A DNA stretch of 64,000 nt, taken from positions 992,001-1,056,000 of the forward strand of contig NC_017668.1 in NCBI RefSeq assembly GCF_000284515.1. Direction: 5' to 3'. Positions 1 through 64,000 of this stretch are shown here, piece after piece. A model generated the notes under the pieces. That model was given only the letters and a program-made list of their open reading frames with translations. It was not told where the DNA came from and searched no databases. A program made the translations under genes and the position numbers. This DNA is from Halobacillus halophilus DSM 2266 (GTDB lineage Bacteria; Bacillota; Bacilli; Bacillales; Halobacillaceae). Numbering within the stretch: the first letter of the stretch is position 1; the number at the start of each line of letters is the position of its first letter.

Positions 1-1
1 T

Positions 2-133
2 GAATACTGGCAGAGTTTTTTCCATAAGTGGAAGTGGCATCCTTATCATTTAGATAAGGATATTTTTATGGCACCTGAAAAAATTAATAAATTGGATGAA
101 AAGTACAGATGTCCCAAGCCAGTCTTACAGTAA
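2..133 (+). CDS. C-terminal end of an unidentified protein (partial)
   Basis: An open frame enters from the left edge and ends at TAA 131-133, giving 43 residues rich in Trp, His and Lys (it begins EYWQSFFHKW and ends KYRCPKPVLQ). The next gene starts inside it at 109, so translation is probably coupled. The neighbours suggest a glycan or lipid-linked sugar pathway, but the fragment is too short to name. Confidence 0.5.
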   Translation, partial: EYWQSFFHKWKWHPYHLDKDIFMAPEKINKLDEKYRCPKPVLQ

Positions 134-504
134 GGTCTAAGTTCCAGCAGCAAATTCAGCGTTTTTTAGTTACAGGGGTATCAGCAGTTCTTGTTGACAC
201 CCTCTTTTATTTCTTGTTGATACAAGTAATATCAACATCTTTATCTAAGATGATATCTTTCCTATGTGGTACGATCTTAGCCTACATTCTGAATAAATTT
301 TGGACATTTAAAAAGAAAGCAAAATCTCATATCGAACTTTTTCAGTATATGGGTTTATATTTATCGACTTTAGGCATAAATGTTGCTTCAAATATGCTCT
401 TTCTTACTTTTACTTCAAATAAAATTATTGCTTTTGTTTTTGCTACAGGTATCAGTGCTTCATTAAATTTTATTGGACAGAAATGGTGGGTGTTTAAAGA
501 ATGA
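109..504 (+). CDS. GtrA family membrane protein
   Basis: This 131-residue protein has about four hydrophobic segments (roughly residues 17-37, 42-60, 78-97 and 103-122). It carries the GtrA-type pattern of a short basic N-terminus, FLVTG, and NKFWTFKKK between helices 2 and 3. GtrA proteins are thought to help move undecaprenyl-linked sugars across the membrane or to assist a GT2 partner. The gene overlaps the previous frame by 25 bases and its stop overlaps the ATG of the glycosyltransferase (ATGA), which fits a GtrA-GT2 pair in one operon. The exact substrate cannot be read from the sequence. Confidence 0.85.
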   Translation: MSQASLTVRSKFQQQIQRFLVTGVSAVLVDTLFYFLLIQVISTSLSKMISFLCGTILAYILNKFWTFKKKAKSHIELFQYMGLYLSTLGINVASNMLFLTFTSNKIIAFVFATGISASLNFIGQKWWVFKE

Positions 505-1208
505 TTAAATATTCTGTTGTCATACCGTGTTATAACGAAGAAAAGAATATACCTTTAATTTTGAAAAGGTTTAATCAAGTTATTAATAGAAATGATATCG
601 AAGTCGTTTTAATCAACAATGGTTCAAAGGATAATAGCAGAATTACTTTAAGTGAAGTTATTCCAAAGTACTCCTTTGCAAAAACGTATGAAGTTAAGGT
701 GAATCAAGGGTATGGCTACGGGATTTTGTATGGATTACAAAAAGCTAAGGGTGAATATTTGGGATGGACACATGCTGATATGCAAACAGACCCAAATGAC
801 GTCATGTCAGCCATTGAAGAAATAGAAAAAAATAGATGTCCTCAAAATATTTACATCAAAGGAAAACGGAAAAATCGTCCAGTATTTGATCAGGTCTTTA
901 GTATTGGAATGAGTATATACGAAACCATACTATTGCGCACCAAATTAGTTGATATCAATGCCCAGCCTAACCTATTCCATAGGAGCTTTTATGATAGTTT
1001 AACGGATGCGCCTAAAGACTTTTCACTTGACCTTTATTTTCTATATATGGCTCAAAAGAAAAAACAGAAAATCCATAGGTTTGAGGTCTCCTTCCCAGAA
1101 AGACTACATGGACACTCTAGCTGGAATACCGGCTTATCATCAAAATGGAAGTTTATAAAAAGAACGCTCTCCTTTAGTACGAAGCTAAGAAAGGAGTATT
1201 TAAAATAA
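501..1208 (+). CDS. Family 2 glycosyltransferase
   Basis: This is a 235-residue GT-A fold glycosyltransferase. The N-terminus YSVVIPCYNEEKNI is the classic GT2 start, NNGSKDNS contacts the nucleotide sugar, and WTHADMQTDP stands in the place of the usual DxD region (ADMQTD). There is no C-terminal transmembrane pair, so the GtrA protein encoded just upstream may supply membrane association. It resembles dolichyl-phosphate-mannose-synthase-like enzymes that charge undecaprenyl phosphate. Its stop codon overlaps the start of the next gene. Confidence 0.88.
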   Translation: MIKYSVVIPCYNEEKNIPLILKRFNQVINRNDIEVVLINNGSKDNSRITLSEVIPKYSFAKTYEVKVNQGYGYGILYGLQKAKGEYLGWTHADMQTDPNDVMSAIEEIEKNRCPQNIYIKGKRKNRPVFDQVFSIGMSIYETILLRTKLVDINAQPNLFHRSFYDSLTDAPKDFSLDLYFLYMAQKKKQKIHRFEVSFPERLHGHSSWNTGLSSKWKFIKRTLSFSTKLRKEYLK

Positions 1209-1837
1209 TGGAATTTATTGCACATAGGGTTAATACCATTGAAGAATTAAAGTATATCCCTCAAGAACATGGGGTGGAAGTCGACTTAAGAGATTATGGG
1301 GACCGGTTAGTCCTCCAGCACGAGCCTTTTATAAATGGAGAAGACTTTGAAGAATACTTAAAACATTATCACCATGGCACGCTGATTTTGAATATTAAAA
1401 GTGAAAGGATAGAGCTTAAAGTATTGGAACTTTTAAAAAAATATAAGGTCAAAAATTACTTTTTTCTAGACTCTTCTTTTCCGATGATCCATTTATTAAC
1501 AAACAATGATGAAAAGAATGTTGCCATTCGATTCTCTGAATATGAAGGGATAGACACAGTGTTGGCTATGAAAGGAAAAGCCAAATGGATTTGGGTTGAT
1601 TGTTTTTCACAACTTCCACTTAATCTGGCTTTATACAAAGTCTTAAAAAAGGCTGGATTTAAGCTTTGTCTAGTTTCGCCAGAATTGCAAGGAAGAGATG
1701 GTGATCTGCAACAGTATAAAGATTATCTTGAGGAAGAGAAGTTATCTGTGGATGCTATTTGCACAAAAGTGTATAACATAGATCAGTGGAAAACTGTTGA
1801 AATGGGAAAAGGTGAAAGATATGTTGAGCAAAAATAA
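1208..1837 (+). CDS. Glycerophosphodiester phosphodiesterase-like protein
   Basis: This 209-residue soluble protein resembles the PI-PLC/GDPD TIM barrel: FIAHRVNT at the N-terminus matches the HR motif, GVEVDLRDYGD matches the E-x-D metal site, and LVLQHEPF matches the second catalytic His region. It is shorter than typical GDPDs (about 240-300 residues). Its place among glycosyltransferase genes suggests it acts on a glycerophosphate-containing polymer or lipid intermediate, which is inference. It starts on a TAATG overlap with the preceding gene. Confidence 0.7.
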   Translation: MEFIAHRVNTIEELKYIPQEHGVEVDLRDYGDRLVLQHEPFINGEDFEEYLKHYHHGTLILNIKSERIELKVLELLKKYKVKNYFFLDSSFPMIHLLTNNDEKNVAIRFSEYEGIDTVLAMKGKAKWIWVDCFSQLPLNLALYKVLKKAGFKLCLVSPELQGRDGDLQQYKDYLEEEKLSVDAICTKVYNIDQWKTVEMGKGERYVEQK

Positions 1838-3557
1838 AACAACTTTAAAAAAAGAATCAGATTTAGTGTTCGGTGTCACCGTTTTTTTAACCGCTTTATT
1901 CTCTGTATATTTTTATCAAGTAGCCTGGGGATGGCCGATTGTTGATAGCTATCCGCAAATAGAAAGAATGTTAGACAGCAGCTACCTAACGAATGATTTT
2001 CACACAAATACATTCGGCGATTTTTCTGCGCGATTATATATTGCGTATTTTTTTATTTTTGGATCCGAATTTTTTCAAACACACTACACTATATTCATTG
2101 GATATGCTAACCTGTTAAGAATTTTTCTATTGACGACGGCTGTTTTTATATTTTTAAACACGGTATCTAAGAATAAATACGTCGCTCTCATTGGAACTTT
2201 CCTTGGAGCCGTTTCTTTCTATAGTGTACCGAGAATGATAGCTTGGTTTTTTAGTACTCCAGTCATTAGTGCTGCTGAAATTTCACTTATTATCATTATT
2301 TTCAGTACTGCTCTAATTTATCAAAATAAATTATCTATAGGCTTTTTACTACTCGGACTTTCGATGGTCATCCATCCAGTTGTAACCATCCATGGAGCAG
2401 GGTTCGCGGCAATCTTATATTTTACTAAGTATGGTCTCGGAGCCTATAAAAAACTTTTTAAGGTTCCTGTATTACTTGCGTTTAGTTTTATGGCAGGTAC
2501 TTTTCTTCTCAATTACATTCCATACAAAAATTCCTTAAAGGGCTCTACTTTATTATCTAGTAGTGAGTTCACCCACATTATTGGAGAAGTAAGGCACCCG
2601 CATCACTATATTCCGTCCATGTTTGGTTTAGAAATTTGGGGGTTGTTCTTGTTCTATGCTGCCACCTTTATTTATATGAGCTTTAAATTAAAAAAGCAGT
2701 TGGCAAAAAGTATAAATACCTTTATAAAATACTATTTAATCTATCTGAGTCTCGTATTAGTGGTAGGGTATATTTTTGTTGAGGTATGGCCTATAAAAGA
2801 AGTTGTAACGATTATTCCTTATAGATCACTGGTGTTTTTTGGTTTAGTGTATTTATTACTATTTTCCCAATACGTGTTCTATAAGTTTAAAAATAAAGAT
2901 TACATTTCATTTTTATTTTTGCATCTACCGTTTATTCCTATTTTAGCTCAAGACATCCTTGTTTCTAGCATTTGTATGATTGTTGCCTTTTCTTATGCGA
3001 TTCTAACGGATTTTCTTGCGTCAAGAAATATTAAATTATCAATAAAGATTGACCAATATTTTTTCAATAGGGTGAACTTAAACTACTTCTATTTATTTAT
3101 CATTACGTTTGCTTTAGCCAGTGCTTATTTTGGATTGGGCAGAGGCATTGCCTTTAATATTCCAAATATCAATGCCAAAGAAAATGAGGTGTATAAATGG
3201 TTGAACGAGAACACCCCTGAAGAGTCCGTTGTTTTGGCAGAGTTAGATGTTGATTACTTAGTCAATCAGAAAATCAGGCTGATATCGGATAGAGCAGTGC
3301 CTATAAGTAAAGATTTTCCATTTAATGAAAAGTATTATTCTGATTGGAACGAAAGATATATAGATATATACGGAGGTAAGTACGATAACTTAAACTATAT
3401 AAACAACATGTCAGAAGCGGAACTGAATGATATTTCAAAGGAATATGGAGTCGATTACTACCTGAGAACTAAGAAACTTAAGCAAAGTGAGAACGTAAGT
3501 TTGGAAAAAATTATAAGGATGAATGAAGAAAATGTATATATTTATATGAAGAATTAA
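1821..3557 (+). CDS. Polytopic membrane protein, GT-C glycosyltransferase-like
   Basis: This is a membrane protein of about 578 residues with ten or more hydrophobic helices and an extracytoplasmic C-terminal domain of about 130 residues (after NAKENEVYKWLNENTPEESV). The early loop with WGWPIVDSYPQIERM and the NTPEESVVLAELD segment after the last helix are typical of GT-C fold enzymes that use lipid-linked sugars. I place the start at ATG 1821, 6-7 bases after AAGGTGA; an in-frame ATG at 1797 lies deeper inside the previous gene. Acceptor and donor are unknown. Confidence 0.65.
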   Translation: MLSKNKTTLKKESDLVFGVTVFLTALFSVYFYQVAWGWPIVDSYPQIERMLDSSYLTNDFHTNTFGDFSARLYIAYFFIFGSEFFQTHYTIFIGYANLLRIFLLTTAVFIFLNTVSKNKYVALIGTFLGAVSFYSVPRMIAWFFSTPVISAAEISLIIIIFSTALIYQNKLSIGFLLLGLSMVIHPVVTIHGAGFAAILYFTKYGLGAYKKLFKVPVLLAFSFMAGTFLLNYIPYKNSLKGSTLLSSSEFTHIIGEVRHPHHYIPSMFGLEIWGLFLFYAATFIYMSFKLKKQLAKSINTFIKYYLIYLSLVLVVGYIFVEVWPIKEVVTIIPYRSLVFFGLVYLLLFSQYVFYKFKNKDYISFLFLHLPFIPILAQDILVSSICMIVAFSYAILTDFLASRNIKLSIKIDQYFFNRVNLNYFYLFIITFALASAYFGLGRGIAFNIPNINAKENEVYKWLNENTPEESVVLAELDVDYLVNQKIRLISDRAVPISKDFPFNEKYYSDWNERYIDIYGGKYDNLNYINNMSEAELNDISKEYGVDYYLRTKKLKQSENVSLEKIIRMNEENVYIYMKN

Positions 3558-3756
3558 GTGTTCGTTATTTCTATTAAAGAGAGTATGAAGTGTGGCATCC
3601 AACAAATGATAGAATGGGCATTCTATTTATGGTAGTTAGATTTTTTGAGAAAGGATATAGAAAATCACTCACGTTACAATGAGAAACTCACATGTAGTTC
3701 TATTTAACGATAGTACAGAACTAACATCACATGTATAGAAGAATGGAGGATACCCA

Positions 3757-5805
3757 TTGAAAATAAATAATAAAACTCTAATTATTACCTTTTCTCTATT
3801 AGTACTAGGAATCATTTTGGCTGCTTATTTAGTATCGCACAATTCTAACAATGCTGAAAATGAAACAAAGGCTGCAAAAAATGATGATAATAAAGATATT
3901 TATGAGCTGGAGTTAGAACGATGGGATATATACAACGATGGAACACACCCTAAAAAAACGACCGATGGCTTGAATAATGCCTTAAAATGGGCATCTGACA
4001 ATGGATTTTCAACTTTCAAAATTCCAAAAGGAGAGTATCTTATCAGTAAAGGGGAAGAGCCTTCTGATTCTGACGCAAGAATTAATATGGTAAGTAACAT
4101 GAAGTTTGAATTAGATAATAATGCTGTAATTAGAAAGGAGAAGAATGGGTTCGAAGCTTATGAATTATTGTACATGGCACCTGGGACTAGAGATGTAATC
4201 ATAAAAGGAGGTACTTATGAAGGGGATCGGCTATCTCATGATTACACAGGCAAAGATAATGAGTATTCTCAGAATACACATGAATTCGGCATGGGAATTT
4301 ATGGGGTGGGTGTGAAAAATATAACCATTAAAGGAGTGAAAACCAAAGACTTTACTGGCGATGGAATAATGATTGGAGGGAGTTCTACGCAAATTAATAT
4401 TCTAATCGCAGAAGATTTTGAATCTGGTTCAATCAGCAGTGAAGGAGTTTTCGTTGATGATACTTCAAAAACCCGAACTACTAATAAACTCAAAACTAAT
4501 TTTGATAACCAGAAATTTGAGGAATTTAATACTTTTCAATTTTCCAGACCTAAAGGACTTTCAAAAGAGGCGAATTATGAAGTGTTCTTTTACGATTCCA
4601 ATGATCGTTTTATTTCAAAAATTAAACATAATGAAATGGATTGGAACTTAATTGAAATCCCTAAGGAGGTTAGTTATTTCCATGCTGTATTTGACCAACC
4701 ATATTCTGAAGGTTTCAGCGTGGAGTATTGGAATAAAGTTATCTCGGAGAACATCTCTATCTCTAATAGCGAATCCTTTCTGAATCGCAGGCAGGGAATA
4801 ACGGTAGCAGGGGTAAATGAGATGAAGATTGAAAACAATGATATACATGATATTAAAGGTATTGCACCTCAATCGGGTATTGATTTAGAAGCAGGTTTTT
4901 ATCCTAATACAAATATAACGATTAATAATAACAAGATTTATAATAATGAGAGGTATAATGTTATTCTTTTTGATGGAGAAGATGTAATTGTCGAAGGGAA
5001 TTATCTAGGGGAAAATGAAAATAGATCATCAATAGGAGTTGCTATCTCAAAACCTTTCAGGAGTGGAGCGCTAATTAAGGGAAACCATTTTGATGGTTCT
5101 AAAATAGTAGCAGAGGGGGAAGCTAAGTTTGTAGATAACACTATGAATGATTCTATTGCTACACTTTTTGGTCCCAAAACAGAGGTTGATGGAATGCAAT
5201 TTAAAAACTCACAATTAAGTATTAGAAGTACTGAGCCTAATGGGGTTGCAGTATCTAATATAGAAATGGAAAGTAACATGGAGCAAACCAACACGCTAAG
5301 CATTAACGATCATCCGGTGCATCTTAAAAATATTACTTTGAAAGGAAAGGCAGCTCAACGGAGTATAGTCGGCAATGTTGAAGAGGGAAGTGTATTTGAT
5401 AATTTAAAAGTCATAGGTTTTAACTCAACCTATGGAATTGACCTTCCAAGAGGAACCTATAACGACTGTTCATTTGAATCGTCACAAGAGGGAAATGGAA
5501 CAGTAGTCATAAATGATTCAGGAAACTATATATTAAACCAGTGTACGTTAAAAGGACTGGATCAACTACTTGTAATTGAAAATAAAGACGCTGATGTTGA
5601 GGTGCATGATTCACATTTTGACTTGTGGGATGGAGAGTCTTCCATTTCTGTGAATGAAGCAAAGATGGTCTCGATTCTTAATAATACCATTAAGATGAAA
5701 GGTTCTGCATCCATTGAGGAGACAATAAAAGTTCAGGAAACATTTACTTCTACATCAAAGTTTAAAATTGACGGCAACAGGGTTGAGTCAAAGCGTTCAA
5801 ACTAG
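3757..5805 (+). CDS. Membrane-anchored right-handed beta-helix (pectate-lyase-like) protein
   Basis: This 682-residue protein starts at TTG 3757, seven bases after GGAGGA. Residues 6-27 form an uncleaved signal anchor, followed by a polar linker. From about residue 60 there is a DGTHPKKTTDGLNNAL start typical of pectate-lyase-3 beta-helices, then many short repeats rich in Asn, Ile and Gly (NITINNNKIYNN, VIVEGNYLG). A beta-sandwich-like insert sits at about residues 250-325. The family includes polysaccharide lyases, hydrolases and epimerases. Together with the glycan genes upstream it may trim or modify exopolysaccharide, but no catalytic residues can be assigned with confidence. Confidence 0.75.
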   Translation: MKINNKTLIITFSLLVLGIILAAYLVSHNSNNAENETKAAKNDDNKDIYELELERWDIYNDGTHPKKTTDGLNNALKWASDNGFSTFKIPKGEYLISKGEEPSDSDARINMVSNMKFELDNNAVIRKEKNGFEAYELLYMAPGTRDVIIKGGTYEGDRLSHDYTGKDNEYSQNTHEFGMGIYGVGVKNITIKGVKTKDFTGDGIMIGGSSTQINILIAEDFESGSISSEGVFVDDTSKTRTTNKLKTNFDNQKFEEFNTFQFSRPKGLSKEANYEVFFYDSNDRFISKIKHNEMDWNLIEIPKEVSYFHAVFDQPYSEGFSVEYWNKVISENISISNSESFLNRRQGITVAGVNEMKIENNDIHDIKGIAPQSGIDLEAGFYPNTNITINNNKIYNNERYNVILFDGEDVIVEGNYLGENENRSSIGVAISKPFRSGALIKGNHFDGSKIVAEGEAKFVDNTMNDSIATLFGPKTEVDGMQFKNSQLSIRSTEPNGVAVSNIEMESNMEQTNTLSINDHPVHLKNITLKGKAAQRSIVGNVEEGSVFDNLKVIGFNSTYGIDLPRGTYNDCSFESSQEGNGTVVINDSGNYILNQCTLKGLDQLLVIENKDADVEVHDSHFDLWDGESSISVNEAKMVSILNNTIKMKGSASIEETIKVQETFTSTSKFKIDGNRVESKRSN

Positions 5806-6171
5806 GGCTAATAATTGTAGAGCACAATAGTTGTAAGTAGATTTTGTTTTTACCTGTAAAAAAGGAGGCTAGTTGATTTGGTCTTCTCTTTTTTACATAA
5901 AATCTCTTAGCCTAAATCTCGTAATTATTTATTAGGAATATTTTTATTGTATTAATAAGATTGTAAGAAAGTCAATGTGGATAGTAACGCACAAGTTTAT
6001 CGAGATAATTCAAACATAAGTCTTACGGATAAGAGGATAGGATTTAATTCGAAGAGGATAAATTTTAAAAAATTAAAAAATTATTGTATTTTGTATAAAA
6101 ATGCGCTATGTTCTTAATGTAGAACGATAGATATTTTAACACATATTATTAGTATAATTATTTACATTTAA
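5806..6171 (+). other. AT-rich gap before a broken ABC gene
   Basis: This 366-base region is very AT-rich and holds no convincing gene. A good ribosome site AAAAAGGAGG at about 5859-5868 precedes a TTG-started frame of only about 20 codons with hydrophobic residues (MIWSSLFYIKSL). It could be the N-terminal stub of the ABC transporter whose C-terminal end appears at 6172, with the middle deleted. That link is a guess from position and hydrophobicity. Confidence 0.3.
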
Positions 6172-6597
6172 TTGTTTACTCGAAAGCGGGAAGCCCTCGA
6201 TTTTTCTTCTGCAGCAGAGTTTGTAAACAAGCTGCCTCAAGGGTTGGACACGATTATTGGCGATCGTGGCATCAAGTTGTCTGGAGGAGAACGGCAACGG
6301 CTTGTGCTCGCCCGGGCTTTTCTTAGAAAGCCATCGATTTTAATTTTAGACGAAGCGACTAGTGCGCTGGATACTGAAAATGAGAAGAAAATTCAACAGG
6401 CGATCGAGCGACTGAAAGGTAAGATGACGATTATTGTAATTGCTCACAGACTATCTACAATCCGGAATGCTGATCAGGTAATTGTACTTGAGGAGGGGGA
6501 GGTTGTGCAGCAAGGGCAGTTCAATCAACTCGCTCAGGATAAGAAAAACATTTTTAGTCACTTATTGGGAAATCAAATGAAGTTCGTTCCTTAAATA
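6172..6597 (+). pseudogene. C-terminal fragment of an ABC exporter ATPase
   Basis: The frame encodes only the last 140 residues or so of an exporter-type ATPase. It has the signature [15 protein letters not shown], Walker [14 protein letters not shown] and H-loop [10 protein letters not shown], but no membrane domain, Walker A or Q-loop. It lacks a plausible ribosome site. It is related to, but clearly different from, the intact exporter at 8370-10178, so it is not a simple tandem copy. It is best read as the remnant of a deletion at the left edge of the RiPP cluster, possibly the event that also removed other biosynthetic genes. Confidence 0.8.
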
Positions 6598-6650
6598 AAA
6601 AATTTTTAGTTTCTTGTTCTTTATTAAGAATTAAGGAGGAGGATTTTAAA

Positions 6651-6824
6651 ATGAAAAAGTTATACAGGAAACCTGAGGTTTTAGATCATCGTCCCATTCA
6701 GTTTGAAACTTCGCAAAGCTGGAATAGAGGGAGAGGGCCGGTATCCGGGGATCCAGGAAAGAGTAATGGTAAAAATTATCCGCATGACCCTTATAAACCT
6801 AAAAAACCTCATCCTAATAAGTAA
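6651..6824 (+). CDS. RiPP precursor peptide with a lasso-type leader
   Basis: This 57-codon gene follows a strong site (AAGGAGGAGG, 6633-6642). The N-terminus MKKLYRKPEVLD matches the paeninodin-type lasso leader: Tyr-x-x-Pro at residues 5-8 (recognised by the PqqD/B1 protein in that family) and a Thr at residue 20, the usual penultimate leader position. The rest, from about residue 22, is rich in Gly, Pro, Lys, Asn and His (for example GRGPVSGDPGKSNG). No Asp or Glu sits 7-9 residues after the predicted cleavage point, although GRGPVSGD would allow an 8-residue ring if cleavage were later. Downstream genes are RiPP tailoring and export genes. The role as precursor is inferred from the leader and the context. 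Confidence 0.72.
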   Translation: MKKLYRKPEVLDHRPIQFETSQSWNRGRGPVSGDPGKSNGKNYPHDPYKPKKPHPNK

Positions 6825-6879
6825 CTATAAACGGGGGTATGGCTAATTTATTCGTCTCCCGTAAATAAGGAGTCTATCA

Positions 6880-7653
6880 ATGGATAAGCTTATGTTAGCA
6901 ATTGGAGACCATTTTATTGAAGTAACTGGAGATTATTCTCGGTCAACCTTACTAAGTTACGATTCTTTCTTTAAAAATGGGGATCAAAAGGTAGACTTGA
7001 TTCTAACTTTGAAGGAAGGGTATGGGGATCCTTTTAGGGACTACGAAGTGACGATTACTTCCACAGAGGACAATATCATTTTTCGACGTGCGGATTATCT
7101 CATTCAAATAGACGTTGAGTATCGAAAAGCGGAGTTATTTTATTACGATGGACTTGCTCTCAAGCATGCATTGATGAATCTCTACAGCGCTTTTATTGTT
7201 CATCATAATTGGGGTGTGCTTCTTCATTCTTCCAGTGTGATTGAGGGTTCTAAGGCGCATATCTTTTCCGGACAGTCAGGGGCAGGGAAATCGACAGTGG
7301 CTAAAATGTCTCAGCCCAGAGATCTTCTTTCTGACGAAGCGACTATTATTAAAATTACCGATGATGAGGTCAAAGTGTATCCTTCTCCTTTCTGGAGTGA
7401 ACTCCGCGCGAGCCATGTAGGAGAAGCAACTCTCTCAAGTATTCAGCTGCTGTATCAGGCGAAAATTAATCGTAAACAGCCGCTTAAGAAAAGTCAGGCA
7501 TTGGTCCAATTAATTGATAAAGTCTTTTACTGGTCGTATTCCCCGGCACAGACAACCCAATTGATGACTTTATTGAAACAAGTCGTAGAACAAGTACCTA
7601 TACACGAGCTTTATTTCAAAAAAGATCCTTCTTTCTGGGAGTTGATATCATAA
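6880..7653 (+). CDS. HPr-kinase-like peptide kinase of lasso-type clusters
   Basis: This 257-residue protein has a P-loop FSGQSGAGKST at about residues 129-139, preceded by LLHSSSVI and followed by LLSDEATII. This is the layout of the HPr kinase C-terminal domain that phosphorylates a Ser on the C-terminal part of paeninodin-type lasso peptides. It follows the precursor by 55 bases with an AAGGAG site, and its stop overlaps the start of the PqqD gene. In this cluster it would phosphorylate the precursor or product (inference); candidate acceptors are the core Ser residues in the VSGD and GKSNG segments. Confidence 0.8.
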   Translation: MDKLMLAIGDHFIEVTGDYSRSTLLSYDSFFKNGDQKVDLILTLKEGYGDPFRDYEVTITSTEDNIIFRRADYLIQIDVEYRKAELFYYDGLALKHALMNLYSAFIVHHNWGVLLHSSSVIEGSKAHIFSGQSGAGKSTVAKMSQPRDLLSDEATIIKITDDEVKVYPSPFWSELRASHVGEATLSSIQLLYQAKINRKQPLKKSQALVQLIDKVFYWSYSPAQTTQLMTLLKQVVEQVPIHELYFKKDPSFWELIS

Positions 7654-7919
7654 TGAATCTTTATAAAAGAAAAGAATTCCACGAAGTGATGCAGGTAGAC
7701 AATGAATGGATTATTTTGAACTTAGAAGATTATACGGCTACAACGGTGAATGAAGTAGGGAACTTTTGTTGGAACGAGCTTGCTACATCCCACTCCTCAG
7801 AAGAGATTGTTAGTAAAGTGAAGCAGCAATACGATATAGATGAGGACCAGATCGAAAAAGATATAGCCCTTTTCTTAGCAAATCTACATCAATGCGGGTT
7901 GGTTGAAAATGTCGGTTAA
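7653..7919 (+). CDS. PqqD-family RiPP recognition protein (lasso B1-like)
   Basis: This 88-residue protein has the PqqD fold pattern. An N-terminal beta hairpin contains NEWIILNLEDYTATTVNEVG, followed by helices around ATSHSSEEIVSKVKQQYDIDEDQIEKDI and a terminal ALFLANLHQCGLV. PqqD/RRE proteins bind RiPP leader peptides and present them to modifying enzymes. In lasso systems this is the B1 protein, which reads the YxxP leader motif present in the peptide at 6651. It overlaps the kinase gene by one base and the next gene by 11 bases, so the set is translationally coupled. Confidence 0.87.
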   Translation: MNLYKRKEFHEVMQVDNEWIILNLEDYTATTVNEVGNFCWNELATSHSSEEIVSKVKQQYDIDEDQIEKDIALFLANLHQCGLVENVG

Positions 7920-8352
7920 GCCTCTTCATGCGGTGGCTATACAGGGCATCATCCATAAGAAGGGGTTTATTGATTTACCTTCTTTAGGAAATAGTATGTA
8001 TCCGTTGATTAAAGAAGGTGACATTTGCCGATTTGTAACGTGTAACTTTACTCATTTGACGGAAGGGGATATTCTTCTTTACCACTTGAATGGTGAACTC
8101 GTCGCTCATCGTTTAATTGAGAAAATAAACGTAGAAGGAAATGTCTTTTTTCAATGTAAAGGGGATACGAACCTTGGGAAGGATCAATGGGTGATGGAGA
8201 AAGATGTAATCGGTAAACTTCTCTATATTAAAAGAAATAAACGGGTAACGTCTGCTCTTGGGCGCACGGCAAAAGTATGGGGATGGAGCATTTTATCCCT
8301 GCCGGTGCTTTCTTCATTTTTAAGGTTTTATATAAATAAAAAAGGAGTCTGA
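7909..8352 (+). CDS. S24/S26 family signal peptidase-like protein (SipW type)
   Basis: This protein of about 147 residues has the serine-peptidase motif LGNSMYPLIKEGD (catalytic Ser expected in SM) and VAHRLIEK where ER/SipW-type signal peptidases carry their catalytic His. The conserved CKGDTNLGKD follows. It lacks the usual N-terminal anchor; one hydrophobic stretch lies at the C-terminus (WSILSLPVLSSFLRFYI). In canonical lasso clusters leader removal is done by a B2 transglutaminase-like protease, which is absent here. I infer this peptidase may release the leader. ATG 7909 is preferred over the in-frame TTG 7903. Confidence 0.75.
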   Translation: MSVKPLHAVAIQGIIHKKGFIDLPSLGNSMYPLIKEGDICRFVTCNFTHLTEGDILLYHLNGELVAHRLIEKINVEGNVFFQCKGDTNLGKDQWVMEKDVIGKLLYIKRNKRVTSALGRTAKVWGWSILSLPVLSSFLRFYINKKGV

Positions 8353-8369
8353 GGTTAGGGGGGATGGTA

Positions 8370-10178
8370 ATGAAAAGGTTACTCAATAATACCGAAATAT
8401 CACAGTACTTTTCATTAGGAGAGCTGAAGAGAATAATCCAATTGCTGTTTCCCTATGTGAGAAAACATAAAAAGGCTTATATGGGGTTATTCATCATGCT
8501 CCTTTTGGACATTACTTTAGCGCTCGCCTTTGCCTGGTTCTTTGGAAATACAATTGATGCTGCTGTGCAAGGGAATTTCGAGCAGCTAAAGTGGCTGATC
8601 GCAACTGGTGTTGCTATTTCGATTCTGAGTATGGCTGTAAATTTTACAGATACGTACCTTGAAACCGTGGCCTTAAATGGTGTGAAAAAAGACTTTAATC
8701 ATGATGTTTACGAGCACGTTATACGAATGAATGGGAAAAATTTTACGAATTATCATTCAGGAGAACTGTTTTCCCATTTTGCCCACGACCTCCATCAGAT
8801 TGAAGGGGTTATAGGAAGGGGATTGCTTAATTTGATTCGAGTGCCCATCATCTCTATTTCTGTTTTCATTTATTTACTTCATATTAATTGGGCTTTGACA
8901 TTAGTGATTCTGCTCGTTATTCCTTTAGCCATTTTGGGTGGAGCCTTGTTTGGGGTTTTGCTTAGAAATAATAGTAGAGAAATACACGAATTGATGGGGA
9001 AAATCAGCAAAACCTTAAACGAAACTTTTCAGGGTCTAATGGTTATCCGTTCTTTTACACTGGAATCCTTTTTTAAACAGAAGTATAAAAAAAGCCAGGA
9101 TGAGTTATATCAATTGGAACTGAAGGATGCAAAGCTAAGAGGCTGGTTTAACACCGGAGGAGAAGCGGTTGGGATGATGACGTTCCTGACTACCTTAGCT
9201 GTGGGGATGTATTTCGTGACGGATGACATTCTCACAATCGGGGCCCTTTTAACATACATCAATCTGGTAAATCATCTCATCTATCCAATGACAGGAATTG
9301 CGGGACAATGGGCAGGTTATCAGAGGTCAGTTTCAGCAATTGAACGAATTATTCGCTTGCTGGATCAACCGAGAGAAAAAGGAACCGTTGGATCATACAT
9401 TCCTGATTGTGAAGATCGAATTGAAGCTAAACATATTACGTTTAGTTATGATAATAGCAATCCTGTGTTTACAGACTTTACTATTACTCTGCCTGCCAAT
9501 AAGCTGACAGCCATTGTGGGACCAAGCGGCGCGGGGAAATCAACGCTGTTCTATCTATTGCAAGGACTCTATCAGCCGCAGCAAGGCACGATCTGTATTG
9601 ATGGAATATCTATCGATGAAGAAAATCTCCAAAGCCTACGTCAGTCTATGGCCTATGTTCCTCAGGAGACCTATTTATTTAGTGGCACCATCCGGGAAAA
9701 TCTCCTGATTTCCGGTAATGACAGGACAACTGAAGCGCAAATGATGGAAGCAGCGATAAGTGCTAATATCCATGAATTCATTCAATCCCTTCCAGAAGGT
9801 TACGATACAGAAATCGGGGAGCGGGGCGTAAGGTTATCAGGCGGGCAAAAGCAGCGTGTAGCCATTGCGAGGGCACTTTTGAAGAATGCTCCTATTTTAT
9901 TATTGGATGAAGCCACATCATCGCTTGATAACGAGTCAGAATATCTAGTGCAGGAAGCCCTGGGGCGATTAATGAAAGGACGAACCACTGTTGTCATTGC
10001 CCATCGGTTGTCTACTATTCAACATGCCGATAAAATTTTGGTCTTGGATCAGGGGAGGGTGGTTCAACAGGGGACACATGAACAGTTGCTTCGGACAAAC
10101 GGCCTCTATAATGATTTATATCGTAAAAGCTACTTTCATAAGGATGGTTATCCTGAGGTGTTTTCTATAAATGCCTAG
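8370..10178 (+). CDS. ABC exporter, fused permease and ATPase
   Basis: This is a half-transporter of about 602 residues. Six transmembrane helices lie in residues 35-310, followed by an ATPase with Walker A VGPSGAGKST, Q-loop YVPQETYLFSG, signature LSGGQKQRVAIARALL, Walker B ILLLDEATSSLD and H-loop IAHRLSTIQ. All catalytic elements are present, so it should be active as a homodimer. There is no N-terminal C39 peptidase domain, so leader cleavage must be done elsewhere. ATG 8370 follows AGGGGGG with good spacing; ATG 8364 also occurs. Position indicates export of the RiPP product and possibly self-immunity. Confidence 0.88.
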   Translation: MKRLLNNTEISQYFSLGELKRIIQLLFPYVRKHKKAYMGLFIMLLLDITLALAFAWFFGNTIDAAVQGNFEQLKWLIATGVAISILSMAVNFTDTYLETVALNGVKKDFNHDVYEHVIRMNGKNFTNYHSGELFSHFAHDLHQIEGVIGRGLLNLIRVPIISISVFIYLLHINWALTLVILLVIPLAILGGALFGVLLRNNSREIHELMGKISKTLNETFQGLMVIRSFTLESFFKQKYKKSQDELYQLELKDAKLRGWFNTGGEAVGMMTFLTTLAVGMYFVTDDILTIGALLTYINLVNHLIYPMTGIAGQWAGYQRSVSAIERIIRLLDQPREKGTVGSYIPDCEDRIEAKHITFSYDNSNPVFTDFTITLPANKLTAIVGPSGAGKSTLFYLLQGLYQPQQGTICIDGISIDEENLQSLRQSMAYVPQETYLFSGTIRENLLISGNDRTTEAQMMEAAISANIHEFIQSLPEGYDTEIGERGVRLSGGQKQRVAIARALLKNAPILLLDEATSSLDNESEYLVQEALGRLMKGRTTVVIAHRLSTIQHADKILVLDQGRVVQQGTHEQLLRTNGLYNDLYRKSYFHKDGYPEVFSINA

Positions 10179-10194
10179 GAAAGGAGGAATGGTC

Positions 10195-11271
10195 ATGCTT
10201 CCTACTTTTATTAATAAGATTCATAAAAAAGAGATGCTGAATTACAGCATTGATGAATACCACAGACTCGTGGGTTTGATTCAAAAAGAACAGGTGGAAT
10301 CCCAAATCCTTCATCTTTTGAAGCAAAATCATCAATTAGAAGAGACACCTGGTTTCTTTCAAGATTATTTAGTAAAAGAAAGTCAGTGTAGTTTGTATCA
10401 AAATTTGTTCATCAAGACTCAGATGAATAAAATTATCGACCAGCTTGAGCTTTGTAAGATCGAAGTCATCCCTATAAAAGGCGTAATCTTTGGCGAGAAG
10501 TATTTTGGGCATGTAGGAGCAAGAGCAACCTCAGACATTGATTTACTCGTGAGAAATGAGGAAGTAGGAGAAGTTGTCCGGGTGGTGAAAGAACTAGGCT
10601 TTCAGAATGAAGAGGAAAGCATAAAAGGTCATTTCCACTGCTCCTTAAGCAAAGAAATCCCAGGTTCACCTATTCCATTGGTTGTGGAAATTCATTGGAA
10701 TCTGATGGAAGAATCGAATACTCATCTTTGTCCTGGTGAGTTTTTCAGTAAGGCAGAGCCTTTTGATGGATATGGATTTGTTAAAGCTTTATCTTCTACT
10801 CACACCTTTTATTTCATGTGCCTTCATGCATGGAGACATAATTTGGACAGTGCCCGTCATTACTTAGATCTAATACAAGTTATATCAGTGTCTCAACATA
10901 AGATTGTGCCTGGCGAAATTTTAGAAATGGCTCGAAAACATTCCACATTAAAAAGGGTGTTAAGGACTTTATCAGATGTATATTATCACTATCCGTTTCT
11001 AGAAGGTTGGCTCCCCTTTCCAGAATTATCTGCACCCTGGTACAAGAAGAGTCGTAATATTCCTCTCCTCTCTTACCTTAAATTCTTCGACTACCAATTC
11101 TTAAGTTATGATCAACCCTCTCATCGTCTTCGTGAAATGTACAAATGGATAATGCCAAATAAGAAAAGTGTGGAGATTGAACTAAAGGGTGGGAAAAGTT
11201 CAGCTGCGTTTCTCAACTATCTCCGACTATATCGACAACGGGTAAGTAGTTTATGGAGGGCTTTGCGATAA
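10195..11271 (+). CDS. Nucleotidyltransferase-family protein of RiPP clusters
   Basis: This protein of about 358 residues belongs to the NTP_transf_5-like group. VIPIKGVIFGEKYFG leads into GARATSDIDLLVR, whose G-x-D-x-D pattern matches the metal-binding site of nucleotidyltransferases, with LVVEIHWNLME supplying the later acidic strand. Such genes are recurrent partners of the kinase and PqqD genes in paeninodin-type lasso clusters; their product chemistry (for example nucleotidylation) is poorly defined. The start at ATG 10195 is set by AAGGAGG at 10181-10187; an upstream in-frame ATG (10171) overlaps the exporter gene. Confidence 0.75.
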   Translation: MLPTFINKIHKKEMLNYSIDEYHRLVGLIQKEQVESQILHLLKQNHQLEETPGFFQDYLVKESQCSLYQNLFIKTQMNKIIDQLELCKIEVIPIKGVIFGEKYFGHVGARATSDIDLLVRNEEVGEVVRVVKELGFQNEEESIKGHFHCSLSKEIPGSPIPLVVEIHWNLMEESNTHLCPGEFFSKAEPFDGYGFVKALSSTHTFYFMCLHAWRHNLDSARHYLDLIQVISVSQHKIVPGEILEMARKHSTLKRVLRTLSDVYYHYPFLEGWLPFPELSAPWYKKSRNIPLLSYLKFFDYQFLSYDQPSHRLREMYKWIMPNKKSVEIELKGGKSSAAFLNYLRLYRQRVSSLWRALR

Positions 11272-11301
11272 TTTATTCTGTGAGTTGGGAGTGCGAGTTT
11301 A

Positions 11302-12294
11302 GTGAAGGTGAAGAAGGTATTAGTTAGAAGTTTGTTAGTCATTACGATTGTAGTTGCGGCTATTTTAATTTACACCGTCTGGGATAACTCAAGAATAAAA
11401 GTGGTTAGACAAGAGGTTAGAATACCCGGCCTCCCTAAGGATCTTGAAGGATATAACATATTACAACTTACTGATTTACAGGGAAGAACATTCGGATCCA
11501 ACCAGGATAAGTTAATCCGACAAATCAATTCACTAAACTACGACTCAATTCTTTTTACAGGAGATATTTTAGATGATAAAAAGTTTGATTATGCTCCCTT
11601 CTATCATTTATTAGATGGAATCGAGAATAAAACCAATGCCATGTACGTCCAGGGTAATTCTGACCCCTCCAACTACAAGATCGATGGTAATGGTGAACTA
11701 ACCAAACATGAATTTGTGAATGGAATGGAAAAAAGAGGCGTAAATTTACTAGAATCATCGTATGAATTAACCGTGGATGGAGCAACCCTAACCTTCGTAG
11801 ATTTTGAGCTTTCTATCCTCGATCCTGAAAAAGGTTTTACTTTCGCTAATGGAAGAACAAGACCGCAGATGTGGAGGGATAAGCAATATATTGTCTATCA
11901 AAATGAATTACTCCAACAGTGGAAGGGTTTTGAGAAGAGGGGGAATGAAGTTCTGATTGCGGTCAATCATTTTCCTATCATCGATGAGCGGATTGATCAA
12001 TTAACAAGTACGACTTATTATAAGTTCAGAGACTACGATTTAATTATCGCAGGCCACTATCACGGAGGCCAAATAAGACTACCATTCCTCGGTGCCCTCA
12101 TCGTTCCCGAAGCATTTTATGATTTTGGAGGTTTATTTCCTCCGCAAGACCGTGTGAAGGGGCTATGGGAATACAAAGGAATTAAGCAGTATGTTAGTGC
12201 AGGTCTGGGGAGTACTGATGCTGTTGGATTCATGAATTTCCGTCTTTTTAACACACCAGAGATCAATCTTCTTACATTAAAAAGTGCAAAGTAG
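11302..12294 (+). CDS. Membrane-anchored metallophosphoesterase, YkuE-like, with altered metal-site residues
   Basis: This 330-residue protein starts with GTG 11302. Residues 6-26 form a membrane anchor. The calcineurin-like fold is visible as LQLTDLQGRTFG (motif 1), FTGDILDD (GDxxD), VQGNSDPSN (GNHD position), VNHFP and AGHYHGGQIRLP (GHxH). Two positions depart from the family: the His of D-x-H is Gln, and GNHD reads GNSD. The second half is otherwise intact. It may still bind one metal, or its activity may have changed. It lies 30 bases after the nucleotidyltransferase gene, so cotranscription with the RiPP genes is possible. The ribosome site is weak. Confidence 0.72.
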   Translation: MKVKKVLVRSLLVITIVVAAILIYTVWDNSRIKVVRQEVRIPGLPKDLEGYNILQLTDLQGRTFGSNQDKLIRQINSLNYDSILFTGDILDDKKFDYAPFYHLLDGIENKTNAMYVQGNSDPSNYKIDGNGELTKHEFVNGMEKRGVNLLESSYELTVDGATLTFVDFELSILDPEKGFTFANGRTRPQMWRDKQYIVYQNELLQQWKGFEKRGNEVLIAVNHFPIIDERIDQLTSTTYYKFRDYDLIIAGHYHGGQIRLPFLGALIVPEAFYDFGGLFPPQDRVKGLWEYKGIKQYVSAGLGSTDAVGFMNFRLFNTPEINLLTLKSAK

Positions 12295-12512
12295 GCATCA
12301 TTCATAAAAATTATTTAAAGATAGTTACGGGCAAATGTTTAGTTTCAATTATTTCATTAGGTACACATCGTAATCTTTTCCTCTATTAACGAGGATAAAG
12401 AGATTCTATAGTATCTGAGGAGAATTAATTTATTTAAGAATAATTACAGAATATTAGAAAAATACCTAAAGAAACTATTGGAAATAAGTATAAAATAAGG
12501 TAAGATTTATTT

Positions 12513-12664
12513 AGGGTTTCTGGGGATTTATGTCACTTATACTAACATATTTGCCTTGTGTAAGCAGGGTTGGCAGAATTGTGTGGCTTGGCTTGCATAT
12601 AGTTTCACTCGCAGCTCTTGCTCAGAGCTACTCGTAAAACTATATGCAGCATAGCAGAAACCCT
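12513..12664 (+). ncRNA. Retron msr-msd RNA (predicted)
   Basis: The region upstream of the effector gene has the layout of a retron primer-template RNA. A 10-bp inverted repeat (AGGGTTTCTG at 12513-12522 with CAGAAACCCT at 12655-12664) would be the a1/a2 stem. A long hairpin pairs 12594-12604 with 12637-12647 (11 bp, GCATATAGTTT) and has an inner AGCTCT/AGAGCT stem at 12613-12618 and 12624-12629; this is the likely msd. Between a1 and the msd, CTTATAC 12536-12542 can pair with GTGTAAG 12558-12564 (one G-U), a plausible msr stem. The branching G cannot be fixed by eye; the first Gs after a1 are candidates. Confidence 0.72.
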
Positions 12665-12696
12665 TTATAATATACATAATTGGCGGGTGATAGAAA

Positions 12697-13629
12697 ATGA
12701 GTACAAGAATTTACACCCCAGCTTTAATTCAGAAGCTAAAGGAATATCATACTAAAAATCATTACAGGACAGCTAACATGCCTGTATTTCTTTTTTTATG
12801 CGGTAAAGAATTTGATGTTGGTTCACAAGAAAACTCAACAAGTAATAGAGTTCTAGTGAAAAATTTCTATAAAAATATTGGTAGAGATGATGTCTTCTGC
12901 ATATTTGCAGAAGATTTGTGGAGTAATCAGGTCATACCTAATTTAGATCTTTTATCTTTTGAGGATTTTTTAGCTGAATTAAGCGACTATATTGTTCTAT
13001 TTATTGAAAGTTTTGGAACGGCTTGTGAGCTTGGAGCATTTGCTATGAGAGATGAGTTATTAAAGAAGTTAATTGTGTTAGAATTTGAAGAATTTAAAGG
13101 AGTAGAATCATTCATTAACGACGGACCTGTGAAGAAGGTTCTTAATAACCATTCTTCTAATGTGTTTTATGTCCAAGAACAAGCTATATTCTCAAATAGT
13201 GACTTATATGATTTATTGATTAGTCTAGGGAAAAAGAAAAAAGCTGTAATTAATACTAAAGAACAAAGTGTGAAATTGAACTCTTTCCTGATTGAAATAA
13301 TTGAACTGATCTCTTTACTTGGTCCAATAAATAGTAAAGATTTAGTTAATATGTATAAAGAAATTAAAGGGTTTAATAGTTTTAATTTTTCACTTGAACA
13401 AGTAAATAATAAAGAGAGAAAAGGAAGCAAAGTAAATGTACAAAACATATTAAACCTTCTATGTATGGCAGGTATTATTAAAAATATTAATAATTATTAC
13501 TCATTAGAGAAAAAACATTTTAGTTATATCAAATTTATGTTTGAATTAACAAACGAAGAATTTTATTCTATAAGAGCTACCTTACTTTCACGTATATATA
13601 AATATGATAAAGGAGCAATTGAAGCATGA
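12697..13629 (+). CDS. Retron effector: deoxyribosyltransferase-like domain plus C-terminal winged-helix-like region
   Basis: This 310-residue protein has an N-terminal domain with FLFLCGKEFDVGS, IFAEDLWS, and ESFGTACELGAFA at about residues 105-117, followed by SFINDGP. The E-S-x-G-T-x-x-E-L-G block is the nucleotide-binding signature of nucleoside deoxyribosyltransferase-like proteins and of type II (Ec86-like) retron effectors. The C-terminal half looks helical and may be a DNA-binding winged helix. Gene order (RNA, effector, RT) is that of Ec86/Eco1. The stop overlaps the RT start (ATGA). The sequence is very AT-rich, suggesting transfer. Toxicity on loss of msDNA control is inferred from known retrons. 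Confidence 0.83.
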   Translation: MSTRIYTPALIQKLKEYHTKNHYRTANMPVFLFLCGKEFDVGSQENSTSNRVLVKNFYKNIGRDDVFCIFAEDLWSNQVIPNLDLLSFEDFLAELSDYIVLFIESFGTACELGAFAMRDELLKKLIVLEFEEFKGVESFINDGPVKKVLNNHSSNVFYVQEQAIFSNSDLYDLLISLGKKKKAVINTKEQSVKLNSFLIEIIELISLLGPINSKDLVNMYKEIKGFNSFNFSLEQVNNKERKGSKVNVQNILNLLCMAGIIKNINNYYSLEKKHFSYIKFMFELTNEEFYSIRATLLSRIYKYDKGAIEA

Positions 13630-14564
13630 GCATGCTAGAAAGGATAAGTAATGATTTAAATCTCAAAGTATCCTTTATAGAAAATGTATTAAAACACCCT
13701 AAGAAGCAATATAGAATATACTATATAAGGAAAAGGAATGGTGGTCAAAGAAAAATATATCACCCTAGCCCTGTGTTAAAAACACTACAATATTGGTTGG
13801 TAAACAATGTTTTTAATGAATTTAACGTATCTATATATGCGACAGGTTACATAAAAGGTAAGTCTATTAAAGATAATGCTGAAGCTCACAAAGATAGTAA
13901 TTTCATATTGAATATGGACATTGAAAATTTTTTTGAGTCTATTAATAAAAAACATGTGAATGAACTTGTTAACGCAAACGGGGAATACTCTTCACTAGAT
14001 ATTTATCATTTAAATAAAATTTGCTTTTATGGAGACTTTCTGCCGGTGGGTAGCGTTTGTTCCCCTCATATTTCAAATTGTATTATGTATAAGTTTGATA
14101 ATGAAGTGGTTGAAAAGTTGCCAAATAACTTTCGATACACACGTTATGCTGATGATATTACCGTATCCTCATCTTCTTATATAAATGATAATGTTCAAGT
14201 TATCTTAGAGGAGTTATTAGAAAAGTACGAATTTAGAGTAAATCATAATAAAACAAGGTATATGTCAAAAAAACAATCACAAATGATAACGGGTTTAAAT
14301 GTAAATGACGGGAAAGTAACTATTGGAACAGATATAAAAAAACAATTAAAGAAAGACTTATATAACAATTTAACCAAAGGTACTGGAGACTCTGAAGTGA
14401 TTTTAGGAAAGTTAAACTTTTTAAAAAGTATAGAACCAGATTATTTTAACAAATTAATTATTAAGTATTCAAAATACGCTAACGTTCTAAATAAACTAAA
14501 AAATGATGTTAAGGAACAAAAAAATATCCCCATTGAAATTAATAAAAGTATCGAGCACACATAA
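13626..14564 (+). CDS. Retron reverse transcriptase
   Basis: This 312-residue reverse transcriptase contains YADD at residues 174-177 (catalytic Asp pair), NMDIENFFESI (motif A with the first catalytic Asp) and LPVGSVCSPHISN (motif B). It also has the retron-type features NAxxH (DNAEAHKDSN, region X) and ITGLNVNDGK in place of VTG in region Y, and a basic C-terminal tail with KSIEPDYFNKLI. The length matches stand-alone retron RTs, not group II intron RTs, which would carry maturase and endonuclease domains. It would copy the msd part of the RNA at 12513-12664. It overlaps the effector gene by four bases. Confidence 0.93.
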   Translation: MSMLERISNDLNLKVSFIENVLKHPKKQYRIYYIRKRNGGQRKIYHPSPVLKTLQYWLVNNVFNEFNVSIYATGYIKGKSIKDNAEAHKDSNFILNMDIENFFESINKKHVNELVNANGEYSSLDIYHLNKICFYGDFLPVGSVCSPHISNCIMYKFDNEVVEKLPNNFRYTRYADDITVSSSSYINDNVQVILEELLEKYEFRVNHNKTRYMSKKQSQMITGLNVNDGKVTIGTDIKKQLKKDLYNNLTKGTGDSEVILGKLNFLKSIEPDYFNKLIIKYSKYANVLNKLKNDVKEQKNIPIEINKSIEHT

Positions 14565-15130
14565 ATGTGTTTTTTATAAATGTTAAGTGGATTTTAAATG
14601 ATCTTTAAGATAAACATCTAACGTCATTTTTATATGGGGTTATAATTAACATCAATAGAAAAGTTTTAATTTTGGAAAATGTTCTCTCTAGAAAGTCCTT
14701 TAAACTTTCTCCTTATTTAGCTGACTTAATGAGAAAAGTCCCACAAGAAATCACTTGCTTAATTTGAGCAACTATTTTAGATTAAATTCAACCCTGTACA
14801 ATAGAAAAGTAAGTAGTTGAACATAGTTTAATAGCTGACAATGTTGAGGTCAGCAGTTCGAGCCCGGTATGATCCACCCGCAAAATCGCTTAGTTAGTTC
14901 TTATTAGTTAGCGATTATTCCCTAACGAGTGCGCCTTTTAGTTTGGTTTATCCAAATTAGAAGGTGTCTTTTTTTATGGTAAAAAGAATTTAAATATCTT
15001 GAGGGTTAATCATACAACTCAGTATCTGAATTAAACGAACTCCACCTTTGTAACGTACTGGGAAGTTTTAGCAAATGAATAGAAGGGAATATTTCTGATA
15101 GACAGTATTTCGTAAGGGAGGAAATAAGAA
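14565..15130 (+). other. Gap holding a tRNA-like fragment and a terminator
   Basis: No gene is evident. Around 14848-14880 there is a stretch that looks like the 3' part of a tRNA (CAGTTCGAGCCC followed by GATCCACC), but its T-stem does not pair and no 5' half is visible. It may be a remnant of an integration site at the right edge of the retron. A strong terminator follows at 14932-14976, then unremarkable sequence and the leader of the SDR gene. Confidence 0.35.
14932..14976 (+). terminator. Rho-independent terminator
   Basis: A hairpin of about 15 bp (arms CGCCTTTTAGTTTGG and CCAAATTAGAAGGTG, with G-U pairs) and a five-base loop is followed by a long T run. There is no intact gene directly upstream, which fits an orphan terminator of a lost tRNA or gene. 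Confidence 0.75.
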
Positions 15131-15916
15131 ATGAGTAAAACTATATTTATTACGGGCGCAGGAAGCGGGTTAGGTAAAGGCACAGCAATTGGACTCGCTA
15201 AAAAAGGTCATCAAGTAATTGCAGCGGTTGAAATTATTTCCCAGATTACTAGTTTAAAAGAAGCAGCTTCTGAAGCTGGTGTAGAACTTGAAATTATAAA
15301 GCTCGATATCAAAGACAAGCGTGATCAGCAGTTAATTAACGAATACGATTATGATATTTTTGTAGCCAATGCGGCGATTGGCGAGGGTGGTCCTATCGCT
15401 GAGATCCCCGTAGACCGAGTCCGGAATATATTTGAAACCAATGTATTTAGCACTCTTGAAAACGCTCAAATTGCAGCCAAGAAATTCGTAGAAAAGAAAG
15501 CAGGAAAAATTGTATTTCTAAGTTCTATTGCAGGGGTGGTTGGTATGCCATACCTCGGCCCTTATGTAGCTTCTAAGCATGCGGTCGAAGCGATGGCAAA
15601 AACTATGAAAGCAGAGCTTGAAGAGTTTAATGTTCAAGTAGCCACGATCAATCCTGGTCCATATGAAACCGGTTTTAACGACCGTATGTTAGAAGAAAAA
15701 CACAAATGGTACGATGAAGACAAGAACTTTACACCAAGAGAATCAATTGCTGAAACAGAGAAAATGTTAGACGATCAGTATGAGCCGCAAGAAATGATCG
15801 ATAAGATGGTGGAAGTGATTGAAGCCGATCATCACGCTTTCCGAACAGCTTATCCTCAGGATGCGGAAGATATGATGAAAGAGGAAGAACAGAAGAATTG
15901 GGAAGCGAAAATATAA
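15131..15916 (+). CDS. Short-chain dehydrogenase/reductase
   Basis: This is a 261-residue classical SDR. It has the cofactor motif TGAGSGLGKG at residues 7-16, NAAIGEGG (NNAG equivalent), catalytic Ser in SSIAG, and YVASKHA with the Tyr-x-x-x-Lys pair. The Gly-rich loop lacks an obvious downstream acidic residue, so cofactor preference cannot be called. A good site AAGGGAGG precedes the ATG. It is monocistronic with its own terminator at 15941. Substrate unknown. Confidence 0.87.
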   Translation: MSKTIFITGAGSGLGKGTAIGLAKKGHQVIAAVEIISQITSLKEAASEAGVELEIIKLDIKDKRDQQLINEYDYDIFVANAAIGEGGPIAEIPVDRVRNIFETNVFSTLENAQIAAKKFVEKKAGKIVFLSSIAGVVGMPYLGPYVASKHAVEAMAKTMKAELEEFNVQVATINPGPYETGFNDRMLEEKHKWYDEDKNFTPRESIAETEKMLDDQYEPQEMIDKMVEVIEADHHAFRTAYPQDAEDMMKEEEQKNWEAKI

Positions 15917-15940
15917 TTGTTTGACCTCAGTAAGATCCTG

Positions 15941-15983
15941 CAGTCTGAAGCCTTTAACCTATAGGCGTCAGGCTGTTTTTTTC
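15941..15983 (+). terminator. Rho-independent terminator
   Basis: A hairpin CAGTCTGA...TCAGGCTG ends in a T run shortly after the SDR stop codon. Confidence 0.75.
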
Positions 15984-16537
15984 TTTAAGCAATTAAAACT
16001 ATGTTGTGGTGAGGCACTAACTACGATTAAATTGTGTATGTAAATTCCTTTCCGCCTCTTTCCTGCAAAGCTTTCCGTTATCCTCCCCAACACTATAATC
16101 GCCAGGGAAAGAATTCTGGTGTCAGATTCACTTTCACTCTTAGCTCGCGGATCCATGAACTCTTTCCAAGATCTGAGGTGATTTAAAATAAACGTAAGTA
16201 GTGGCTGATGATCCGCTTCTACATGATTTTGTTTCTTCTCTTTTCTCTTTTCTTTTCTTTTCTTTTAAATAAAGCGCCCACTCCTTTGGTCGGTCCAACG
16301 GTCACTCCTTTGGCTGCACCAGCGTTCAGTCCTTCAGCCGCGCCATAGTTCGCTCCTCCGTTCAGATTAAGATGCGCACTAGCGTTCATACACATCTTCA
16401 AGTTATCGTCGCAGCTAACTACAATATGACGGACTAGCAGCATTCTCAAGACTGTTATACCAACCTTCAGTTATAATTAAAAGGACCCTTTAAGAAGGCC
16501 AGCGACTTAAAAGATTCTAAAAATGAGGAGTTTCCGC
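15984..16537. other. Gap with a pentanucleotide repeat and a low-complexity frame
   Basis: No convincing gene is seen. A run of TTTTC/TCTTT units lies at about 16230-16267 and may be slippage-prone. Next to it, 16268-16370 shows repeated CTCCTTTGG and CAGCGTTCAG-like units; on the minus strand these read as a Gly/Ala repeat (GAAEG, GAAKG, GPTKG) followed by a Lys/Arg tail, in a frame of up to 76 codons without a clear ribosome site. It may be a small repetitive protein or a remnant. Confidence 0.3.
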
Positions 16538-16903
16538 ATGGAACATTTACCTATTAATCTTAATGAAAAATTAACAAAATTTAACGATCAGTGGTCACCC
16601 AAAGTTATTGGTGAAATGAACGATTATCAATTCAAACTGGTAAAAGTGCAGGGGGATTTTGTGTGGCACAGTCATGAAGATACGGACGAAGTATTTTTCG
16701 TGGTGAACGGGCATATGGTTATTGAATTCCGAGATGGAGAAGTCGAGTTGTCTGAAGGAGAAATGTATATTGTGCCAAAAGGTGTAGAACACAAACCTTA
16801 TGCAGAAGAAGAATGTCAGATTATGCTGGTTGAACCTAAGGGGGTAAGGAATACCGGAGAGGTTGAGAGTGAGTTAACTGCTGAAAACGATAGCTGGATT
16901 TAA
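16538..16903 (+). CDS. Cupin-domain protein
   Basis: This single-domain cupin has about 121 residues. Motif 1 is WHSHEDTDEVFFVVNGHM (two His and a Glu as metal ligands) and motif 2 includes LSEGEMYIVPKGVEHKPYA with the last His. The start at ATG 16538 is set by GAGGAG at 16525-16530; an in-frame ATG at 16523 overlaps that site. Small stand-alone cupins have very varied roles (sugar isomerases, dioxygenases, sensors), so function is not assigned. Confidence 0.85.
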   Translation: MEHLPINLNEKLTKFNDQWSPKVIGEMNDYQFKLVKVQGDFVWHSHEDTDEVFFVVNGHMVIEFRDGEVELSEGEMYIVPKGVEHKPYAEEECQIMLVEPKGVRNTGEVESELTAENDSWI

Positions 16904-16997
16904 AAAGCTCTTTATTAATTACCAGAGAAAATCACTTTCTTTTCAACTGTTATACTATCAAACTATTGATATATAACAGTATTGTTATTACAATATG

Positions 16998-17010
16998 TGT
17001 AAGCGCTTCA
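16998..17010 (+). promoter_or_regulatory. cre-like site (weak)
   Basis: TGTAAGCGCTTCA resembles a CcpA catabolite-response element but is one base short of the usual 14-base spacing. It lies about 30 bases upstream of the acyl-CoA ligase start, a sensible place for carbon-source repression of fatty-acid use. Confidence 0.3.
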
Positions 17011-17037
17011 ATATATTTATAAGGGAGAAGTGATGGA

Positions 17038-18618
17038 ATGCAGGTACCTTTGGTGTTGACTGACTTTCTTGATCGAGCCGTAGAATTGTATGGGGACAAG
17101 CCCGCTATTATTGATGATGATCGTACGCTGACGTATAAACAATTGAACGGGCGAGTGAATCAGCTGTCTCGAGGGCTTGGCGACCTCGGAGTGATTAAAG
17201 GGGACAAAGTCGCATACCTTGCTCCGAACACGCTGGAAATGCTGGAAGGCTTTTATGGTGTGTTTCAAGTGGGCGGAGTTATGACGCCCCTGAATACCCG
17301 ACTAAAACCGGCCGATTATCAATTCATTCTGGAACACAGTGAAAGTAAAGTGTTATTTGTGGATGCAGATCTCTATCACTTAGTGGAAACGGTTCTGCCC
17401 AAGCTTCCTCAGCTTGAACATGTGATTGTACATGGAGGAGAAGAAGAAGGGGCTACTTCCTATGAACCCTGGCTTGCATCTTTTTCTGATGAGCTGTTTG
17501 ACCGTGCGAAACTGGAAGAAACCGATATTGCTTCTCTTCTTTATACGAGCGGTACGACAGGTAATCCGAAAGGGGTGCTGCTCAGTCACCGGGCGAACTA
17601 TCTTCATGCAATGTCCACGATGCATCACTTGCGTGTGAGCGATCAGGATACGTTATTGCACGTGCTTCCGATGTTCCACGTAAATGGGTGGGGCTCTCCT
17701 TTTTATTATACAGCTAATGGGGCGACCCAGGTCATGCTTCGCAAAACGGACCCCAAGCTCATGTTAGAAAAAATTAAGAAGCATGGTGTCTCGGTTTTAC
17801 ATATGGCGCCTACTGTACTCAATATGCTGATGGAGGAGTATGATGAGGTTCAGCCGCAAATCGAACAGGACGTACGCGTGGTTATTGCTGGATCTGCCCC
17901 GCCGCCTGCCTTCGTACGAAAAGTGGAGGAGGATTTAGGCTGGAAGTTCATCCAGGTCTATGGCATGACGGAAATCTCCCCGCTGATTACGACTTCGGAA
18001 TTACGATCTATGGATCTTGATCTTCCTGCTGAAGAAAAATACCGCCTGAAAGCAAAGGCTGGTTACGAAATGATTGGAAGTAAAGTAAGAGTGGTGGATG
18101 AGTTCGGGGAAGAAGTGGCTCATGACGGGAAATCTATCGGAGAAATAATTACCCGGACCAATGGGATCATGGAAGGCTATTTTAAAAATGAGGAAGCGAC
18201 AAATGCTACGATTCGTGATGGGTGGCTCTACACCGGGGATATGGCCGTGGTAGATGAGAAGCATACGATTGAAATTGTGGACCGTAAAAAAGATGTGATT
18301 ATCAGTGGAGGCGAGAATATATCCTCGATTGAAGTGGAAGCGATCCTGTATGAGCACCCATCCGTACTCGAAGCGGCTGTAGTGGCGACGCCGCATGATA
18401 AATGGGGCGAGGTTCCAAAAGCCGTCGTCGTGTTAAGAGAAGGCGAGACCGTATCAGAGGAAGAGCTGATCATGTTCTGCCGGGAAAAGCTGGCTCATTT
18501 TAAGGCACCGAAAAGCATTACATTTATTGATGAACTGCCGAAAACGGCGTCAGGGAAGATACAGAAAGTAATCATTCGTAAATCGTTCTGGGAAGGTCAC
18601 AGCCGGCTTGTTAACTAA
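17038..18618 (+). CDS. Fatty-acid (long-chain) CoA ligase
   Basis: This 526-residue member of the ANL superfamily has the P-loop LLYTSGTTGNPKG at about residue 170, the A5 region QVYGMTEISP, YTGDMAVVD (A7), DRKKDVIISGGENI (A8), and a C-terminal PKTASGKIQK with the acylation Lys. These show a complete adenylation enzyme that makes acyl-AMP and then acyl-CoA. It resembles medium/long-chain acyl-CoA synthetases; chain length cannot be read. AAGGGAG precedes ATG 17038, and a terminator follows at 18637. Confidence 0.88.
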   Translation: MQVPLVLTDFLDRAVELYGDKPAIIDDDRTLTYKQLNGRVNQLSRGLGDLGVIKGDKVAYLAPNTLEMLEGFYGVFQVGGVMTPLNTRLKPADYQFILEHSESKVLFVDADLYHLVETVLPKLPQLEHVIVHGGEEEGATSYEPWLASFSDELFDRAKLEETDIASLLYTSGTTGNPKGVLLSHRANYLHAMSTMHHLRVSDQDTLLHVLPMFHVNGWGSPFYYTANGATQVMLRKTDPKLMLEKIKKHGVSVLHMAPTVLNMLMEEYDEVQPQIEQDVRVVIAGSAPPPAFVRKVEEDLGWKFIQVYGMTEISPLITTSELRSMDLDLPAEEKYRLKAKAGYEMIGSKVRVVDEFGEEVAHDGKSIGEIITRTNGIMEGYFKNEEATNATIRDGWLYTGDMAVVDEKHTIEIVDRKKDVIISGGENISSIEVEAILYEHPSVLEAAVVATPHDKWGEVPKAVVVLREGETVSEEELIMFCREKLAHFKAPKSITFIDELPKTASGKIQKVIIRKSFWEGHSRLVN

Positions 18619-18636
18619 ATCACGAGACTTATGAGG

Positions 18637-18665
18637 GCGTGCTTTTTTGGAAAGTACGCTTTTTA
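18637..18665 (+). terminator. Rho-independent terminator
   Basis: The arms GCGTGCTTT and AAAGTACGC are followed by T residues, 20 bases after the acyl-CoA ligase stop. Confidence 0.75.
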
Positions 18666-18807
18666 TTAGAGTGAGTGTAGTTCCAAATTATAGCATTGGT
18701 CTTAAAAGATGTTTATCGCTCTTATTTATGCTAAACTTTTACCTAGATGCAAAATTCTTGACAAGTGGATGTTTTTTACAAATAGATGGTTTAGGTGGGT
18801 GAGCAAC

Positions 18808-19848
18808 ATGAATATACTTTTAACTGGTGCCACAGGATTTCTTGGGAAACAGTTAACCATCCGGTTACTTCAGGAAGGTCATTCCGTATATGCGCTGGCG
18901 CGGAATGAAAAGAAATCTGAAAGCCTGATGGAATCCGTACCAACTGCTTTGCAGCCGGAATTGACGGTTGTGAAAGGCGATATTGGGAAGGAGAACGTTG
19001 GTGTTTCAGAGGAAGCAATGGAAGATTTAAAAGACACGATTGATACGGTTTATCACATCGCTGCTTATCTTTCTTTTGACGATACTGAAAAAGAACAGCT
19101 TTTTGATATTAACGTAAATGGGACAAAGCGTATCCTGGATTTATCCAGGTACATTCGCGTGAAACGCTTTTTCCACGTAAGTACAGCCTATACTCTGGGG
19201 GACCAGCTTCATGCTGAAGAGGAGTTGCACCCGTTAGATAATCCTTTTGTGAACTATTACGAGAAAAGCAAATGTGAGGCGGAACATTTAGTTTTCAGTT
19301 ATGGAGAGTTCTTTAATGTGAACATTTTCCGTCCATCAATTATCGTAGGGGACTCCCAAACCGGGGAAGCTGATACAACGTTTGCTTTATACGGAGTTAT
19401 GAGAAGTTTCGAGATTATGAAAAAGAGATTGGATCGCCAAAAGACTTCTCCTGACAATAAGATCAAGTTCTTATGTAATAGGGATACGGCTCAAAATATT
19501 GTACCCATTGATTATGTAGTGGATGTACTGACAGCAGGGCTTACCCACGCAGATAATAAAAAAATTTATCACATTACGAATTCGAACCCCCCGAGCAACC
19601 AGGTGGTCTTCGAAGCTTTGAAGAGAGAGTTAAATTTTTATAATATACAGCTTGTACCTACGGATTATGAAGGAGAACTCACCGAACAGGAGCTTAGGTT
19701 TAATGAGCCTATGAAAGTATTTCATCAGTACTTGGATAAGACGCTAACGTTCGATGATACAAATACGCAGGAACTTTTAAAGAAGGACGGTACCGAACCT
19801 CTCGACTTAAATGATAGGGTTCTTAAGACGATTATCGCTGGAAGATAA
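18808..19848 (+). CDS. NAD-dependent epimerase/reductase (extended SDR, Male-sterility-like)
   Basis: This protein of about 346 residues has the Rossmann motif LLTGATGFLGKQL at its N-terminus, VYHIAAYLSF, STAYTLGDQ and YYEKSKCEAE, which supplies the Tyr-x-x-x-Lys pair. The pattern matches NAD_binding_4 proteins related to thioester reductases and fatty-acyl reductases. The upstream acyl-CoA ligase would fit such a role, but this is inference. The true start is ATG 18808 after AGGTGGGTGAG; an upstream in-frame ATG at 18709 adds a non-homologous 33-residue tail. Confidence 0.82.
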   Translation: MNILLTGATGFLGKQLTIRLLQEGHSVYALARNEKKSESLMESVPTALQPELTVVKGDIGKENVGVSEEAMEDLKDTIDTVYHIAAYLSFDDTEKEQLFDINVNGTKRILDLSRYIRVKRFFHVSTAYTLGDQLHAEEELHPLDNPFVNYYEKSKCEAEHLVFSYGEFFNVNIFRPSIIVGDSQTGEADTTFALYGVMRSFEIMKKRLDRQKTSPDNKIKFLCNRDTAQNIVPIDYVVDVLTAGLTHADNKKIYHITNSNPPSNQVVFEALKRELNFYNIQLVPTDYEGELTEQELRFNEPMKVFHQYLDKTLTFDDTNTQELLKKDGTEPLDLNDRVLKTIIAGR

Positions 19849-19883
19849 GCCTACTATTTAAAAAAGAAAGTAAGGATGCATCA

Positions 19884-20687
19884 ATGTTGAACTTCAAAAA
19901 GACTTCTTTACATTATGAAGCTTATATTAATAGTGAAAAGAAAGATTGGATTGTGTTTTTTCACGGTTTTGGCGGAAACTATTCGATATTCAACCGGCAG
20001 ATTGAGTACTTCAAGCCAGATTATAATCTATTGTTTATAGATTTACCAGGTCATGGGAAGTCTCCTGATCTGACAAATAATGAAAATATCCTGGACTATA
20101 CGAGCAGGAAAGTCGTTGAACTGCTTGACCGACTTCATATTAACCAGGTCCACCTTATAGGGGTATCGCTCGGAACGATCGTCATTCAGGATCTGGCCAT
20201 GAAGTTTCCGAAGCGGATCAAATCCATGGTCTTATCCGGTGCGGTTGGCCGCTGGTTATGGTGGGGAGAGACACTTGGGAAGATTGTGCTTTCTTTTCCT
20301 ATCCGGAATATGCTTCCTTATATGGTCCCTTTTGTGAGTTTCGCTCACATTTTAATGCCGAAAAGAAATCATAAGAAATCCAGGGATTTCTTTATTAAAG
20401 AAGCATTGAAACTCGGTCAAAATTCTTACCTCCGCTGGCTCTATATTGTAAAAGATGCGCACCAGATCTATTCGAAATTGAAGCAGCAGGTAAACAAAAT
20501 TCCAAAGCTGTATATCTCAGGTGATGAGGATCATATGTTTTTACAGGGAATTGTGAAACATGCACGTAAGGAAGAATCAGCAGAGTTAACCATATTGGAA
20601 AAATGCGGTCACGTATGCAATATTGAACAATCATCACAGTTTAACTTGATATCTCGTGACTTTGTAACTAAATATTCTGCCGTTTAG
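19884..20687 (+). CDS. Alpha/beta hydrolase
   Basis: This 267-residue enzyme has an oxyanion-hole region FFHGFGGN, DLPGHGKSPD, the nucleophile elbow GVSLGT (Ser) and a late catalytic His in KCGHVCNIEQ, with the acid likely in YISGDEDHMF. It sits 35 bases after the epimerase gene and may be cotranscribed with it. Substrate unknown; esterase, lipase or lactonase activity are all possible. Confidence 0.85.
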   Translation: MLNFKKTSLHYEAYINSEKKDWIVFFHGFGGNYSIFNRQIEYFKPDYNLLFIDLPGHGKSPDLTNNENILDYTSRKVVELLDRLHINQVHLIGVSLGTIVIQDLAMKFPKRIKSMVLSGAVGRWLWWGETLGKIVLSFPIRNMLPYMVPFVSFAHILMPKRNHKKSRDFFIKEALKLGQNSYLRWLYIVKDAHQIYSKLKQQVNKIPKLYISGDEDHMFLQGIVKHARKEESAELTILEKCGHVCNIEQSSQFNLISRDFVTKYSAV

Positions 20688-20702
20688 TGACGGGTGGTTT
20701 TG

Positions 20703-20735
20703 AAAGCTCTCTACTTGTGTAGGGAGCTTTTTTTA
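20703..20735 (+). terminator. Rho-independent terminator
   Basis: AAAGCTCTCTAC/GTAGGGAGCTTT hairpin with a long T run after the hydrolase gene. Confidence 0.8.
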
Positions 20736-20797
20736 TTGAAGCAGTGGTAATTTACTAATAGTTAATTTTAGGCTTCGTTATTCCGTGTTGATTTTAA

Positions 20798-21291
20798 GTT
20801 TAAGCTCCCGATACTGGAAGACTCAGTTTCGAGATATTTGTTGAGCGGAAGGTCCTGCGGGGGAAGATTTCGCTTTCCGCGGGCATGTGCTGAGCCTCCT
20901 CAAGCAAGCTTTGCGGGGTCTCACCGATCATGTTCATCCCGCAGGAGTCTACATCGTCCCCCTCCGGACCTGGCCGAATCAGAAACTCGAAACTATTTAA
21001 GACATCGACGGATTGATGAGAAAAAAGCATGTGAACATGAGGCTGTTTTTATGCTATAACGATGTGAAATAGCCTGTCATAAAAGCATTTAGGACCGATT
21101 AAGAAGGAGAGCATTCTCTCTTATAGAAGCGTCCGTTATTCTTACTCGGCCGGGTTGGTGGGGAAATGGCGAGACTCCCATGGGAGAAGGAATCAGGTGA
21201 GTTCCCTCTTCCACATAGAGTAACGGACCCATTTATCTCGAAACTGAGTCTTCCACAATCCGGCCCTATTGCGTAATAAGCCTCTTATGAG
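20798..21291 (+). repeat. MITE-like composite hairpin repeat, copy 1 (B to A orientation)
   Basis: The left (B) end is AAGCTCCCGATACT followed by GAAGACTCAGTTTCGAGATA. The right (A) end is the inverted core followed by CACAATCCGGCCCTATTGCG. Hairpin module 1 spans 20851-20970 with arms GGTCC...GGACC and carries the family marks TTCGCTTTCCGCGGG and CGCAGGAGTCTAC. Module 2 (from about 21153) is truncated: its 3' arm is missing after CAGGTGAG. It fills the gap between two co-directional genes. Confidence 0.8.
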
Positions 21292-21398
21292 AAATCAAAA
21301 AAATTAAAATAGAGCCCAATTTTAAGCAGAGATAAGGACATGTAATCATTTGGGGTTATTAGAAAGGATTAGTAATATAAGAAAAAGAGGTGAAGTTT

Positions 21399-21869
21399 AT
21401 GATTGAAAAAGAGGAATTAAGGAAACTACGGCTGAAGCAGTTCATCCTATTAAACGGGACGGTGATACTCGTCTTTTTAGGTATGGATTTCTATATAGCG
21501 CAGGGCTTTCCTCCTAAGGGAATGATCTGGATATTCGGATTTTTATTTCTTATGATAGGTGCGTTAGGCCTATACCAAATGAAAACAGGGGAAATTTTAG
21601 CTACTAAAGACTCTCAGAAACTGGTCAAATACGAAAGGGAAGTGATGGGAGAGAAAACTTGGAAAAGACAGCAGAAAGTCGGCGTGATTATTATTTTTAT
21701 TCTTGCGGTCACTGGCTTTGTAGCCGCTGCTGTAATCGATTTCCCTTTACCTCACACGGAGCGAGGTATGGATCCAGCCAGCTATATCGGTGCTTTTATT
21801 GGAATCAATCTTGGAACGGGTATTCGTTCTTACCGTATTGACAAAAAGGGAGCAGAGAAGTTGGGCTGA
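21399..21869 (+). CDS. Membrane protein of unknown function
   Basis: This protein of about 156 residues has a short charged N-terminus and four hydrophobic segments (FILLNGTVILVFLGMDFYIA, MIWIFGFLFLMIGALGLY, VGVIIIFILAVTGFVAAAV, and a weaker GAFIGINLGTGI). I do not recognise the family. ATG 21399 is chosen because AAAGAGGTG lies 7 bases upstream. Confidence 0.7.
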   Translation: MIEKEELRKLRLKQFILLNGTVILVFLGMDFYIAQGFPPKGMIWIFGFLFLMIGALGLYQMKTGEILATKDSQKLVKYEREVMGEKTWKRQQKVGVIIIFILAVTGFVAAAVIDFPLPHTERGMDPASYIGAFIGINLGTGIRSYRIDKKGAEKLG

Positions 21870-21966
21870 AGCTTTGCCGCCCTGTCACCATATTAAATCC
21901 ATGCTCACCAGAATCACGCGCGTTATAATAGAATAACTCGACTATTTGAGCAGGGGAGTCCATCTT

Positions 21967-22923
21967 ATGATCCGCACGTTCAATCAATTTCTTCAAAAGA
22001 TCATGCCTTACCTAACACCTTCAGCAGTCGTCATCGGAGTCGTGTTTTCCGACTGGTTTGACTCGCTTGTCTTTCTCGTTCCATGGATCTTCGCCGTTAT
22101 GACATTTGCAGGAAGCCTGGGATCCAATTTCACCGATTTGAAAAAGGTGCTTCGTCACCCGGTTTCGATGATCGCCTGCATAATGGTTCTACATATAGTG
22201 ATGCCACTGATTGCTCTCGGGGTGGGTACGCTTATCTTCGGAAGCGGGGCTCATACAACGATTGGATTAGTGCTTTCTTTTGTCATTCCTACAGGGATAA
22301 CTACGCTCATCTGGGTTTCGATTTATAAAGGTAATGTAGTGTTAACTTTATCGATCATTCTTGTCGATACGCTGATTGCACCACTTGCTGTACCTTTTGT
22401 CATGCAAATCCTTGTCGGAAATGCGGTGGAAATGAATGTTCAGGAAATTATGAACGGACTGCTCTGGATGATTGTCATTCCGTCGCTTGTGGGGATGCTT
22501 ATTAACCAATTCGCTGAAAAAGAATTCACAGAAAAACTGGAATCGAACCTTTCTCCGGTAACTAAGCTTGGGATCGGTGCGGTCGTTACCATCAATAGTT
22601 CGGCCGTCGCTCCTTATTTTAAAAATATTAATGGAAAGCTCATATTAATTGGCGTAGTTGTTTGTATGCTCGCGATCCTTGCTTACTTCATTGGATTCCT
22701 GACGGGAAAGCTTCTGAAGATCGGCCGGCCCAGTGTTATTTCGCTTACCTTTAACAGTGGAATGAGAAATATAAGCGGAGGCGCGGTAATCGCGATTACT
22801 TACTTCCCGCCGCCGGTAGCGGTACCGGTTATTGTGGGGATGTTGTTTCAGCAAGTGCTGGCTTCTTTCACCGGAAAAATATTCGCTAGTCATGGGGCAG
22901 AGGAGAAGAGTATCTCTCATTGA
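21967..22923 (+). CDS. Bile acid:sodium symporter family (BASS) transporter
   Basis: This protein of about 318 residues has around ten hydrophobic segments. It has the BASS-family pattern: an early TPSAVVIGVVF helix, MTFAGSLGSNFTDLKKVLRHP (a conserved cytoplasmic loop), VIPTGITTLIWVSIYKGN and a late LTFNSGMRNISGGAVIA, which matches the second crossover motif (G-x-R-N). BASS members move organic anions such as keto acids or pantoate with sodium. ATG 21967 follows GGGGAG. Substrate not determined. Confidence 0.85.
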   Translation: MIRTFNQFLQKIMPYLTPSAVVIGVVFSDWFDSLVFLVPWIFAVMTFAGSLGSNFTDLKKVLRHPVSMIACIMVLHIVMPLIALGVGTLIFGSGAHTTIGLVLSFVIPTGITTLIWVSIYKGNVVLTLSIILVDTLIAPLAVPFVMQILVGNAVEMNVQEIMNGLLWMIVIPSLVGMLINQFAEKEFTEKLESNLSPVTKLGIGAVVTINSSAVAPYFKNINGKLILIGVVVCMLAILAYFIGFLTGKLLKIGRPSVISLTFNSGMRNISGGAVIAITYFPPPVAVPVIVGMLFQQVLASFTGKIFASHGAEEKSISH

Positions 22924-22934
22924 ATGAATTTCTG

Positions 22935-22962
22935 AAAAGTTCCCGAATTGGGAACTTTTTTT
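22935..22962 (+). terminator. Rho-independent terminator
   Basis: AAAAGTTCCC/GGGAACTTTTTT hairpin 12 bases after the transporter stop codon. Confidence 0.8.
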
Positions 22963-23050
22963 AGCTTAACGGCGCATGATAAAGCATGGTTTTGACAGAG
23001 ACAGGGAAGGGAAATAAATAGCAGTAAAAACAATTGAGGTGTTTCTATTT

Positions 23051-23776
23051 ATGTTATTTTCTGGAACAAAAGTCTCTGACCTTTCCAAGGCGTCTATCAT
23101 CATTATCCTGGCAGGTTTTCTTACGCTGGGGGCGTCTTTCTATTTCTTCTTTGAACTGGCGGATGAAGTACTAGAAAAAGAGAAATTCGCTGTGGACCAA
23201 TGGGCGATTGATGTAATGGCTTCCATCAGCTCCCCAGCACTGGACCAATTATGGGGATGGATTACGGAGGCCGGTTCTGTAACGGTTATCACAGTACTGT
23301 CTGTTCTTCTTCTTATCTATCTCCTGTTCTTTTCTCCATTCAGCCGGTGGGTAGGCATTTATTTCATTGTCAATATGATTGGAATTAGTGCGCTCACGAA
23401 AGGGTTAAAACTACTCTTTGAACGTCAGCGCCCGGAAGTACTGGAGACTTACGATGGCACAGGCTTTAGTTTTCCGAGTGGACACTCTTCAGGCTCTATG
23501 GTTTTTTATGGCTTTCTTATCTACTTAGTCGTAATCAGCCGTTTGAATAAAGGGTGGAAGTGGCTGATCAATAGTTTATTAGGTCTTCTGATTCTGCTTG
23601 TTGGTTTAAGCCGTGTCTATTTAGGCGTTCACTACTTTACGGACATCCTGGCAGGTTTCCTGTTTGGTGTAGCTTGGCTGATGATCTGTATAGCAGCCCT
23701 TGAAGTTACCCTCTGGAACCAAAGACGGCGCAATGCTAGTAAAGAGTCATCAGCTGCAGCCAATACCCAAGCGTAA
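23051..23776 (+). CDS. PAP2 family phosphatase
   Basis: This protein of about 241 residues has six hydrophobic segments. The three PAP2 signature blocks are present in order: KLLFERQRP, FPSGHSSGS, and SRVYLGVHYFTDILAG. All expected Lys, Arg, Ser, His and Arg/His catalytic residues are present. The family dephosphorylates lipid phosphates such as undecaprenyl pyrophosphate or phosphatidate at the outer membrane face. A truncated duplicate of its N-terminus follows at 23900. GAGGTG supports ATG 23051 or GTG 23039. Confidence 0.88.
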   Translation: MLFSGTKVSDLSKASIIIILAGFLTLGASFYFFFELADEVLEKEKFAVDQWAIDVMASISSPALDQLWGWITEAGSVTVITVLSVLLLIYLLFFSPFSRWVGIYFIVNMIGISALTKGLKLLFERQRPEVLETYDGTGFSFPSGHSSGSMVFYGFLIYLVVISRLNKGWKWLINSLLGLLILLVGLSRVYLGVHYFTDILAGFLFGVAWLMICIAALEVTLWNQRRRNASKESSAAANTQA

Positions 23777-23899
23777 GCGTCTTGAGGCAGGAACGATTTT
23801 TCTAACGTAATATTCGTAACCAAGAGCTCCTGAGAAAGGAGCTCTTCATTTGTAATTTTACATCATGAAATGCATTATAAATTGGCTGAGGTGGTATGT

Positions 23900-24070
23900 A
23901 TGTTATTTTCTGGTACTAAAATTTCTGATCTTACGAAAGGATCGATTGGTTTACTATTGTTAGGTTTTATATTCTTAAGTGGAAGTTTTTATATGTTTGT
24001 GGAGTTGGCAGAGGGAATTTTGCAAAAGGAAAAGTTCGCCATTGACGAGAAAGCTTTTAACTGCCTATGA
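23900..24070 (+). pseudogene. Truncated duplicate of the PAP2 phosphatase N-terminus
   Basis: The 56-codon frame (MLFSGTKISDLTK, then one hydrophobic helix and AEGILQKEKFAIDEKAF) aligns without gaps to the first 55 residues of the PAP2 protein at 23051 (MLFSGTKVSDLSK, ADEVLEKEKFAVDQWAI). It then stops, and no further PAP2 motif follows. The copy has diverged at both protein and DNA level, so the duplication is not recent. It keeps a start codon after GAGGTGG and might still make a one-helix peptide. Confidence 0.75.
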
Positions 24071-24165
24071 GATTACCTTGTGCCATCAGAGACGACGTCA
24101 GGCAGAATAGTTATAATTCTCTTTAATTCGGGTATAAAAAAATAGAAAGCGAAAGGAGTGATCTC

Positions 24166-24327
24166 GTGTTACTATATATTCTTGCAATATTCCTGCCGCC
24201 GATCGCGGTGTTATTTACAGGTAAACCTGGAAAAGCTTTATTGAACCTTGTGCTTACGATGATATTCTTCGTTCCTGGAGCGGTTCATGCCGCATTAGTT
24301 GTTAAAGATTATCATAATGGTAAATAA
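24166..24327 (+). CDS. YqaE/Pmp3 family membrane peptide
   Basis: A 53-residue peptide starts at GTG 24166 behind AAAGGAGTG. It has two hydrophobic helices around the conserved FLPPIAVLFTGKPGKALLNL and VPGAVHAALVV segments, the UPF0057/Pmp3 pattern. Homologs in yeast and plants affect membrane potential and salt tolerance; the bacterial role is not established. A terminator follows immediately. Confidence 0.88.
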   Translation: MLLYILAIFLPPIAVLFTGKPGKALLNLVLTMIFFVPGAVHAALVVKDYHNGK

Positions 24328-24329
24328 GA

Positions 24330-24360
24330 AAAAAGGTGTCCAAAACGGACACCTTTTTTT
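24330..24360 (+). terminator. Rho-independent terminator
   Basis: AAAAAGGTGTCC/GGACACCTTTTT hairpin with A and T runs on both sides, so it may serve both the pmp3-like gene and the convergent queE. Confidence 0.85.
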
Positions 24361-24396
24361 AATAGGGAACTGTGTTTTTTTCGTGTAGATGGATAG

Positions 24397-25125
24397 TTAA
24401 ACGCCTCGCTTGTTGCCCCAGACCAGAGCGTGCACCTGCGGCAGTACGCGGACATGATTTAACTTTTCAGATGCCACGACCTGATCTATTAACCATTCGT
24501 ATTGATCCAGCAGGTGGCTTGCCAGAGCGGGAGGGGCATCTTCTTCTAAATCATCATTTCCCACCTGAAGGAAAAAAGGTACATCCGGATAGCGTTCATG
24601 GACGGTTTCAGCATAAGCCAGATCTTCATGATTGAAGACGACAACCTTCAAGCTGACGTTTGCCAGGCGCCCCTGTTCCAGCAGCCGCTCAATTATTTGA
24701 TCTAGAACCTGCCAGTTCGTTTTCATCTTTGAACTTGGCGGTTTAGGAGAAATAGTTAGGTCGTCAATTTCCGGGAACCAGTCCTGCCAGCGGCTTCCCT
24801 GCGTTTCAAGGGCTACTTCAATGCCCCTGGCGTGAAGCGGCTCGATTAATTCGTCAAGTTTAGCTAATAGCGCCGGGTTGCCTCCGGAAATGGTTACGTG
24901 GTCAAAATGACGTCCGCCCGCTTCTAATAAGCGATCCACGATTTCATTCGCCGTCAGCCGTTCGATCTCTTCTTTAGCACTCCCGTCCCAGGTAAATGCA
25001 GAGTCGCACCAGGCGCAGCTGTAATCACAGCCTGCCGTTCGAACAAACATGGTTTTACGGCCAACTACCATGCCTTCGCCCTGAATGGTGGGACCGAAGA
25101 TTTCAAGTACAGGGAATTTATTCAT
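24397..25125 (-). CDS. queE: 7-carboxy-7-deazaguanine synthase
   Basis: This is a radical-SAM enzyme of about 242 residues. It has the cluster motif CDYSCAWC (Cys-x3-Cys-x2-Cys), preceded by FGPTIQGEGM and followed by TISGGNPAL. It converts 6-carboxytetrahydropterin to 7-carboxy-7-deazaguanine in queuosine precursor (preQ0/preQ1) synthesis. The start at 25125 overlaps the queD stop (ATGAATAA), so the genes are translationally coupled. It is the last gene of the queCDE operon. Confidence 0.93.
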   Translation of the reverse strand: MNKFPVLEIFGPTIQGEGMVVGRKTMFVRTAGCDYSCAWCDSAFTWDGSAKEEIERLTANEIVDRLLEAGGRHFDHVTISGGNPALLAKLDELIEPLHARGIEVALETQGSRWQDWFPEIDDLTISPKPPSSKMKTNWQVLDQIIERLLEQGRLANVSLKVVVFNHEDLAYAETVHERYPDVPFFLQVGNDDLEEDAPPALASHLLDQYEWLIDQVVASEKLNHVRVLPQVHALVWGNKRGV

Positions 25126-25585
25126 TCTCCATCCACTCCCGTCTTGCTTCCGCAAAGCTGGTTGGTGTCTCATAAAGTTTCACGAATTCCACACGATGTC
25201 CCTCGGGCTGACCGGCAAGAGCGGCTTCCATTTTTTCATAGATCCAGACGACCATATTTTCTGCCGTTGTATTCATGTTAGGGAGCGTATCATTTAAATA
25301 GCGGTGATCCAGATGGATTTCGATTTGCTCTTTCCAAATGTCTTTAATATCCCCAAAGTCGATCACGATGCCAATGTCATCCACGTACCCACTGATTCCA
25401 AATATCACCCGATACGTGTGGCCGTGAAGGTTCTTACATTTTCCTTCATAACAGTGAAGGTGGTGGGCAGCGTCAAATGTGAATTCTTTGCTGACCATTA
25501 CGCGTTTTTTATGGTACTTCAACTCATGACGTTTAATATCCTGATCGATCTTCTGCAGGTTTTCAACAATGGTAAAACCGTACAT
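25118..25585 (-). CDS. queD: 6-carboxy-5,6,7,8-tetrahydropterin synthase
   Basis: This 155-residue PTPS-family enzyme has FTFDAAHHLHCYEGKCKNLHGHTYRV, which provides the zinc His ligands (AAHHL, HGH) and the catalytic Cys (GKCKNLHGH). A later NTTAENMVVWIYEKM carries the substrate-binding Glu region. It makes carboxytetrahydropterin from dihydroneopterin triphosphate, the step before QueE. About 30 extra N-terminal residues precede the core, as in other Bacillus QueD proteins. It begins on a TAATG overlap with queC. Confidence 0.93.
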   Translation of the reverse strand: MYGFTIVENLQKIDQDIKRHELKYHKKRVMVSKEFTFDAAHHLHCYEGKCKNLHGHTYRVIFGISGYVDDIGIVIDFGDIKDIWKEQIEIHLDHRYLNDTLPNMNTTAENMVVWIYEKMEAALAGQPEGHRVEFVKLYETPTSFAEARREWMENE

Positions 25586-26253
25586 TATCGATTCACCTCT
25601 GTTCCTTGTTCCAGATAGATTTCGAGTCCTTTCTGCCGTAGTTCACAGGCCGGGCACTCTCCACATCCATCCCCGCGTACACCGTGATAGCAGGTTAGCG
25701 TTTTTTCACGCACATACTCGAAAGCATCAAGTTCATCAGCCAGGGCCCAGGTTTGAGCTTTATCGAGCCACATGAGCGGCGTGTGCACGACAAATTCATC
25801 ATCCATAGACAGGTTGAGCGTGACGTTCAGTGATTTAATGAAAACATCACGACAGTCAGGGTAGCCGCTGAAGTCCGTTTCACATACCCCGGTCACAACA
25901 TGCTTCGCTCCAATTTGTTTAGCCAATATCGAAGCAAAAGACAGGAACAATAGGTTTCGACCTGGAACGAATGTAGAAGGAAGACCGCCGTCTTCTCCAT
26001 CGGTGACCTCAATGTCATCACGCGTCAACGCATTTGGAGCAAGCTGATTAAGCAGAGACATATCAAGCACATGATGCTTAACTTTAAGGTCCTCGGCAAT
26101 TTCTTTGGCGACCTCGATTTCCTCGTTATGACGCTGATTATAATCAAACGTGACGACTTGGACTTCGTCATACTTTTTTAATGCCCAGAACAGGCATGTG
26201 GTACTATCCTGGCCGCCGCTGAACACAACGACCGCTTTATTATTATTTTCCAT
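25585..26253 (-). CDS. queC: 7-cyano-7-deazaguanine synthase
   Basis: This protein of about 222 residues has the PP-loop [13 protein letters not shown] at its N-terminus and a C-terminal zinc site [19 protein letters not shown] (four Cys). QueC makes preQ0 from 7-carboxy-7-deazaguanine, ammonia and ATP. I set the start at 26253 because AAAGGGGAA lies about 8 bases upstream; the longer reading adds a non-conserved Phe-rich tail. It is the first gene after the preQ1 riboswitch. Confidence 0.93.
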
Positions 26254-26306
26254 AAAAAAATTCCCCTTTCGCAAAGAAAAAGAGAATTCCACTCACCCAA
26301 AAACAT

Positions 26307-26377
26307 AAAAAAACCATACCTAAGGCAAGGTATGATTCCATCCTTAGTTTTTTATAGAGGGTGTAGCTAGAACCTCT
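26307..26377 (-). promoter_or_regulatory. preQ1-I riboswitch with attenuator
   Basis: Read on the minus strand, 26377-26344 is an almost exact class I preQ1 aptamer: an AGAGG...CCTCT stem, a C-rich loop with CTAGCTACAC, and the A-rich tail ATAAAAAACTAA that forms the H-type pseudoknot. It is followed by a terminator hairpin CATACCT/AGGTATG (26334-26315) and a U run. It should stop queCDE transcription when preQ1 is plentiful. A likely -10 (TATAAT on the minus strand) is at 26421-26416. Confidence 0.92.
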
Positions 26378-26477
26378 CCTGTTTTAAAACAGACTTTATT
26401 AAATTGACTTCGATTATTATAACACGACTGTACGAAAAAAGGGAATCTTAGCTTTTTTAAAAGGATTACGTTGTAGG

Positions 26478-26548
26478 TTCTCCAGGAGACGATTCGCTTT
26501 CCGGTACGGCGTTGTGCAGGACTGAAACTGAGTCTTACGCAATAGAAA
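26478..26548. repeat. Relic of the MITE-like repeat
   Basis: About 70 bases retain GACGATTCGCTTTCC from a hairpin module and GAAACTGAGTCTTACGCAATAG from an A end, but nothing between them. This looks like a deleted copy of the family seen at 20798 and elsewhere. Confidence 0.55.
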
Positions 26549-26606
26549 GTTTATTTTAAAAGTCAACCCTATGATTTAACAAATCCTTGTATTATAATAA
26601 AAGTAC

Positions 26607-26626
26607 ATTGTGAAATGTTTCACAAT
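26607..26626 (+). promoter_or_regulatory. Rex operator overlapping the lactate permease promoter
   Basis: ATTGTGAAA TG TTTCACAAT is a perfect 9-bp inverted repeat matching the Rex consensus (TTGTGAA-N4-TTCACAA). It sits directly downstream of a TATAAT at 26593-26598, so a bound repressor would block initiation. Rex senses the NADH/NAD ratio and controls lactate and fermentation genes, which fits the lactate permease downstream. Confidence 0.82.
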
Positions 26627-26686
26627 ACTGATTCTGCTTTCTATCCAATAGTTTAATATAATGTGAATATTGAAAGGGTGGTTTTT

Positions 26687-28327
26687 TTGACTTTCTTAGA
26701 GATTTTAACAGCTTTGATGCCTGTACTTGCTGTATTTATTTTTCTTGTAATCTTCCGTCTTCCTGCGGTCACAGCAATGCCGATCAGTCTTGGAATCGTA
26801 GCCGTGCTGGCTTTTGTAATATGGAAGGTTCCTGCTATTCGAATTGCAGCCGCTTCTATGGAGGGGGCTATGATTGCCATTTCGATTATCTGGATTGTAT
26901 TTGGGGCGATTCTACTGCTGAATACTTTACGTAATAGCGGAGCCATGGACTCGATTCGAAATGGTTTTTCTGGAATTACAGAGGACCGTCGAGTTCAGGT
27001 GATTATTATTGCCTGGTTGTTCGGGTCTTTCTTAGAAGGAGCAGCAGGATTTGGAACACCTGCAGCCATTGCAGCTCCATTGCTTTTGACACTTGGCTTT
27101 CCTCCTTTAGCTGCTGTCGCCGTATCATTGATTGCGGATAGCAGTGCGGTTTCTTTTGGGGCTGTAGGAACTCCACTGATTGTTGGGGTTGATCAAGGAC
27201 TGAAGCAAGGAGATGCTGTCGCCGAGCAGGTACAAGCTAGTCTTGGAAATCAGCCGCTCGAAGGATTTATTCAAGAGGTTGCTCAGACTGCGGTACTTAT
27301 GGATCTATTCATCGGGAGTTTCATTCCGCTGATTCTTGTTATTATTCTTACAAAATTATTCGGTGAAAATCGTTCTTTCCGCGAAGGACTTGCTATCTGG
27401 AAGTTTGCTATTTTTGCAGGCTTGAGCTTTACGATCCCTGCCTTCATGGTTGCTACTTTCCTTGGACCTGAATTTCCATCAATTATTGGTGGGCTGGTTG
27501 GTCTTACTATTGTGGTTCCAGCTGCTAAGAAAGGATTTTTGCTTCCGAAAGAACCTTGGACTTTTAAAGGAGAAGTACCTCTAAGCGAGTCAGCTGCTCC
27601 CAACAAGCGTACGATGCCTCTTTACAAAGCCTGGCTTCCTTATGTGGCTGTGGCTGTACTACTCGTACTGACACGTGTTAATGTTCTGCCATTTAAAGCC
27701 TGGCTTACAGCTGTAGAAGTGAAATGGGAAAATATCCTGGGAACGAATTTATCCACTGCCTTTGAACCACTGTACCTGCCTGGGACTGTTTTTGTGATAG
27801 CTGTCCTGCTTACGATCTTTTACCACCGCATGTCTAAAGAAGCGGTTAAAAAAACCGTGCAGGTATCTGCAAGCTCTATGGTTGGCACGATTATTGCCTT
27901 ACTTACCGCTGTGCCGATGGTAAGAATCTTCATCAATTCTGGAGTCAATGAAGCTGGTCTTCTAAGCATGCCGATGGAGCTGGCTAATCTTGTTGCGGAG
28001 GGAGTAGGAGGGGCATGGCCGCTTGTTGCCCCTATTATAGGCGCCCTTGGTTCATTTATCTCAGGGAGTGCTACGTTCAGTAATATGATGTTCTCCCTTT
28101 TCCAATTCAGTGTAGCGGATCAAATTGGAGCAAGCGGTCAGCAGGTTGTTGCTTTACAGGTTATCGGATCGAACGCAGGCAACATGATTTGTGTCGTTAA
28201 CGTCGTAGCGGCAGCTTCCGTTGTCGGTCTGGTAGGGAAAGAAGGAGCGATTATTCGGATTACTCTTATTCCTATGCTGTTTTATGTGGCAATGGCCGGA
28301 ATTATCGGGTTTATTTTTATAAGTTAA
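26687..28327 (+). CDS. lctP: L-lactate permease
   Basis: This protein of about 546 residues has twelve or more hydrophobic segments and strong LctP-family blocks: [33 protein letters not shown] and a late [15 protein letters not shown]. It imports or exports lactate with protons. TTG 26687 after AAGGGTGG is the preferred start. A Rex operator upstream suggests expression when NADH is high. A terminator follows at 28337. Confidence 0.92.
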
Positions 28328-28336
28328 TATGCATAA

Positions 28337-28367
28337 AAAGTGACTGTGCCCATGCAGTCGCTTTTTT
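28337..28367 (+). terminator. Rho-independent terminator
   Basis: AAGTGACTG/CAGTCGCTT hairpin with a seven-base T run after lctP. Confidence 0.8.
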
Positions 28368-28499
28368 TACTGTCTAATAGTGTATGAAATGTATAGGCTA
28401 TTTAACTAACTTTCTATAAATTTAAGTTTTTTGCCGTTTTCCTGTTGACTTCCTCACTCACTTTTGTATAATTATAAACATCAAATAATAAAAATACAT

Positions 28500-28736
28500 T
28501 CGCAGACGAAGAGAGTATGTATAAACGGAAGCAGCAGCGAGCCGGGGGTGGTGGAAGCCCGGTGGTTCATTTATACAGAAACGCACTTCTGAGAAGATCG
28601 GTGAACAAGTAGCCGGTTCCGGGAGCACCCGTTATCAGTTTCGAGTTGGTCTATGATTATAGACAATGAGAGTGGCACCGCGGATGGTTAAAACCAGAAT
28701 CCGTCTCTTACCAGAAATAAGAGGCGGATTTTTTTA
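28500..28736 (+). promoter_or_regulatory. T-box leader of argGH, probably arginine-specific
   Basis: The T-box sequence AGTGGCACCGCGG lies at 28671-28683, followed by a terminator with arms AATCCGTCTCTTA and TAAGAGGCGGATT and a T run (28698-28736). Upstream, Stem I can be traced from TGTATAAA/TTTATACA. In the specifier-loop position GAAACGCA the best codon is CGC (28582-28584), which is Arg. Uncharged tRNA-Arg would then favour read-through into argG. The specifier assignment is by eye. Confidence 0.85.
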
Positions 28737-28778
28737 TGGAAATAGACATGTTCTACAATTTCTTAGGAGGTATTTATT

Positions 28779-30014
28779 ATGGCGAAACCAAAAGTAGTAT
28801 TAGCGTATTCAGGTGGATTGGACACTTCAATCTCAGTAAAATGGATTCAGGAAAAATATGATTATGATGTGATTGCTGTTGGACTGGACGTTGGAGAAGG
28901 TAAGGATCTTGAAACCATCCGTCAGAAGGCGCTTGACGTGGGAGCCATTAAAGCAGTCATGATTAACGCGAAAGAAATTCTGGCTGAAGAATATCTAATG
29001 CCTGCCCTAAAAGCGAATGCCCTGTATGAAGGGAAATATCCTTTATCATCCGCTCTCTCTCGTCCGTTAATTTCTAAGCTGCTCGTTGAAATTGCTGAAC
29101 AGGAAGGCGCAGTTGCTGTGGCTCATGGATGTACTGGAAAAGGGAACGATCAGGTACGTTTCGAGGTTTCCATCCAGGCTCTGAATCCAGATCTTGAAGT
29201 AATTGCCCCTGTCCGTGAGTGGGGAATGACTCGTGACGAACAGATTAAATATGCTGAAGAAAAAGGAATCTCAGTACCGGTTAACTTAGAGAACCCGTTC
29301 TCGATCGATGCCAACATCTGGGGCCGTGCCTGTGAAGCAGGTGTTCTTGAGGATCCATGGGCGGAAGCACCGGAAGCAGCATATGCGTGGACGAATCCAT
29401 TGGAGAAAACACCGGACCAGTCGGAAACAATCGAAATCGATTTTGTTGAAGGAAAACCTGTCGGACTGAACGGGAAACAGATGGATCTTGTTCCTCTGAT
29501 TGAATACTTGAATGAACTCGGTGGCAAGCATGGAATCGGCAGAATCGACCATACCGAAAATCGTCTCGTCGGCATTAAATCAAGAGAAGTGTATGAGAAT
29601 CCTGGTGCAATGATTCTGATCAATGCGCACAAGGAGCTTGAGTTCCTGACGCTGACAAGAGAAGTTTCTCAATATAAAACAAGTGTCGATCAGCAGCTGG
29701 CTAAGATTATTTATGATGGTCTATGGTATTCCCCACTTCAGCCGGCCCTGTCCGCTTTCGTGGACTCCACTCAGCAGGTGGTTACGGGTACGGTGAAAGT
29801 GAAACTATTCAAAGGACATCACAATGTAATCGGCAAGAAATCTCCAGTCAGTCTTTATAACGAAGAGCTTTCCACGTATTCTAAAAATGACGCTTTTGAC
29901 CATAATGCTGCGGTTGGATTTATCAAACTATGGGGACTTCCGACCAAAGTACATGCGGATGTTCATAAAGGGAAGAAACTCCTTGATCAGGAACTGGTGA
30001 CCGTCCATGAGTAA
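28779..30014 (+). CDS. argG: Argininosuccinate synthase
   Basis: This 411-residue enzyme has the N-type ATP pyrophosphatase P-loop [16 protein letters not shown] at residues 6-21, [15 protein letters not shown] (citrulline/aspartate site) and [12 protein letters not shown]. Length and motifs are those of class-typical ArgG. It joins citrulline and aspartate in arginine synthesis. It has a strong TAGGAGG site, a T-box leader, and overlaps argH by eight bases. Confidence 0.95.
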
Positions 30015-31380
30015 ATTATGGGGCGGACGTTTTACCAAACCTACCAATAAGCTGGTGGAAGAGTACACCTCTTCCATCGGTTTTGATCAAAAACTGGCGC
30101 TGCAGGATATCCAGGGGAGTCTGGCTCATGTACAGATGCTTGGAAAGTGCGACATTATAACGCAGGAAGAAGTGGAAGAGATTCAAGGTGGTTTAAAGGC
30201 GGTTGAAAAGAAAATCCAGGCCGGGGATGTGGATTACTCAATAGCCGATGAAGATATCCACATGAATATCGAAAAAATGCTGATTGATGAAATTGGCCCT
30301 GTAGGCGGAAAACTTCACACCGGCAGGAGTCGTAATGATCAGGTAGCAACGGATATGCATCTCTATTTAAGAGAGAAAACTCACGTGTTGATGGAACTGG
30401 TGGAAGCGGTGCAGAAAGCGCTTGTCCATCAGGCAGAGTCTCACGTAGAAACGATTCTTCCTGGGTACACTCATCTGCAGCGTGCACAGCCAGTATCTTT
30501 CGGGCACCATCTTCTCGCATACTTCTGGATGTTTGAACGGGATAAAGAACGACTGCAGGACAGTTTGAAACGTATTAATTGGTCCCCGCTTGGTGCTGCA
30601 GCTCTGGCTGGAACACCTTACCCAATTGACAGACAAATGACAGCCGATGCGCTCGGTTTTGATAAACCTTATCCGAACTCTCTGGATGCTGTGAGTGATC
30701 GGGATTTTATCTTAGAGTTTTTATCCATTTCTTCTATAATGATCACTCATATTTCCCGGTTATCTGAAGAACTCATTCTATGGAGCAGCCAGGAATTTGA
30801 TTTTATTGAACTAGATGATGAATTTTGCACAGGGTCAAGCATCATGCCGCAAAAGAAGAATCCGGATGTTCCCGAGTTGCTGCGCGGAAAAACCGGGCGT
30901 ATTTACGGAAATCTGATGGGTCTGCTTACGCTATTGAAAGGGCTGCCGCTCGCTTATAACAAGGATATGCAGGAAGATAAAGAAGGTATGTTTGATACCG
31001 TAGATACTTTAGAAGGAGCTCTGTCTTTACTTGCCCCGATGCTTGGTTCAATGGATGTAAAAGCAGACCATATGAAGCAGGCAGTTAAGGAAGATTACTC
31101 GAACGCGACGGATATCGCTGATTATCTGGCCGTTAAAGGACTTCCGTTCCGTCAGGCTCATGAAATTATAGGTAAAATTGTGCTGTATGCGATCGATCAG
31201 AACAAGTATCTACTTGATTTGAAGATGGATGAATACAAGCAATTCTCTGAGCTGTTTGAAGAAGATATCTATGATAAATTGGCTCCCGAACAAGTAGTGG
31301 CCGCAAGGGTCAGTGAAGGAGCTACCGGTTTTCAACAAGTCTACAACCAAATTGATCTGGCAAAAGAGCACCTTTCTTAA
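30007..31380 (+). CDS. argH: Argininosuccinate lyase
   Basis: This 457-residue member of the fumarase/aspartase superfamily begins [10 protein letters not shown] and has [36 protein letters not shown] and the signature [12 protein letters not shown] with the catalytic Ser. It splits argininosuccinate to arginine and fumarate. It is coupled to argG by overlap. A hairpin that begins within its last codons (31363-31400) acts as terminator. Confidence 0.95.
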
Positions 31381-31400
31381 AACAGAAGGCGCTCTTTTTG
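31363..31400 (+). terminator. Terminator overlapping the argH stop
   Basis: AAAGAGC at 31363-31370 pairs with GCTCTTT at 31390-31397, with inner pairs, and T residues follow. Confidence 0.65.
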
Positions 31401-31445
31401 TCGTTGTTCCTTACATAAAAGCTATCCTAAGCGAGTGTCATAAGT

Positions 31446-32121
31446 GGCTTATTAAACAATAGGGCCGGATAGTTGAAGACTCAGTTTCGAGATATCGGGT
31501 GGATAAAGGGGCTCCAGGGAACGACTCTCTTTCCGCGGCCCTGCACGACGCAGGGTCGTTCGACGTTGCCACAGGACGTGGCGGTCTTAGTCGAACATCC
31601 CTTGTGTTGAGCTTCCTCAGGCTTCGCCTTCCGGGATCTCACCGATTATGTTCATCCCGCAGGAGTCTACGCCGTTCCCTTCCGCCCCTTTGCGATCATG
31701 GAGCGCTCAAAATTCCCTGACTAAACACCTTACAATGAACAAGGTCCATCTATAATTCACCCTGAGTTATTATGTTTGTTTACGTGTAGGATCCCTGTTA
31801 TAGAAGCACTTGAGGCAGATACAGCATGGCTCCTTTCTCCTATAGCAGGGGCCGTTCACCAGATATTGTTGGGGTGGCGGAGGAAACGACGAGACTCCCA
31901 CGGGAGAAGGAGCTAGGCGAGACCCCACAAGGAGTGTTAACGACTGAGGAGGCTTATTGTTAAAGGAGGATCGACTAAAATCGCCACGTCCTGTGGCAAC
32001 GTCGATCGACCCTACGTCTTGTAGGGCCGTAGGAAGCGAGTTGTTTCCGCAGCCGCCCTCATCTTTTGTTCGCAACGGACCCAATTTATCTCGAAACTAA
32101 GTCTTCAAGTAATGGGAGCTT
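31446..32121 (-). repeat. MITE-like composite hairpin repeat, copy 2 (A to B on the + strand)
   Basis: The A end (AACAATAGGGCCGGAT, then GAAGACTCAGTTTCGAGATA) is on the left and the B end (core, then AAGTAATGGGAGCTT) on the right. Both hairpin modules are present, at about 31509-31690 and 31871-32065. Each contains an extra nested hairpin insert of 65-70 bases (31537-31605 and about 31963-32028, in opposite orientation). It lies between argH and the stress-protein gene and is one of the two longest copies. Confidence 0.8.
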
Positions 32122-32157
32122 TAGTTGAAGAGTACCGAGATGATTTAAGGTGGAAAC

Positions 32158-32182
32158 GTTTTAAAAGTGCCAAAAAGGATAT
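32158..32182 (+). promoter_or_regulatory. Possible sigma-B type promoter
   Basis: GTTTTA-N13-GGATAT resembles the sigma-B pattern (GTTTAA-N12-15-GGGTAT) and ends 39 bases before the ATG at 32221. The match is imperfect. Confidence 0.4.
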
Positions 32183-32220
32183 TATACATAATAGAACACT
32201 TTTAAAAGGGGATTGAGACG

Positions 32221-32556
32221 ATGACTAAACATGTAGAAGCATATTTTAGAACGGAAAACGATGCAGAAAGCGCAAAATCATCTTTGCAGAAGTATAGTAT
32301 CGAACAGGAAGCCGTTGAGCCTATCCCGGAAGAAGTGGATCTAACACCAATCGTTCCGGCAAGTGGGTCGGCGAATACCGGTGGAGGAACATTTAACTTT
32401 ACAGATGTAATTACTCCCAAAAAAGATAATGATGCGATGGCTGATAAACGCCATCTTACACATGTGCTCAATTTCAAAATTCCTGAAGAAAATTATGACG
32501 AGGCACTGAAAGTAATCGTAGAGCATGATGGACATATGGAGCAGTCGAAGCTGTAA
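32221..32556 (+). CDS. Small soluble protein, possible stress protein
   Basis: This 111-residue acidic protein begins MTKHVEAYFRTENDAESAK, loosely like YflT-type general stress proteins. It has a flexible Gly/Ser/Thr centre (ASGSANTGGGTFN) and an HLTHVLNFKIPEENYDEALKV strand-helix segment, suggesting two ferredoxin-like halves. I do not recognise a precise family. A sigma-B-like promoter and its own terminator suggest a monocistronic stress-type gene. Confidence 0.6.
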   Translation: MTKHVEAYFRTENDAESAKSSLQKYSIEQEAVEPIPEEVDLTPIVPASGSANTGGGTFNFTDVITPKKDNDAMADKRHLTHVLNFKIPEENYDEALKVIVEHDGHMEQSKL

Positions 32557-32585
32557 ATGAACAGATTTTAAATGATATCTCAACA

Positions 32586-32613
32586 GGACTCTCCCTTCAG
32601 GAGGGTCTTTTTT
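32586..32613 (+). terminator. Rho-independent terminator
   Basis: GACTCTCC/GGAGGGTC hairpin with a T run after the 111-residue gene. Confidence 0.8.
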
Positions 32614-32689
32614 ATGTGAGTTGGTTTTCGTGAATCCATTGAGCAATCTTTCCTGACAGCCTTGAATAGGATTCTTTAAATTACTAGGC

Positions 32690-33133
32690 TTATTTAGGGG
32701 TAAACCAGCTTTTAACCTTAGATAAAATACGGGATTCTTGAGATTTTTCTTCGGCCTTTTCTTCATGTTCAGGAACGAAAATATCTTCTATATCGACGGC
32801 ATAATCGTAAGTTAATACAGCGCCAAGATCTGAATGCGCATCCTTATTCATAACATTCGTGTAGGGGATGTTATATTTAGCTGCCAGTTTCTTTTCTTCC
32901 TTCATAAATTTCGGAGCTACGTCACCATTTAGTAAAAGTTTTGTATCTGGATGCTGTTGCATAGCTTTCTCTAATTCCTTAAGAGATTGATCCTGCATCA
33001 ATTGACCCTTCGTGATCGCCAGGACTACGCGCTCTCTAATTGTACCTAAAAAACGCTTACGTTCGGAGGGTCTAATTTGTTTTTTACCATAGATGCCTTC
33101 TTGTAATTTATCTTCTATTTCTTTATTACTCAT
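32690..33133 (-). CDS. yueI: YueI family protein (DUF1694)
   Basis: This protein of about 147 residues begins MSNKEIEDKLQEGIYG and contains KKQIRPSERKRFLGTIRERVVLAITKGQ, the hallmark of the YueI family. The later KLLLNGDVAPKFMKEEKKLA and HSDLGAVLTYDYAV are also typical. Function is unknown; homologs occur across Firmicutes. GAAGGTGG precedes the chosen start at 33133; the longer open frame upstream is not conserved in character. Confidence 0.85.
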   Translation of the reverse strand: MSNKEIEDKLQEGIYGKKQIRPSERKRFLGTIRERVVLAITKGQLMQDQSLKELEKAMQQHPDTKLLLNGDVAPKFMKEEKKLAAKYNIPYTNVMNKDAHSDLGAVLTYDYAVDIEDIFVPEHEEKAEEKSQESRILSKVKSWFTPK

Positions 33134-33281
33134 TTCGCCACCTTCTTTCCTTATCCTTACTATGTCCATTTTAAAACAAACTTTTTCCTCACGCATCTGG
33201 GAAGCATCGAAATAGGTAGGACGGTTAGGAAGGCCGTGGGTACTATGTATTTTGTGAATTTGTTGATTCCGTAGAACGACT

Positions 33282-33313
33282 AAAAAGCGATGCCTGATGC
33301 GGCATCGCTTTTT
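33282..33313. terminator. Hairpin terminator downstream of the M14 peptidase
   Basis: AAAAAGCGATGCC/GGCATCGCTTTTT is a perfect hairpin flanked by A and T runs. It ends the minus-strand peptidase gene. Confidence 0.85.
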
Positions 33314-34500
33314 CACATATACATACTGGCAAGAAAAATGCCGATCGTTTCCTGGTAAATCTCATCGAACTGACTGAGAGGGAGGGGGTTCACACCTTCA
33401 CCCAGTTCCACAGTAAAGCCTGGCTGCCGGTACACTTTTACAAACCAGTCTTTGTATCCTGCATAACTGTCCACGTAACGAATGGGCTCATATCCACTGA
33501 CACGACCGAATTCATTAACGATCGTCATAGCTCTTGGCGGTTCAAGACCTTCATACCCCCAGTAAATAACTTCACCCTGAGTATGGAATGCTAACATTTT
33601 TTCAAATAATCGTTCTCCTGCAAGTTCAGCCATGGCGATTGCTTCTGGCTCTGTTAATGGCTGGTAGCCAGGGAAATCCCTGAATGCTGGTTCTTTTGGT
33701 TTTCTCGCTGCTTCCACATCCCATTTAGCAGGATACTGATTGTTTAAATCCACTCCACGTATGTTCGCTTTCCACCCTGAGAAATCTGTACTCCCCTGGT
33801 TGATTCTAAGCGCTTCCTGGCCAAATTCTCCTTCAGGTGGGCCGTTTAGGACCAGGTTAACTCCATCCGGATCCACCATCGGCACAATGGATAAGGTGAC
33901 TTGATCATAAAAAGGACCAACATCCAGACCGCGAATCGATTCTTTGTTCGTTAAAGCTAATAAATAATCATTTAAAAATTGCATGATTACAGCGGTAGTA
34001 ATCCATTCGTTCCCATGAAAGGACCCGTTCCAGTGAACGATTTTCGATCCTCGTCCAATTTGAAGTTCATCCAAATTCTTTCCCATTACGCTCTGGCCGA
34101 TGGTTTCATTGCGAATGAAGGGGTAAATTTCAAATAGTTTATTCAAGTGTCCGGTTAAAACCTGATAGTCGTATGCCTGATTTCCATCCACTACCCGGTA
34201 AGTAACTTTTACAGGAATTCGTATAGATTGTCCGATTTGCAGCCGTCTCGGATTAACAGTGGGATTCAGTAAAGCTAACGAGTCGACAGCGATACGTCTT
34301 TCGGTAGCAATTTTCCAAAATGTATCATTCGCTTGAATCTTATAAGAACTTACTTGGTAACCTGGTATTTTAATAATTTGGCCGATAGCTAAGGCAGAAG
34401 GGTTCACTTGGGGATTGGAATCTATTATCAGTTTTAATGGTACATTAAATAAATTAGAGTAGTACCAGATCGTATCCCCGCTTCTCACGTTTATATCCAT
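33313..34500 (-). CDS. yqgT: LysM-M14 peptidase, gamma-D-glutamyl-meso-diaminopimelate peptidase I-like
   Basis: This 395-residue protein has two LysM repeats (about residues 3-47 and 52-96, each ending IGQIIKIP or IGQSIRIP) that bind peptidoglycan. An M14 carboxypeptidase domain follows, with zinc ligands in SFHGNEW (His and Glu) and a later AFHTQGEVIYWG His. The C-terminal GFTVELGEGVNPLP carries the catalytic Glu. This matches endopeptidase I, which cuts the gamma-Glu-DAP bond. No signal peptide is present, as in known homologs. Confidence 0.88.
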   Translation of the reverse strand: MDINVRSGDTIWYYSNLFNVPLKLIIDSNPQVNPSALAIGQIIKIPGYQVSSYKIQANDTFWKIATERRIAVDSLALLNPTVNPRRLQIGQSIRIPVKVTYRVVDGNQAYDYQVLTGHLNKLFEIYPFIRNETIGQSVMGKNLDELQIGRGSKIVHWNGSFHGNEWITTAVIMQFLNDYLLALTNKESIRGLDVGPFYDQVTLSIVPMVDPDGVNLVLNGPPEGEFGQEALRINQGSTDFSGWKANIRGVDLNNQYPAKWDVEAARKPKEPAFRDFPGYQPLTEPEAIAMAELAGERLFEKMLAFHTQGEVIYWGYEGLEPPRAMTIVNEFGRVSGYEPIRYVDSYAGYKDWFVKVYRQPGFTVELGEGVNPLPLSQFDEIYQETIGIFLASMYM

Positions 34501-34712
34501 GGTAGGACCTCCTAAGCATGGTAATCTTTTTACTACTATATGGGAAGGAAGGGAGGAGCATGAGGCTATTTAGAAATTAATCCCATGAATACGGATCTTC
34601 CTGAGCTGTAATTTAGTCTTTTGCCCTGTTATTAAAATTCCATGATTAACCACCAGGGGTCTGGTGGTACATATACCCAAGAGGGTTCTTTAATTTAAAA
34701 GGAGGTAGAAAA

Positions 34713-35369
34713 ATGGAACAAACAGAAACAAATCAACAAGTACAAATGCCAAGAATTGGAGATGACGCACCAGCTTTTAATGCGGCTACCAGCCAAGGAA
34801 ACATCTCGTTGGAAGATTATAAAGGCAAATGGCTTGTCCTATTTTCTCATCCATCCGATTTTACCCCGGTATGCACAACAGAGTTTGTGGGGCTTCAGGA
34901 AATCTATCCTGAACTAAAAGAAATGAACACAGAACTGCTTGGATTAAGTGTGGATAGTGTTCCATCCCATATTGCGTGGATTAGAAGTATCGAAGAAAAT
35001 TTTAATACGAACATTGAATTTCCTGTTATTGCCGATCTTGATAAACAAGTAGCTATGAAATACGGTATGATTATGCCAGGCGAAAGCCAGGTAGAAACAA
35101 GCCGGGCAGTATTTGTCATTGATGATAAACAAAAGATCCGTTCGATCATTTATTATCCACTGACAACCGGAAGAAACATGCAGGAAATCCTGCGTCTCGT
35201 GAAAGCTTTACAGACGACGGATGAACACGGTGTATCCACTCCTGCTAACTGGCAGGAAGGAGATAAAGCCGTGGTTTCACCTCCGAAATCGCAAGAAGAA
35301 GCAGCGAAACGTGCCGAGGAAGAAGGCATTGAATATATTGACTGGTATATTTCTAAAAAAGACGTATAA
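34713..35369 (+). CDS. 1-Cys peroxiredoxin (Prx6 type)
   Basis: This 218-residue protein has the peroxidatic motif FSHPSDFTPVCTTE. No second Cys occurs anywhere, so it is a 1-Cys enzyme. The long C-terminal extension with DKAVVSPPKS and IDWYISKK is typical of the Prx6 group. It reduces peroxides using an external thiol. It has an AAAGGAGG site and terminator at 35375. Confidence 0.92.
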   Translation: MEQTETNQQVQMPRIGDDAPAFNAATSQGNISLEDYKGKWLVLFSHPSDFTPVCTTEFVGLQEIYPELKEMNTELLGLSVDSVPSHIAWIRSIEENFNTNIEFPVIADLDKQVAMKYGMIMPGESQVETSRAVFVIDDKQKIRSIIYYPLTTGRNMQEILRLVKALQTTDEHGVSTPANWQEGDKAVVSPPKSQEEAAKRAEEEGIEYIDWYISKKDV

Positions 35370-35374
35370 TTCGG

Positions 35375-35411
35375 GGAGCAGGCTGTCCAATCGGGCAGCC
35401 TGTTCTTTTTT
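35375..35411 (+). terminator. Rho-independent terminator
   Basis: GAGCAGGCTG/CAGCCTGTTC hairpin with T run just after the peroxiredoxin stop codon. Confidence 0.8.
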
Positions 35412-35446
35412 ATGGCTTTGCTTTAAAGTTATGGTGAATTTAAAAA

Positions 35447-36123
35447 GGCTTATTACAGAATCGGGGCGTTTAGTTGAAGACTCAGTTTTGAGGTAATACG
35501 GGTCCGTTACGATATGTCAAGAAGGGCTTGTGAGGAAATAACTCGTCTTGTTCTATCACCCAGACCCTCGAGACATAAGCCGTTCATCAACGGACGGAAA
35601 GACCACCGTCCTTTTGATGCTCGGCTTATGCTGGTCGTGTCTTTCGGGGTGATGCCACATTTGAACACTTTCCTGTGGGGAAACGGTGAGCTTCCTCGCT
35701 CGTTTCACTCCCTGCGGGATCTCACCTAGTTCCTTCTCCCATGGGAGTCTCGCCATTTCTCCACCAACCCACCTTTATTACGAATAACGGCCCCACGGAT
35801 AGAGAGGATTTTTCTCTTCCTTAACCTACTAGAAATGCTTATATATCAGGCTATACTGCTTAGGTCCAGCCTAAAAAATGTACACGTCCATGTGTTTATT
35901 TCTTCTCAAATGGGTGAAGAATGAAGCCTTTTCAAGTTTCTGATCCGGCTAGGTCCGGAGGGGGACGATGTAGACTCCTGTGGGATGAACATGATCGGTA
36001 AGATCCCGGAAGGCGAAGCCTGAGGAAGCTTACCACATGCCCACGGAAAGCGAAATCGTCCCCCGTAGGACCTTCCACTCAAAATATCTCGAAACTGAGT
36101 CTTCAAGTAACGGGAGCTTAAAC
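35447..36123 (-). repeat. MITE-like composite hairpin repeat, copy 3 (A to B on the + strand)
   Basis: The A end is degenerate (GGCTTATTACAGAATCGGGG, then the core with ATTTT and GAGGTA). The B end is intact (ATATCTCGAAACTGAGTCTTC, then AAGTAACGGGAGCTT). The first module (to about 35765) contains a different, larger nested hairpin insert at about 35565-35645, with arms CATAAGCCG/CGGCTTATG and inner CATCAA/TTGATG. The second module, 35951-36076, has arms AGGTCCGGAGGGGGACGAT and its complement. Confidence 0.8.
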
Positions 36124-36244
36124 GTAATACTAACAATGAGGTTAATCAGAGCTTTTTCAAACTTAATTTCACTAAAAGGGCTCATAAATCATAGGTTTCA
36201 GGTACAATAATAGAAGAAGGTTATAATAGGAAGAAGTGATCGTA

Positions 36245-37432
36245 ATGAAGGAAACATTTGAACAACTAGGGGTACGGAAAGATTTTATTGATAAATTAAC
36301 GCAAGAGGGTATTGGGGCTCCCACTCCTATCCAGCAAGAAGCGATTCCCGCTTTAATGGATGGACGCGACGTGATCGCTCAAGCGCAGACAGGAACAGGG
36401 AAAACCTTTGCGTTTTTATTACCAATTTTACAGAACATCCGTGTAGACGAGGCGTCTGTACAGGCTGTGATTGTCACGCCCACACGTGAGCTTGCGCTTC
36501 AGATTACGGAAGAAGTACGAAAGTTAAAGACAGAGGATATGCATGTGCTGGCGGTTTATGGCGGTCAGGATGTTGCCAAACAGGCTCATAAGCTGGATGG
36601 ACAAGCTCATATTGTCATTGCAACACCCGGGAGAATGCTTGACCATTTACGGAGGGGAACGATTTCTCTTGAAGCGGTAAAATACATGGTTCTGGATGAA
36701 GCGGATCAGATGCTTGAAGCAGGCTTTCTACCTGATGTAAAGGATATCTTAAGCCAGACACCTGAAGCTAAGCAAACCATGTTATTCTCAGCGACCATCA
36801 CAACTCAGGTCAATCAGCTGGGCAAGAAAATTCTTAAAGATCCAAGAAGAATTACTGTGCAGGAAAAGACCGTAACATTAGAGGGAATTAAACAGCTGGT
36901 CTATGAAACAACGGACCGTGCCAAACAGGATACCTTGATTGAAATTATGCAGGAACACCGCCCATTCCTTGCTTTGATATTCTGCCGGACTAAACGTAGA
37001 GCAAGGAAGTTGAACGATGCCTTGTTAAGTCATGGGTTTGAAGCAGATGAACTTCATGGCGATTTATCCCAGGCGAAACGGGAGAAAGTCATGAAGCGGT
37101 TCCGTGATGCTAAGATCCAATATCTAGTAGCAACCGATGTAGCCGCCCGCGGTCTTGATGTGGAAGGGGTCACGCACGTGTTCAATTACGACATCCCGCA
37201 GGATCCGGAGAGTTATATTCACCGGATTGGCCGCACTGGAAGAGCTGGAGGGAAGGGGCTTGCCATTACGTTCGCTGCTCCAAAGGATCGCCAGGCTCTG
37301 CAATCGATTGAAAAAAGTATTAAACAGAAAATAGAACGCCGTTCTCTTGCCAATTTATCACCAGGTAAGGAAAAAGAATCTAAATCAGAACCACCAAAGA
37401 AAAAAACAAAACGCTCTCAAAGACGAAGGTAA
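36245..37432 (+). CDS. DEAD-box RNA helicase
   Basis: This protein of about 395 residues has the Q motif [12 protein letters not shown], motif [30 protein letters not shown] (VLDEADQM), SAT, and [10 protein letters not shown] with [10 protein letters not shown]. It ends in a short basic tail ([11 protein letters not shown]) for RNA binding. It resembles the smaller Bacillus helicases of the CshB/YfmL group; I do not assign one. ATG 36245 and GTG 36236 are both possible starts. Confidence 0.9.
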
Positions 37433-37436
37433 CAGG

Positions 37437-37473
37437 AGATCCGCTCTTTCCACAGGAGGAGCGGATCTTTTTT
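37437..37473 (+). terminator. Rho-independent terminator
   Basis: AGATCCGCTC/GAGCGGATCT hairpin with T run after the helicase gene. Confidence 0.82.
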
Positions 37474-37501
37474 GCCAAAAATAGGTCTTAAGACTATTCC
37501 G

Positions 37502-37530
37502 TTGAGCCCCCCTCTGAAATATGATACATT
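37502..37530 (+). promoter_or_regulatory. Probable sigma-A promoter of the yrrT-luxS-mccAB operon
   Basis: TTGAGC and TACATT with a 17-base spacer, 60 bases upstream of the yrrT start. Moderate match only. Confidence 0.4.
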
Positions 37531-37589
37531 AAACATATAATTCCGAGTTTGTTGATAGGGATTATTAAGATTAAGGGGTTGGAAGAAAG

Positions 37590-38231
37590 ATGGGCGTAGA
37601 ATTTGTCGACCTATTTAACCAATGGGCGAGTTCATATGATGATACAGTGTCTGGAAATGATCCAGAATACAAAGAGGTTTTTGAGGGTTATGAGGATATG
37701 CTGGAACTTCTGGCCGGTCTCTCCATTTCTCCGGTTATGGAATTTGGTGTAGGGACAGCTAATTTGACTCGTAAAATGATCGGACAGAATAAAGTTGTGA
37801 TTGGTATTGAACCATCATCCGAAATGCGGAGGATTGCCAACTTGAAGTGTCCGGAAGCAGCCATTTATGATGGAGATTTTCTTAATTATCCTCAGTTGAT
37901 AACACCTATTCAGTCCATTGTCAGTTCTTTTGCCTTTCATCATTTAACAACCAGTGAAAAAATAGAAGCAATTCAGAAATTTGATGATAAACTGGAAAGT
38001 AAAGGCAAGGTTATTTTTATCGATACGCTTTTTAAGGATGAAGCTCATAAACAAGCATTAATTAAAAATGCGGAAAAATCCGGTCACTTGAATCTGGCAC
38101 AGGATTTACAGGAAGAGTATTACGGGTATCTCGATGAGCTGAAGGAAATGTTTTCTAATCAGGGATTTGAGGTATCATTTAAACAAATAAATAATTACGC
38201 CTGGTTGATTCAGGCAAAAAAAGGAGAATGA
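37590..38231 (+). CDS. yrrT: SAM-dependent methyltransferase, YrrT-like
   Basis: This 213-residue class I methyltransferase has motif I VMEFGVGTANLTRKM, motif II VVIGIEPSSEMRR and VSSFAFHHLTTSEK. N-terminal FNQWASSYDDTVSGNDPEY matches YrrT. In Bacillus, yrrT leads the operon that turns S-adenosylhomocysteine products into cysteine. Here it is directly followed by luxS, mccA and mccB. It starts after AAGGGGTTGG and ends three bases before luxS. The methyl acceptor is unknown. Confidence 0.83.
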   Translation: MGVEFVDLFNQWASSYDDTVSGNDPEYKEVFEGYEDMLELLAGLSISPVMEFGVGTANLTRKMIGQNKVVIGIEPSSEMRRIANLKCPEAAIYDGDFLNYPQLITPIQSIVSSFAFHHLTTSEKIEAIQKFDDKLESKGKVIFIDTLFKDEAHKQALIKNAEKSGHLNLAQDLQEEYYGYLDELKEMFSNQGFEVSFKQINNYAWLIQAKKGE

Positions 38232-38234
38232 TTT

Positions 38235-38693
38235 ATGACACAGATGAACGTAGAAAGCTTTAACCTGGATCATACGAAAGTGAAAGCTCCTTATATCCGC
38301 CTTGTCGGTGTAACCGAAGGAGATAAAGGTGACAAGATCTACAAATATGATATCCGTGTGAAACAGCCTAACCAGGAGCATATGGATATGCCGGCTCTTC
38401 ATTCCCTTGAACACCTGATGGCTGAAAACAGCCGTAATCATCACGACCGTATTATCGATATCGGTCCAATGGGCTGCCAGACAGGATTTTATCTTGCTGT
38501 ATTAAATGATGACAGTTATGAAAATATTCTTCAGGTTGTAGAGAACACACTGAAAGACGTACTAAATGCTACAGAAGTTCCAGCCTGCAATGAAGTACAA
38601 TGCGGATTCGCAGCGAGCCACAGCTTAGAAGGTGCACAGGAACTTGCGCGTGAACTGCTTAACAAACGTAATGAATGGACGGAAGTTTTTTAA
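38235..38693 (+). CDS. luxS: S-ribosylhomocysteine lyase
   Basis: This 152-residue LuxS is complete. HSLEHLMAE gives the zinc-binding Hxx[10 protein letters not shown] the catalytic Cys, and [10 protein letters not shown] the conserved region with the final segment. It splits S-ribosylhomocysteine into homocysteine and the AI-2 precursor DPD. It lies between yrrT and mccA, feeding homocysteine straight to the reverse transsulfuration enzymes. The gene that makes its substrate (mtnN) is not in this window. Confidence 0.95.
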
Positions 38694-38714
38694 TAAACGA
38701 AGGGTGAGAGTGCG

Positions 38715-39632
38715 ATGAGTTATGTCAGGAATGTTCAATCGTTAATCGGTCATACACCGATGATCGAGCTTACTCACTCGGACATCCCGAATCAAGCGCG
38801 TATTTTTGCTAAGCTTGAATTCATGAACCCAGGCGGTAGTATAAAAGACCGTCTGGGTTTAAAACTGATTGAGGACGCCTTGAATAGAGGGCTACTAAAG
38901 CCGGGCGGAACGATTATTGAAGCTACCGCAGGCAACACAGGCATTGGAGTTGCCCTTGCTGCTGTTGGAAAAGGATACCGCGTTGTGTTTGTCACCCCTG
39001 AAAAGTTCAGTCAAGAGAAACAGACACTGATGAGGGCTCTCGGCGCAGAAGTGATTAACACTCCCACAGAAGAAGGGATGCGCGGAGCCATCAAAAAAGC
39101 GGATGAATTGGTTAATGACATTCCAGATTCATTTAATCTGCAGCAGTTTAATAATCAAGCAAACCCCGATGCATACTACGAAACGTTAGGACCTGAGATA
39201 CACACAGATTTGAATGGAGAAATTGACATTTTCCTTGCTGGTGCTGGAACAGGTGGAACCTTTATGGGAACTTCCCGCTATTTAAAAGAGCAGAATCCAG
39301 CGATCAAGACAGTAATTGTCGAACCAGAAGGCTCTGTCATTAATGGAGGGAAGGCTGGTCCGCATGATACAGAAGGGATTGGCATGGAATTCCTGCCTTT
39401 TTATATGGACACCTCTTATTTTGATGCTATTCATACGATTCCGGATTCCATTGCCTTTCAACGTGTAAAGGAACTGGCATTAAATGAAGGGCTGCTTGTA
39501 GCCAGCTCATCCGGAGCAGCTTTTGAAGCGGCTCTGCGTGAAGCGGAGCAAGCTGAACCTGGTGCCAGAATTGTAACGGTCTTTCCGGATAGCAGTGAAC
39601 GATACTTAAGCCAAGGGATATATGAGGAGTGA
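38715..39632 (+). CDS. mccA: Cystathionine beta-synthase (O-acetylserine dependent)
   Basis: This 305-residue PLP enzyme of the cysteine synthase family has the PLP Lys in NPGGSIKDR, substrate loop ATAGNTGIG and phosphate-binding GAGTGGTFMGT. Operon position with mccB marks it as MccA (YrhA), which makes cystathionine from homocysteine and O-acetylserine, rather than a CysK. It has no CBS regulatory domains. It ends five bases before mccB. Confidence 0.9.
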   Translation: MSYVRNVQSLIGHTPMIELTHSDIPNQARIFAKLEFMNPGGSIKDRLGLKLIEDALNRGLLKPGGTIIEATAGNTGIGVALAAVGKGYRVVFVTPEKFSQEKQTLMRALGAEVINTPTEEGMRGAIKKADELVNDIPDSFNLQQFNNQANPDAYYETLGPEIHTDLNGEIDIFLAGAGTGGTFMGTSRYLKEQNPAIKTVIVEPEGSVINGGKAGPHDTEGIGMEFLPFYMDTSYFDAIHTIPDSIAFQRVKELALNEGLLVASSSGAAFEAALREAEQAEPGARIVTVFPDSSERYLSQGIYEE

Positions 39633-39637
39633 AGTTT

Positions 39638-40774
39638 ATGAGAAAGAAAACACAATTAATTCATGGTGGTATTACAGGAGATGAAAAAACCGGTGCAGTT
39701 TCTGTACCCATTTATCAGGTTAGTACTTATGCACAGGACGGGGTAGGAAAGCATCGGGGATATGAGTATTCCAGAACCGGCAACCCAACTCGTTTTGCTC
39801 TTGAAGAATTAATTAAAGAAATTGAAGGCGGTTATGCCGGTTTTGCTTTTGGGTCTGGAATGGCTGCGATTACCGCTGTCCTCATGACCTTTAAACAGGG
39901 AGATCATATTATTTTTACGGATGATGTGTACGGCGGAACATACCGCCTCGTTTCCCAGGTGATCACCCGCTTTGGTCTCAAAGCAAGCTTTGTAGATACT
40001 AGTGATTCCAAAAACATTGAAGCAGCGATGACCGAGCGCACGAAAGCGTTATATGTTGAGACGCCGACGAATCCTTTGTTAAAAATAACGGATCTTAAGA
40101 AAACTTCTGAGCTTGCTAAAACTCATAATTTAACCTTCATCGTGGATAATACATTCAGCACGCCTTACTGGCAGAACCCAATTGATTTCGGAGCAGACAT
40201 CGTTCTTCACAGTGCAACGAAATACCTGGGCGGACATAGTGACGTAGTCGCCGGACTGGTTGTTGTGAACTCTGAACAATTAGCTGAAGAGGTTCATTTC
40301 GTACTAAACTCCTCTGGTGGTATTCTCGGACCGCAGGATGCCTGGCTACTTATGCGCGGTATTAAAACATTAGGTGTCCGTATGGAAGAAATTGAAGAAA
40401 ACACGCGGGGCTTCGTTGAGTTTTTACAAGGACTTCCAGAGGTGACGAACATTTACTATCCAGGTCTTACAGAGCACGTGGGTCATGATGTTCATCAGAA
40501 TCAGGCACGCGGAAACGGCGGAATGATCTCTTTTGACGTAGGAAGCGGGGAAAAAGCAGATAAAGTGCTGCAGAATGTCCGCTACTTCACCCTTGCTGAA
40601 AGTCTTGGAGCAGTGGAAAGCTTAATTTCTGTCCCGGCTAAAATGACACATGCTTCTATTCCGGAAGTGCGCCGGGGTGAGCTTGGTATAACCGACGGGC
40701 TTGTCCGTGTATCCATCGGACTTGAAGATATTGAAGATTTGAAAGAAGATTTTCTTGAGGCTTTACGTAAATAA
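39638..40774 (+). CDS. mccB: Cystathionine gamma-lyase / homocysteine gamma-lyase
   Basis: This protein of about 378 residues is a Cys/Met-metabolism PLP enzyme. YEYSRTGNPTR, FGSGMAAITAVL, VDNTFSTPYWQNP, HSATKYLGGHSD (PLP Lys) and a C-terminal GLVRVSIGLEDIEDL are the family blocks. It splits cystathionine to cysteine. GAGGAGTG sets ATG 39638; an earlier in-frame codon overlaps mccA. Together with luxS and mccA it completes a homocysteine-to-cysteine route. Confidence 0.92.
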   Translation: MRKKTQLIHGGITGDEKTGAVSVPIYQVSTYAQDGVGKHRGYEYSRTGNPTRFALEELIKEIEGGYAGFAFGSGMAAITAVLMTFKQGDHIIFTDDVYGGTYRLVSQVITRFGLKASFVDTSDSKNIEAAMTERTKALYVETPTNPLLKITDLKKTSELAKTHNLTFIVDNTFSTPYWQNPIDFGADIVLHSATKYLGGHSDVVAGLVVVNSEQLAEEVHFVLNSSGGILGPQDAWLLMRGIKTLGVRMEEIEENTRGFVEFLQGLPEVTNIYYPGLTEHVGHDVHQNQARGNGGMISFDVGSGEKADKVLQNVRYFTLAESLGAVESLISVPAKMTHASIPEVRRGELGITDGLVRVSIGLEDIEDLKEDFLEALRK

Positions 40775-40779
40775 TTATG

Positions 40780-40812
40780 AAAAGCGCCGCCCTTTGGGGA
40801 GGCGCTTTTTTT
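40780..40812 (+). terminator. Rho-independent terminator
   Basis: AAAAGCGCCGCC/GGAGGCGCTTTT hairpin with a long T run closes the yrrT-luxS-mccAB operon. The following 250 bases to 41062 hold nothing recognisable. Confidence 0.82.
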
Positions 40813-41062
40813 GAAAATTGTTAGTCGCAATCGAGTTAGCTGACGACAAAAATGAATTAGGGTACGGTAGCCTTGAGTAGCCCAATGATCGGTTAATGGT
40901 CTTGGAGGATATGATTTACTTTCCATTCCCCAGTATCGTTCAGGGCTCAAGAAAACCAGCGGGTTTTGAAAAAATCAACAAGGAGATTTACCAGCACACT
41001 CTTTGTATAGAGACCTGTTCGTAAGCCACACTAAGAAGGACTATGAAGCAGGAGTGGAAAGT

Positions 41063-41746
41063 ATGGATTACGAACACTACAAAAAACAATTAGAAGAAAG
41101 ACAGATGGAAATAGAGACCCGTTTATTGGAAAAGAATTCATTGGGAATAGAGCGTGGCTTTGCCAGTGATATGGCTTCAGGTGAACTTTCGCAGTATGAT
41201 AACCATCCGGCGGATTCTGGAAGCGAATTGTATGAAAGAGAAAAAGATATTGCTCTTTTAGGACATTTAAAAGAAGAGCTCTCGGATATTGAGTATTCCC
41301 TTAACCAAATGAAAGCAGGAAAATACGGCATCTGTGAAAAAACAGGCAAGCCGATTCCAAATGAACGACTGGAGGCATTTCCGACTGCACGCACTGTATC
41401 TCAAGCGTCTACGAATCAGGAAATGTCGAAAGACCGCCCCGTTGAAGAAGAGGTTCTTGAAGACCTGGAGGCGAATTACGGAAGGGATGCCGATGATCCT
41501 GAATACAATGAGCAGAATGCTTATGAACAGGTTGCTTCCTTTAACCAGAGTAGCATGACTTACGATGATTCATCTTTAATGGACAATCAGGATGGAACTG
41601 GGTATGTAGAAGAATTTGAGCCTTTTGTATCTACTGATATGCATGGATACACGGGAGCTGATCATGTGACGTTTGAACGCAATGTTCATTATGACAAGTA
41701 CATGGATGACATGGATGAAGCCGAAGCGGAACGATCAGAGGATTAA
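41063..41746 (+). CDS. yteA: YteA-type TraR/DksA-like protein with a degenerate zinc finger
   Basis: This protein of about 227 residues has an N-terminal coiled region (residues 1-90, rich in Glu, Lys and Leu), then KAGKYGICEKTGKPIPNERLEAFPTA, which aligns to the DksA zinc finger. Only one of the four Cys is left. A long acidic, disordered C-terminus follows. This is the YteA pattern; some homologs are linked to sporulation. AGGAGTGG sets ATG 41063. RNA-polymerase binding is possible but unproven. Confidence 0.78.
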   Translation: MDYEHYKKQLEERQMEIETRLLEKNSLGIERGFASDMASGELSQYDNHPADSGSELYEREKDIALLGHLKEELSDIEYSLNQMKAGKYGICEKTGKPIPNERLEAFPTARTVSQASTNQEMSKDRPVEEEVLEDLEANYGRDADDPEYNEQNAYEQVASFNQSSMTYDDSSLMDNQDGTGYVEEFEPFVSTDMHGYTGADHVTFERNVHYDKYMDDMDEAEAERSED

Positions 41747-41752
41747 AAAAAG

Positions 41753-41782
41753 GAGGAAAGGTCACATGGCCTTTCCTTTTTC
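41753..41782 (+). terminator. Rho-independent terminator
   Basis: AGGAAAGG/CCTTTCCT hairpin with T run immediately after yteA. Confidence 0.8.
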
Positions 41783-41825
41783 GTGTAAAAAATAGCTCCC
41801 CAATATTGATCTTTCATTTATTCAA

Positions 41826-42460
41826 GTATAGGGACGATTACTGTAAGACTTAGTTTCGAGATATTGGATCATAGTGATGGCCCTGCGGGGGACGATTCGC
41901 TTTCCGCGGCCCTGCACGACGCAGGGTCGTTCGACGTTGCCACAGGACGTGGCGGTCTTAGTCGAACATCCCTTGCGCTGAACTTCCTCAGGCTGACGCC
42001 TTCCGGGATCTCACCCTTCATGTGCATCCTGCAGGAGTCTCGCCGTTCCCCTCCGGACCTTGCGATAGCTGTGACTCGAAATCACCCCGGAGTAACACTG
42101 GATTATGATGCAGGGAGAACCCTCAGAACACGTTTTATAGCTTGCCCACGTGGATTAAAACCATTATATGAGGTGAGCTTTCTCATTATTTTCAGGTTTG
42201 AATAGTAAGCGAATACTTGGGGACTTTTACGTTCTTCATACGCCCTATAGAATAAGAGCCATTCCTTGTTTTCGTCCATACATCTCTTGGTATTGACTTT
42301 CTCAATATCATCGCCAGGAGGTCCGGGAAATTTCGAGACTCCTATGGGATAATCGGACATGGTGAGATCCCACAGGTCATAGCCCGAGGAAGCTCACCGT
42401 ACGCCCATGGAAAGCGAGTGATTTCCCGGACCTCCAAACGAAGACTTATGTAACGGAAAT
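41826..42460. repeat. MITE-like composite hairpin repeat, copy 4 (ends degraded)
   Basis: The left core reads GTAAGACTTAGTTTCGAGATAT and the right core has decayed to CGAAGACTTATGTAACGG. The first module (41879-42060) carries the same nested insert as copy 2 (41908-41976). The second module, about 42317-42436, has arms AGGTCCGGGAAAT and ATTTCCCGGACCT. It lies between convergent genes. Confidence 0.72.
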
Positions 42461-42503
42461 ATTCTAGACATATAATAGAATTTTGCACTTAGAAAAATAA
42501 GAA

Positions 42504-42537
42504 AGGGAGCTTCCGCTTAGTGGAAGCTCCCTTTCTT
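42504..42537. terminator. Strong hairpin terminator for the Lin0512 gene
   Basis: AAAGGGAGCTTCC/GGAAGCTCCCTTT is a perfect hairpin downstream of the minus-strand gene at 42555. Confidence 0.82.
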
Positions 42538-42554
42538 GTAGATTAATTATAGGT

Positions 42555-42914
42555 TTAGTAGCCAACTTCGATGGAAGTATTGACCATGTACATTTGATCG
42601 TTTTTATCGTCCTTATCCTCAAGAACAATTCCGCTCGTAGTTTTCATGCCGCCTTCCATAACTTCAATCGTTACTTCACCATAAGGGATTGCTTTTTTTA
42701 CTTCCTCATGGTCCAGTTGATCATGATCGCAAGGCAAAGCCAGTTTCACATTTGTTTTCATATTATCAAGCGATTTTTCGGGCAAAGCCTCGCGTATGCC
42801 TGGCATAGAATTTGTGTGGATAGCATTTTTAATCGCACGTACGGCGGCTTTTGTAATGTTTTGACCATGAACGTCAATTCCCATTCCTGTTTGAACGAAT
42901 AACATTTGATCCAT
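42555..42914 (-). CDS. Lin0512 family protein
   Basis: This protein of about 119 residues begins MDQMLFVQTGMGIDVHGQN and contains TKAAVRAIKNAIHTNSMPGI and VKLALPCDHDQLD, the pattern of the Lin0512 family, small proteins of unknown function related in fold to ring-opening tautomerase-like dimers. AAAGGTGG precedes the ATG at 42914; an in-frame GTG at 42926 is less likely. Confidence 0.8.
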   Translation of the reverse strand: MDQMLFVQTGMGIDVHGQNITKAAVRAIKNAIHTNSMPGIREALPEKSLDNMKTNVKLALPCDHDQLDHEEVKKAIPYGEVTIEVMEGGMKTTSGIVLEDKDDKNDQMYMVNTSIEVGY

Positions 42915-43065
42915 GATTGATACCACCTTTCTTACAAAGTGTTTATCACATATTCAAAATTTGAAACCTTTACCAATTAAATTTCTTTAAATGTCCGATT
43001 ACGCGGCGAATGACGGGGAGGACTACGATTTTAAAAAAAATCATTCATGAATGTTCCAAATCAAG

Positions 43066-43095
43066 TTGACACACTATTTCGAATATCTGTATAAT
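43066..43095 (+). promoter_or_regulatory. Sigma-A promoter of the ssu-type operon
   Basis: A perfect TTGACA (43066-43071) and TATAAT (43090-43095) are separated by 18 bases, 59 bases upstream of the ATPase gene. Confidence 0.8.
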
Positions 43096-43113
43096 CTAAT
43101 ACTATAATTAAAA

Positions 43114-43134
43114 CATAGTAAGTTTATAGGAATT
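43114..43134 (+). promoter_or_regulatory. Possible CymR-type operator
   Basis: The sequence ending ATAGGAATT, 20-40 bases downstream of the -10, matches the most conserved half of the CymR box (A-T-N-GGAATT) but only part of the left half. CymR represses sulfur-uptake operons in Bacillus, so the position fits. Confidence 0.4.
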
Positions 43135-43153
43135 ATTGTGTTAGGGGGCCGCC

Positions 43154-43942
43154 ATGTTTTTACAGATCAATGATGTGAGTAAAACGTTTGACGATAAAAA
43201 CCAGGGAAGCTTTGAAGTGTTTTCTGGAATCGATTTAAATATAGAACAAAATCAATTCGTATCCCTCCTTGGTCCCTCCGGCTGCGGGAAGTCTACTCTT
43301 CTTTCCATGGTGGCAGGTCTTGAAAGTGTTTCAAAAGGTTCCATTGTATTAGAGGGACAGGAAATTAAGAAAGCAGGAACGGACAGGGGCATGATTTTTC
43401 AGCAGGCCTCCCTTTTTCCATGGCTGAATGTCAAAGAGAATGTGATGTTCCCTTTGAAGAGTATGGGATCTAAAAAAGATGCAGAAGAGAAGGCGGATCG
43501 TTTTCTGCAAATGGTTCATTTGAGCCGTTTTAAGGAGCATTATACGCATGAACTGTCCGGAGGCATGCAGCAGCGGGTGGCTATTGCTAGAGCTCTTGCA
43601 ATGGACCCGAAAGTGCTGCTGATGGATGAACCGTTCGGAGCGCTTGATGAGCAGACACGTCACATTCTTCATGAAGAATTGATGAAAATCTGGGAAGAAA
43701 CGAAAAAGACTATCCTTTTCGTTACTCACAGTATTCAAGAAGCAATTAAGCTGTCTGACCGGGTAATCGTTATGGGAACACGTCCGGGTAAGATCATAGC
43801 TGATTTCAATATTGACCTGCCCAGACCAAGGAGACGCGATGACCCTGAAGTTATCGAACTTGAGAAAAAAGTAATGGGTCTCCTCGAGGTAGAAATTAAT
43901 AAAGTCCTGAAGGAAGAGCTTAGTTATGAAAGTCATTCTTAA
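43154..43942 (+). CDS. ssuB: ABC importer ATPase for sulfonates (SsuB-like)
   Basis: This 262-residue ATPase has Walker A LLGPSGCGKST, Q-loop FQQASLFPW, signature LSGGMQQRVAIARAL, Walker B VLLMDEPFGALD and H-loop VTHSIQEA. FPW in the Q-loop and the RPGKIIADF segment are typical of the nitrate/sulfonate/taurine class. Order is ATPase, permease, binding protein. No ssuD monooxygenase gene is present nearby, so sulfonate use would depend on genes elsewhere; riboflavin- or thiamine-precursor substrates are less likely alternatives. Confidence 0.85.
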   Translation: MFLQINDVSKTFDDKNQGSFEVFSGIDLNIEQNQFVSLLGPSGCGKSTLLSMVAGLESVSKGSIVLEGQEIKKAGTDRGMIFQQASLFPWLNVKENVMFPLKSMGSKKDAEEKADRFLQMVHLSRFKEHYTHELSGGMQQRVAIARALAMDPKVLLMDEPFGALDEQTRHILHEELMKIWEETKKTILFVTHSIQEAIKLSDRVIVMGTRPGKIIADFNIDLPRPRRRDDPEVIELEKKVMGLLEVEINKVLKEELSYESHS

Positions 43943-44684
43943 AAGAGTTCTATTTTTACTCGCCGTTATAGGGATTTGGCAATTAGTCTATTCATTAGGT
44001 ATTTATGAGAAAATCGTTTTTCCGGGGCCTTTGCAGGTAGGGGATGCGCTGATAACAGGGTTCACCACTGGAGATTTTCTAACTGCCCTGGGCGCAAGTT
44101 TCAGGCATTTATTCAGTGGACTTTCACTCGCGATCCTGTTTGGAACCATCCTTGGAGTGATTCTTGGTAAATCAAAGCAGGCTGATGAAACAGCGGGGAT
44201 GTATTTAATTGCTTTGCAAAGTATCCCAAGTATTGTTTGGGTGCCGCTTGCAATTATGCTGTTCGGTTTTTCAGAGTTCGCTGTCGTATTCGTCGTTGTA
44301 TTGGGCGGAACGTTTGTCATGGCGCTGAATGTCCGTTCTGCCATCCATAGTGTCCCGCCACAGCTGGTAAGGGCAGCGAGAACGATGGGAACCAATGGAC
44401 TTTCCCTCTTTTTCCGAGTGGAAATTCCGTCAAGTGTTCCTTATTTCATGTCCGGTCTGCGTCTGGCCTGGGCTTTCAGCTGGCGTGCATTAATGGCCGG
44501 GGAGTTATTAAGTAACGGTCCTGGACTTGGATATTCCTTACGTTACGCGCAGGATTACGCCCGAATGGATCAAGTTATAGGAATTATTATTATCATTGGC
44601 GTTATTGGAGCTGTCGTTGATCAGCTTGTTTTTTCAAAATTAGAGAAGAATGTAATGAAACGCTGGGGTTTATTAAAAACATAG
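43926..44684 (+). CDS. ssuC: ABC importer permease (SsuC-like)
   Basis: This 252-residue inner-membrane protein has about six helices and the EAA-type loop (VRAARTMGTNGLSLFFRVEIPSS) that docks the ATPase, followed by LRLAWAFSWRALMAGEL. It overlaps the ATPase gene by 17 bases and precedes the binding-protein gene by 21, so all three are coordinately expressed. Confidence 0.87.
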   Translation: MKVILKRVLFLLAVIGIWQLVYSLGIYEKIVFPGPLQVGDALITGFTTGDFLTALGASFRHLFSGLSLAILFGTILGVILGKSKQADETAGMYLIALQSIPSIVWVPLAIMLFGFSEFAVVFVVVLGGTFVMALNVRSAIHSVPPQLVRAARTMGTNGLSLFFRVEIPSSVPYFMSGLRLAWAFSWRALMAGELLSNGPGLGYSLRYAQDYARMDQVIGIIIIIGVIGAVVDQLVFSKLEKNVMKRWGLLKT

Positions 44685-44705
44685 ATAAGAGAGGGGCAAA
44701 GAAAT

Positions 44706-45713
44706 ATGAAGAAATTATTTTCTGTTTTCACGTTACTAACATTAAGTCTGATCCTTGCTGCATGTGGTGGAGGAGAATCCTCTAGTGCAAGCGGAGACGG
44801 TGAAGGCAATAAAGAAATTACCATAGGCTACTTCCCGAATATTAACCACGTAGCCGGCATGGTTGCGGAAGAAAAAGATTTGTACTCAGAAACACTGCCT
44901 GATGGAACAAAAGTGAACTATCAATACTTCCCAGATGGTTCAGCTTTCATGACGGCTCTTGAGACCGGCGATATCGAGGGCGGTCTAGTTGGACCCGGAC
45001 CAGCGATGAACCACTTTACAAGCGGCGCTAAAATTAATGTTGTAGCGGCTGGTTCAACTGGAGGTACGGTTATTATGGCTAGAAACGGTGCAGATATTAC
45101 GACGCCGGAAGATATGCCTGGAAAGACGTTTATCTCTCCTCGTGTAGGATGTACTCATGACGTTCAGTTCGAAACGATGATGAAAGAAGAGTACGGCATC
45201 ACCTCAAGCCGTATTGACGGTCAAATGAAGCACGTAACAGGTAAACCAGCCACTTATGCGAGCTTATTTGAAAGCGGCAAAGTCGATGTAGCAACGGTAC
45301 CGGAACCATGGGCTTCTTCCATTGAAGAAGAAGGAACTGGAAAAGTTCTTGTGGATACACCAAACGTAGCATATGGAGAAACTCTACCTGCGGCGGTGTT
45401 TGTAACTTCTCAGGATCTTGTTGAGAATAACCCGGATATGGTCGATAACCTTGTAGAAGCTCATAAAGAAGCCACGACATTTATTCAAGACAATCCAGAT
45501 GAAGCGAAATCAATTGCGATTAAAAAAATCAAAGAAATTACTGATCAGGAGCTATCTCAGTCTGTGATAGACAATGCCTGGGAACGTATCGACTTCACGT
45601 ATGAAGTAGAAGAAAAAACACTTCAGGATTTTGCTAATTCGTCCTATGAACTTGGTTTCCTTGAAGAAAAACCAAATCTGGAAGGACTTGTCGACAAAAG
45701 TTTTCTTGATTAA
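44706..45713 (+). CDS. ssuA: Sulfonate-type substrate-binding lipoprotein (SsuA-like)
   Basis: This 335-residue protein has a lipoprotein signal peptide ending SLILAACGGG (lipobox Cys at about residue 20) and a Ser/Gly linker. The binding domain starts ITIGYFPNINHVAG and contains LETGDIEGGLVGPGPAMN and AAGSTGGTVIMAR, the pattern of nitrate/sulfonate/taurine periplasmic-binding proteins. The ligand is most likely an aliphatic sulfonate or similar sulfur compound (inference). Terminator at 45729. Confidence 0.85.
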   Translation: MKKLFSVFTLLTLSLILAACGGGESSSASGDGEGNKEITIGYFPNINHVAGMVAEEKDLYSETLPDGTKVNYQYFPDGSAFMTALETGDIEGGLVGPGPAMNHFTSGAKINVVAAGSTGGTVIMARNGADITTPEDMPGKTFISPRVGCTHDVQFETMMKEEYGITSSRIDGQMKHVTGKPATYASLFESGKVDVATVPEPWASSIEEEGTGKVLVDTPNVAYGETLPAAVFVTSQDLVENNPDMVDNLVEAHKEATTFIQDNPDEAKSIAIKKIKEITDQELSQSVIDNAWERIDFTYEVEEKTLQDFANSSYELGFLEEKPNLEGLVDKSFLD

Positions 45714-45728
45714 TGAATCACATATAGA

Positions 45729-45757
45729 ACCGGAATCCAATTGGATTCCGGTTTTTT
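45729..45757 (+). terminator. Rho-independent terminator
   Basis: ACCGGAATCC/GGATTCCGGT hairpin with T run 15 bases after the binding-protein gene. Confidence 0.83.
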
Positions 45758-45801
45758 GTATGGTAAAAAAAATGGTGCTGTTAAACTTCCATCTTGATTC
45801 T

Positions 45802-46330
45802 AAGGTAAACCTCCCTTTTCTGTAAGATTCAGTTTCGAGATATTTAGGCTGAGAGGACAGTTCTTCGGGGGATGATTTCGCTTTCCGTGGGAATGCGCGG
45901 AGCCTCCTCAGGCTTCGCCTTACGGGGTCTCCCCTGTCATTTTCATCCCACAGGAGTCTACATCATCCCCCTCCGGACTTTGCCAAATCAGAAGATCGAA
46001 ACCGCTTTATCCTTTTATCAAGCTGAAACTATGGGATAGAGCCTGTTATATAAGCATTCCAGCCAGGTTAAGGAGAACAGAATTCTCTTTTTCCGAAGGG
46101 GCCGTTCTTCCTAATAAAGCTGGGGCTGGTGGGGAAATGGCGAGACTCCCATGGGAGAAGGAATCAGGTGAGATCCCGCAGGGAGTGAAACGAGCGAGGA
46201 AGCTCACCGTTCCCCCATAGGAAAGCGAGTTATTTCCCCACCAGCCCCCTCCTCACAGCGTAACGGGCCCAATTTATCTCGAAGCTGAGTCTTCCACAAT
46301 CCGGCTCTATTGCGTAATAAGGCTCTTATG
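45802..46330 (+). repeat. MITE-like composite hairpin repeat, copy 5 (B to A)
   Basis: The left core (GTAAGATTCAGTTTCGAGATAT) has lost the usual B flank. The right A end is intact (CACAATCCGGCTCTATTGCG). Both modules are complete: about 45860-45980, and 46127-46250 with arms GGCTGGTGGGGAAAT and ATTTCCCCACCAGCC around AGGTGAGATCCCGCAGGGAG. This copy shows most clearly that the two modules are inverted relatives. Confidence 0.8.
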
Positions 46331-46438
46331 AAAAATCAACATTAAACTTTAACAGAGCCAAAAAAATATATCGATTGTATGAAACCGTTAACATGATAAA
46401 ATGAACGGTAAATGAACGTTTACCGGGAGCGTGAAAAA

Positions 46439-47803
46439 ATGCTTGAAATGTTGGAAAATAATCGGGATGGAATATTAGAGACGATTTTCGGCAATGTAAA
46501 TCACTGTATCGTAGTAGTAGATGAACAGGGAATGGTGTCCTATTTAAATGAGAGTTATAGCGAATTTCTGGAAGTGGATAAAGAAAGCGCAATCGGAAAA
46601 CATGTGACGGAGGTCATTGAAAACAGTCGTATGCACATTGTGGTAGAAACAGGAGAAGAAGAAATGGCGGATATGCAATTTATTCGCGGCAACTATATGA
46701 TTGCCCACCGTATTCCACTTCGTGCTGATGGAAAAGTAGTGGGCGCTCTTGGCATGGTTCTATTTCGAGATACAGAAGACTGGAAGAAGCTGAACAGCCA
46801 TATCAGAGATCTTTTTCTTGAACTGGAATCGTACCGCAGCCAGATGAAGAAGCTGAATGGAGTGGATTATTCGCTTCACGATATGGTTACCAGTTCGCCT
46901 GAAATGGAAGAGCTGAAAAATAAGATTAAAAAAGTAGCACCAGGGGACGTATCGGTTTTACTTCGAGGCGAGAGCGGAACAGGAAAGGAACTAATTGCCC
47001 ACAGCATCCATCATTTAAGCGACCGCCATAGGGAACCTTTCGTTAAAGTGAATTGTGCTGCTATCCCTGACCATCTCATTGAATCAGAATTATTTGGGTA
47101 TCAGGATGGCGCTTTCACAGGTGCTAAAAAAGGGGGAAAAGCAGGAAAGTTTAAGCTGGCTAATGGAGGGACTCTTTTTCTTGATGAAATTGGCGATATG
47201 CCGCTCCAGGCCCAGGTTAAAATTCTCCGAGTACTGCAGGAAGGAGAAATCGAATCGCTGGGATCCACCGCGCCGCAAAAGGTTGATGTTCGTATCATTA
47301 CAGCCACCCATCAGCCACTCGAGGAGATGATTGCCGAGCAGCGCTTCCGAGAAGATTTATTTTATAGAATCAATGTCGTCCCTATCCATATCCCTCCGCT
47401 TCGAGATCGTCAGGATGATATTCGCTTGCTTGCTAAATTTCTTCTTGAAAAAATAACGAAGCGGACGGGAAAGAGAGTGATTGATTTTGAACCGGAAGTG
47501 TACGAGAGTTTCCAACAGTACGAGTGGCCGGGAAACGTTCGTGAACTTGAGAATGTGATTGAAGCTGCGGTGTATTTGACAAATGAGGAATCGATCGGCA
47601 TTCAGGAGTTACCTGAACGCCTGAAAAGGAATCATTCACAATTTGATGATAATAAAAGTTTGAAAGAAATTATGGAAGCCACAGAAAAGCAGACGATTGA
47701 AAGAACACTAAAACAGGTGCATGGAGACAAGGAAAAAGCAGCGGCTCTGCTCCACATTGGAAAGTCGAGTCTCTATGAAAAAGTAAAAAAATATGAATTG
47801 TAA
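46439..47803 (+). CDS. Sigma-54-dependent activator with PAS sensor
   Basis: This protein of about 454 residues has an N-terminal PAS domain (VNHCIVVVDEQGMVSYLNESY, to about residue 110). The AAA+ domain has Walker A LRGESGTGKE, YQDGAFTGA (the sigma-54 contact loop), Walker B TLFLDEIGDMP and the arginine-finger region FREDLFYRINVVPI. A Fis-type HTH at the C-terminus contains DKEKAAALLHIGKSSLYEKV. The GAFTGA motif is intact, so it should activate the sigma-54 promoter at 47991. ATG 46412 and ATG 46439 are both possible starts; GGGAG favours 46439. No response-regulator domain is present. Confidence 0.92.
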   Translation: MLEMLENNRDGILETIFGNVNHCIVVVDEQGMVSYLNESYSEFLEVDKESAIGKHVTEVIENSRMHIVVETGEEEMADMQFIRGNYMIAHRIPLRADGKVVGALGMVLFRDTEDWKKLNSHIRDLFLELESYRSQMKKLNGVDYSLHDMVTSSPEMEELKNKIKKVAPGDVSVLLRGESGTGKELIAHSIHHLSDRHREPFVKVNCAAIPDHLIESELFGYQDGAFTGAKKGGKAGKFKLANGGTLFLDEIGDMPLQAQVKILRVLQEGEIESLGSTAPQKVDVRIITATHQPLEEMIAEQRFREDLFYRINVVPIHIPPLRDRQDDIRLLAKFLLEKITKRTGKRVIDFEPEVYESFQQYEWPGNVRELENVIEAAVYLTNEESIGIQELPERLKRNHSQFDDNKSLKEIMEATEKQTIERTLKQVHGDKEKAAALLHIGKSSLYEKVKKYEL

Positions 47804-47806
47804 ACC

Positions 47807-47824
47807 ATTCCAGATTTCTGGAAA
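47807..47824 (+). promoter_or_regulatory. Enhancer site 1 for the sigma-54 activator
   Basis: ATTCCA-N6-TGGAAA, an inverted repeat of the form shared with the next two sites. It lies just after the activator stop codon, about 180 bases upstream of the sigma-54 promoter. Confidence 0.6.
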
Positions 47825-47827
47825 GCC

Positions 47828-47845
47828 ATTCCGGAATCCTGGAAT
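47828..47845 (+). promoter_or_regulatory. Enhancer site 2, also a terminator stem
   Basis: ATTCCG-N6-TGGAAT, centred 21 bp (two helical turns) from site 1. It extends to CCATTCC/GGAATGG followed by eight T residues, so it probably doubles as the terminator of the activator gene. Confidence 0.6.
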
Positions 47846-47909
47846 GGTTCTTTTTTTTATGTGATGAAAGGGTTTACATGAATCGTTAGTAAACGTATCT
47901 CCTGTATGA

Positions 47910-47927
47910 ATTCCAATTACTTGGAAT
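47910..47927 (+). promoter_or_regulatory. Enhancer site 3
   Basis: ATTCCA-N6-TGGAAT, a perfect inverted repeat centred 82 bp from site 2 and about 75 bp upstream of the -24 element. Confidence 0.6.
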
Positions 47928-47990
47928 GGTGTCTGGTTTTTTACGATGGTAAAAGGCGATTTTATGAACATTTTCGACACGTTTTAAAGT

Positions 47991-48006
47991 TGGCACGATC
48001 CTTGCA
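47991..48006 (+). promoter_or_regulatory. Sigma-54 promoter of the ketone-body operon
   Basis: TGGCACGATCCTTGCA matches the -24/-12 consensus with the exact GG-N10-GC spacing. Transcription should start near 48017, about 20 bases before the first gene. Confidence 0.92.
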
Positions 48007-48035
48007 TGTATTTAGGGGGAAGGGAGCTGGAAGAT

Positions 48036-48731
48036 ATGAAAAAAATATATTCTTCATTTGAAGAAGCTGTAGATCAGATTAAGGATCATTCGACCATCAT
48101 GGTTGGAGGATTTGGGTTAGTAGGCATACCGGAGAATTTAATAATGGCCTTAGTAGAGAAAAATGTTAAACATTTAACCGTCATTTCGAATAATTGCGGA
48201 GTAGATGATTGGGGGCTCGGTTTACTCCTCAAAAATAAACAAATTGATAAAATGATCGGTTCGTATGTAGGAGAAAATAAAGAATTTGAACGTCAGGTTC
48301 TAGAAGGAGAACTAGAAGTAGAGCTTACACCTCAAGGGACTCTGGCAGAGAGAATTCGTGCAGGAGGGGCTGGTATTCCAGCATTCTATACCCCGGCAGG
48401 AGTGGGGACTCCGATTGCGGAAGGAAAGGAAGTACGTACGTTTCAAGGAAAAGAGTATATGCTGGTGACCGGTCTGACCGCTGATTTTACATTAGTGCGC
48501 GCAGCGAAAGGAGACCGTTTCGGAAACTTAGTCTATAACAAAACGGCCCGTAATTTTAATCCGGAAATGGCAACAGCAGGTGAAATTACAATTGCTGAGG
48601 TTGAAGAACTTGTAGAGACTGGGGATCTGGATGCCGAACACATTCATACTCCGGGAATTTACGTTCAGGGATTAATACAAGGACAGCAGGAAAAACGAAT
48701 TGAACGTCTGACATTACGACAAGAAGCCTAA
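48036..48731 (+). CDS. scoA: 3-oxoacid CoA-transferase subunit A
   Basis: This protein of about 231 residues is class I CoA-transferase family. It has MVGGFGLVGIPENLI (the oxyanion GGF-G-x-x-G-x-P block), VISNNCGVDDWGLG and GAGIPAFYTPAGVGTP. It forms a heterodimer with the next gene product and moves CoA between succinyl-CoA (or acetyl-CoA) and acetoacetate. ATG 48036 is set by AGGGAGCTGG; an earlier in-frame ATG lies inside the promoter -12 element and cannot be used. Confidence 0.9.
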   Translation: MKKIYSSFEEAVDQIKDHSTIMVGGFGLVGIPENLIMALVEKNVKHLTVISNNCGVDDWGLGLLLKNKQIDKMIGSYVGENKEFERQVLEGELEVELTPQGTLAERIRAGGAGIPAFYTPAGVGTPIAEGKEVRTFQGKEYMLVTGLTADFTLVRAAKGDRFGNLVYNKTARNFNPEMATAGEITIAEVEELVETGDLDAEHIHTPGIYVQGLIQGQQEKRIERLTLRQEA

Positions 48732-48752
48732 AAGTTAAAAGGAGGAGTTATT

Positions 48753-49415
48753 TTGGATAAAGCAGCAGTAAGAGAACGAATCGCCCGAAGAGCTGAACAG
48801 GAAATTGAAAGCGGTTACTATGTGAATTTAGGGATCGGCATGCCTACGATGGTCGCGAATTATATTCAGCCGGAAAAAGAGGTTGTACTTCATTCTGAAA
48901 ACGGACTGGTTGGCATCGGCCGCTCACCTTATAAAGAAGAAGTAGATCCAGATCTAATTAATGCCGGTAAGGAAACGGTCACCGCTTCGAAAGGGGCTTC
49001 CTACTGCAGCAGTGCTGAGTCCTTTGCCATGATTCGCGGTGAACATCTAGATTTAGCCATTCTAGGTGGGATGGAAGTCTCGGAAGATGGAAGCTTAGCG
49101 AACTGGATGATCCCGGGCAAGATGATTAAAGGCATGGGAGGAGCTATGGATATTGTCCACGGAGCCAGAAAAGTGGTCATCATTATGGATCATGTGAACA
49201 AATATGGCGAGCCGAAGATATTGAAGCAGTGTAAGCTTCCCCTGACCGGTAAAGGCATTGTGAACCGCATTATCACCGATCGCGCCGTGATCGACGTAAC
49301 GGATGAAGGCCTGACCTTAGTGGAGGTAGCCGAAGGATGGACGGTGGATGACGTAGTAGCATCTACAGAACCATCACTGAAGCTTAGTGAGCATTTATCA
49401 TCAGCTGCTTTTTAA
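48753..49415 (+). CDS. scoB: 3-oxoacid CoA-transferase subunit B
   Basis: This 220-residue subunit carries the active-site Glu in [11 protein letters not shown], preceded by [18 protein letters not shown] 48753 follows a strong AAAAGGAGG. Length and motifs match subunit B of the succinyl-CoA:acetoacetate or acetate CoA-transferases. It lies 21 bases after scoA. Confidence 0.9.
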
Positions 49416-49441
49416 TTTTTTCTTAAAGGGGATTATTCACA

Positions 49442-50218
49442 ATGGTAAAAAATAAAGTTGTATTTATCACAGGAGCCGCAAGCGGTATCGGATATGAAAT
49501 TGGAATGGAATTTGCAAAGAATGGAGCAAAGGTCGTTTTGAGCGACATGAACGAAAAGAAGGTAATGGAAGCAGCGACTGAAGTTACCGAAGCAGGCTAT
49601 CAGGCCATCGGGCTGACGTGCGATGTGACGAAAGAAACGGAGCTGCAAGAAGCAATTGATAAAACTGTGGAGCAATATGGACGATTAGATGTGCTGATCA
49701 ACAATGCAGGATTACAGCATGTAGCCTCTATAGAAGAATTTCCGACCGAAAAATTTGAATTCATTACGAAAGTGATGCTGGTCGCTCCGTTTATGGCAAC
49801 CAAGCATGTATTTAAGATTATGAAAAAACAAGGGTTCGGTCGGATCATCAATATGGCTTCTATCAATGGTCTAATCGGATTTGCAGGCAAGTCCGCTTAC
49901 AATAGCTCCAAACACGGAGTGATCGGCCTGACGAAAGTAACGGCGCTTGAAGGAGCGGAACATGGAATTACCGTCAATGCGGTCTGTCCGGGTTATGTGG
50001 ATACACCACTTGTCCGTAACCAGCTGCAAGATTTAGCAGCTAATCGAGGGGTGTCCCTGGAAAAGGTACTGGAAGAAGTAATTTACCCGCTTGTCCCGCA
50101 GAAACGTTTGCTTTCGGTACAGGAGATATCCGATTACACATTGTTTTTGGCTAGTGATAAATCAAAAGGGGTAACCGGCCAGGCTGTGGTTATAGATGGC
50201 GGTTACACCGCTCAATAA
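49442..50218 (+). CDS. 3-hydroxybutyrate dehydrogenase
   Basis: This 258-residue classical SDR has ITGAASGIGYEIG, an acidic residue after strand 2 (LSDMNEKKV, which favours NAD), NNAGLQHVASIEEFP, and SAYNSSKHG with the catalytic Tyr/Lys. LQHVASIEEFP and the PLVPQKRLL tail region are typical of (R)-3-hydroxybutyrate dehydrogenases. In this operon it would oxidise imported 3-hydroxybutyrate to acetoacetate. Confidence 0.88.
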   Translation: MVKNKVVFITGAASGIGYEIGMEFAKNGAKVVLSDMNEKKVMEAATEVTEAGYQAIGLTCDVTKETELQEAIDKTVEQYGRLDVLINNAGLQHVASIEEFPTEKFEFITKVMLVAPFMATKHVFKIMKKQGFGRIINMASINGLIGFAGKSAYNSSKHGVIGLTKVTALEGAEHGITVNAVCPGYVDTPLVRNQLQDLAANRGVSLEKVLEEVIYPLVPQKRLLSVQEISDYTLFLASDKSKGVTGQAVVIDGGYTAQ

Positions 50219-50240
50219 TGAAAGGGAAGGTGTGAAAATT

Positions 50241-51419
50241 ATGGAGAATATTTATATTTTAGAAGGTGCTAGAACTCCATTTGGAAGCTTCGGAGGTATC
50301 TTGAAAGATGTAGATCCGACTGATCTTGGGGTAACCGTCAGTAAAGAGGCGATCAAGCGCAGCGGAGTAACCCCTGAGGATATTGACTTCACAGTAATGG
50401 GGAATGTCATTCATTCAGCTAACAATGCGCCTTACTTAGCAAGGCATATGGCCTTAAAAACAGGTATTCCCATTCAAAGTCCGGCTTTCGCCGTAAATCG
50501 ACTGTGCGGATCGGGCATGCAGTCAGTTATATCAGCAGCTCAGTCTATCCTTTTAGGTGAAGGTTCAGCAGCGCTCGCGGGCGGAACGGAAAGTATGAGC
50601 TTAGCTCCACATGCGCTGCGAGGGAGCCGCTTTGGGACGAAACTTGCAGCTCCTCAAGTAGATGACATGTTGTGGTCAGCTTTAACCGATGAGTATATCG
50701 GAGGAGGAATGGGAGTGACCGCTGAAAATCTTGCGGAGAAGCACAACATTTCCCGGGAACAGCAGGATGAATATGCAGCGGAGAGTCACAAACGTGCAGC
50801 AGAGGCCCGCAACAGCGGTAGATTTTCCGAGGAGATTGTGCCAGTAGAAGTTAAGTCCAGGAAATCCACCGAAATGGTCGATACGGATGAACATATTCGG
50901 GAGGATACAAAGCCGGAATTCTTAGCCAAATTGAAACCAGCTTTTAGAAAAAATGGAACCGTTACCGGTGGAAATGCAAGCGGGATTAATGATGGAGCTG
51001 GAGCGGTTGTAGTGGCTGGTGAGAAGTTTGTAGAGGAGAAAAATCTTAAACCGGCAGCGAGGATTGTTTCCTGGAGTGTTGCCGGAGTTGAGCCGGACTA
51101 TATGGGGATCGGCCCGGTGCCAGCTATTAAACAAGCACTGAAGAAGGCTGGACTCACACTTGATGATATGGCCGTGGTGGAAGTAAATGAAGCATTTGCA
51201 GCCCAATACCTTTCAGTAGAGAAAGAATTAGGTTTGGATCGCAGTCGAGTAAACGTAAACGGAGGAGCCATTGCCCTTGGACACCCAATTGGTGCCAGCG
51301 GCACGCGGGTACTATACAGCCTAATTAAAGAATTACAGAGAAGAAATGAAAAATATGGCGTCGCCTCTTTATGTATAGGTGGTGGCCAGGGCATCGCCAT
51401 GGTGGTTGAAGCCCAATAA
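50241..51419 (+). CDS. Acetyl-CoA C-acetyltransferase (thiolase)
   Basis: This thiolase of about 392 residues has the acyl-enzyme Cys in NRLCGSGMQ, GGNASGINDGAGA, the GHPIGASG loop with the active-site His, and CIGGGQGIA with the second Cys. It cleaves acetoacetyl-CoA to two acetyl-CoA, the last step of the pathway encoded here. ATG 50241 follows AAAGGGAAGGTG; an upstream in-frame codon overlaps the dehydrogenase gene. Confidence 0.93.
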   Translation: MENIYILEGARTPFGSFGGILKDVDPTDLGVTVSKEAIKRSGVTPEDIDFTVMGNVIHSANNAPYLARHMALKTGIPIQSPAFAVNRLCGSGMQSVISAAQSILLGEGSAALAGGTESMSLAPHALRGSRFGTKLAAPQVDDMLWSALTDEYIGGGMGVTAENLAEKHNISREQQDEYAAESHKRAAEARNSGRFSEEIVPVEVKSRKSTEMVDTDEHIREDTKPEFLAKLKPAFRKNGTVTGGNASGINDGAGAVVVAGEKFVEEKNLKPAARIVSWSVAGVEPDYMGIGPVPAIKQALKKAGLTLDDMAVVEVNEAFAAQYLSVEKELGLDRSRVNVNGGAIALGHPIGASGTRVLYSLIKELQRRNEKYGVASLCIGGGQGIAMVVEAQ

Positions 51420-51449
51420 AATGCGGATATAAGGGAAGGAGGAATCTTT

Positions 51450-52736
51450 ATGTTAGGAATTTTTCTAGGTCTCGTTGTATTGATGGTTCTTGCCTATGTG
51501 GGATGGTCTATTATTTGGGTAGCTCCAATCGCAGCGGGGATCGTGGCCCTCACAGGGGGACTGGATTTACTGGAAGCTTATACGGACACCTATATGGGTG
51601 GGTTTGTTAACTTTGCCAAAGCATGGTTTCCAGTGTTTATGCTTGGAGCTATCTTCGGCAAATTGATGGAAGATACGGGAATGGCTCGTTCTGTTGCAGT
51701 TGCCTTAACCAAAGTAATTGGAACGAAGCGTGCCATCCTCGGAGTGCTGGCTTCGGCAGCCGTTTTAACCTATGGAGGCGTCAGCTTATTTGTTGTCGTC
51801 TTTGCTGTGTATCCTCTCGCTTTGTCTTTATTCCGTGAGGCTAATATCAGCAGAAAATTAATTCCGGCTACCGTAGCTCTTGGTGCGTTCACTTTCACCA
51901 TGACAGCTATTCCAGGAAGTCCGCAAATACAAAACCTGATCCCGATGGATTATTTTAATACAGATCCGACGGCGGCTCCGGTGATGGGGATTATAGCGGC
52001 CATTATTATGGCCGGAGGCGGATATTTCTATCTGAGATGGCAGGAGAAGAAATTGACGGACAAAGGTGATGTATTTACTGAACCAAAAGATAAAAAAATA
52101 GTGGATGTAGAAGAACAGAGTAATCCTAATTTTTTATTATCGTTATTACCTTTACTTACGGTTTTGATTACATTGAACGTTTTTAAATGGGATGTTGTAA
52201 CCGCTCTCATTACAGGGATTGTATTAATCATGCTTCTGAATATAACGAAGTTTAAAGGATTTGTTACTTCTATTAATGCGGGAGCAAGCGGTTCAGTTAT
52301 TGCCATCATTAATACGAGTGCAGCTGTTGGATTCGGGACCGTCGTAAGAGAAGTGCCTGGATTTGAACGATTGACTCAAATCCTTATGGGCGTAAAAGGA
52401 AATCCGCTGATTTCTGAAGCCGTTGCAGTAAACGTTCTTGCCGGTGCAACTGGCTCAGCTTCAGGGGGCATGGGAATTGCGCTTGAAGCACTTGGTTCGA
52501 AGTACTATGAAATTGCTATGGATACAGGCATTAGTCCGGAAGCTTTTCACCGGATTGCTTCGTTATCGTCAGGCGGACTCGATGCACTCCCGCACAACGG
52601 AGCTGTCCTCACGTTGTTTGCTATTACGGGCATGACGCATAAAGACAGCTATAAGGATATATTTGTTGTGGCCGTGCTCATACCAATTATTTCGGTAGCG
52701 GTGGTCATTCTTCTGGCTTCTATAGGGATTCTGTAA
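51450..52736 (+). CDS. GntP-family permease, probably for 3-hydroxybutyrate
   Basis: This 428-residue protein has about twelve hydrophobic segments and GntP/ArsB-like blocks (GAIFGKLMEDTGMARSVA, FTMTAIPGSPQIQNLIP, GATGSASGGMGIALEA). The SGGLDALPHNGAVLTL segment is common in hydroxybutyrate permeases of this family. As last gene of the operon it likely brings in 3-hydroxybutyrate or a related short organic acid. AAGGAGG precedes the ATG. Confidence 0.87.
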   Translation: MLGIFLGLVVLMVLAYVGWSIIWVAPIAAGIVALTGGLDLLEAYTDTYMGGFVNFAKAWFPVFMLGAIFGKLMEDTGMARSVAVALTKVIGTKRAILGVLASAAVLTYGGVSLFVVVFAVYPLALSLFREANISRKLIPATVALGAFTFTMTAIPGSPQIQNLIPMDYFNTDPTAAPVMGIIAAIIMAGGGYFYLRWQEKKLTDKGDVFTEPKDKKIVDVEEQSNPNFLLSLLPLLTVLITLNVFKWDVVTALITGIVLIMLLNITKFKGFVTSINAGASGSVIAIINTSAAVGFGTVVREVPGFERLTQILMGVKGNPLISEAVAVNVLAGATGSASGGMGIALEALGSKYYEIAMDTGISPEAFHRIASLSSGGLDALPHNGAVLTLFAITGMTHKDSYKDIFVVAVLIPIISVAVVILLASIGIL

Positions 52737-52775
52737 AAAAATGCATAAAAAACGGAGCACGAGGATCCGTATCAG

Positions 52776-52803
52776 GCTGCCGAGAAACTTCGGCAGCTTT
52801 TTA
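52776..52803 (+). terminator. Rho-independent terminator
   Basis: GCTGCCGA/TCGGCAGC hairpin with T run after the permease gene. Confidence 0.82.
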
Positions 52804-52841
52804 ATGATTAATTGGGGAAGGGGAAATGATTACTTAATGCC

Positions 52842-53654
52842 TCAGGTTACCTGCTCTACAGGGTGAAACACATGCATCATCCATTTACCAATATCCTCAA
52901 ATCCAAGTCGTTTATATATACTTCCAGCCTCAGGATTATCGTAGAAGAGGCAGAGCATTTTTCCTTCTGCTAATAATTCGTGGCAGAGTTTTGTCATACA
53001 TATACTCGCGTACCCTTGTTTCTTATGGTCAGGATGGGTGCAGACTCCGACTACCATGGCGGACATGGAATTCTCGGCCGTCGTGGAAGCGCATGAGAGA
53101 ATGTCGTGGTCATTTTTAATAAAATAAGTGCGTGCAGAACCGTTTTGAAGACCTCTTTTCATACTGTCCTCCCGGCTGTTGTCCATTTCAAACTCTGGGA
53201 TGAGACTGTGAAGCCTGGTAATTGAAGGAATATCACCTAATTTGGCACGCTGAACATTTTCGGTGTCTGCCTTTTGATCCAAGTAAGCTGTTGTCTCACA
53301 CTTGGCATAATACAATGTTCTCGTTTTTGGTGCTGGGTGCTGAATGTGAGAAAGGATCTGGCTTGTAATAGACTGCAGCCCGGATAGCTGCATAAAGTCA
53401 GGGTCTTCATTGATAATTTCTGCAAATGCCGGGGCATCGAATTCTCCTTCTGCATAGCAGATGTAGTTATTATGGTATTTTAATAAAATGGCGACTAATT
53501 GCTGATTTTTATCAAATTCGCCCCATAATTTCTGAAAATCCTGTTCATATCCAAAATTCTCAATATCTCCAATAATAAATAAGTTTTCCGCAGGTCTTTT
53601 CGCTAATAATTGCTGACAGGCCTGGTCATCAGCTTCATGCAGTCTTCGTACCAA
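52842..53654 (-). CDS. GNAT-family N-acetyltransferase
   Basis: This 270-residue protein has a C-terminal GNAT fold with AMVVGVCTHPDHKKQGYASICMTKLC (acetyl-CoA loop Q-x-x-G-x-A variant KKQGYAS) and a following YDNPEAGSIYKRLGFEDIG. The first half (about 130 residues) looks like a divergent second GNAT domain. TTG 53654 is used, behind AAAGGAGGGG. Substrate unknown. Confidence 0.83.
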   Translation of the reverse strand: MVRRLHEADDQACQQLLAKRPAENLFIIGDIENFGYEQDFQKLWGEFDKNQQLVAILLKYHNNYICYAEGEFDAPAFAEIINEDPDFMQLSGLQSITSQILSHIQHPAPKTRTLYYAKCETTAYLDQKADTENVQRAKLGDIPSITRLHSLIPEFEMDNSREDSMKRGLQNGSARTYFIKNDHDILSCASTTAENSMSAMVVGVCTHPDHKKQGYASICMTKLCHELLAEGKMLCLFYDNPEAGSIYKRLGFEDIGKWMMHVFHPVEQVT

Positions 53655-53818
53655 TTCGGATCCCCTCCTTTATGTAAATTGTTATTTATTGTACCAAAAA
53701 TTTCTAAAAAAACAATATTTTTATGATGGCAGCAACTCGTAAGGATCTTAAAAAAATTCTACAGCCGCTGTAATTTTTTCTGATTGGGTCAAACTAAAGG
53801 GTACAGGAGGGATTAGCT

Positions 53819-54526
53819 TTGAAGCAGGTTTGGATAATTATTATGGCAGCTATGTTTATCGTCAGTGGTTCAAACATAGGAGAAGCGAAAAGTCACTATA
53901 AAATTAAACATAAAGATCAAATTACGCATGATTGGGAAATACACGTGGATTATCCTTTATTTGATCAACTGGAGGATAAGGATTTACAGCAGGAGGTCAA
54001 TACAAAAATTGTCCAAAAACTTGAAGATACCTTTCGTGATGTAAAAAGGGGAGCGAGCGACTTAATGGGGATGCCTGTTCTTTACTATGAAGAAACAGGA
54101 GTTTACAGACAGAAGGACCTATACTCGGTCGTCATGACCTCCCATATTTCGCGTGGAGAACAATACAACTCTACGGTTACTTCTGTAAATTTTGAAAACA
54201 AGGATCATGGAAAAGTGGTTCCGCTAAATAAACTGGTCGACATGGAGGAGTTAAACGAGCGCGTTCAGAAAGTCATCGCTCAGGAACCTGACACCTACAA
54301 TCAAGATAAATTCACCAAAGTAAGAGATAATACGGCTTTTTACGTCGCAGATGATCAGCTGTTTTTAATATTTAACAAATATGAAATAGCGGCAGGCGTG
54401 CATGGTACACCTGAGATTCAAATTCCTTTAAATGGAATAGAACTGGAGCAAGCGGATGAAACGAATGCTCCGTTCCCCTCCTTTACGTTAAAATATCCAC
54501 AAAATACACAAGCGGGAAACAGGTAG
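53819..54526 (+). CDS. Secreted RsiV-like protein (DUF3298 type)
   Basis: This 235-residue protein starts at TTG 53819 after AGGAGGG. A signal peptide or anchor covers residues 1-22. The rest resembles the extracellular part of RsiV-like proteins: HVDYPLFDQLEDKDLQQEVNTKI, then LYSVVMTSHISRGEQYNSTVTSVNFE, KVVPLNKLVDMEELN and FNKYEIAAGVHGTPEIQIPL, all typical of PdaC/RsiV-like domains. There is no cytoplasmic anti-sigma domain, so it is not an anti-sigma factor itself. It may bind cell-wall fragments or lysozyme-like ligands (inference). Confidence 0.75.
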   Translation: MKQVWIIIMAAMFIVSGSNIGEAKSHYKIKHKDQITHDWEIHVDYPLFDQLEDKDLQQEVNTKIVQKLEDTFRDVKRGASDLMGMPVLYYEETGVYRQKDLYSVVMTSHISRGEQYNSTVTSVNFENKDHGKVVPLNKLVDMEELNERVQKVIAQEPDTYNQDKFTKVRDNTAFYVADDQLFLIFNKYEIAAGVHGTPEIQIPLNGIELEQADETNAPFPSFTLKYPQNTQAGNR

Positions 54527-54557
54527 TTAACAGACTTACCCACTATATTAACAAGGG

Positions 54558-54577
54558 TGTGGATAATTTTATCCACA
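54558..54577. promoter_or_regulatory. Inverted pair of perfect DnaA boxes
   Basis: TGTGGATAA and TTATCCACA, both exact DnaA boxes, face each other with a two-base gap in the short space between the RsiV-like gene and a convergent acetyltransferase gene. No other oriC feature is present. It may be a DnaA-binding locus away from the origin, or simply a palindrome. Confidence 0.45.
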
Positions 54578-54596
54578 GATAGAAAGAAGGGAAATG

Positions 54597-54623
54597 AAAA
54601 AGCATAAGCAGTGCTTATGCTTC
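54597..54623 (-). terminator. Terminator of the acetyltransferase gene
   Basis: AAGCATAAG/CTTATGCTT hairpin straddles the stop of the minus-strand gene, and T residues follow on that strand. Confidence 0.7.
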
Positions 54624-55166
54624 TAGCATTTCCTCATTTTGTTCTTGTTCTCCGTAGTAGTGGAACATATATTGTTCTTTCGTAATGACAAACAAGTCAT
54701 AGATATCTTCTTTCCGGTTCACCCAGGAGTGGATGTCAGGATAGGATTCGTTACCTAAGGTTACATAAGGAATTTTAAGAGCAGCTTTCATGGATCTTAC
54801 GTTGGTTTTTCTAATCTTCATGAAAATAGCTTCAATGCCCAGCTGGAAGAACGTTTCTTCAAAGAAGGCTTCTTTCGCTATCTGGTTGTAACCTTTTCCA
54901 AAATAAGGCCTGCCGAGCCAAGTGGCAAGAAAACCCATTTGGGAATCAATATCAAAAAGGTTGATGGTTCCGATCGGCTGTCCCCATTCATCAAGGATGG
55001 TACGTGAAATTAATTCACCCCGATCTTCTGCTTCTATGGTTTGCTTCGTCAAAAAGTAAAACTCGTCACTCGATGAAGCTTTATGACGGACATAAGGGAA
55101 AACTTCTGGGTGGCTCATCAATTCAAAAAGGACCGGGGCATCATGTAAATCACGTCTTTTTAGCAT
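54615..55166 (-). CDS. GNAT-family acetyltransferase (RimJ/RimL-like)
   Basis: This 183-residue GNAT begins MLKRRDLHDAPVLFELMSHPEV and has GFLATWLGRPYFGKGYNQIAKEAFF (the acetyl-CoA loop G-R-P-Y-x-G-K-G) and IRKTNVRSMKAALKI, as in RimJ/RimL and YdaF-like enzymes that acetylate protein N-termini or small amines. It is preceded by an unusual structured leader of about 200 bases and a hairpin that traps its GGAGGG ribosome site. Confidence 0.83.
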   Translation of the reverse strand: MLKRRDLHDAPVLFELMSHPEVFPYVRHKASSSDEFYFLTKQTIEAEDRGELISRTILDEWGQPIGTINLFDIDSQMGFLATWLGRPYFGKGYNQIAKEAFFEETFFQLGIEAIFMKIRKTNVRSMKAALKIPYVTLGNESYPDIHSWVNRKEDIYDLFVITKEQYMFHYYGEQEQNEEMLEA

Positions 55167-55365
55167 AAAAAATCCCTCCTTGATTAAAGGAGGGTGATCT
55201 AAACCGCGCGGGAAAATAACGCTGAATAGTAGGCTCAGACCACCCTCGAATTTTTATCAATTGCTCACAAAAATTCGGGGTGGGAATCGAACCCACTAGA
55301 ACCAGGATATCCCCTGGTGGCGCACCATTTGCCTTCCCTAGCTAATACAGCATCATCTAGATTTA
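55167..55365 (-). promoter_or_regulatory. Structured leader RNA with tRNA-like T-arm and attenuator
   Basis: On the minus strand the leader holds a small TGG/CCA hairpin, a hairpin ACCAG/CTGGT (55318-55301) and a perfect tRNA-like T-arm GTGGG TTCGATT CCCAC (55296-55280). The 3' strand of this T-arm can instead form a long stem with 55255-55240 (AATTTTT and AAAAATT blocks plus CCACCC/GGGTGG). The region ends in CCCTCC...GGAGGG plus six T (55194-55167), which is both a terminator and a trap for the ribosome site. The mutually exclusive stems suggest a riboswitch or attenuator. I do not recognise the class, and acceptor-stem pairing is missing, so it is not a tRNA gene. Confidence 0.6.
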
Positions 55366-55443
55366 TAATAATCGATTTTCTCAAAAAAGTGAATAAAAAT
55401 TTTGTGAAATCCATATTAATTTTTTGAGTGGAATATGTTCTAT

Positions 55444-56130
55444 TTATGAACTGGAAAGAACAGTATAAACCGCCAGTCTCTCCGTGTATTCCTGCGCTTC
55501 ATCATCGTAAGGACCCGTGCAGGTAATCAGGTTCAAAGCCTTCTCATTCGTAGGGCCGAATAATTCACGAATCGGGGAATTGTCCAATGGATGAGCCACG
55601 ACTTTCTGAACGGTATACGTCAGTTTCTCTCCGCCTTTTCCTTCTACATAGATCGAATCTCCCGCTTTGAGGTCTTTTAAATCGTAAAAGACAGCAGGAC
55701 CGTTCCGCCCATCCACGTGTCCAGCTATAACAGAATTTCCAGTAGCTCCCGGTTTCGTGCCGGGCTCGAACCAGCCTACTTCTGTCACACTGTTAGGGAC
55801 AGCCATTCCGCCTTGCTCCGTGTATCCCTGTGGTGCAATAGGAGCATCGACATCGATAGAAGGAATGGTTAATCGGACTGGAACTATTCCTTCTGCTGCA
55901 TCTGTGGGAGCCATCACTGCCGGTTCATAATTTTTTTTGATCGGAGCCTTTTCCAAAACATCTTCCGACTGAGTACTTACTTTATTATCGATCGTTTCCG
56001 CTTGAGTTATAGTTGGTTCAGGTGAATTAGAAAGAACCCCGGTTTCCTCGGAGGGTTCATCTTTAAGCAGTTGAAAGCTTAGGACAAATACGAGGAAACC
56101 CAGGGTTATAGGATATACAATTCTTCTCAT
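55444..56130 (-). CDS. Class F sortase
   Basis: This 228-residue protein has an N-terminal anchor (residues 5-24) and a Ser/Thr-rich linker. The sortase barrel contains IAGHVDGRNGPAVF (catalytic His), LNLITCTG (the T-L-x-T-C equivalent with catalytic Cys) and a final RLAVYTVL with the Arg. This is the class F layout. The gene directly upstream, two bases apart, encodes a protein with an MPETG sorting signal, its likely substrate. Confidence 0.88.
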   Translation of the reverse strand: MRRIVYPITLGFLVFVLSFQLLKDEPSEETGVLSNSPEPTITQAETIDNKVSTQSEDVLEKAPIKKNYEPAVMAPTDAAEGIVPVRLTIPSIDVDAPIAPQGYTEQGGMAVPNSVTEVGWFEPGTKPGATGNSVIAGHVDGRNGPAVFYDLKDLKAGDSIYVEGKGGEKLTYTVQKVVAHPLDNSPIRELFGPTNEKALNLITCTGPYDDEAQEYTERLAVYTVLSSS

Positions 56131-56132
56131 AA

Positions 56133-56933
56133 TTAGGCTTCAGATCGTTTGCGGAAAACGATGAATCCAGCACCCATAGCCATTACTCCGAATGCAGCTG
56201 CAAGCATCATAGCATTAGAACCAGAATCAGCTGTTCCACCGAATCCTGTTTCTGGCATTTCAGAAGGCATAGCAGCGGAATCTTGAAGGAGTAGAACTTC
56301 AGGACTATCGGCTGTACCTACCGCAAAAGCACTATACACTTTACCAGCTTCTACTGTGGTTCCAGAAAGGTCAATCAATTGGGTTCCATCAGTGGTACGT
56401 ACTTCAAGGTCGTATGTTCCAGGCTCTAACTCTTTATAATCGGTTACCATTGGGAATTCAGCACCTGCAAATAGGGCTTCGCCACCAATAGGGCCGACAT
56501 CAACGGCTGGAGCTCCAGGAATGAAGTGGCCTACACGAACTTTAGCCATTTCTTCTGTTGCTTCCATAGAATCTTCAATAGCTTTTAATTCAAGACTTTC
56601 TAAGTTATTGATGGCAGCAGCTGTATAAGCTTTACCAGCTTCTACCGTTACATCTGCAGAAATAACAGCGTCCTGTTCACCTTTGGTACCAGCTGCATAA
56701 ATTTCTACCGTATGTTCTCCCGCAGGAAGTTCCATGTAATCCGTCGCAGCTTTAAATTCAGCGCTTTCCACGACAGCGTTTCCATCAACGTAGACGTCAA
56801 CAGCAGGGGCATCAGGGGAAGCGTGAAGGACACGAACCATAGCCATATCTCCATGATTATCGGCGAATACGGCAGGCGCAAATACTCCCAAAACTAAGAC
56901 AAAAGCAGCCAAAGAGGATAGTAGTTTTTTCAT
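56133..56933 (-). CDS. Cell-wall protein with two DUF4397 domains and a sortase signal
   Basis: This 266-residue protein has a signal peptide (residues 1-24, ending VFADN). Two DUF4397 repeats follow: MVRVLHASPDAPAVDVYVDG and VRVGHFIPGAPAVDVGPIGG. The C-terminus has MPETGFGGTADSG, a hydrophobic stretch and FRKRSEA, a standard LPXTG-type signal with Met in place of Leu. The acidic composition suits an extracellular protein of a salt-tolerant organism. It probably forms a two-gene operon with the class F sortase. Confidence 0.88.
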   Translation of the reverse strand: MKKLLSSLAAFVLVLGVFAPAVFADNHGDMAMVRVLHASPDAPAVDVYVDGNAVVESAEFKAATDYMELPAGEHTVEIYAAGTKGEQDAVISADVTVEAGKAYTAAAINNLESLELKAIEDSMEATEEMAKVRVGHFIPGAPAVDVGPIGGEALFAGAEFPMVTDYKELEPGTYDLEVRTTDGTQLIDLSGTTVEAGKVYSAFAVGTADSPEVLLLQDSAAMPSEMPETGFGGTADSGSNAMMLAAAFGVMAMGAGFIVFRKRSEA

Positions 56934-57134
56934 TTTTCCACTCCTTAAGATTTTTTTATATAAAATTGCCGATTAGCGGCAATTTATATCGAAGGGGATG
57001 TGACGAACCTCATCAAACATTGTACAATTGTTATACATACATCATATACACCATTTTGCTAATTTTCAAACTAATTGATGTGCTCAATGTGTTTTACTGA
57101 AAAGTTTCTATTAAATCTCCGTGTTAATTATTAA

Positions 57135-57702
57135 ACGTAAGCTCCTATTTGTTGAAGACTCAGTTTCGCGATATTTGTTGAGCGGAAGGTCCGGAGGGGG
57201 ACGATTTCGCTTTCCGCGGGCATGTGGTGAGCTTCCTCGGGCTTAACAGCCCTGCGGGATCTCACCGATCATGTTCATCCCGCAGGAGTCTACATCGTCC
57301 CCCTCCGGACCTGGCCGAATCTGATACTCGAAACCACCTAACACTCTATTTGCTTGATGAGAAAAAGTATGGGGTGATGAGGTTATTTTCATGCTAGAAC
57401 GATGTGAAAAAGCTTGTTATGGAAGCATTTTAGAACCTATTTAGGAGGAGAACATTCCTCTCTTGAAAAGGGTCCGTTATTCTCACGTGGCTGGGTTGGC
57501 GAAGGAAACGACGAGACTCCCACGGGAGAAGGAGCTAGGCGAGACCCCACAGGGAGTGAAGCGACCGAGGAGGCTTGCCAGTTCCCCCGTAGGAAAGCGA
57601 GATGTTTCCGTAGCCAGCCACTCTCTATATCAGCAAAGGACCAAAACTATCTCGAAACTGAGTCTTACACAATCCGGCCCTGTAGCGTAATAAGCCTCTA
57701 AT
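57135..57702 (+). repeat. MITE-like composite hairpin repeat, copy 6 (B to A)
   Basis: Both ends are intact: B (AAGCTCCTATTTGTT, then GAAGACTCAGTTTCGCGATA) and A (core, then CACAATCCGGCCCTGTAGCG). Module 1 (57188-57310) has perfect 18-bp arms GGTCCGGAGGGGGACGAT and complement. Module 2 runs about 57492-57625 with GCGAGACTCCCACGGGAG and AGGCGAGACCCCACAGGGAG. This is the best copy for deriving a consensus. Confidence 0.82.
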
Positions 57703-57746
57703 AAAAAAACAATAATAATCTTCAACAGAGCCATTGCAACAAACAT

Positions 57747-57778
57747 AAAAAAACACCGGTAGATTATACCGGTGTTAG
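57747..57778 (-). terminator. Terminator of the amidohydrolase gene
   Basis: AACACCGGTA/TACCGGTGTT hairpin with a T run on the minus strand just after the stop codon. Confidence 0.85.
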
Positions 57779-57787
57779 CATTTGTTA

Positions 57788-58909
57788 CTATTCTTGAAAA
57801 TATACCATTTTTCCATCAATCATGGTCCAGATAGGCTGAGATAGATATTCAAAAGGATGGCCGCTCCATAAAACTAAATCAGCGTCCTTGCCTTTTTCAA
57901 TGGAACCTACACGGTCATCCACTCCCAGGTTTTTGGCAGGGGTGATCGTAATTCCTCTTAGTGCATCCTCAATTTCCATTCCTTCACGAGCAGCAAGTGC
58001 TGCGCATATATTCAAATATTGAATAGGTGTATAAGGGTGATCGGTGGTAATCGATACTTTTATGCCGTGATCATGCAATATCTTATAAGTCTGCCACGTT
58101 TTATTACGCAGTTCGATTTTAGAGGCCCGGGTGAAAGTAGGACCTACCGAGACCTGTAAATCCCTAAATGCGAGTTGATCTGCAATCAAGTGGCCTTCTG
58201 TACAATGTTCAATTCTGAGATCCAAATTGAATTCTTCTGCAAAACGAACGGCTGTCATAATATCATCCGCGCGGTGTGCGTGAATTCTGACCGGGATTTC
58301 TCTGTTCAGAGCTTTGAGAATGGGCTTGACTCTTAAGTCAGGTTCCGGTTCTTTCATAGCTGCATAAAACGTTTCACGGAGTTTCCCCATTATTCCAAGG
58401 CGTGTAATCGAAGCATTTTTCGATTGGGAGTGGATCCGCTTCGGGTTTTCGCCCAGCGCCAGCTTTAAACCGGCTATTTCTTTAAGGATCATCCCGTTTA
58501 TCGTATGCCCGACCGTTTTGATGACCGCTGTCGTGCCTCCGATCATATTCGCGCTTCCCGGCATAATATGTGCGGTGGTTACACCGGCCTTTCGAGCAGA
58601 GAAGAAGGCGGGATCTAAAGGATGAGCGCCGTCAATCGCCCGCAAATGCGGAGTAATTGCTTCAATGGTTTCATTGGCATCACTGCCTGCCCATCCTGTT
58701 CCTTCATCATACAGTCCTAAATGAGTGTGAACATCTATAAACCCTGGATATAAATCCATCCCTTTTCCATCAATATACTCGGCTTGCTCTGGCAGAGGGA
58801 TGTCCCTGCCAAAATCATTAATTTTTCCATCCACAATGTGCAATTTCGCGTCCTTAATCGAAGCAGAGGTGACAGGGTGGATGGTAACATTCGTAATAAC
58901 GGTATTCAT
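57788..58909 (-). CDS. Amidohydrolase family protein
   Basis: This 373-residue metal-dependent hydrolase has an N-terminal beta domain. The barrel has GFIDVHTHLGLYDEG (first two metal His), RIHAHRADD, RIEHCTEGH and TTDHPYTPIQ (final Asp). The tail ITPAKNLGVDDRVGSIEKGKDADLVLWSG is typical of imidazolonepropionase-like amidohydrolases. Substrate unknown. It stands alone between a repeat copy and yfhF. Confidence 0.87.
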   Translation of the reverse strand: MNTVITNVTIHPVTSASIKDAKLHIVDGKINDFGRDIPLPEQAEYIDGKGMDLYPGFIDVHTHLGLYDEGTGWAGSDANETIEAITPHLRAIDGAHPLDPAFFSARKAGVTTAHIMPGSANMIGGTTAVIKTVGHTINGMILKEIAGLKLALGENPKRIHSQSKNASITRLGIMGKLRETFYAAMKEPEPDLRVKPILKALNREIPVRIHAHRADDIMTAVRFAEEFNLDLRIEHCTEGHLIADQLAFRDLQVSVGPTFTRASKIELRNKTWQTYKILHDHGIKVSITTDHPYTPIQYLNICAALAAREGMEIEDALRGITITPAKNLGVDDRVGSIEKGKDADLVLWSGHPFEYLSQPIWTMIDGKMVYFQE

Positions 58910-58981
58910 TCAACATACAGCCTTTCAAGTAGTATTACTAACTATTATACTGGAATTTATTAGTTTAGAGCACAAAAAGAA

Positions 58982-59012
58982 CGAAGCTTTTTAAAACTTC
59001 GTCTTTTTTTGT
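58982..59012. terminator. Hairpin terminator between the yfhF and amidohydrolase genes
   Basis: GAACGAAG/CTTCGTCTT hairpin with A and T runs, positioned after the yfhF stop on the minus strand. Confidence 0.7.
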
Positions 59013-59016
59013 CTGC

Positions 59017-59922
59017 TTATTGTTGCACAATGGATTGAAGGGCGGGCTTTAAATCAGGGTATTTAAACGTGTATCCATGAGCGAGCGCTTTTTTAGGAAT
59101 GACGGACTGACCATCTAACAGTAATATACTCATTTCACCGAGGGCACCTTTTAGAGCGAAAGAGGGAGCGGTCAACCAATGAGGGCGATTCATCACTTCA
59201 CCAAGTGTCTTTCCGAAATCTTTATTTCTGGAAGGGTTGGGAGCCGTGCCGTTCACAGGACCTTGTAAATCAGAATCGTGAATAGCGAAATCAATCAGTC
59301 CGGCAACGTCATCCACATGAATCCATGACATCCACTGTTCGCCTGAGCCGACATTACCGCCTACCATTAGTTTGTAAGGGATCATCATTTTAGGTAAAGC
59401 ACCTTCTTCGCCCAGGACAATACCAAAGCGTACATAAACCGTTCGGACGCCTTTTTCCTTAGCTTGAGAAGCTCGTTCTTCCCATTCTGTAACTACATTA
59501 GCCAGGAAGTCATTTCCAGGTGTTGTCGTTTCTTCCGTAAAGGTCTTCGTTTTAGAACGTCCATAGTAACCAACAGCGGAGGCATTCACGAGGACCTGAG
59601 GTTTTTCAGGTAGGTGGTCAATCAAATCGAGTACGCCTTCTGTTGCTTGAATACGGCTGTCGAGAATAGAACGCTTTCTTTCCTCTGTCCAGCGGCCGCT
59701 GTTCAAGGATTCTCCCGCTAAATTTACGATGGCATCAATCTTAGGCAGATGTTTTTCGGGATGATGCTCATCTTTTAACCAGCCTACATGGGTGATTTGA
59801 TTCGTGTCCTGATGCTTCTCGGGACTACGGGTCAATATGTAAACGTGGTGTCCTTCTTCAGCCAAGTGGTTGGATAAGTGACTGCCTACAAAACCTGTTC
59901 CTCCGGTAACGGCTATGTTCAT
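59017..59922 (-). CDS. yfhF: TIGR01777-type epimerase, YfhF-like
   Basis: This protein of about 301 residues is an extended SDR starting MNIAVTGGTGFVGSHL and containing VNLAGESLNSGRWTEERK, SAVGYYGRSKTKTFTEE, WMSWIHVDDVAGL and a PDLKPALQSIV end, the full TIGR01777 pattern. The adjacent divergent recX reproduces the B. subtilis yfhF-recX neighbourhood. Function is unknown (a possible nucleoside-diphosphate-sugar epimerase). AAGGAGG precedes ATG 59922. Confidence 0.9.
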   Translation of the reverse strand: MNIAVTGGTGFVGSHLSNHLAEEGHHVYILTRSPEKHQDTNQITHVGWLKDEHHPEKHLPKIDAIVNLAGESLNSGRWTEERKRSILDSRIQATEGVLDLIDHLPEKPQVLVNASAVGYYGRSKTKTFTEETTTPGNDFLANVVTEWEERASQAKEKGVRTVYVRFGIVLGEEGALPKMMIPYKLMVGGNVGSGEQWMSWIHVDDVAGLIDFAIHDSDLQGPVNGTAPNPSRNKDFGKTLGEVMNRPHWLTAPSFALKGALGEMSILLLDGQSVIPKKALAHGYTFKYPDLKPALQSIVQQ

Positions 59923-60047
59923 AAATAATTCCTCCTTCAAATACTTTCGTTCCCATTATTTTACTAAATGGTTTTCGTAAAAGCGATTCTTTTCGCTGAA
60001 CGGTAAATCCAAATCATGCTAAACTATGAAGAAAAGGGAGAGTTAGA

Positions 60048-60860
60048 ATGGCGAAACTTACAAAGATTACGACTCAAAAGAAAAATAAAGGACGCTACAA
60101 TATCTTTTTAGATTATGGTCAAGGGGAGGCTTACGGATTCAGTGTCAGTGAAGATATTCTGATCCAATACCATCTCCAAAAGAATATGGAACTGGATGAA
60201 TCGACTATTCAAGCGATGATTCAAACAGACACGATCCATAAATCCTATACCCTTGCCATCAACTATTTAAGCTATCGAATGCGTTCAGAGAAGGAAATCA
60301 GAGATTATTTAGATGAGAAAGAGGTAGATGAGGAGCACATTGATGAGATTGTCTCCCGTTTATATAAGGAAAAACTGCTCGATGATCAGGAGTTTGCCAA
60401 TTCATTGGTGCGAACGCGTGTCCTGACCTCAAGCAAGGGACCGCTTCTTGTAAAAAAGGAACTGATTGAAAAAGGAGTCCAGGCTTCTCAGGCAGACGCT
60501 GCTCTTGAACACTATCCTTTCGATGACCAATATAGTAAAGCTATGAAATTCGCAGAAAAGAAGTTAAAAAGCGATAAGAAGAAATCCGCTCGCCAGCAGA
60601 TTCAAAATGTCCAGCAGACCTTGATGCAAAAAGGCTTTAGCGGAGACGTTGTAAAAGAGGTCTTATCTGACCTACCGGAGGAAGAAAGTGAAGATGAGCA
60701 GTGGGAAGCGGTCGTTTACCAGGGAGAGAAGTTACTCCGGAAATTTGCCCATAAAGCAGAAGGGTATGAATTAAAACAAAAGATTAAGACAGGTTTATAC
60801 CGTAAAGGATTTTCATTTGATCTAATTGAACGGTTTTTAGATGAATATGTGGAAGAGTAA
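60048..60860 (+). CDS. recX: Recombination regulator RecX
   Basis: This 270-residue protein is built of helical RecX repeats; AINYLSYRMRSEKEIRDYLDEKEVDEEHIDEIVSRLYKEKLLDDQEFANSLVR is the first, and similar KKELIEKGV, QQTLMQKGFSGDVV and GLYRKGFSFDLI units follow. RecX binds RecA filaments and limits strand exchange. The Firmicute form has an extra N-terminal segment, seen here. The gene diverges from yfhF with about 125 bases between. Confidence 0.93.
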   Translation: MAKLTKITTQKKNKGRYNIFLDYGQGEAYGFSVSEDILIQYHLQKNMELDESTIQAMIQTDTIHKSYTLAINYLSYRMRSEKEIRDYLDEKEVDEEHIDEIVSRLYKEKLLDDQEFANSLVRTRVLTSSKGPLLVKKELIEKGVQASQADAALEHYPFDDQYSKAMKFAEKKLKSDKKKSARQQIQNVQQTLMQKGFSGDVVKEVLSDLPEEESEDEQWEAVVYQGEKLLRKFAHKAEGYELKQKIKTGLYRKGFSFDLIERFLDEYVEE

Positions 60861-60950
60861 TTAAGTGATTTCAGTACTGGTTTGTTAAAAGACCCAATCC
60901 TACGCGAGGGTTGTTTCAGATTGTTATGATTTGGTGAAGGGGATGATTAG

Positions 60951-61184
60951 GTGAAAATAGCGAAAAAGATTGTACTAATAGCTTCAATTGCCCTGTTCAT
61001 TTTTTTCTTGGTATCGATAATAGCAGACTGGAGTATAGGTAATTTTCCTTTATTATTGCTAGCTTTGACAGTAGTCACTTCAGGAATCATTTCAATTAAG
61101 GAAGGCTCAAAAGTAGAAGGGTATGTAAATTCAGTACTCGCTGGAATGCTGTTAATAGTGTCTAGTTTGGGATTATTCTTATAA
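60951..61184 (+). CDS. Small membrane protein
   Basis: A 77-residue peptide starts at GTG 60951 (preceded by GAAGGGGATGA). It has two or three hydrophobic segments: IVLIASIALFIFFLVSIIAD, FPLLLLALTVVTSGIISI and VNSVLAGMLLIVSSLGLFL. No family is recognised. A weak hairpin with a T run at 61189 follows. Confidence 0.6.
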   Translation: MKIAKKIVLIASIALFIFFLVSIIADWSIGNFPLLLLALTVVTSGIISIKEGSKVEGYVNSVLAGMLLIVSSLGLFL

Positions 61185-61188
61185 TATA

Positions 61189-61213
61189 TGGTGGCCAAAG
61201 CGGTCGCCTTTTT
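61189..61213 (+). terminator. Weak terminator
   Basis: GGTGGCC/GGTCGCC hairpin with G-U pairs followed by T residues. Confidence 0.5.
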
Positions 61214-61224
61214 ATTTTTCTATC

Positions 61225-61453
61225 ATGAAAAAATGGAATTGTAGAAAATGTAGGAAACGAATATCCAGATAGCGAGGAGAGAGGTAATATAAACATCGAT
61301 TGGAAGGAACTTTTTAAAGAGCTCATATTTTTTTGGAAAGATCTAGATACAGGTGAATTTAGGTGGATAGGTTTCATAGCAGAACTCCCTCTTTTAATTT
61401 GCACTATTTATTTTACAATTTACTTAATTGTCTGGTTTATTGGTTTGTTTTGA
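61225..61453 (+). pseudogene. Frameshifted small zinc-ribbon membrane protein
   Basis: ATG 61225 opens MKKWNCRKC and then fails within a few codons. Removing one A after the second Cys codon gives a continuous frame: CRKC, then GNEYPDSEERGN, INIDWKELFKELIFFWKDL, and two hydrophobic stretches ending at TGA 61451. The repaired N-terminus looks like a standard C-x2-C-G-N-x-Y zinc ribbon. It is either a true one-base frameshift or a sequencing error. The downstream TnpB element begins about 30 bases later. Confidence 0.5.
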
Positions 61454-61640
61454 ATTATTTTTTTCTATACCGGTTGTTTTATCATTCATCGGCAGAAGAC
61501 TCCCTCTTCAAGCGCCGTGTCGAAGACCGGTGGCAAGGGGGAGATGAATGCCATCGCCGTAAGGCGAATGCCTTTGAATATTCTCCCCTCCGTGATATCC
61601 TAAAGTAAGAACGTATGTTCCTAATTAGGAGGTGGAAAGG

Positions 61641-62762
61641 TTGAGGCATAAAGCGTATAAATTTCGTATCTATCCAAATAAAACCCAAGAATCGCTCATC
61701 GCTAAGACAATAGGTTGCGCTCGTTTTGTCTTCAATCATTTCCTCTCTGAATGGAGCAGTGCCTACAAGGAAACCGGAAAAGGTTTGAGTTACTCTACTT
61801 GTTCCAAACAACTACCCAAGCTTAAAAGAGAATTCCTTTGGTTAAAGGAAGTGGATAGCACGGCCATCCAAACGTCGGTCAAACATCTTTCTGACGCTTA
61901 TGAACGGTTTTTCAAAAAGCAAAACCAAGCTCCACGGTTCAAATCAAAGAAGAACAAAGTCCAGTCCTACACCACAAAATGCACAAACGGAAATATTGCA
62001 ATCCAGGATCGCAAAATCAAACTGCCTAAGCTGGGGCTTGTGAGATTTGCCAAGAGCCGTGAAGTGAAAGGTCGCATCTTGAGTGCGACGGTTCGCCGCA
62101 ATCCGACCGGAAAATATTCTGTATCCATTCTTGTTAAAACAGATATTCAGGAACTTCCTAAATCCAACACTTATGTTGGCATTGATCTCGGATTGAAAGA
62201 CTTCGCTGCTCTCTCGAATGGCACCACCTATCAAAACCCACGATACCTACGTAAGACCGAAAAGAAACTAGCAAAAGCTCAACGTATCCTTTCCCGAAGG
62301 GAAAAGGGATCTTCGAATTGGCATAAGCAGCGTATTAAAGTAGCTAGACTTCACGAGAAGATAGCGAACTCCCGCAAAGATTATCTGCAGAAGATTTCTA
62401 CCGAAATCATCAAAAACCACGATGTGATCGGGGTAGAAAATCTCCAAATTTCCAATATGCTCAAAAACCGAAAACGATCCAAATCGATTAGTGATGTGAG
62501 CTGGTCGATGTTCACGTCTATGCTCGAATACAAAGCAAAGTGGTACGGGAAGCAGTTGGTAACCGTGTCGAAAGTTTTTGCGAGTTCACAGCTGTGTTCC
62601 AAGTGCGGATACCAAAACCGTGAGGTGAAGAATCTCGCTGTTCGAACGTGGGATTGCCCAGATTGCGGCTGCCACCACGACCGCGACCTAAATGCGAGCT
62701 TCAATATATTGAAGGAGATTCAAAGAATCCTTACAACCGTCGGTGCGACGGGGCTAGCCTAA
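61641..62762 (+). CDS. tnpB: RNA-guided endonuclease TnpB
   Basis: This protein of about 373 residues starts at TTG 61641, 8 bases after AGGAGG. The RuvC-like site is intact: Asp in [12 protein letters not shown], Glu in VIGVENLQ and Asp in [10 protein letters not shown] four-Cys zinc ribbon is CSKCGYQN with CPDCGC. The N-terminal [17 protein letters not shown] is the OrfB_IS605 start. Length and motifs indicate an active nuclease that would cut at sites next to a TAM using the element's right-end RNA. Confidence 0.92.
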
Positions 62763-62845
62763 TCATTTGAACGAACCGTTAGGTTCGTGCTCTTAGGAAT
62801 CCCCCAACTTCAAGGAGTGTCAGCGAGTAAGTGGGGGTAGTTCAA
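62763..62845 (+). ncRNA. Predicted 3' part of the TnpB guide (omega/reRNA) scaffold
   Basis: Downstream of the tnpB stop a hairpin (GAACGAACCGTTAGGTTCG-like) and a second stem CCCCCA/TGGGGG end at GTTCAA. In characterised elements the guide RNA overlaps the tnpB end and this right end, and the first bases outside (from 62846, AAACTCTAAATT) would be the guide. Assignment is by analogy. Confidence 0.5.
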
Positions 62846-62923
62846 AAACTCTAAATTCCCCTTTATAAAATGAAAAAAGCAGAAGGTGGTCCCTTACTAC
62901 TGTTAGAAATCAAACCAAAGTAA

Positions 62924-63326
62924 ATAAGTTATTCAACAATAGGGCCGGATTGTGGAAGACTCCGTTTCGAGATATATTAGGTCCGTTGCTGATAAGGAGT
63001 GAAAGGACCCTTCTATAAGAGAGGTAATCGTTCTGGATCAGCCTTAAACCCTTATATATCAGGGGTTGTACACTTAAATAAGCTAGATACTCTTTTGCTC
63101 TTCAGTTAATTTTAGTAGGCAGTTTTGGTGGATTTCGAGTTTCTTATTCGGCCAGGTCCGGAGGGGGACGATGTAGACTCCTGTGGGATAAACATGATCA
63201 GTGAGACCCCGGAAGGCTTTAGCTGAGGAGGCTCACCTCATGCCCAAGGAAAGCGAAATCGTCCCCCGCAGGACCTTCCACTCAACAAATATCTCGAAAT
63301 CAAGTCTTCAAGTAATGGGAACTTTT
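62924..63326 (-). repeat. MITE-like composite hairpin repeat, copy 7 (A to B on the + strand)
   Basis: The A end (AACAATAGGGCCGGATTGTG and core with TCCGTTTCGAGATAT) is left; the B end (core, then AAGTAATGGGAACTT) is right. The A-side module is lost and only AGGTCCGTTGCTGATAAGGAG remains. The B-side module 63155-63277 is complete. At about 400 bp it is the shortest copy. It begins about 80 bases beyond the TnpB element. Confidence 0.78.
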
Positions 63327-63451
63327 CTATAAGAATTAATTTAGTTATTTAATTGAGGGCATAAGAAAAAAGTACTTGATTAACTTAAAAATAATTTTCG
63401 TGTATACTATATAAAGGTGACAAAAGTACTATGACAATACGGAGGAGACCT

Positions 63452-64000
63452 ATGATTTATAAGCGATATACATACCAGATAAGGCCTGAACAATATGAAC
63501 CTTGCACACGTTTTTTTCACGAATACATATTGCCTGCTCAATTAGGACATGGCGCACGTCTAGTCGGGAGGTATGTGACAACGGCCCGCGATGAAATTAC
63601 ATCTATATGGGAGTATGATTCCTATGAGGACTGCGAAAGAATTACAGAAAACATGCGGGCCTCCGAACTTTACCATAAAGCCTCCCAGAGAAAAGAAGAA
63701 TTAAGTCCGCTCTTTGAACACCTCAAAGAAGACTTTATTGAAAGTACTGGAGATTACCATTTCACTAAGCATATCGTATCGGTTTCTGCCTACATCACCA
63801 ATGAAAAGGGAGAGCTTCTGCTTGTGAAAAATGAACACCGGAATGATACATATGAAATGCCAGGGGGAAGAATGGAAAAAGAGGAAAGTCTGGAAGGAGC
63901 GATCCGGAGAGAAATTTATGAAGAAACGGGAGTCCATGCTCACATAGACGGGATTACAGGGGTTTACCACAATATGAGTCAGGGAATCGTGTGCATTGTT
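63452..64000 (+). CDS. NIPSNAP-Nudix fusion protein (partial, runs off the window)
   Basis: ATG 63452 after GGAGGA opens 183 codons that continue past the edge. Residues 1-90 (MIYKRYTYQIRPEQYE, FFHEYILPAQLGHGARLVGRY, TSIWEYDSYEDCERI) match the NIPSNAP-type alpha/beta fold. After a linker the Nudix domain begins HIVSVSAYITNEKGELLLV, and the Nudix box GRMEKEESLEGAIRREIYEETGV is complete. It probably hydrolyses a nucleoside diphosphate derivative; the NIPSNAP part may bind the substrate or a partner. Confidence 0.85.
   Translation, partial: MIYKRYTYQIRPEQYEPCTRFFHEYILPAQLGHGARLVGRYVTTARDEITSIWEYDSYEDCERITENMRASELYHKASQRKEELSPLFEHLKEDFIESTGDYHFTKHIVSVSAYITNEKGELLLVKNEHRNDTYEMPGGRMEKEESLEGAIRREIYEETGVHAHIDGITGVYHNMSQGIVCIV

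Follow-up and report, generated by a model that had tools for sequence, protein, structure and literature searches.

A probable type II-A (Eco1-like) retron in the chromosome of Halobacillus halophilus

Background

Does the chromosome of the Gram-positive bacterium Halobacillus halophilus carry a complete relative of the retron Eco1 (Ec86), and if so, what might it do there? The locus lies within the window, which is the whole stretch of DNA that was analysed, 64 kb (64,000 nucleotides) in length. All positions below are those of the window unless stated otherwise. Retrons are small systems that reverse-transcribe an RNA of their own and couple it to a toxin-like enzyme. In Eco1 the RNA comes first, followed by the effector and then the reverse transcriptase (RT).

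A reading made without database searches, here called the sequence-only reading, had proposed a retron of the type II (Eco1) kind at positions 12513-14564. This proposal holds up, in that RT family, effector family and fold, RNA and gene order all agree. The locus is very probably a complete and intact retron of type II-A (Eco1-like) that was gained by horizontal transfer. The families of both the RT and the effector are already known and modelled; judged from sequence, the locus is an untested relative of Eco1.

The same reading held that experimentally studied retrons are mainly from Proteobacteria. This is fair as far as it goes, but Bacillus retrons also appear in PMC12548924, where those of B. 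pumilus (III-A) and of B. thuringiensis are described and work on retron defence in B. subtilis is cited.

Results

Layout of the locus

The list of open reading frames and RNA folding together give three parts on the + strand, in the order RNA, effector, RT. This is the order of Ec86/Eco1, as had been claimed, and the proposed bounds agree with where the a1 arm starts and where the RT has its stop codon. The features are:

12302..15058, no strand: stretch without a match in congener G005 (comparison with G005)
12513..12664, +: msr-msd-like non-coding RNA, with the paired a1 and a2 arms as its bounds (fold, covariance model)
12513..12522, +: a1 arm AGGGTTTCTG, pairing with a2 (helices picked by eye in five RNAs)
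12553..12570, +: msr stem-loop SL1, arms 12553-12559/12564-12570, loop GTAA (paired cells in five RNAs)
12576..12581, +: conserved GAATTG between SL1 and the msd stem (RATTG in all five RNAs)
12595..12647, +: hairpin presumed to be msd, with a stem at its base (12595-12605/12637-12647), another at its tip (12613-12618/12624-12629) and TGCTC as the loop (folding, paired cells)
12655..12664, +: a2 arm CAGAAACCCT (pairing with a1)
12682..12690, +: possible ribosome-binding region GGCGGGTGA preceding the effector start (by eye)
12697..13629, +: NDT-like effector with C-terminal domain, 310 aa (NCBIfam, PADLOC, fold match)
13626..14564, +: retron reverse transcriptase, 312 aa, its start overlapping the effector stop by ATGA (NF038233, PADLOC, PDB relatives)
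14835..14877, +: remnant of a tRNA-Ala(GGC) gene next to the retron, a decayed 3' half (43 bases at 88.4% identity, E 9.9e-9, against the intact tRNA-Ala genes of G002 and the own genome)

The GC content of the retron is 29.0%, against 39.7 and 41.9% for its neighbours. Of two terminator-like sites, the better one is a downstream T-run hairpin at 14931-14967, and by eye similar hairpins are also found in the congeners G005 and G002.

Elsewhere in the window there are a T-box leader (28494-28711), a PreQ1 riboswitch (26338-26382) and three Bacillaceae-1 RNAs (31959-32025, 31540-31606 and 41911-41977). The genome also contains five further RVT_1 matches (L002-L006), which are 624-aa frames with identical scores and are unrelated to the retron. 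One of these, L002, has a match of 73.8% to a group II intron maturase gene from Halobacillus, a Halobacillus plasmid being the best of three matching plasmid records. The Bacillaceae-1 RNAs and this intron match both fit the earlier placement of the locus in a Bacillaceae chromosome.

Reverse transcriptase

The RT has YADD at residue 174, NAEAH at 84 and ITG at 221. NAxxH and the VTG type are motifs of retron RTs, and the sequence-only reading had rightly listed YADD, NAxxH and an ITG in place of VTG. In an alignment of the H. halophilus RT with 28 homologues (P0024-P0044, P0047-P0050, P0053-P0055), the invariant residues include R173-D177 (RYADD), D98, A85, H88, T222 and G223.

Against the NCBIfam model for retron St85 RTs, NF038233, the protein scores 288.6 bits and passes the cut-off of 235. 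The Ec67 fusion model gives 142.7 bits (cut-off 450). PADLOC lists 62 families for the RT at E <= 1, with RT_II-A best (259.3 bits, 1.2e-77) and RT_III-A second (223.1 bits); the I-A and III-A models are likewise matched, with E <= 1e-10, by 29/29 RTs of this group. The nearest solved (PDB) relatives are the RT of Ec86 (1.5e-35) and then that of Ec78 (6.9e-33). A protein-database search gave 300 proteins at E <= 0.001, and among the 120 of them listed the best, the own copy aside, is 51% identical.

The RT could also have come from a group II intron, a DGR or a DRT system, with the hairpin before it being incidental. There are weak matches to such families: 59.5 bits for group II (TIGR04416), 58.7 for Drt3a and 36.7 for Drt2. 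These are however far under the respective cut-offs of 300, 200 and 390, and it is the retron St85 model whose cut-off is passed. In addition, the adjoining effector is of a retron-only family, and the RNA is found by an independent covariance model (see below). A group II intron or DRT origin was rejected on these scores.

The RT was also placed in a maximum likelihood tree, as the sequence-only reading had suggested. The tree has 68 rows chosen from 221 collected, with the genome's own group II intron RT added, and was made without the Ec86 RT, published retron clades or any DGR clade. The intron RT is a distant long branch, well away from the retron RT, and the grouping with group II introns that would have counted against the sequence-only reading is thus not seen; the DGR side is judged by the family models. 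An origin of this RT in any of the three systems is extremely improbable.

Within the tree, the H. halophilus RT is part of a set of 19 rows (support 95/99), which is nested in a set of 34 (98/90). Those members of the larger set whose origin is known are Bacillota (L034, L035 and L153, and P0050, which is named Clostridium) or the scaffold L028. At depth the tree leaves forks open (14 of 65 branches), and it has several long branches.

Effector

The effector passes the NCBIfam St85-family model NF038232 (191.3 bits, cut-off 100), and its best PADLOC model is NDT_II-A (2.7e-47). Pfam has no domain over its cut-off in this protein; PF28093.1 is listed for all 22 effector homologues. Residues 104-113 read ESFGTACELG, which is the deoxyribosyltransferase-like E-S-x-G-T-x-x-E-L-G block noticed earlier. 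E104, S105, G107 and E111 are invariant in all 21 aligned effectors (H. halophilus and P0003-P0022, the 100%-identical P0001 and P0002 having been omitted).

When a model of the effector is searched with Foldseek, the matches at E <= 0.001 are only three entries, all of them the Eco1/Ec86 effector. VIA-align pairs 260 residues with the Eco1 effector over the model range 4..303, so the separate C-terminal domain that had been claimed is present. The fold match does have a high rmsd, 5.3 by VIA-align and 6.6-7.0 by Foldseek, and identity in the structure alignments is 22-26%. The phmmer match between the two effectors spans residues 16-163 only, with no significant sequence match in the C-terminal half. 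In it, Glu111 is aligned with Glu106 of Eco1, the residue that was mutated there. Going by the modelled structure, the effector is NDT-like with an Eco1-like two-domain fold. By its kinship with the Eco1 family it would hydrolyse NAD+ through the conserved Glu111.

RNA

The earlier claim of a structured RNA upstream is confirmed in two ways, by folding and by a covariance match. Positions 12500-12680 fold at -58.9 kcal/mol (z -4.49), with none of 200 shuffles as stable. For 12513-12664 alone z is -4.26, again with 0/200 shuffles as stable.

Four relatives share the layout of structured RNA, effector and overlapping RT. L035 and L034 are genomes of the same phylum, the RT of L153 runs off its stretch, and L028 is MT838926, an unannotated 'Bacteriophage sp.' scaffold. 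The latter may be bacterial, because its flank reads like threonyl-tRNA synthetase. Compared to H. halophilus, the effectors of L035, L034 and L028 are 32-35% identical and their RTs 37-40%, with L153 outside this comparison. The five RNAs have z values of -4.3, -5.4, -7.6, -7.4 and -5.8, with 0/200 shuffles as stable for each.

Helices were picked by eye in these five, which leans towards pairing. On that footing, a1/a2 is paired in 50/50 cells with two-sided changes at 9/10 positions, SL1 in 33/35 cells (3/7 positions), the base of the msd stem in 53/55 (10/11 positions) and its tip in 30/30 (6/6 positions). The SL1 loop is GTTAA in the four relatives and GTAA in H. halophilus, and the msd tip loop ends in CTC in all five. 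The hairpin at 12595-12647 would presumably be the part that is reverse transcribed.

Because helices chosen by eye favour pairing, a covariance model (A5) was built without H. halophilus. It is based on the four relatives, three of them close kin, with the structure entered by hand. A MAFFT alignment of the five RNAs had misplaced the msd stems of H. halophilus and L035, and the msd columns of L035 are largely unpaired in the model. Its E-values are rough. In the 64-kb stretch the model finds 12512-12665 on the + strand at 48.7 bits (E 1.9e-8), and the only other match at E <= 10 has 12.7 bits. As a control, the A5 alignment without structure found nothing at E <= 10 in the same stretch. Rfam has no match on 12300-12720, even at E <= 10.

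The covariance model was also run over 61 other sources, which included 45 of the 80 viral loci, and gave six matches at E <= 1. L036 and L072 (33.6 and 33.4 bits, E about 2.6e-4 for both) are best, and L032, L038, L163 (23.4 bits) and L070 (20.9 bits, E 0.14) are weaker. The RNA is thus kin to the RNAs of other St85-family retrons. A family private to this RT clade was considered and rejected, given the weaker matches in the I-A-like retrons L036 and L072. In both of these viral contigs, the matched RNA (L036:3654-3812, L072:482-632) is alike in broad architecture and lies directly before RT, ATPase and HNH-like genes, by eye an I-A-like arrangement.

Insertion site

Congener G005 shows an empty site. 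Between the same two neighbours it has 137 bases, versus 2757 in H. halophilus, and the flanks are 92.9% identical up to 12301 and 88.3% from 15059.

The genome's own intact tRNA-Ala(GGC) (G000:C1:967775-967848, L147) is found some 39 kb upstream of the decayed half beside the retron. G002 has an intact tRNA-Ala ahead of the gene that in H. halophilus lies downstream of the retron; beyond the tRNA, it has nothing in common with the tRNA region of G000, the H. halophilus genome. The idea of an island brought to tRNA-Ala by an integrase was considered, and is unsupported: the region between tRNA and remnant is syntenic in G005, at 91.6-97.5% except for a part near the tRNA at 88.4%.

The first 19 kb of this region hold polysaccharide-type genes (by eye). 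A genuine retron at one end of it, bounded by an intact and a decayed tRNA-Ala(GGC), could mainly be a toxin-antitoxin element that stabilises the neighbouring exopolysaccharide region, or could serve host physiology, instead of phage defence. However, G005 keeps the same region without the retron, which is thus not needed for maintenance there, and phage defence is the precedent of the retron family. Such a role is unlikely, and defence is the reading followed below.

Relatives and distribution

Eco1 is the most similar known system. Its RT is the best solved relative, its effector the only significant fold match, the catalytic-site Glu is aligned and the element order is shared. The sequences of the RNA and the msd hairpin differ.

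Klebsiella phage 4LV2017, E. coli pMTY2805, Vibrio HDW18 and Pseudomonas phage PfAC01b likewise have an annotated St85-family effector beside an RT, and the RNA model reaches the retron of 4LV2017 weakly (23.4 bits, E 0.039). These proteobacterial II-A retrons of phages and plasmids differ in that their RTs (of 4LV2017, PfAC01b, E. coli pMTY2805 and Vibrio) are in another supported set of the tree, with 15 rows (98/93), together with the Ec78 (I-A) RT. The II-A RT of Phaeobacter is elsewhere, on a long branch.

Closer by in taxonomy, from the same order or phylum, the type II retrons L009-L013 and L033 also pair an RT with an NF038232 effector over cut-off. They differ in having 121-246 bases between effector and RT, in 6/6 cases, with fold z values of -3.2 to -6.2 (100 shuffles each). 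Because this spacer folds stably, their RNA is probably located there and not upstream of the effector. The RNA covariance model has no match at E <= 1 on L009-L014 and L033. The RTs of L009-L011 and L033 form one group and those of L012 and L013 another, all outside the H. halophilus clade. In this tree, then, effectors of a single family are paired with RTs of several lineages.

Some further observations were made along the way. The spacers of L009, L010, L011 and L033 share GACGGTTCGTC-like or CTTAGA/GTG.AC motifs (by eye). IS3-type transposase-like frames are seen by eye near the type II retrons of L028, L034 and L033, either alongside them or upstream, and it is possible that these retrons were mobilised by insertion sequences. 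L014, of the same order, has a divergent NDT-like effector (frame of 369 aa) under the NF038232 cut-off and an overlapping 324-aa RT that sits on a very long branch.

Counting the own genome, NF038232 at E <= 0.001 is found in 1/22 genomes of the genus, 2/44 of the family and 11/397 of the order (five over cut-off), and in 1/398 of the class draw and 4/398 of the phylum draw; these draws overlap. With the H. halophilus effector as query, 8/398 relatives are found. Viral contigs yielded no relatives with this effector, its RT, the effector alignment A3, the L034 effector or P0047. The RT alignment A2 gave 410 relatives there, of which the best 80 are at most 38% identical. Genome contigs searched with the RT gave one match, a Candidatus Lokiarchaeota MAG, 32% identical to the H. 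halophilus RT; this RT (L001:4401-5861, putatively Lokiarchaeota) is retron-like, 486 aa long and extended at its N-terminus.

Presence in a single genome of the genus might mean that the retron is decayed or silent, its frames intact while expression or function is lost. A simple scan of the region also listed no sigma-70 promoter match directly upstream of the RNA, and the 10 promoter-like sites in the retron region are below the shuffle mean of 16.3. But both frames are intact and their motifs conserved, and no pair is missing from the a1/a2 and msd stems in the parts that were counted. Decay is quite improbable, and the retron is taken to be intact in what follows.

Discussion

By analogy with the Eco1 family, the H. 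halophilus retron would make msDNA, hydrolyse NAD+ and defend against phages. Eco1 forms filaments and defends through NAD+ hydrolysis, according to PMC12405507. The RT would bind the folded RNA, prime from a predicted branch G just after a1, and copy the msd hairpin into msDNA. RT, RNA and msDNA would then keep the NDT-like effector in check. A phage that disturbs the msDNA or the RT would release or activate the effector, which might consume NAD+ via Glu111, such that cell growth stops before the phage matures.

What the trigger would be is a separate matter. Asa1 and Squ1 are NDT-type II-A retrons for which phage defence has been tested; according to PMC12548924 they protect E. coli and are triggered by a GATC adenine methyltransferase. 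Phage escape mutants were in this N6-adenine methyltransferase, whose GATC site is in both of their RNAs; a third II-A retron, Hch1, gave no defence in E. coli against the phage panel used there. GATC is absent from 5/5 RNAs of the H. halophilus group. If methylation at GATC is the trigger of Asa1 and Squ1, the trigger here must therefore differ. It is probably not GATC methylation, and methylation at other sites may be involved.

A wider proposal is possible but less likely than not. The H. halophilus retron could represent, from a cultured genome, a Bacillota lineage that is separate among Eco1-like retrons and has an RNA architecture of its own (the SL1 GTTAA/GTAA loop, RATTG, and an msd tip loop ending in CTC) and a trigger other than GATC methylation. 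NDT effectors might then have joined RT-RNA modules from several lineages, with a different signal sensed by each.

The literature searches turned up no tested II-A retron from Bacillota and no tested member of this RT clade, and nothing in them contradicts the view of the sequence-only reading that the locus is likely uncharacterised. The main retron classification and experimental census lie beyond that search, and earlier listing or testing of the locus is possible.

The locus offers what appears to be an Eco1-type retron that is complete in the chromosome of a Gram-positive bacterium; its RNA is defined, and a congener has the empty site. If it is active, it lets one ask whether an NAD+-hydrolysing effector and an msDNA sensor work outside Proteobacteria, and what triggers them there. 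Its RT could, in that case, also be used to make single-stranded DNA inside Bacillus cells.
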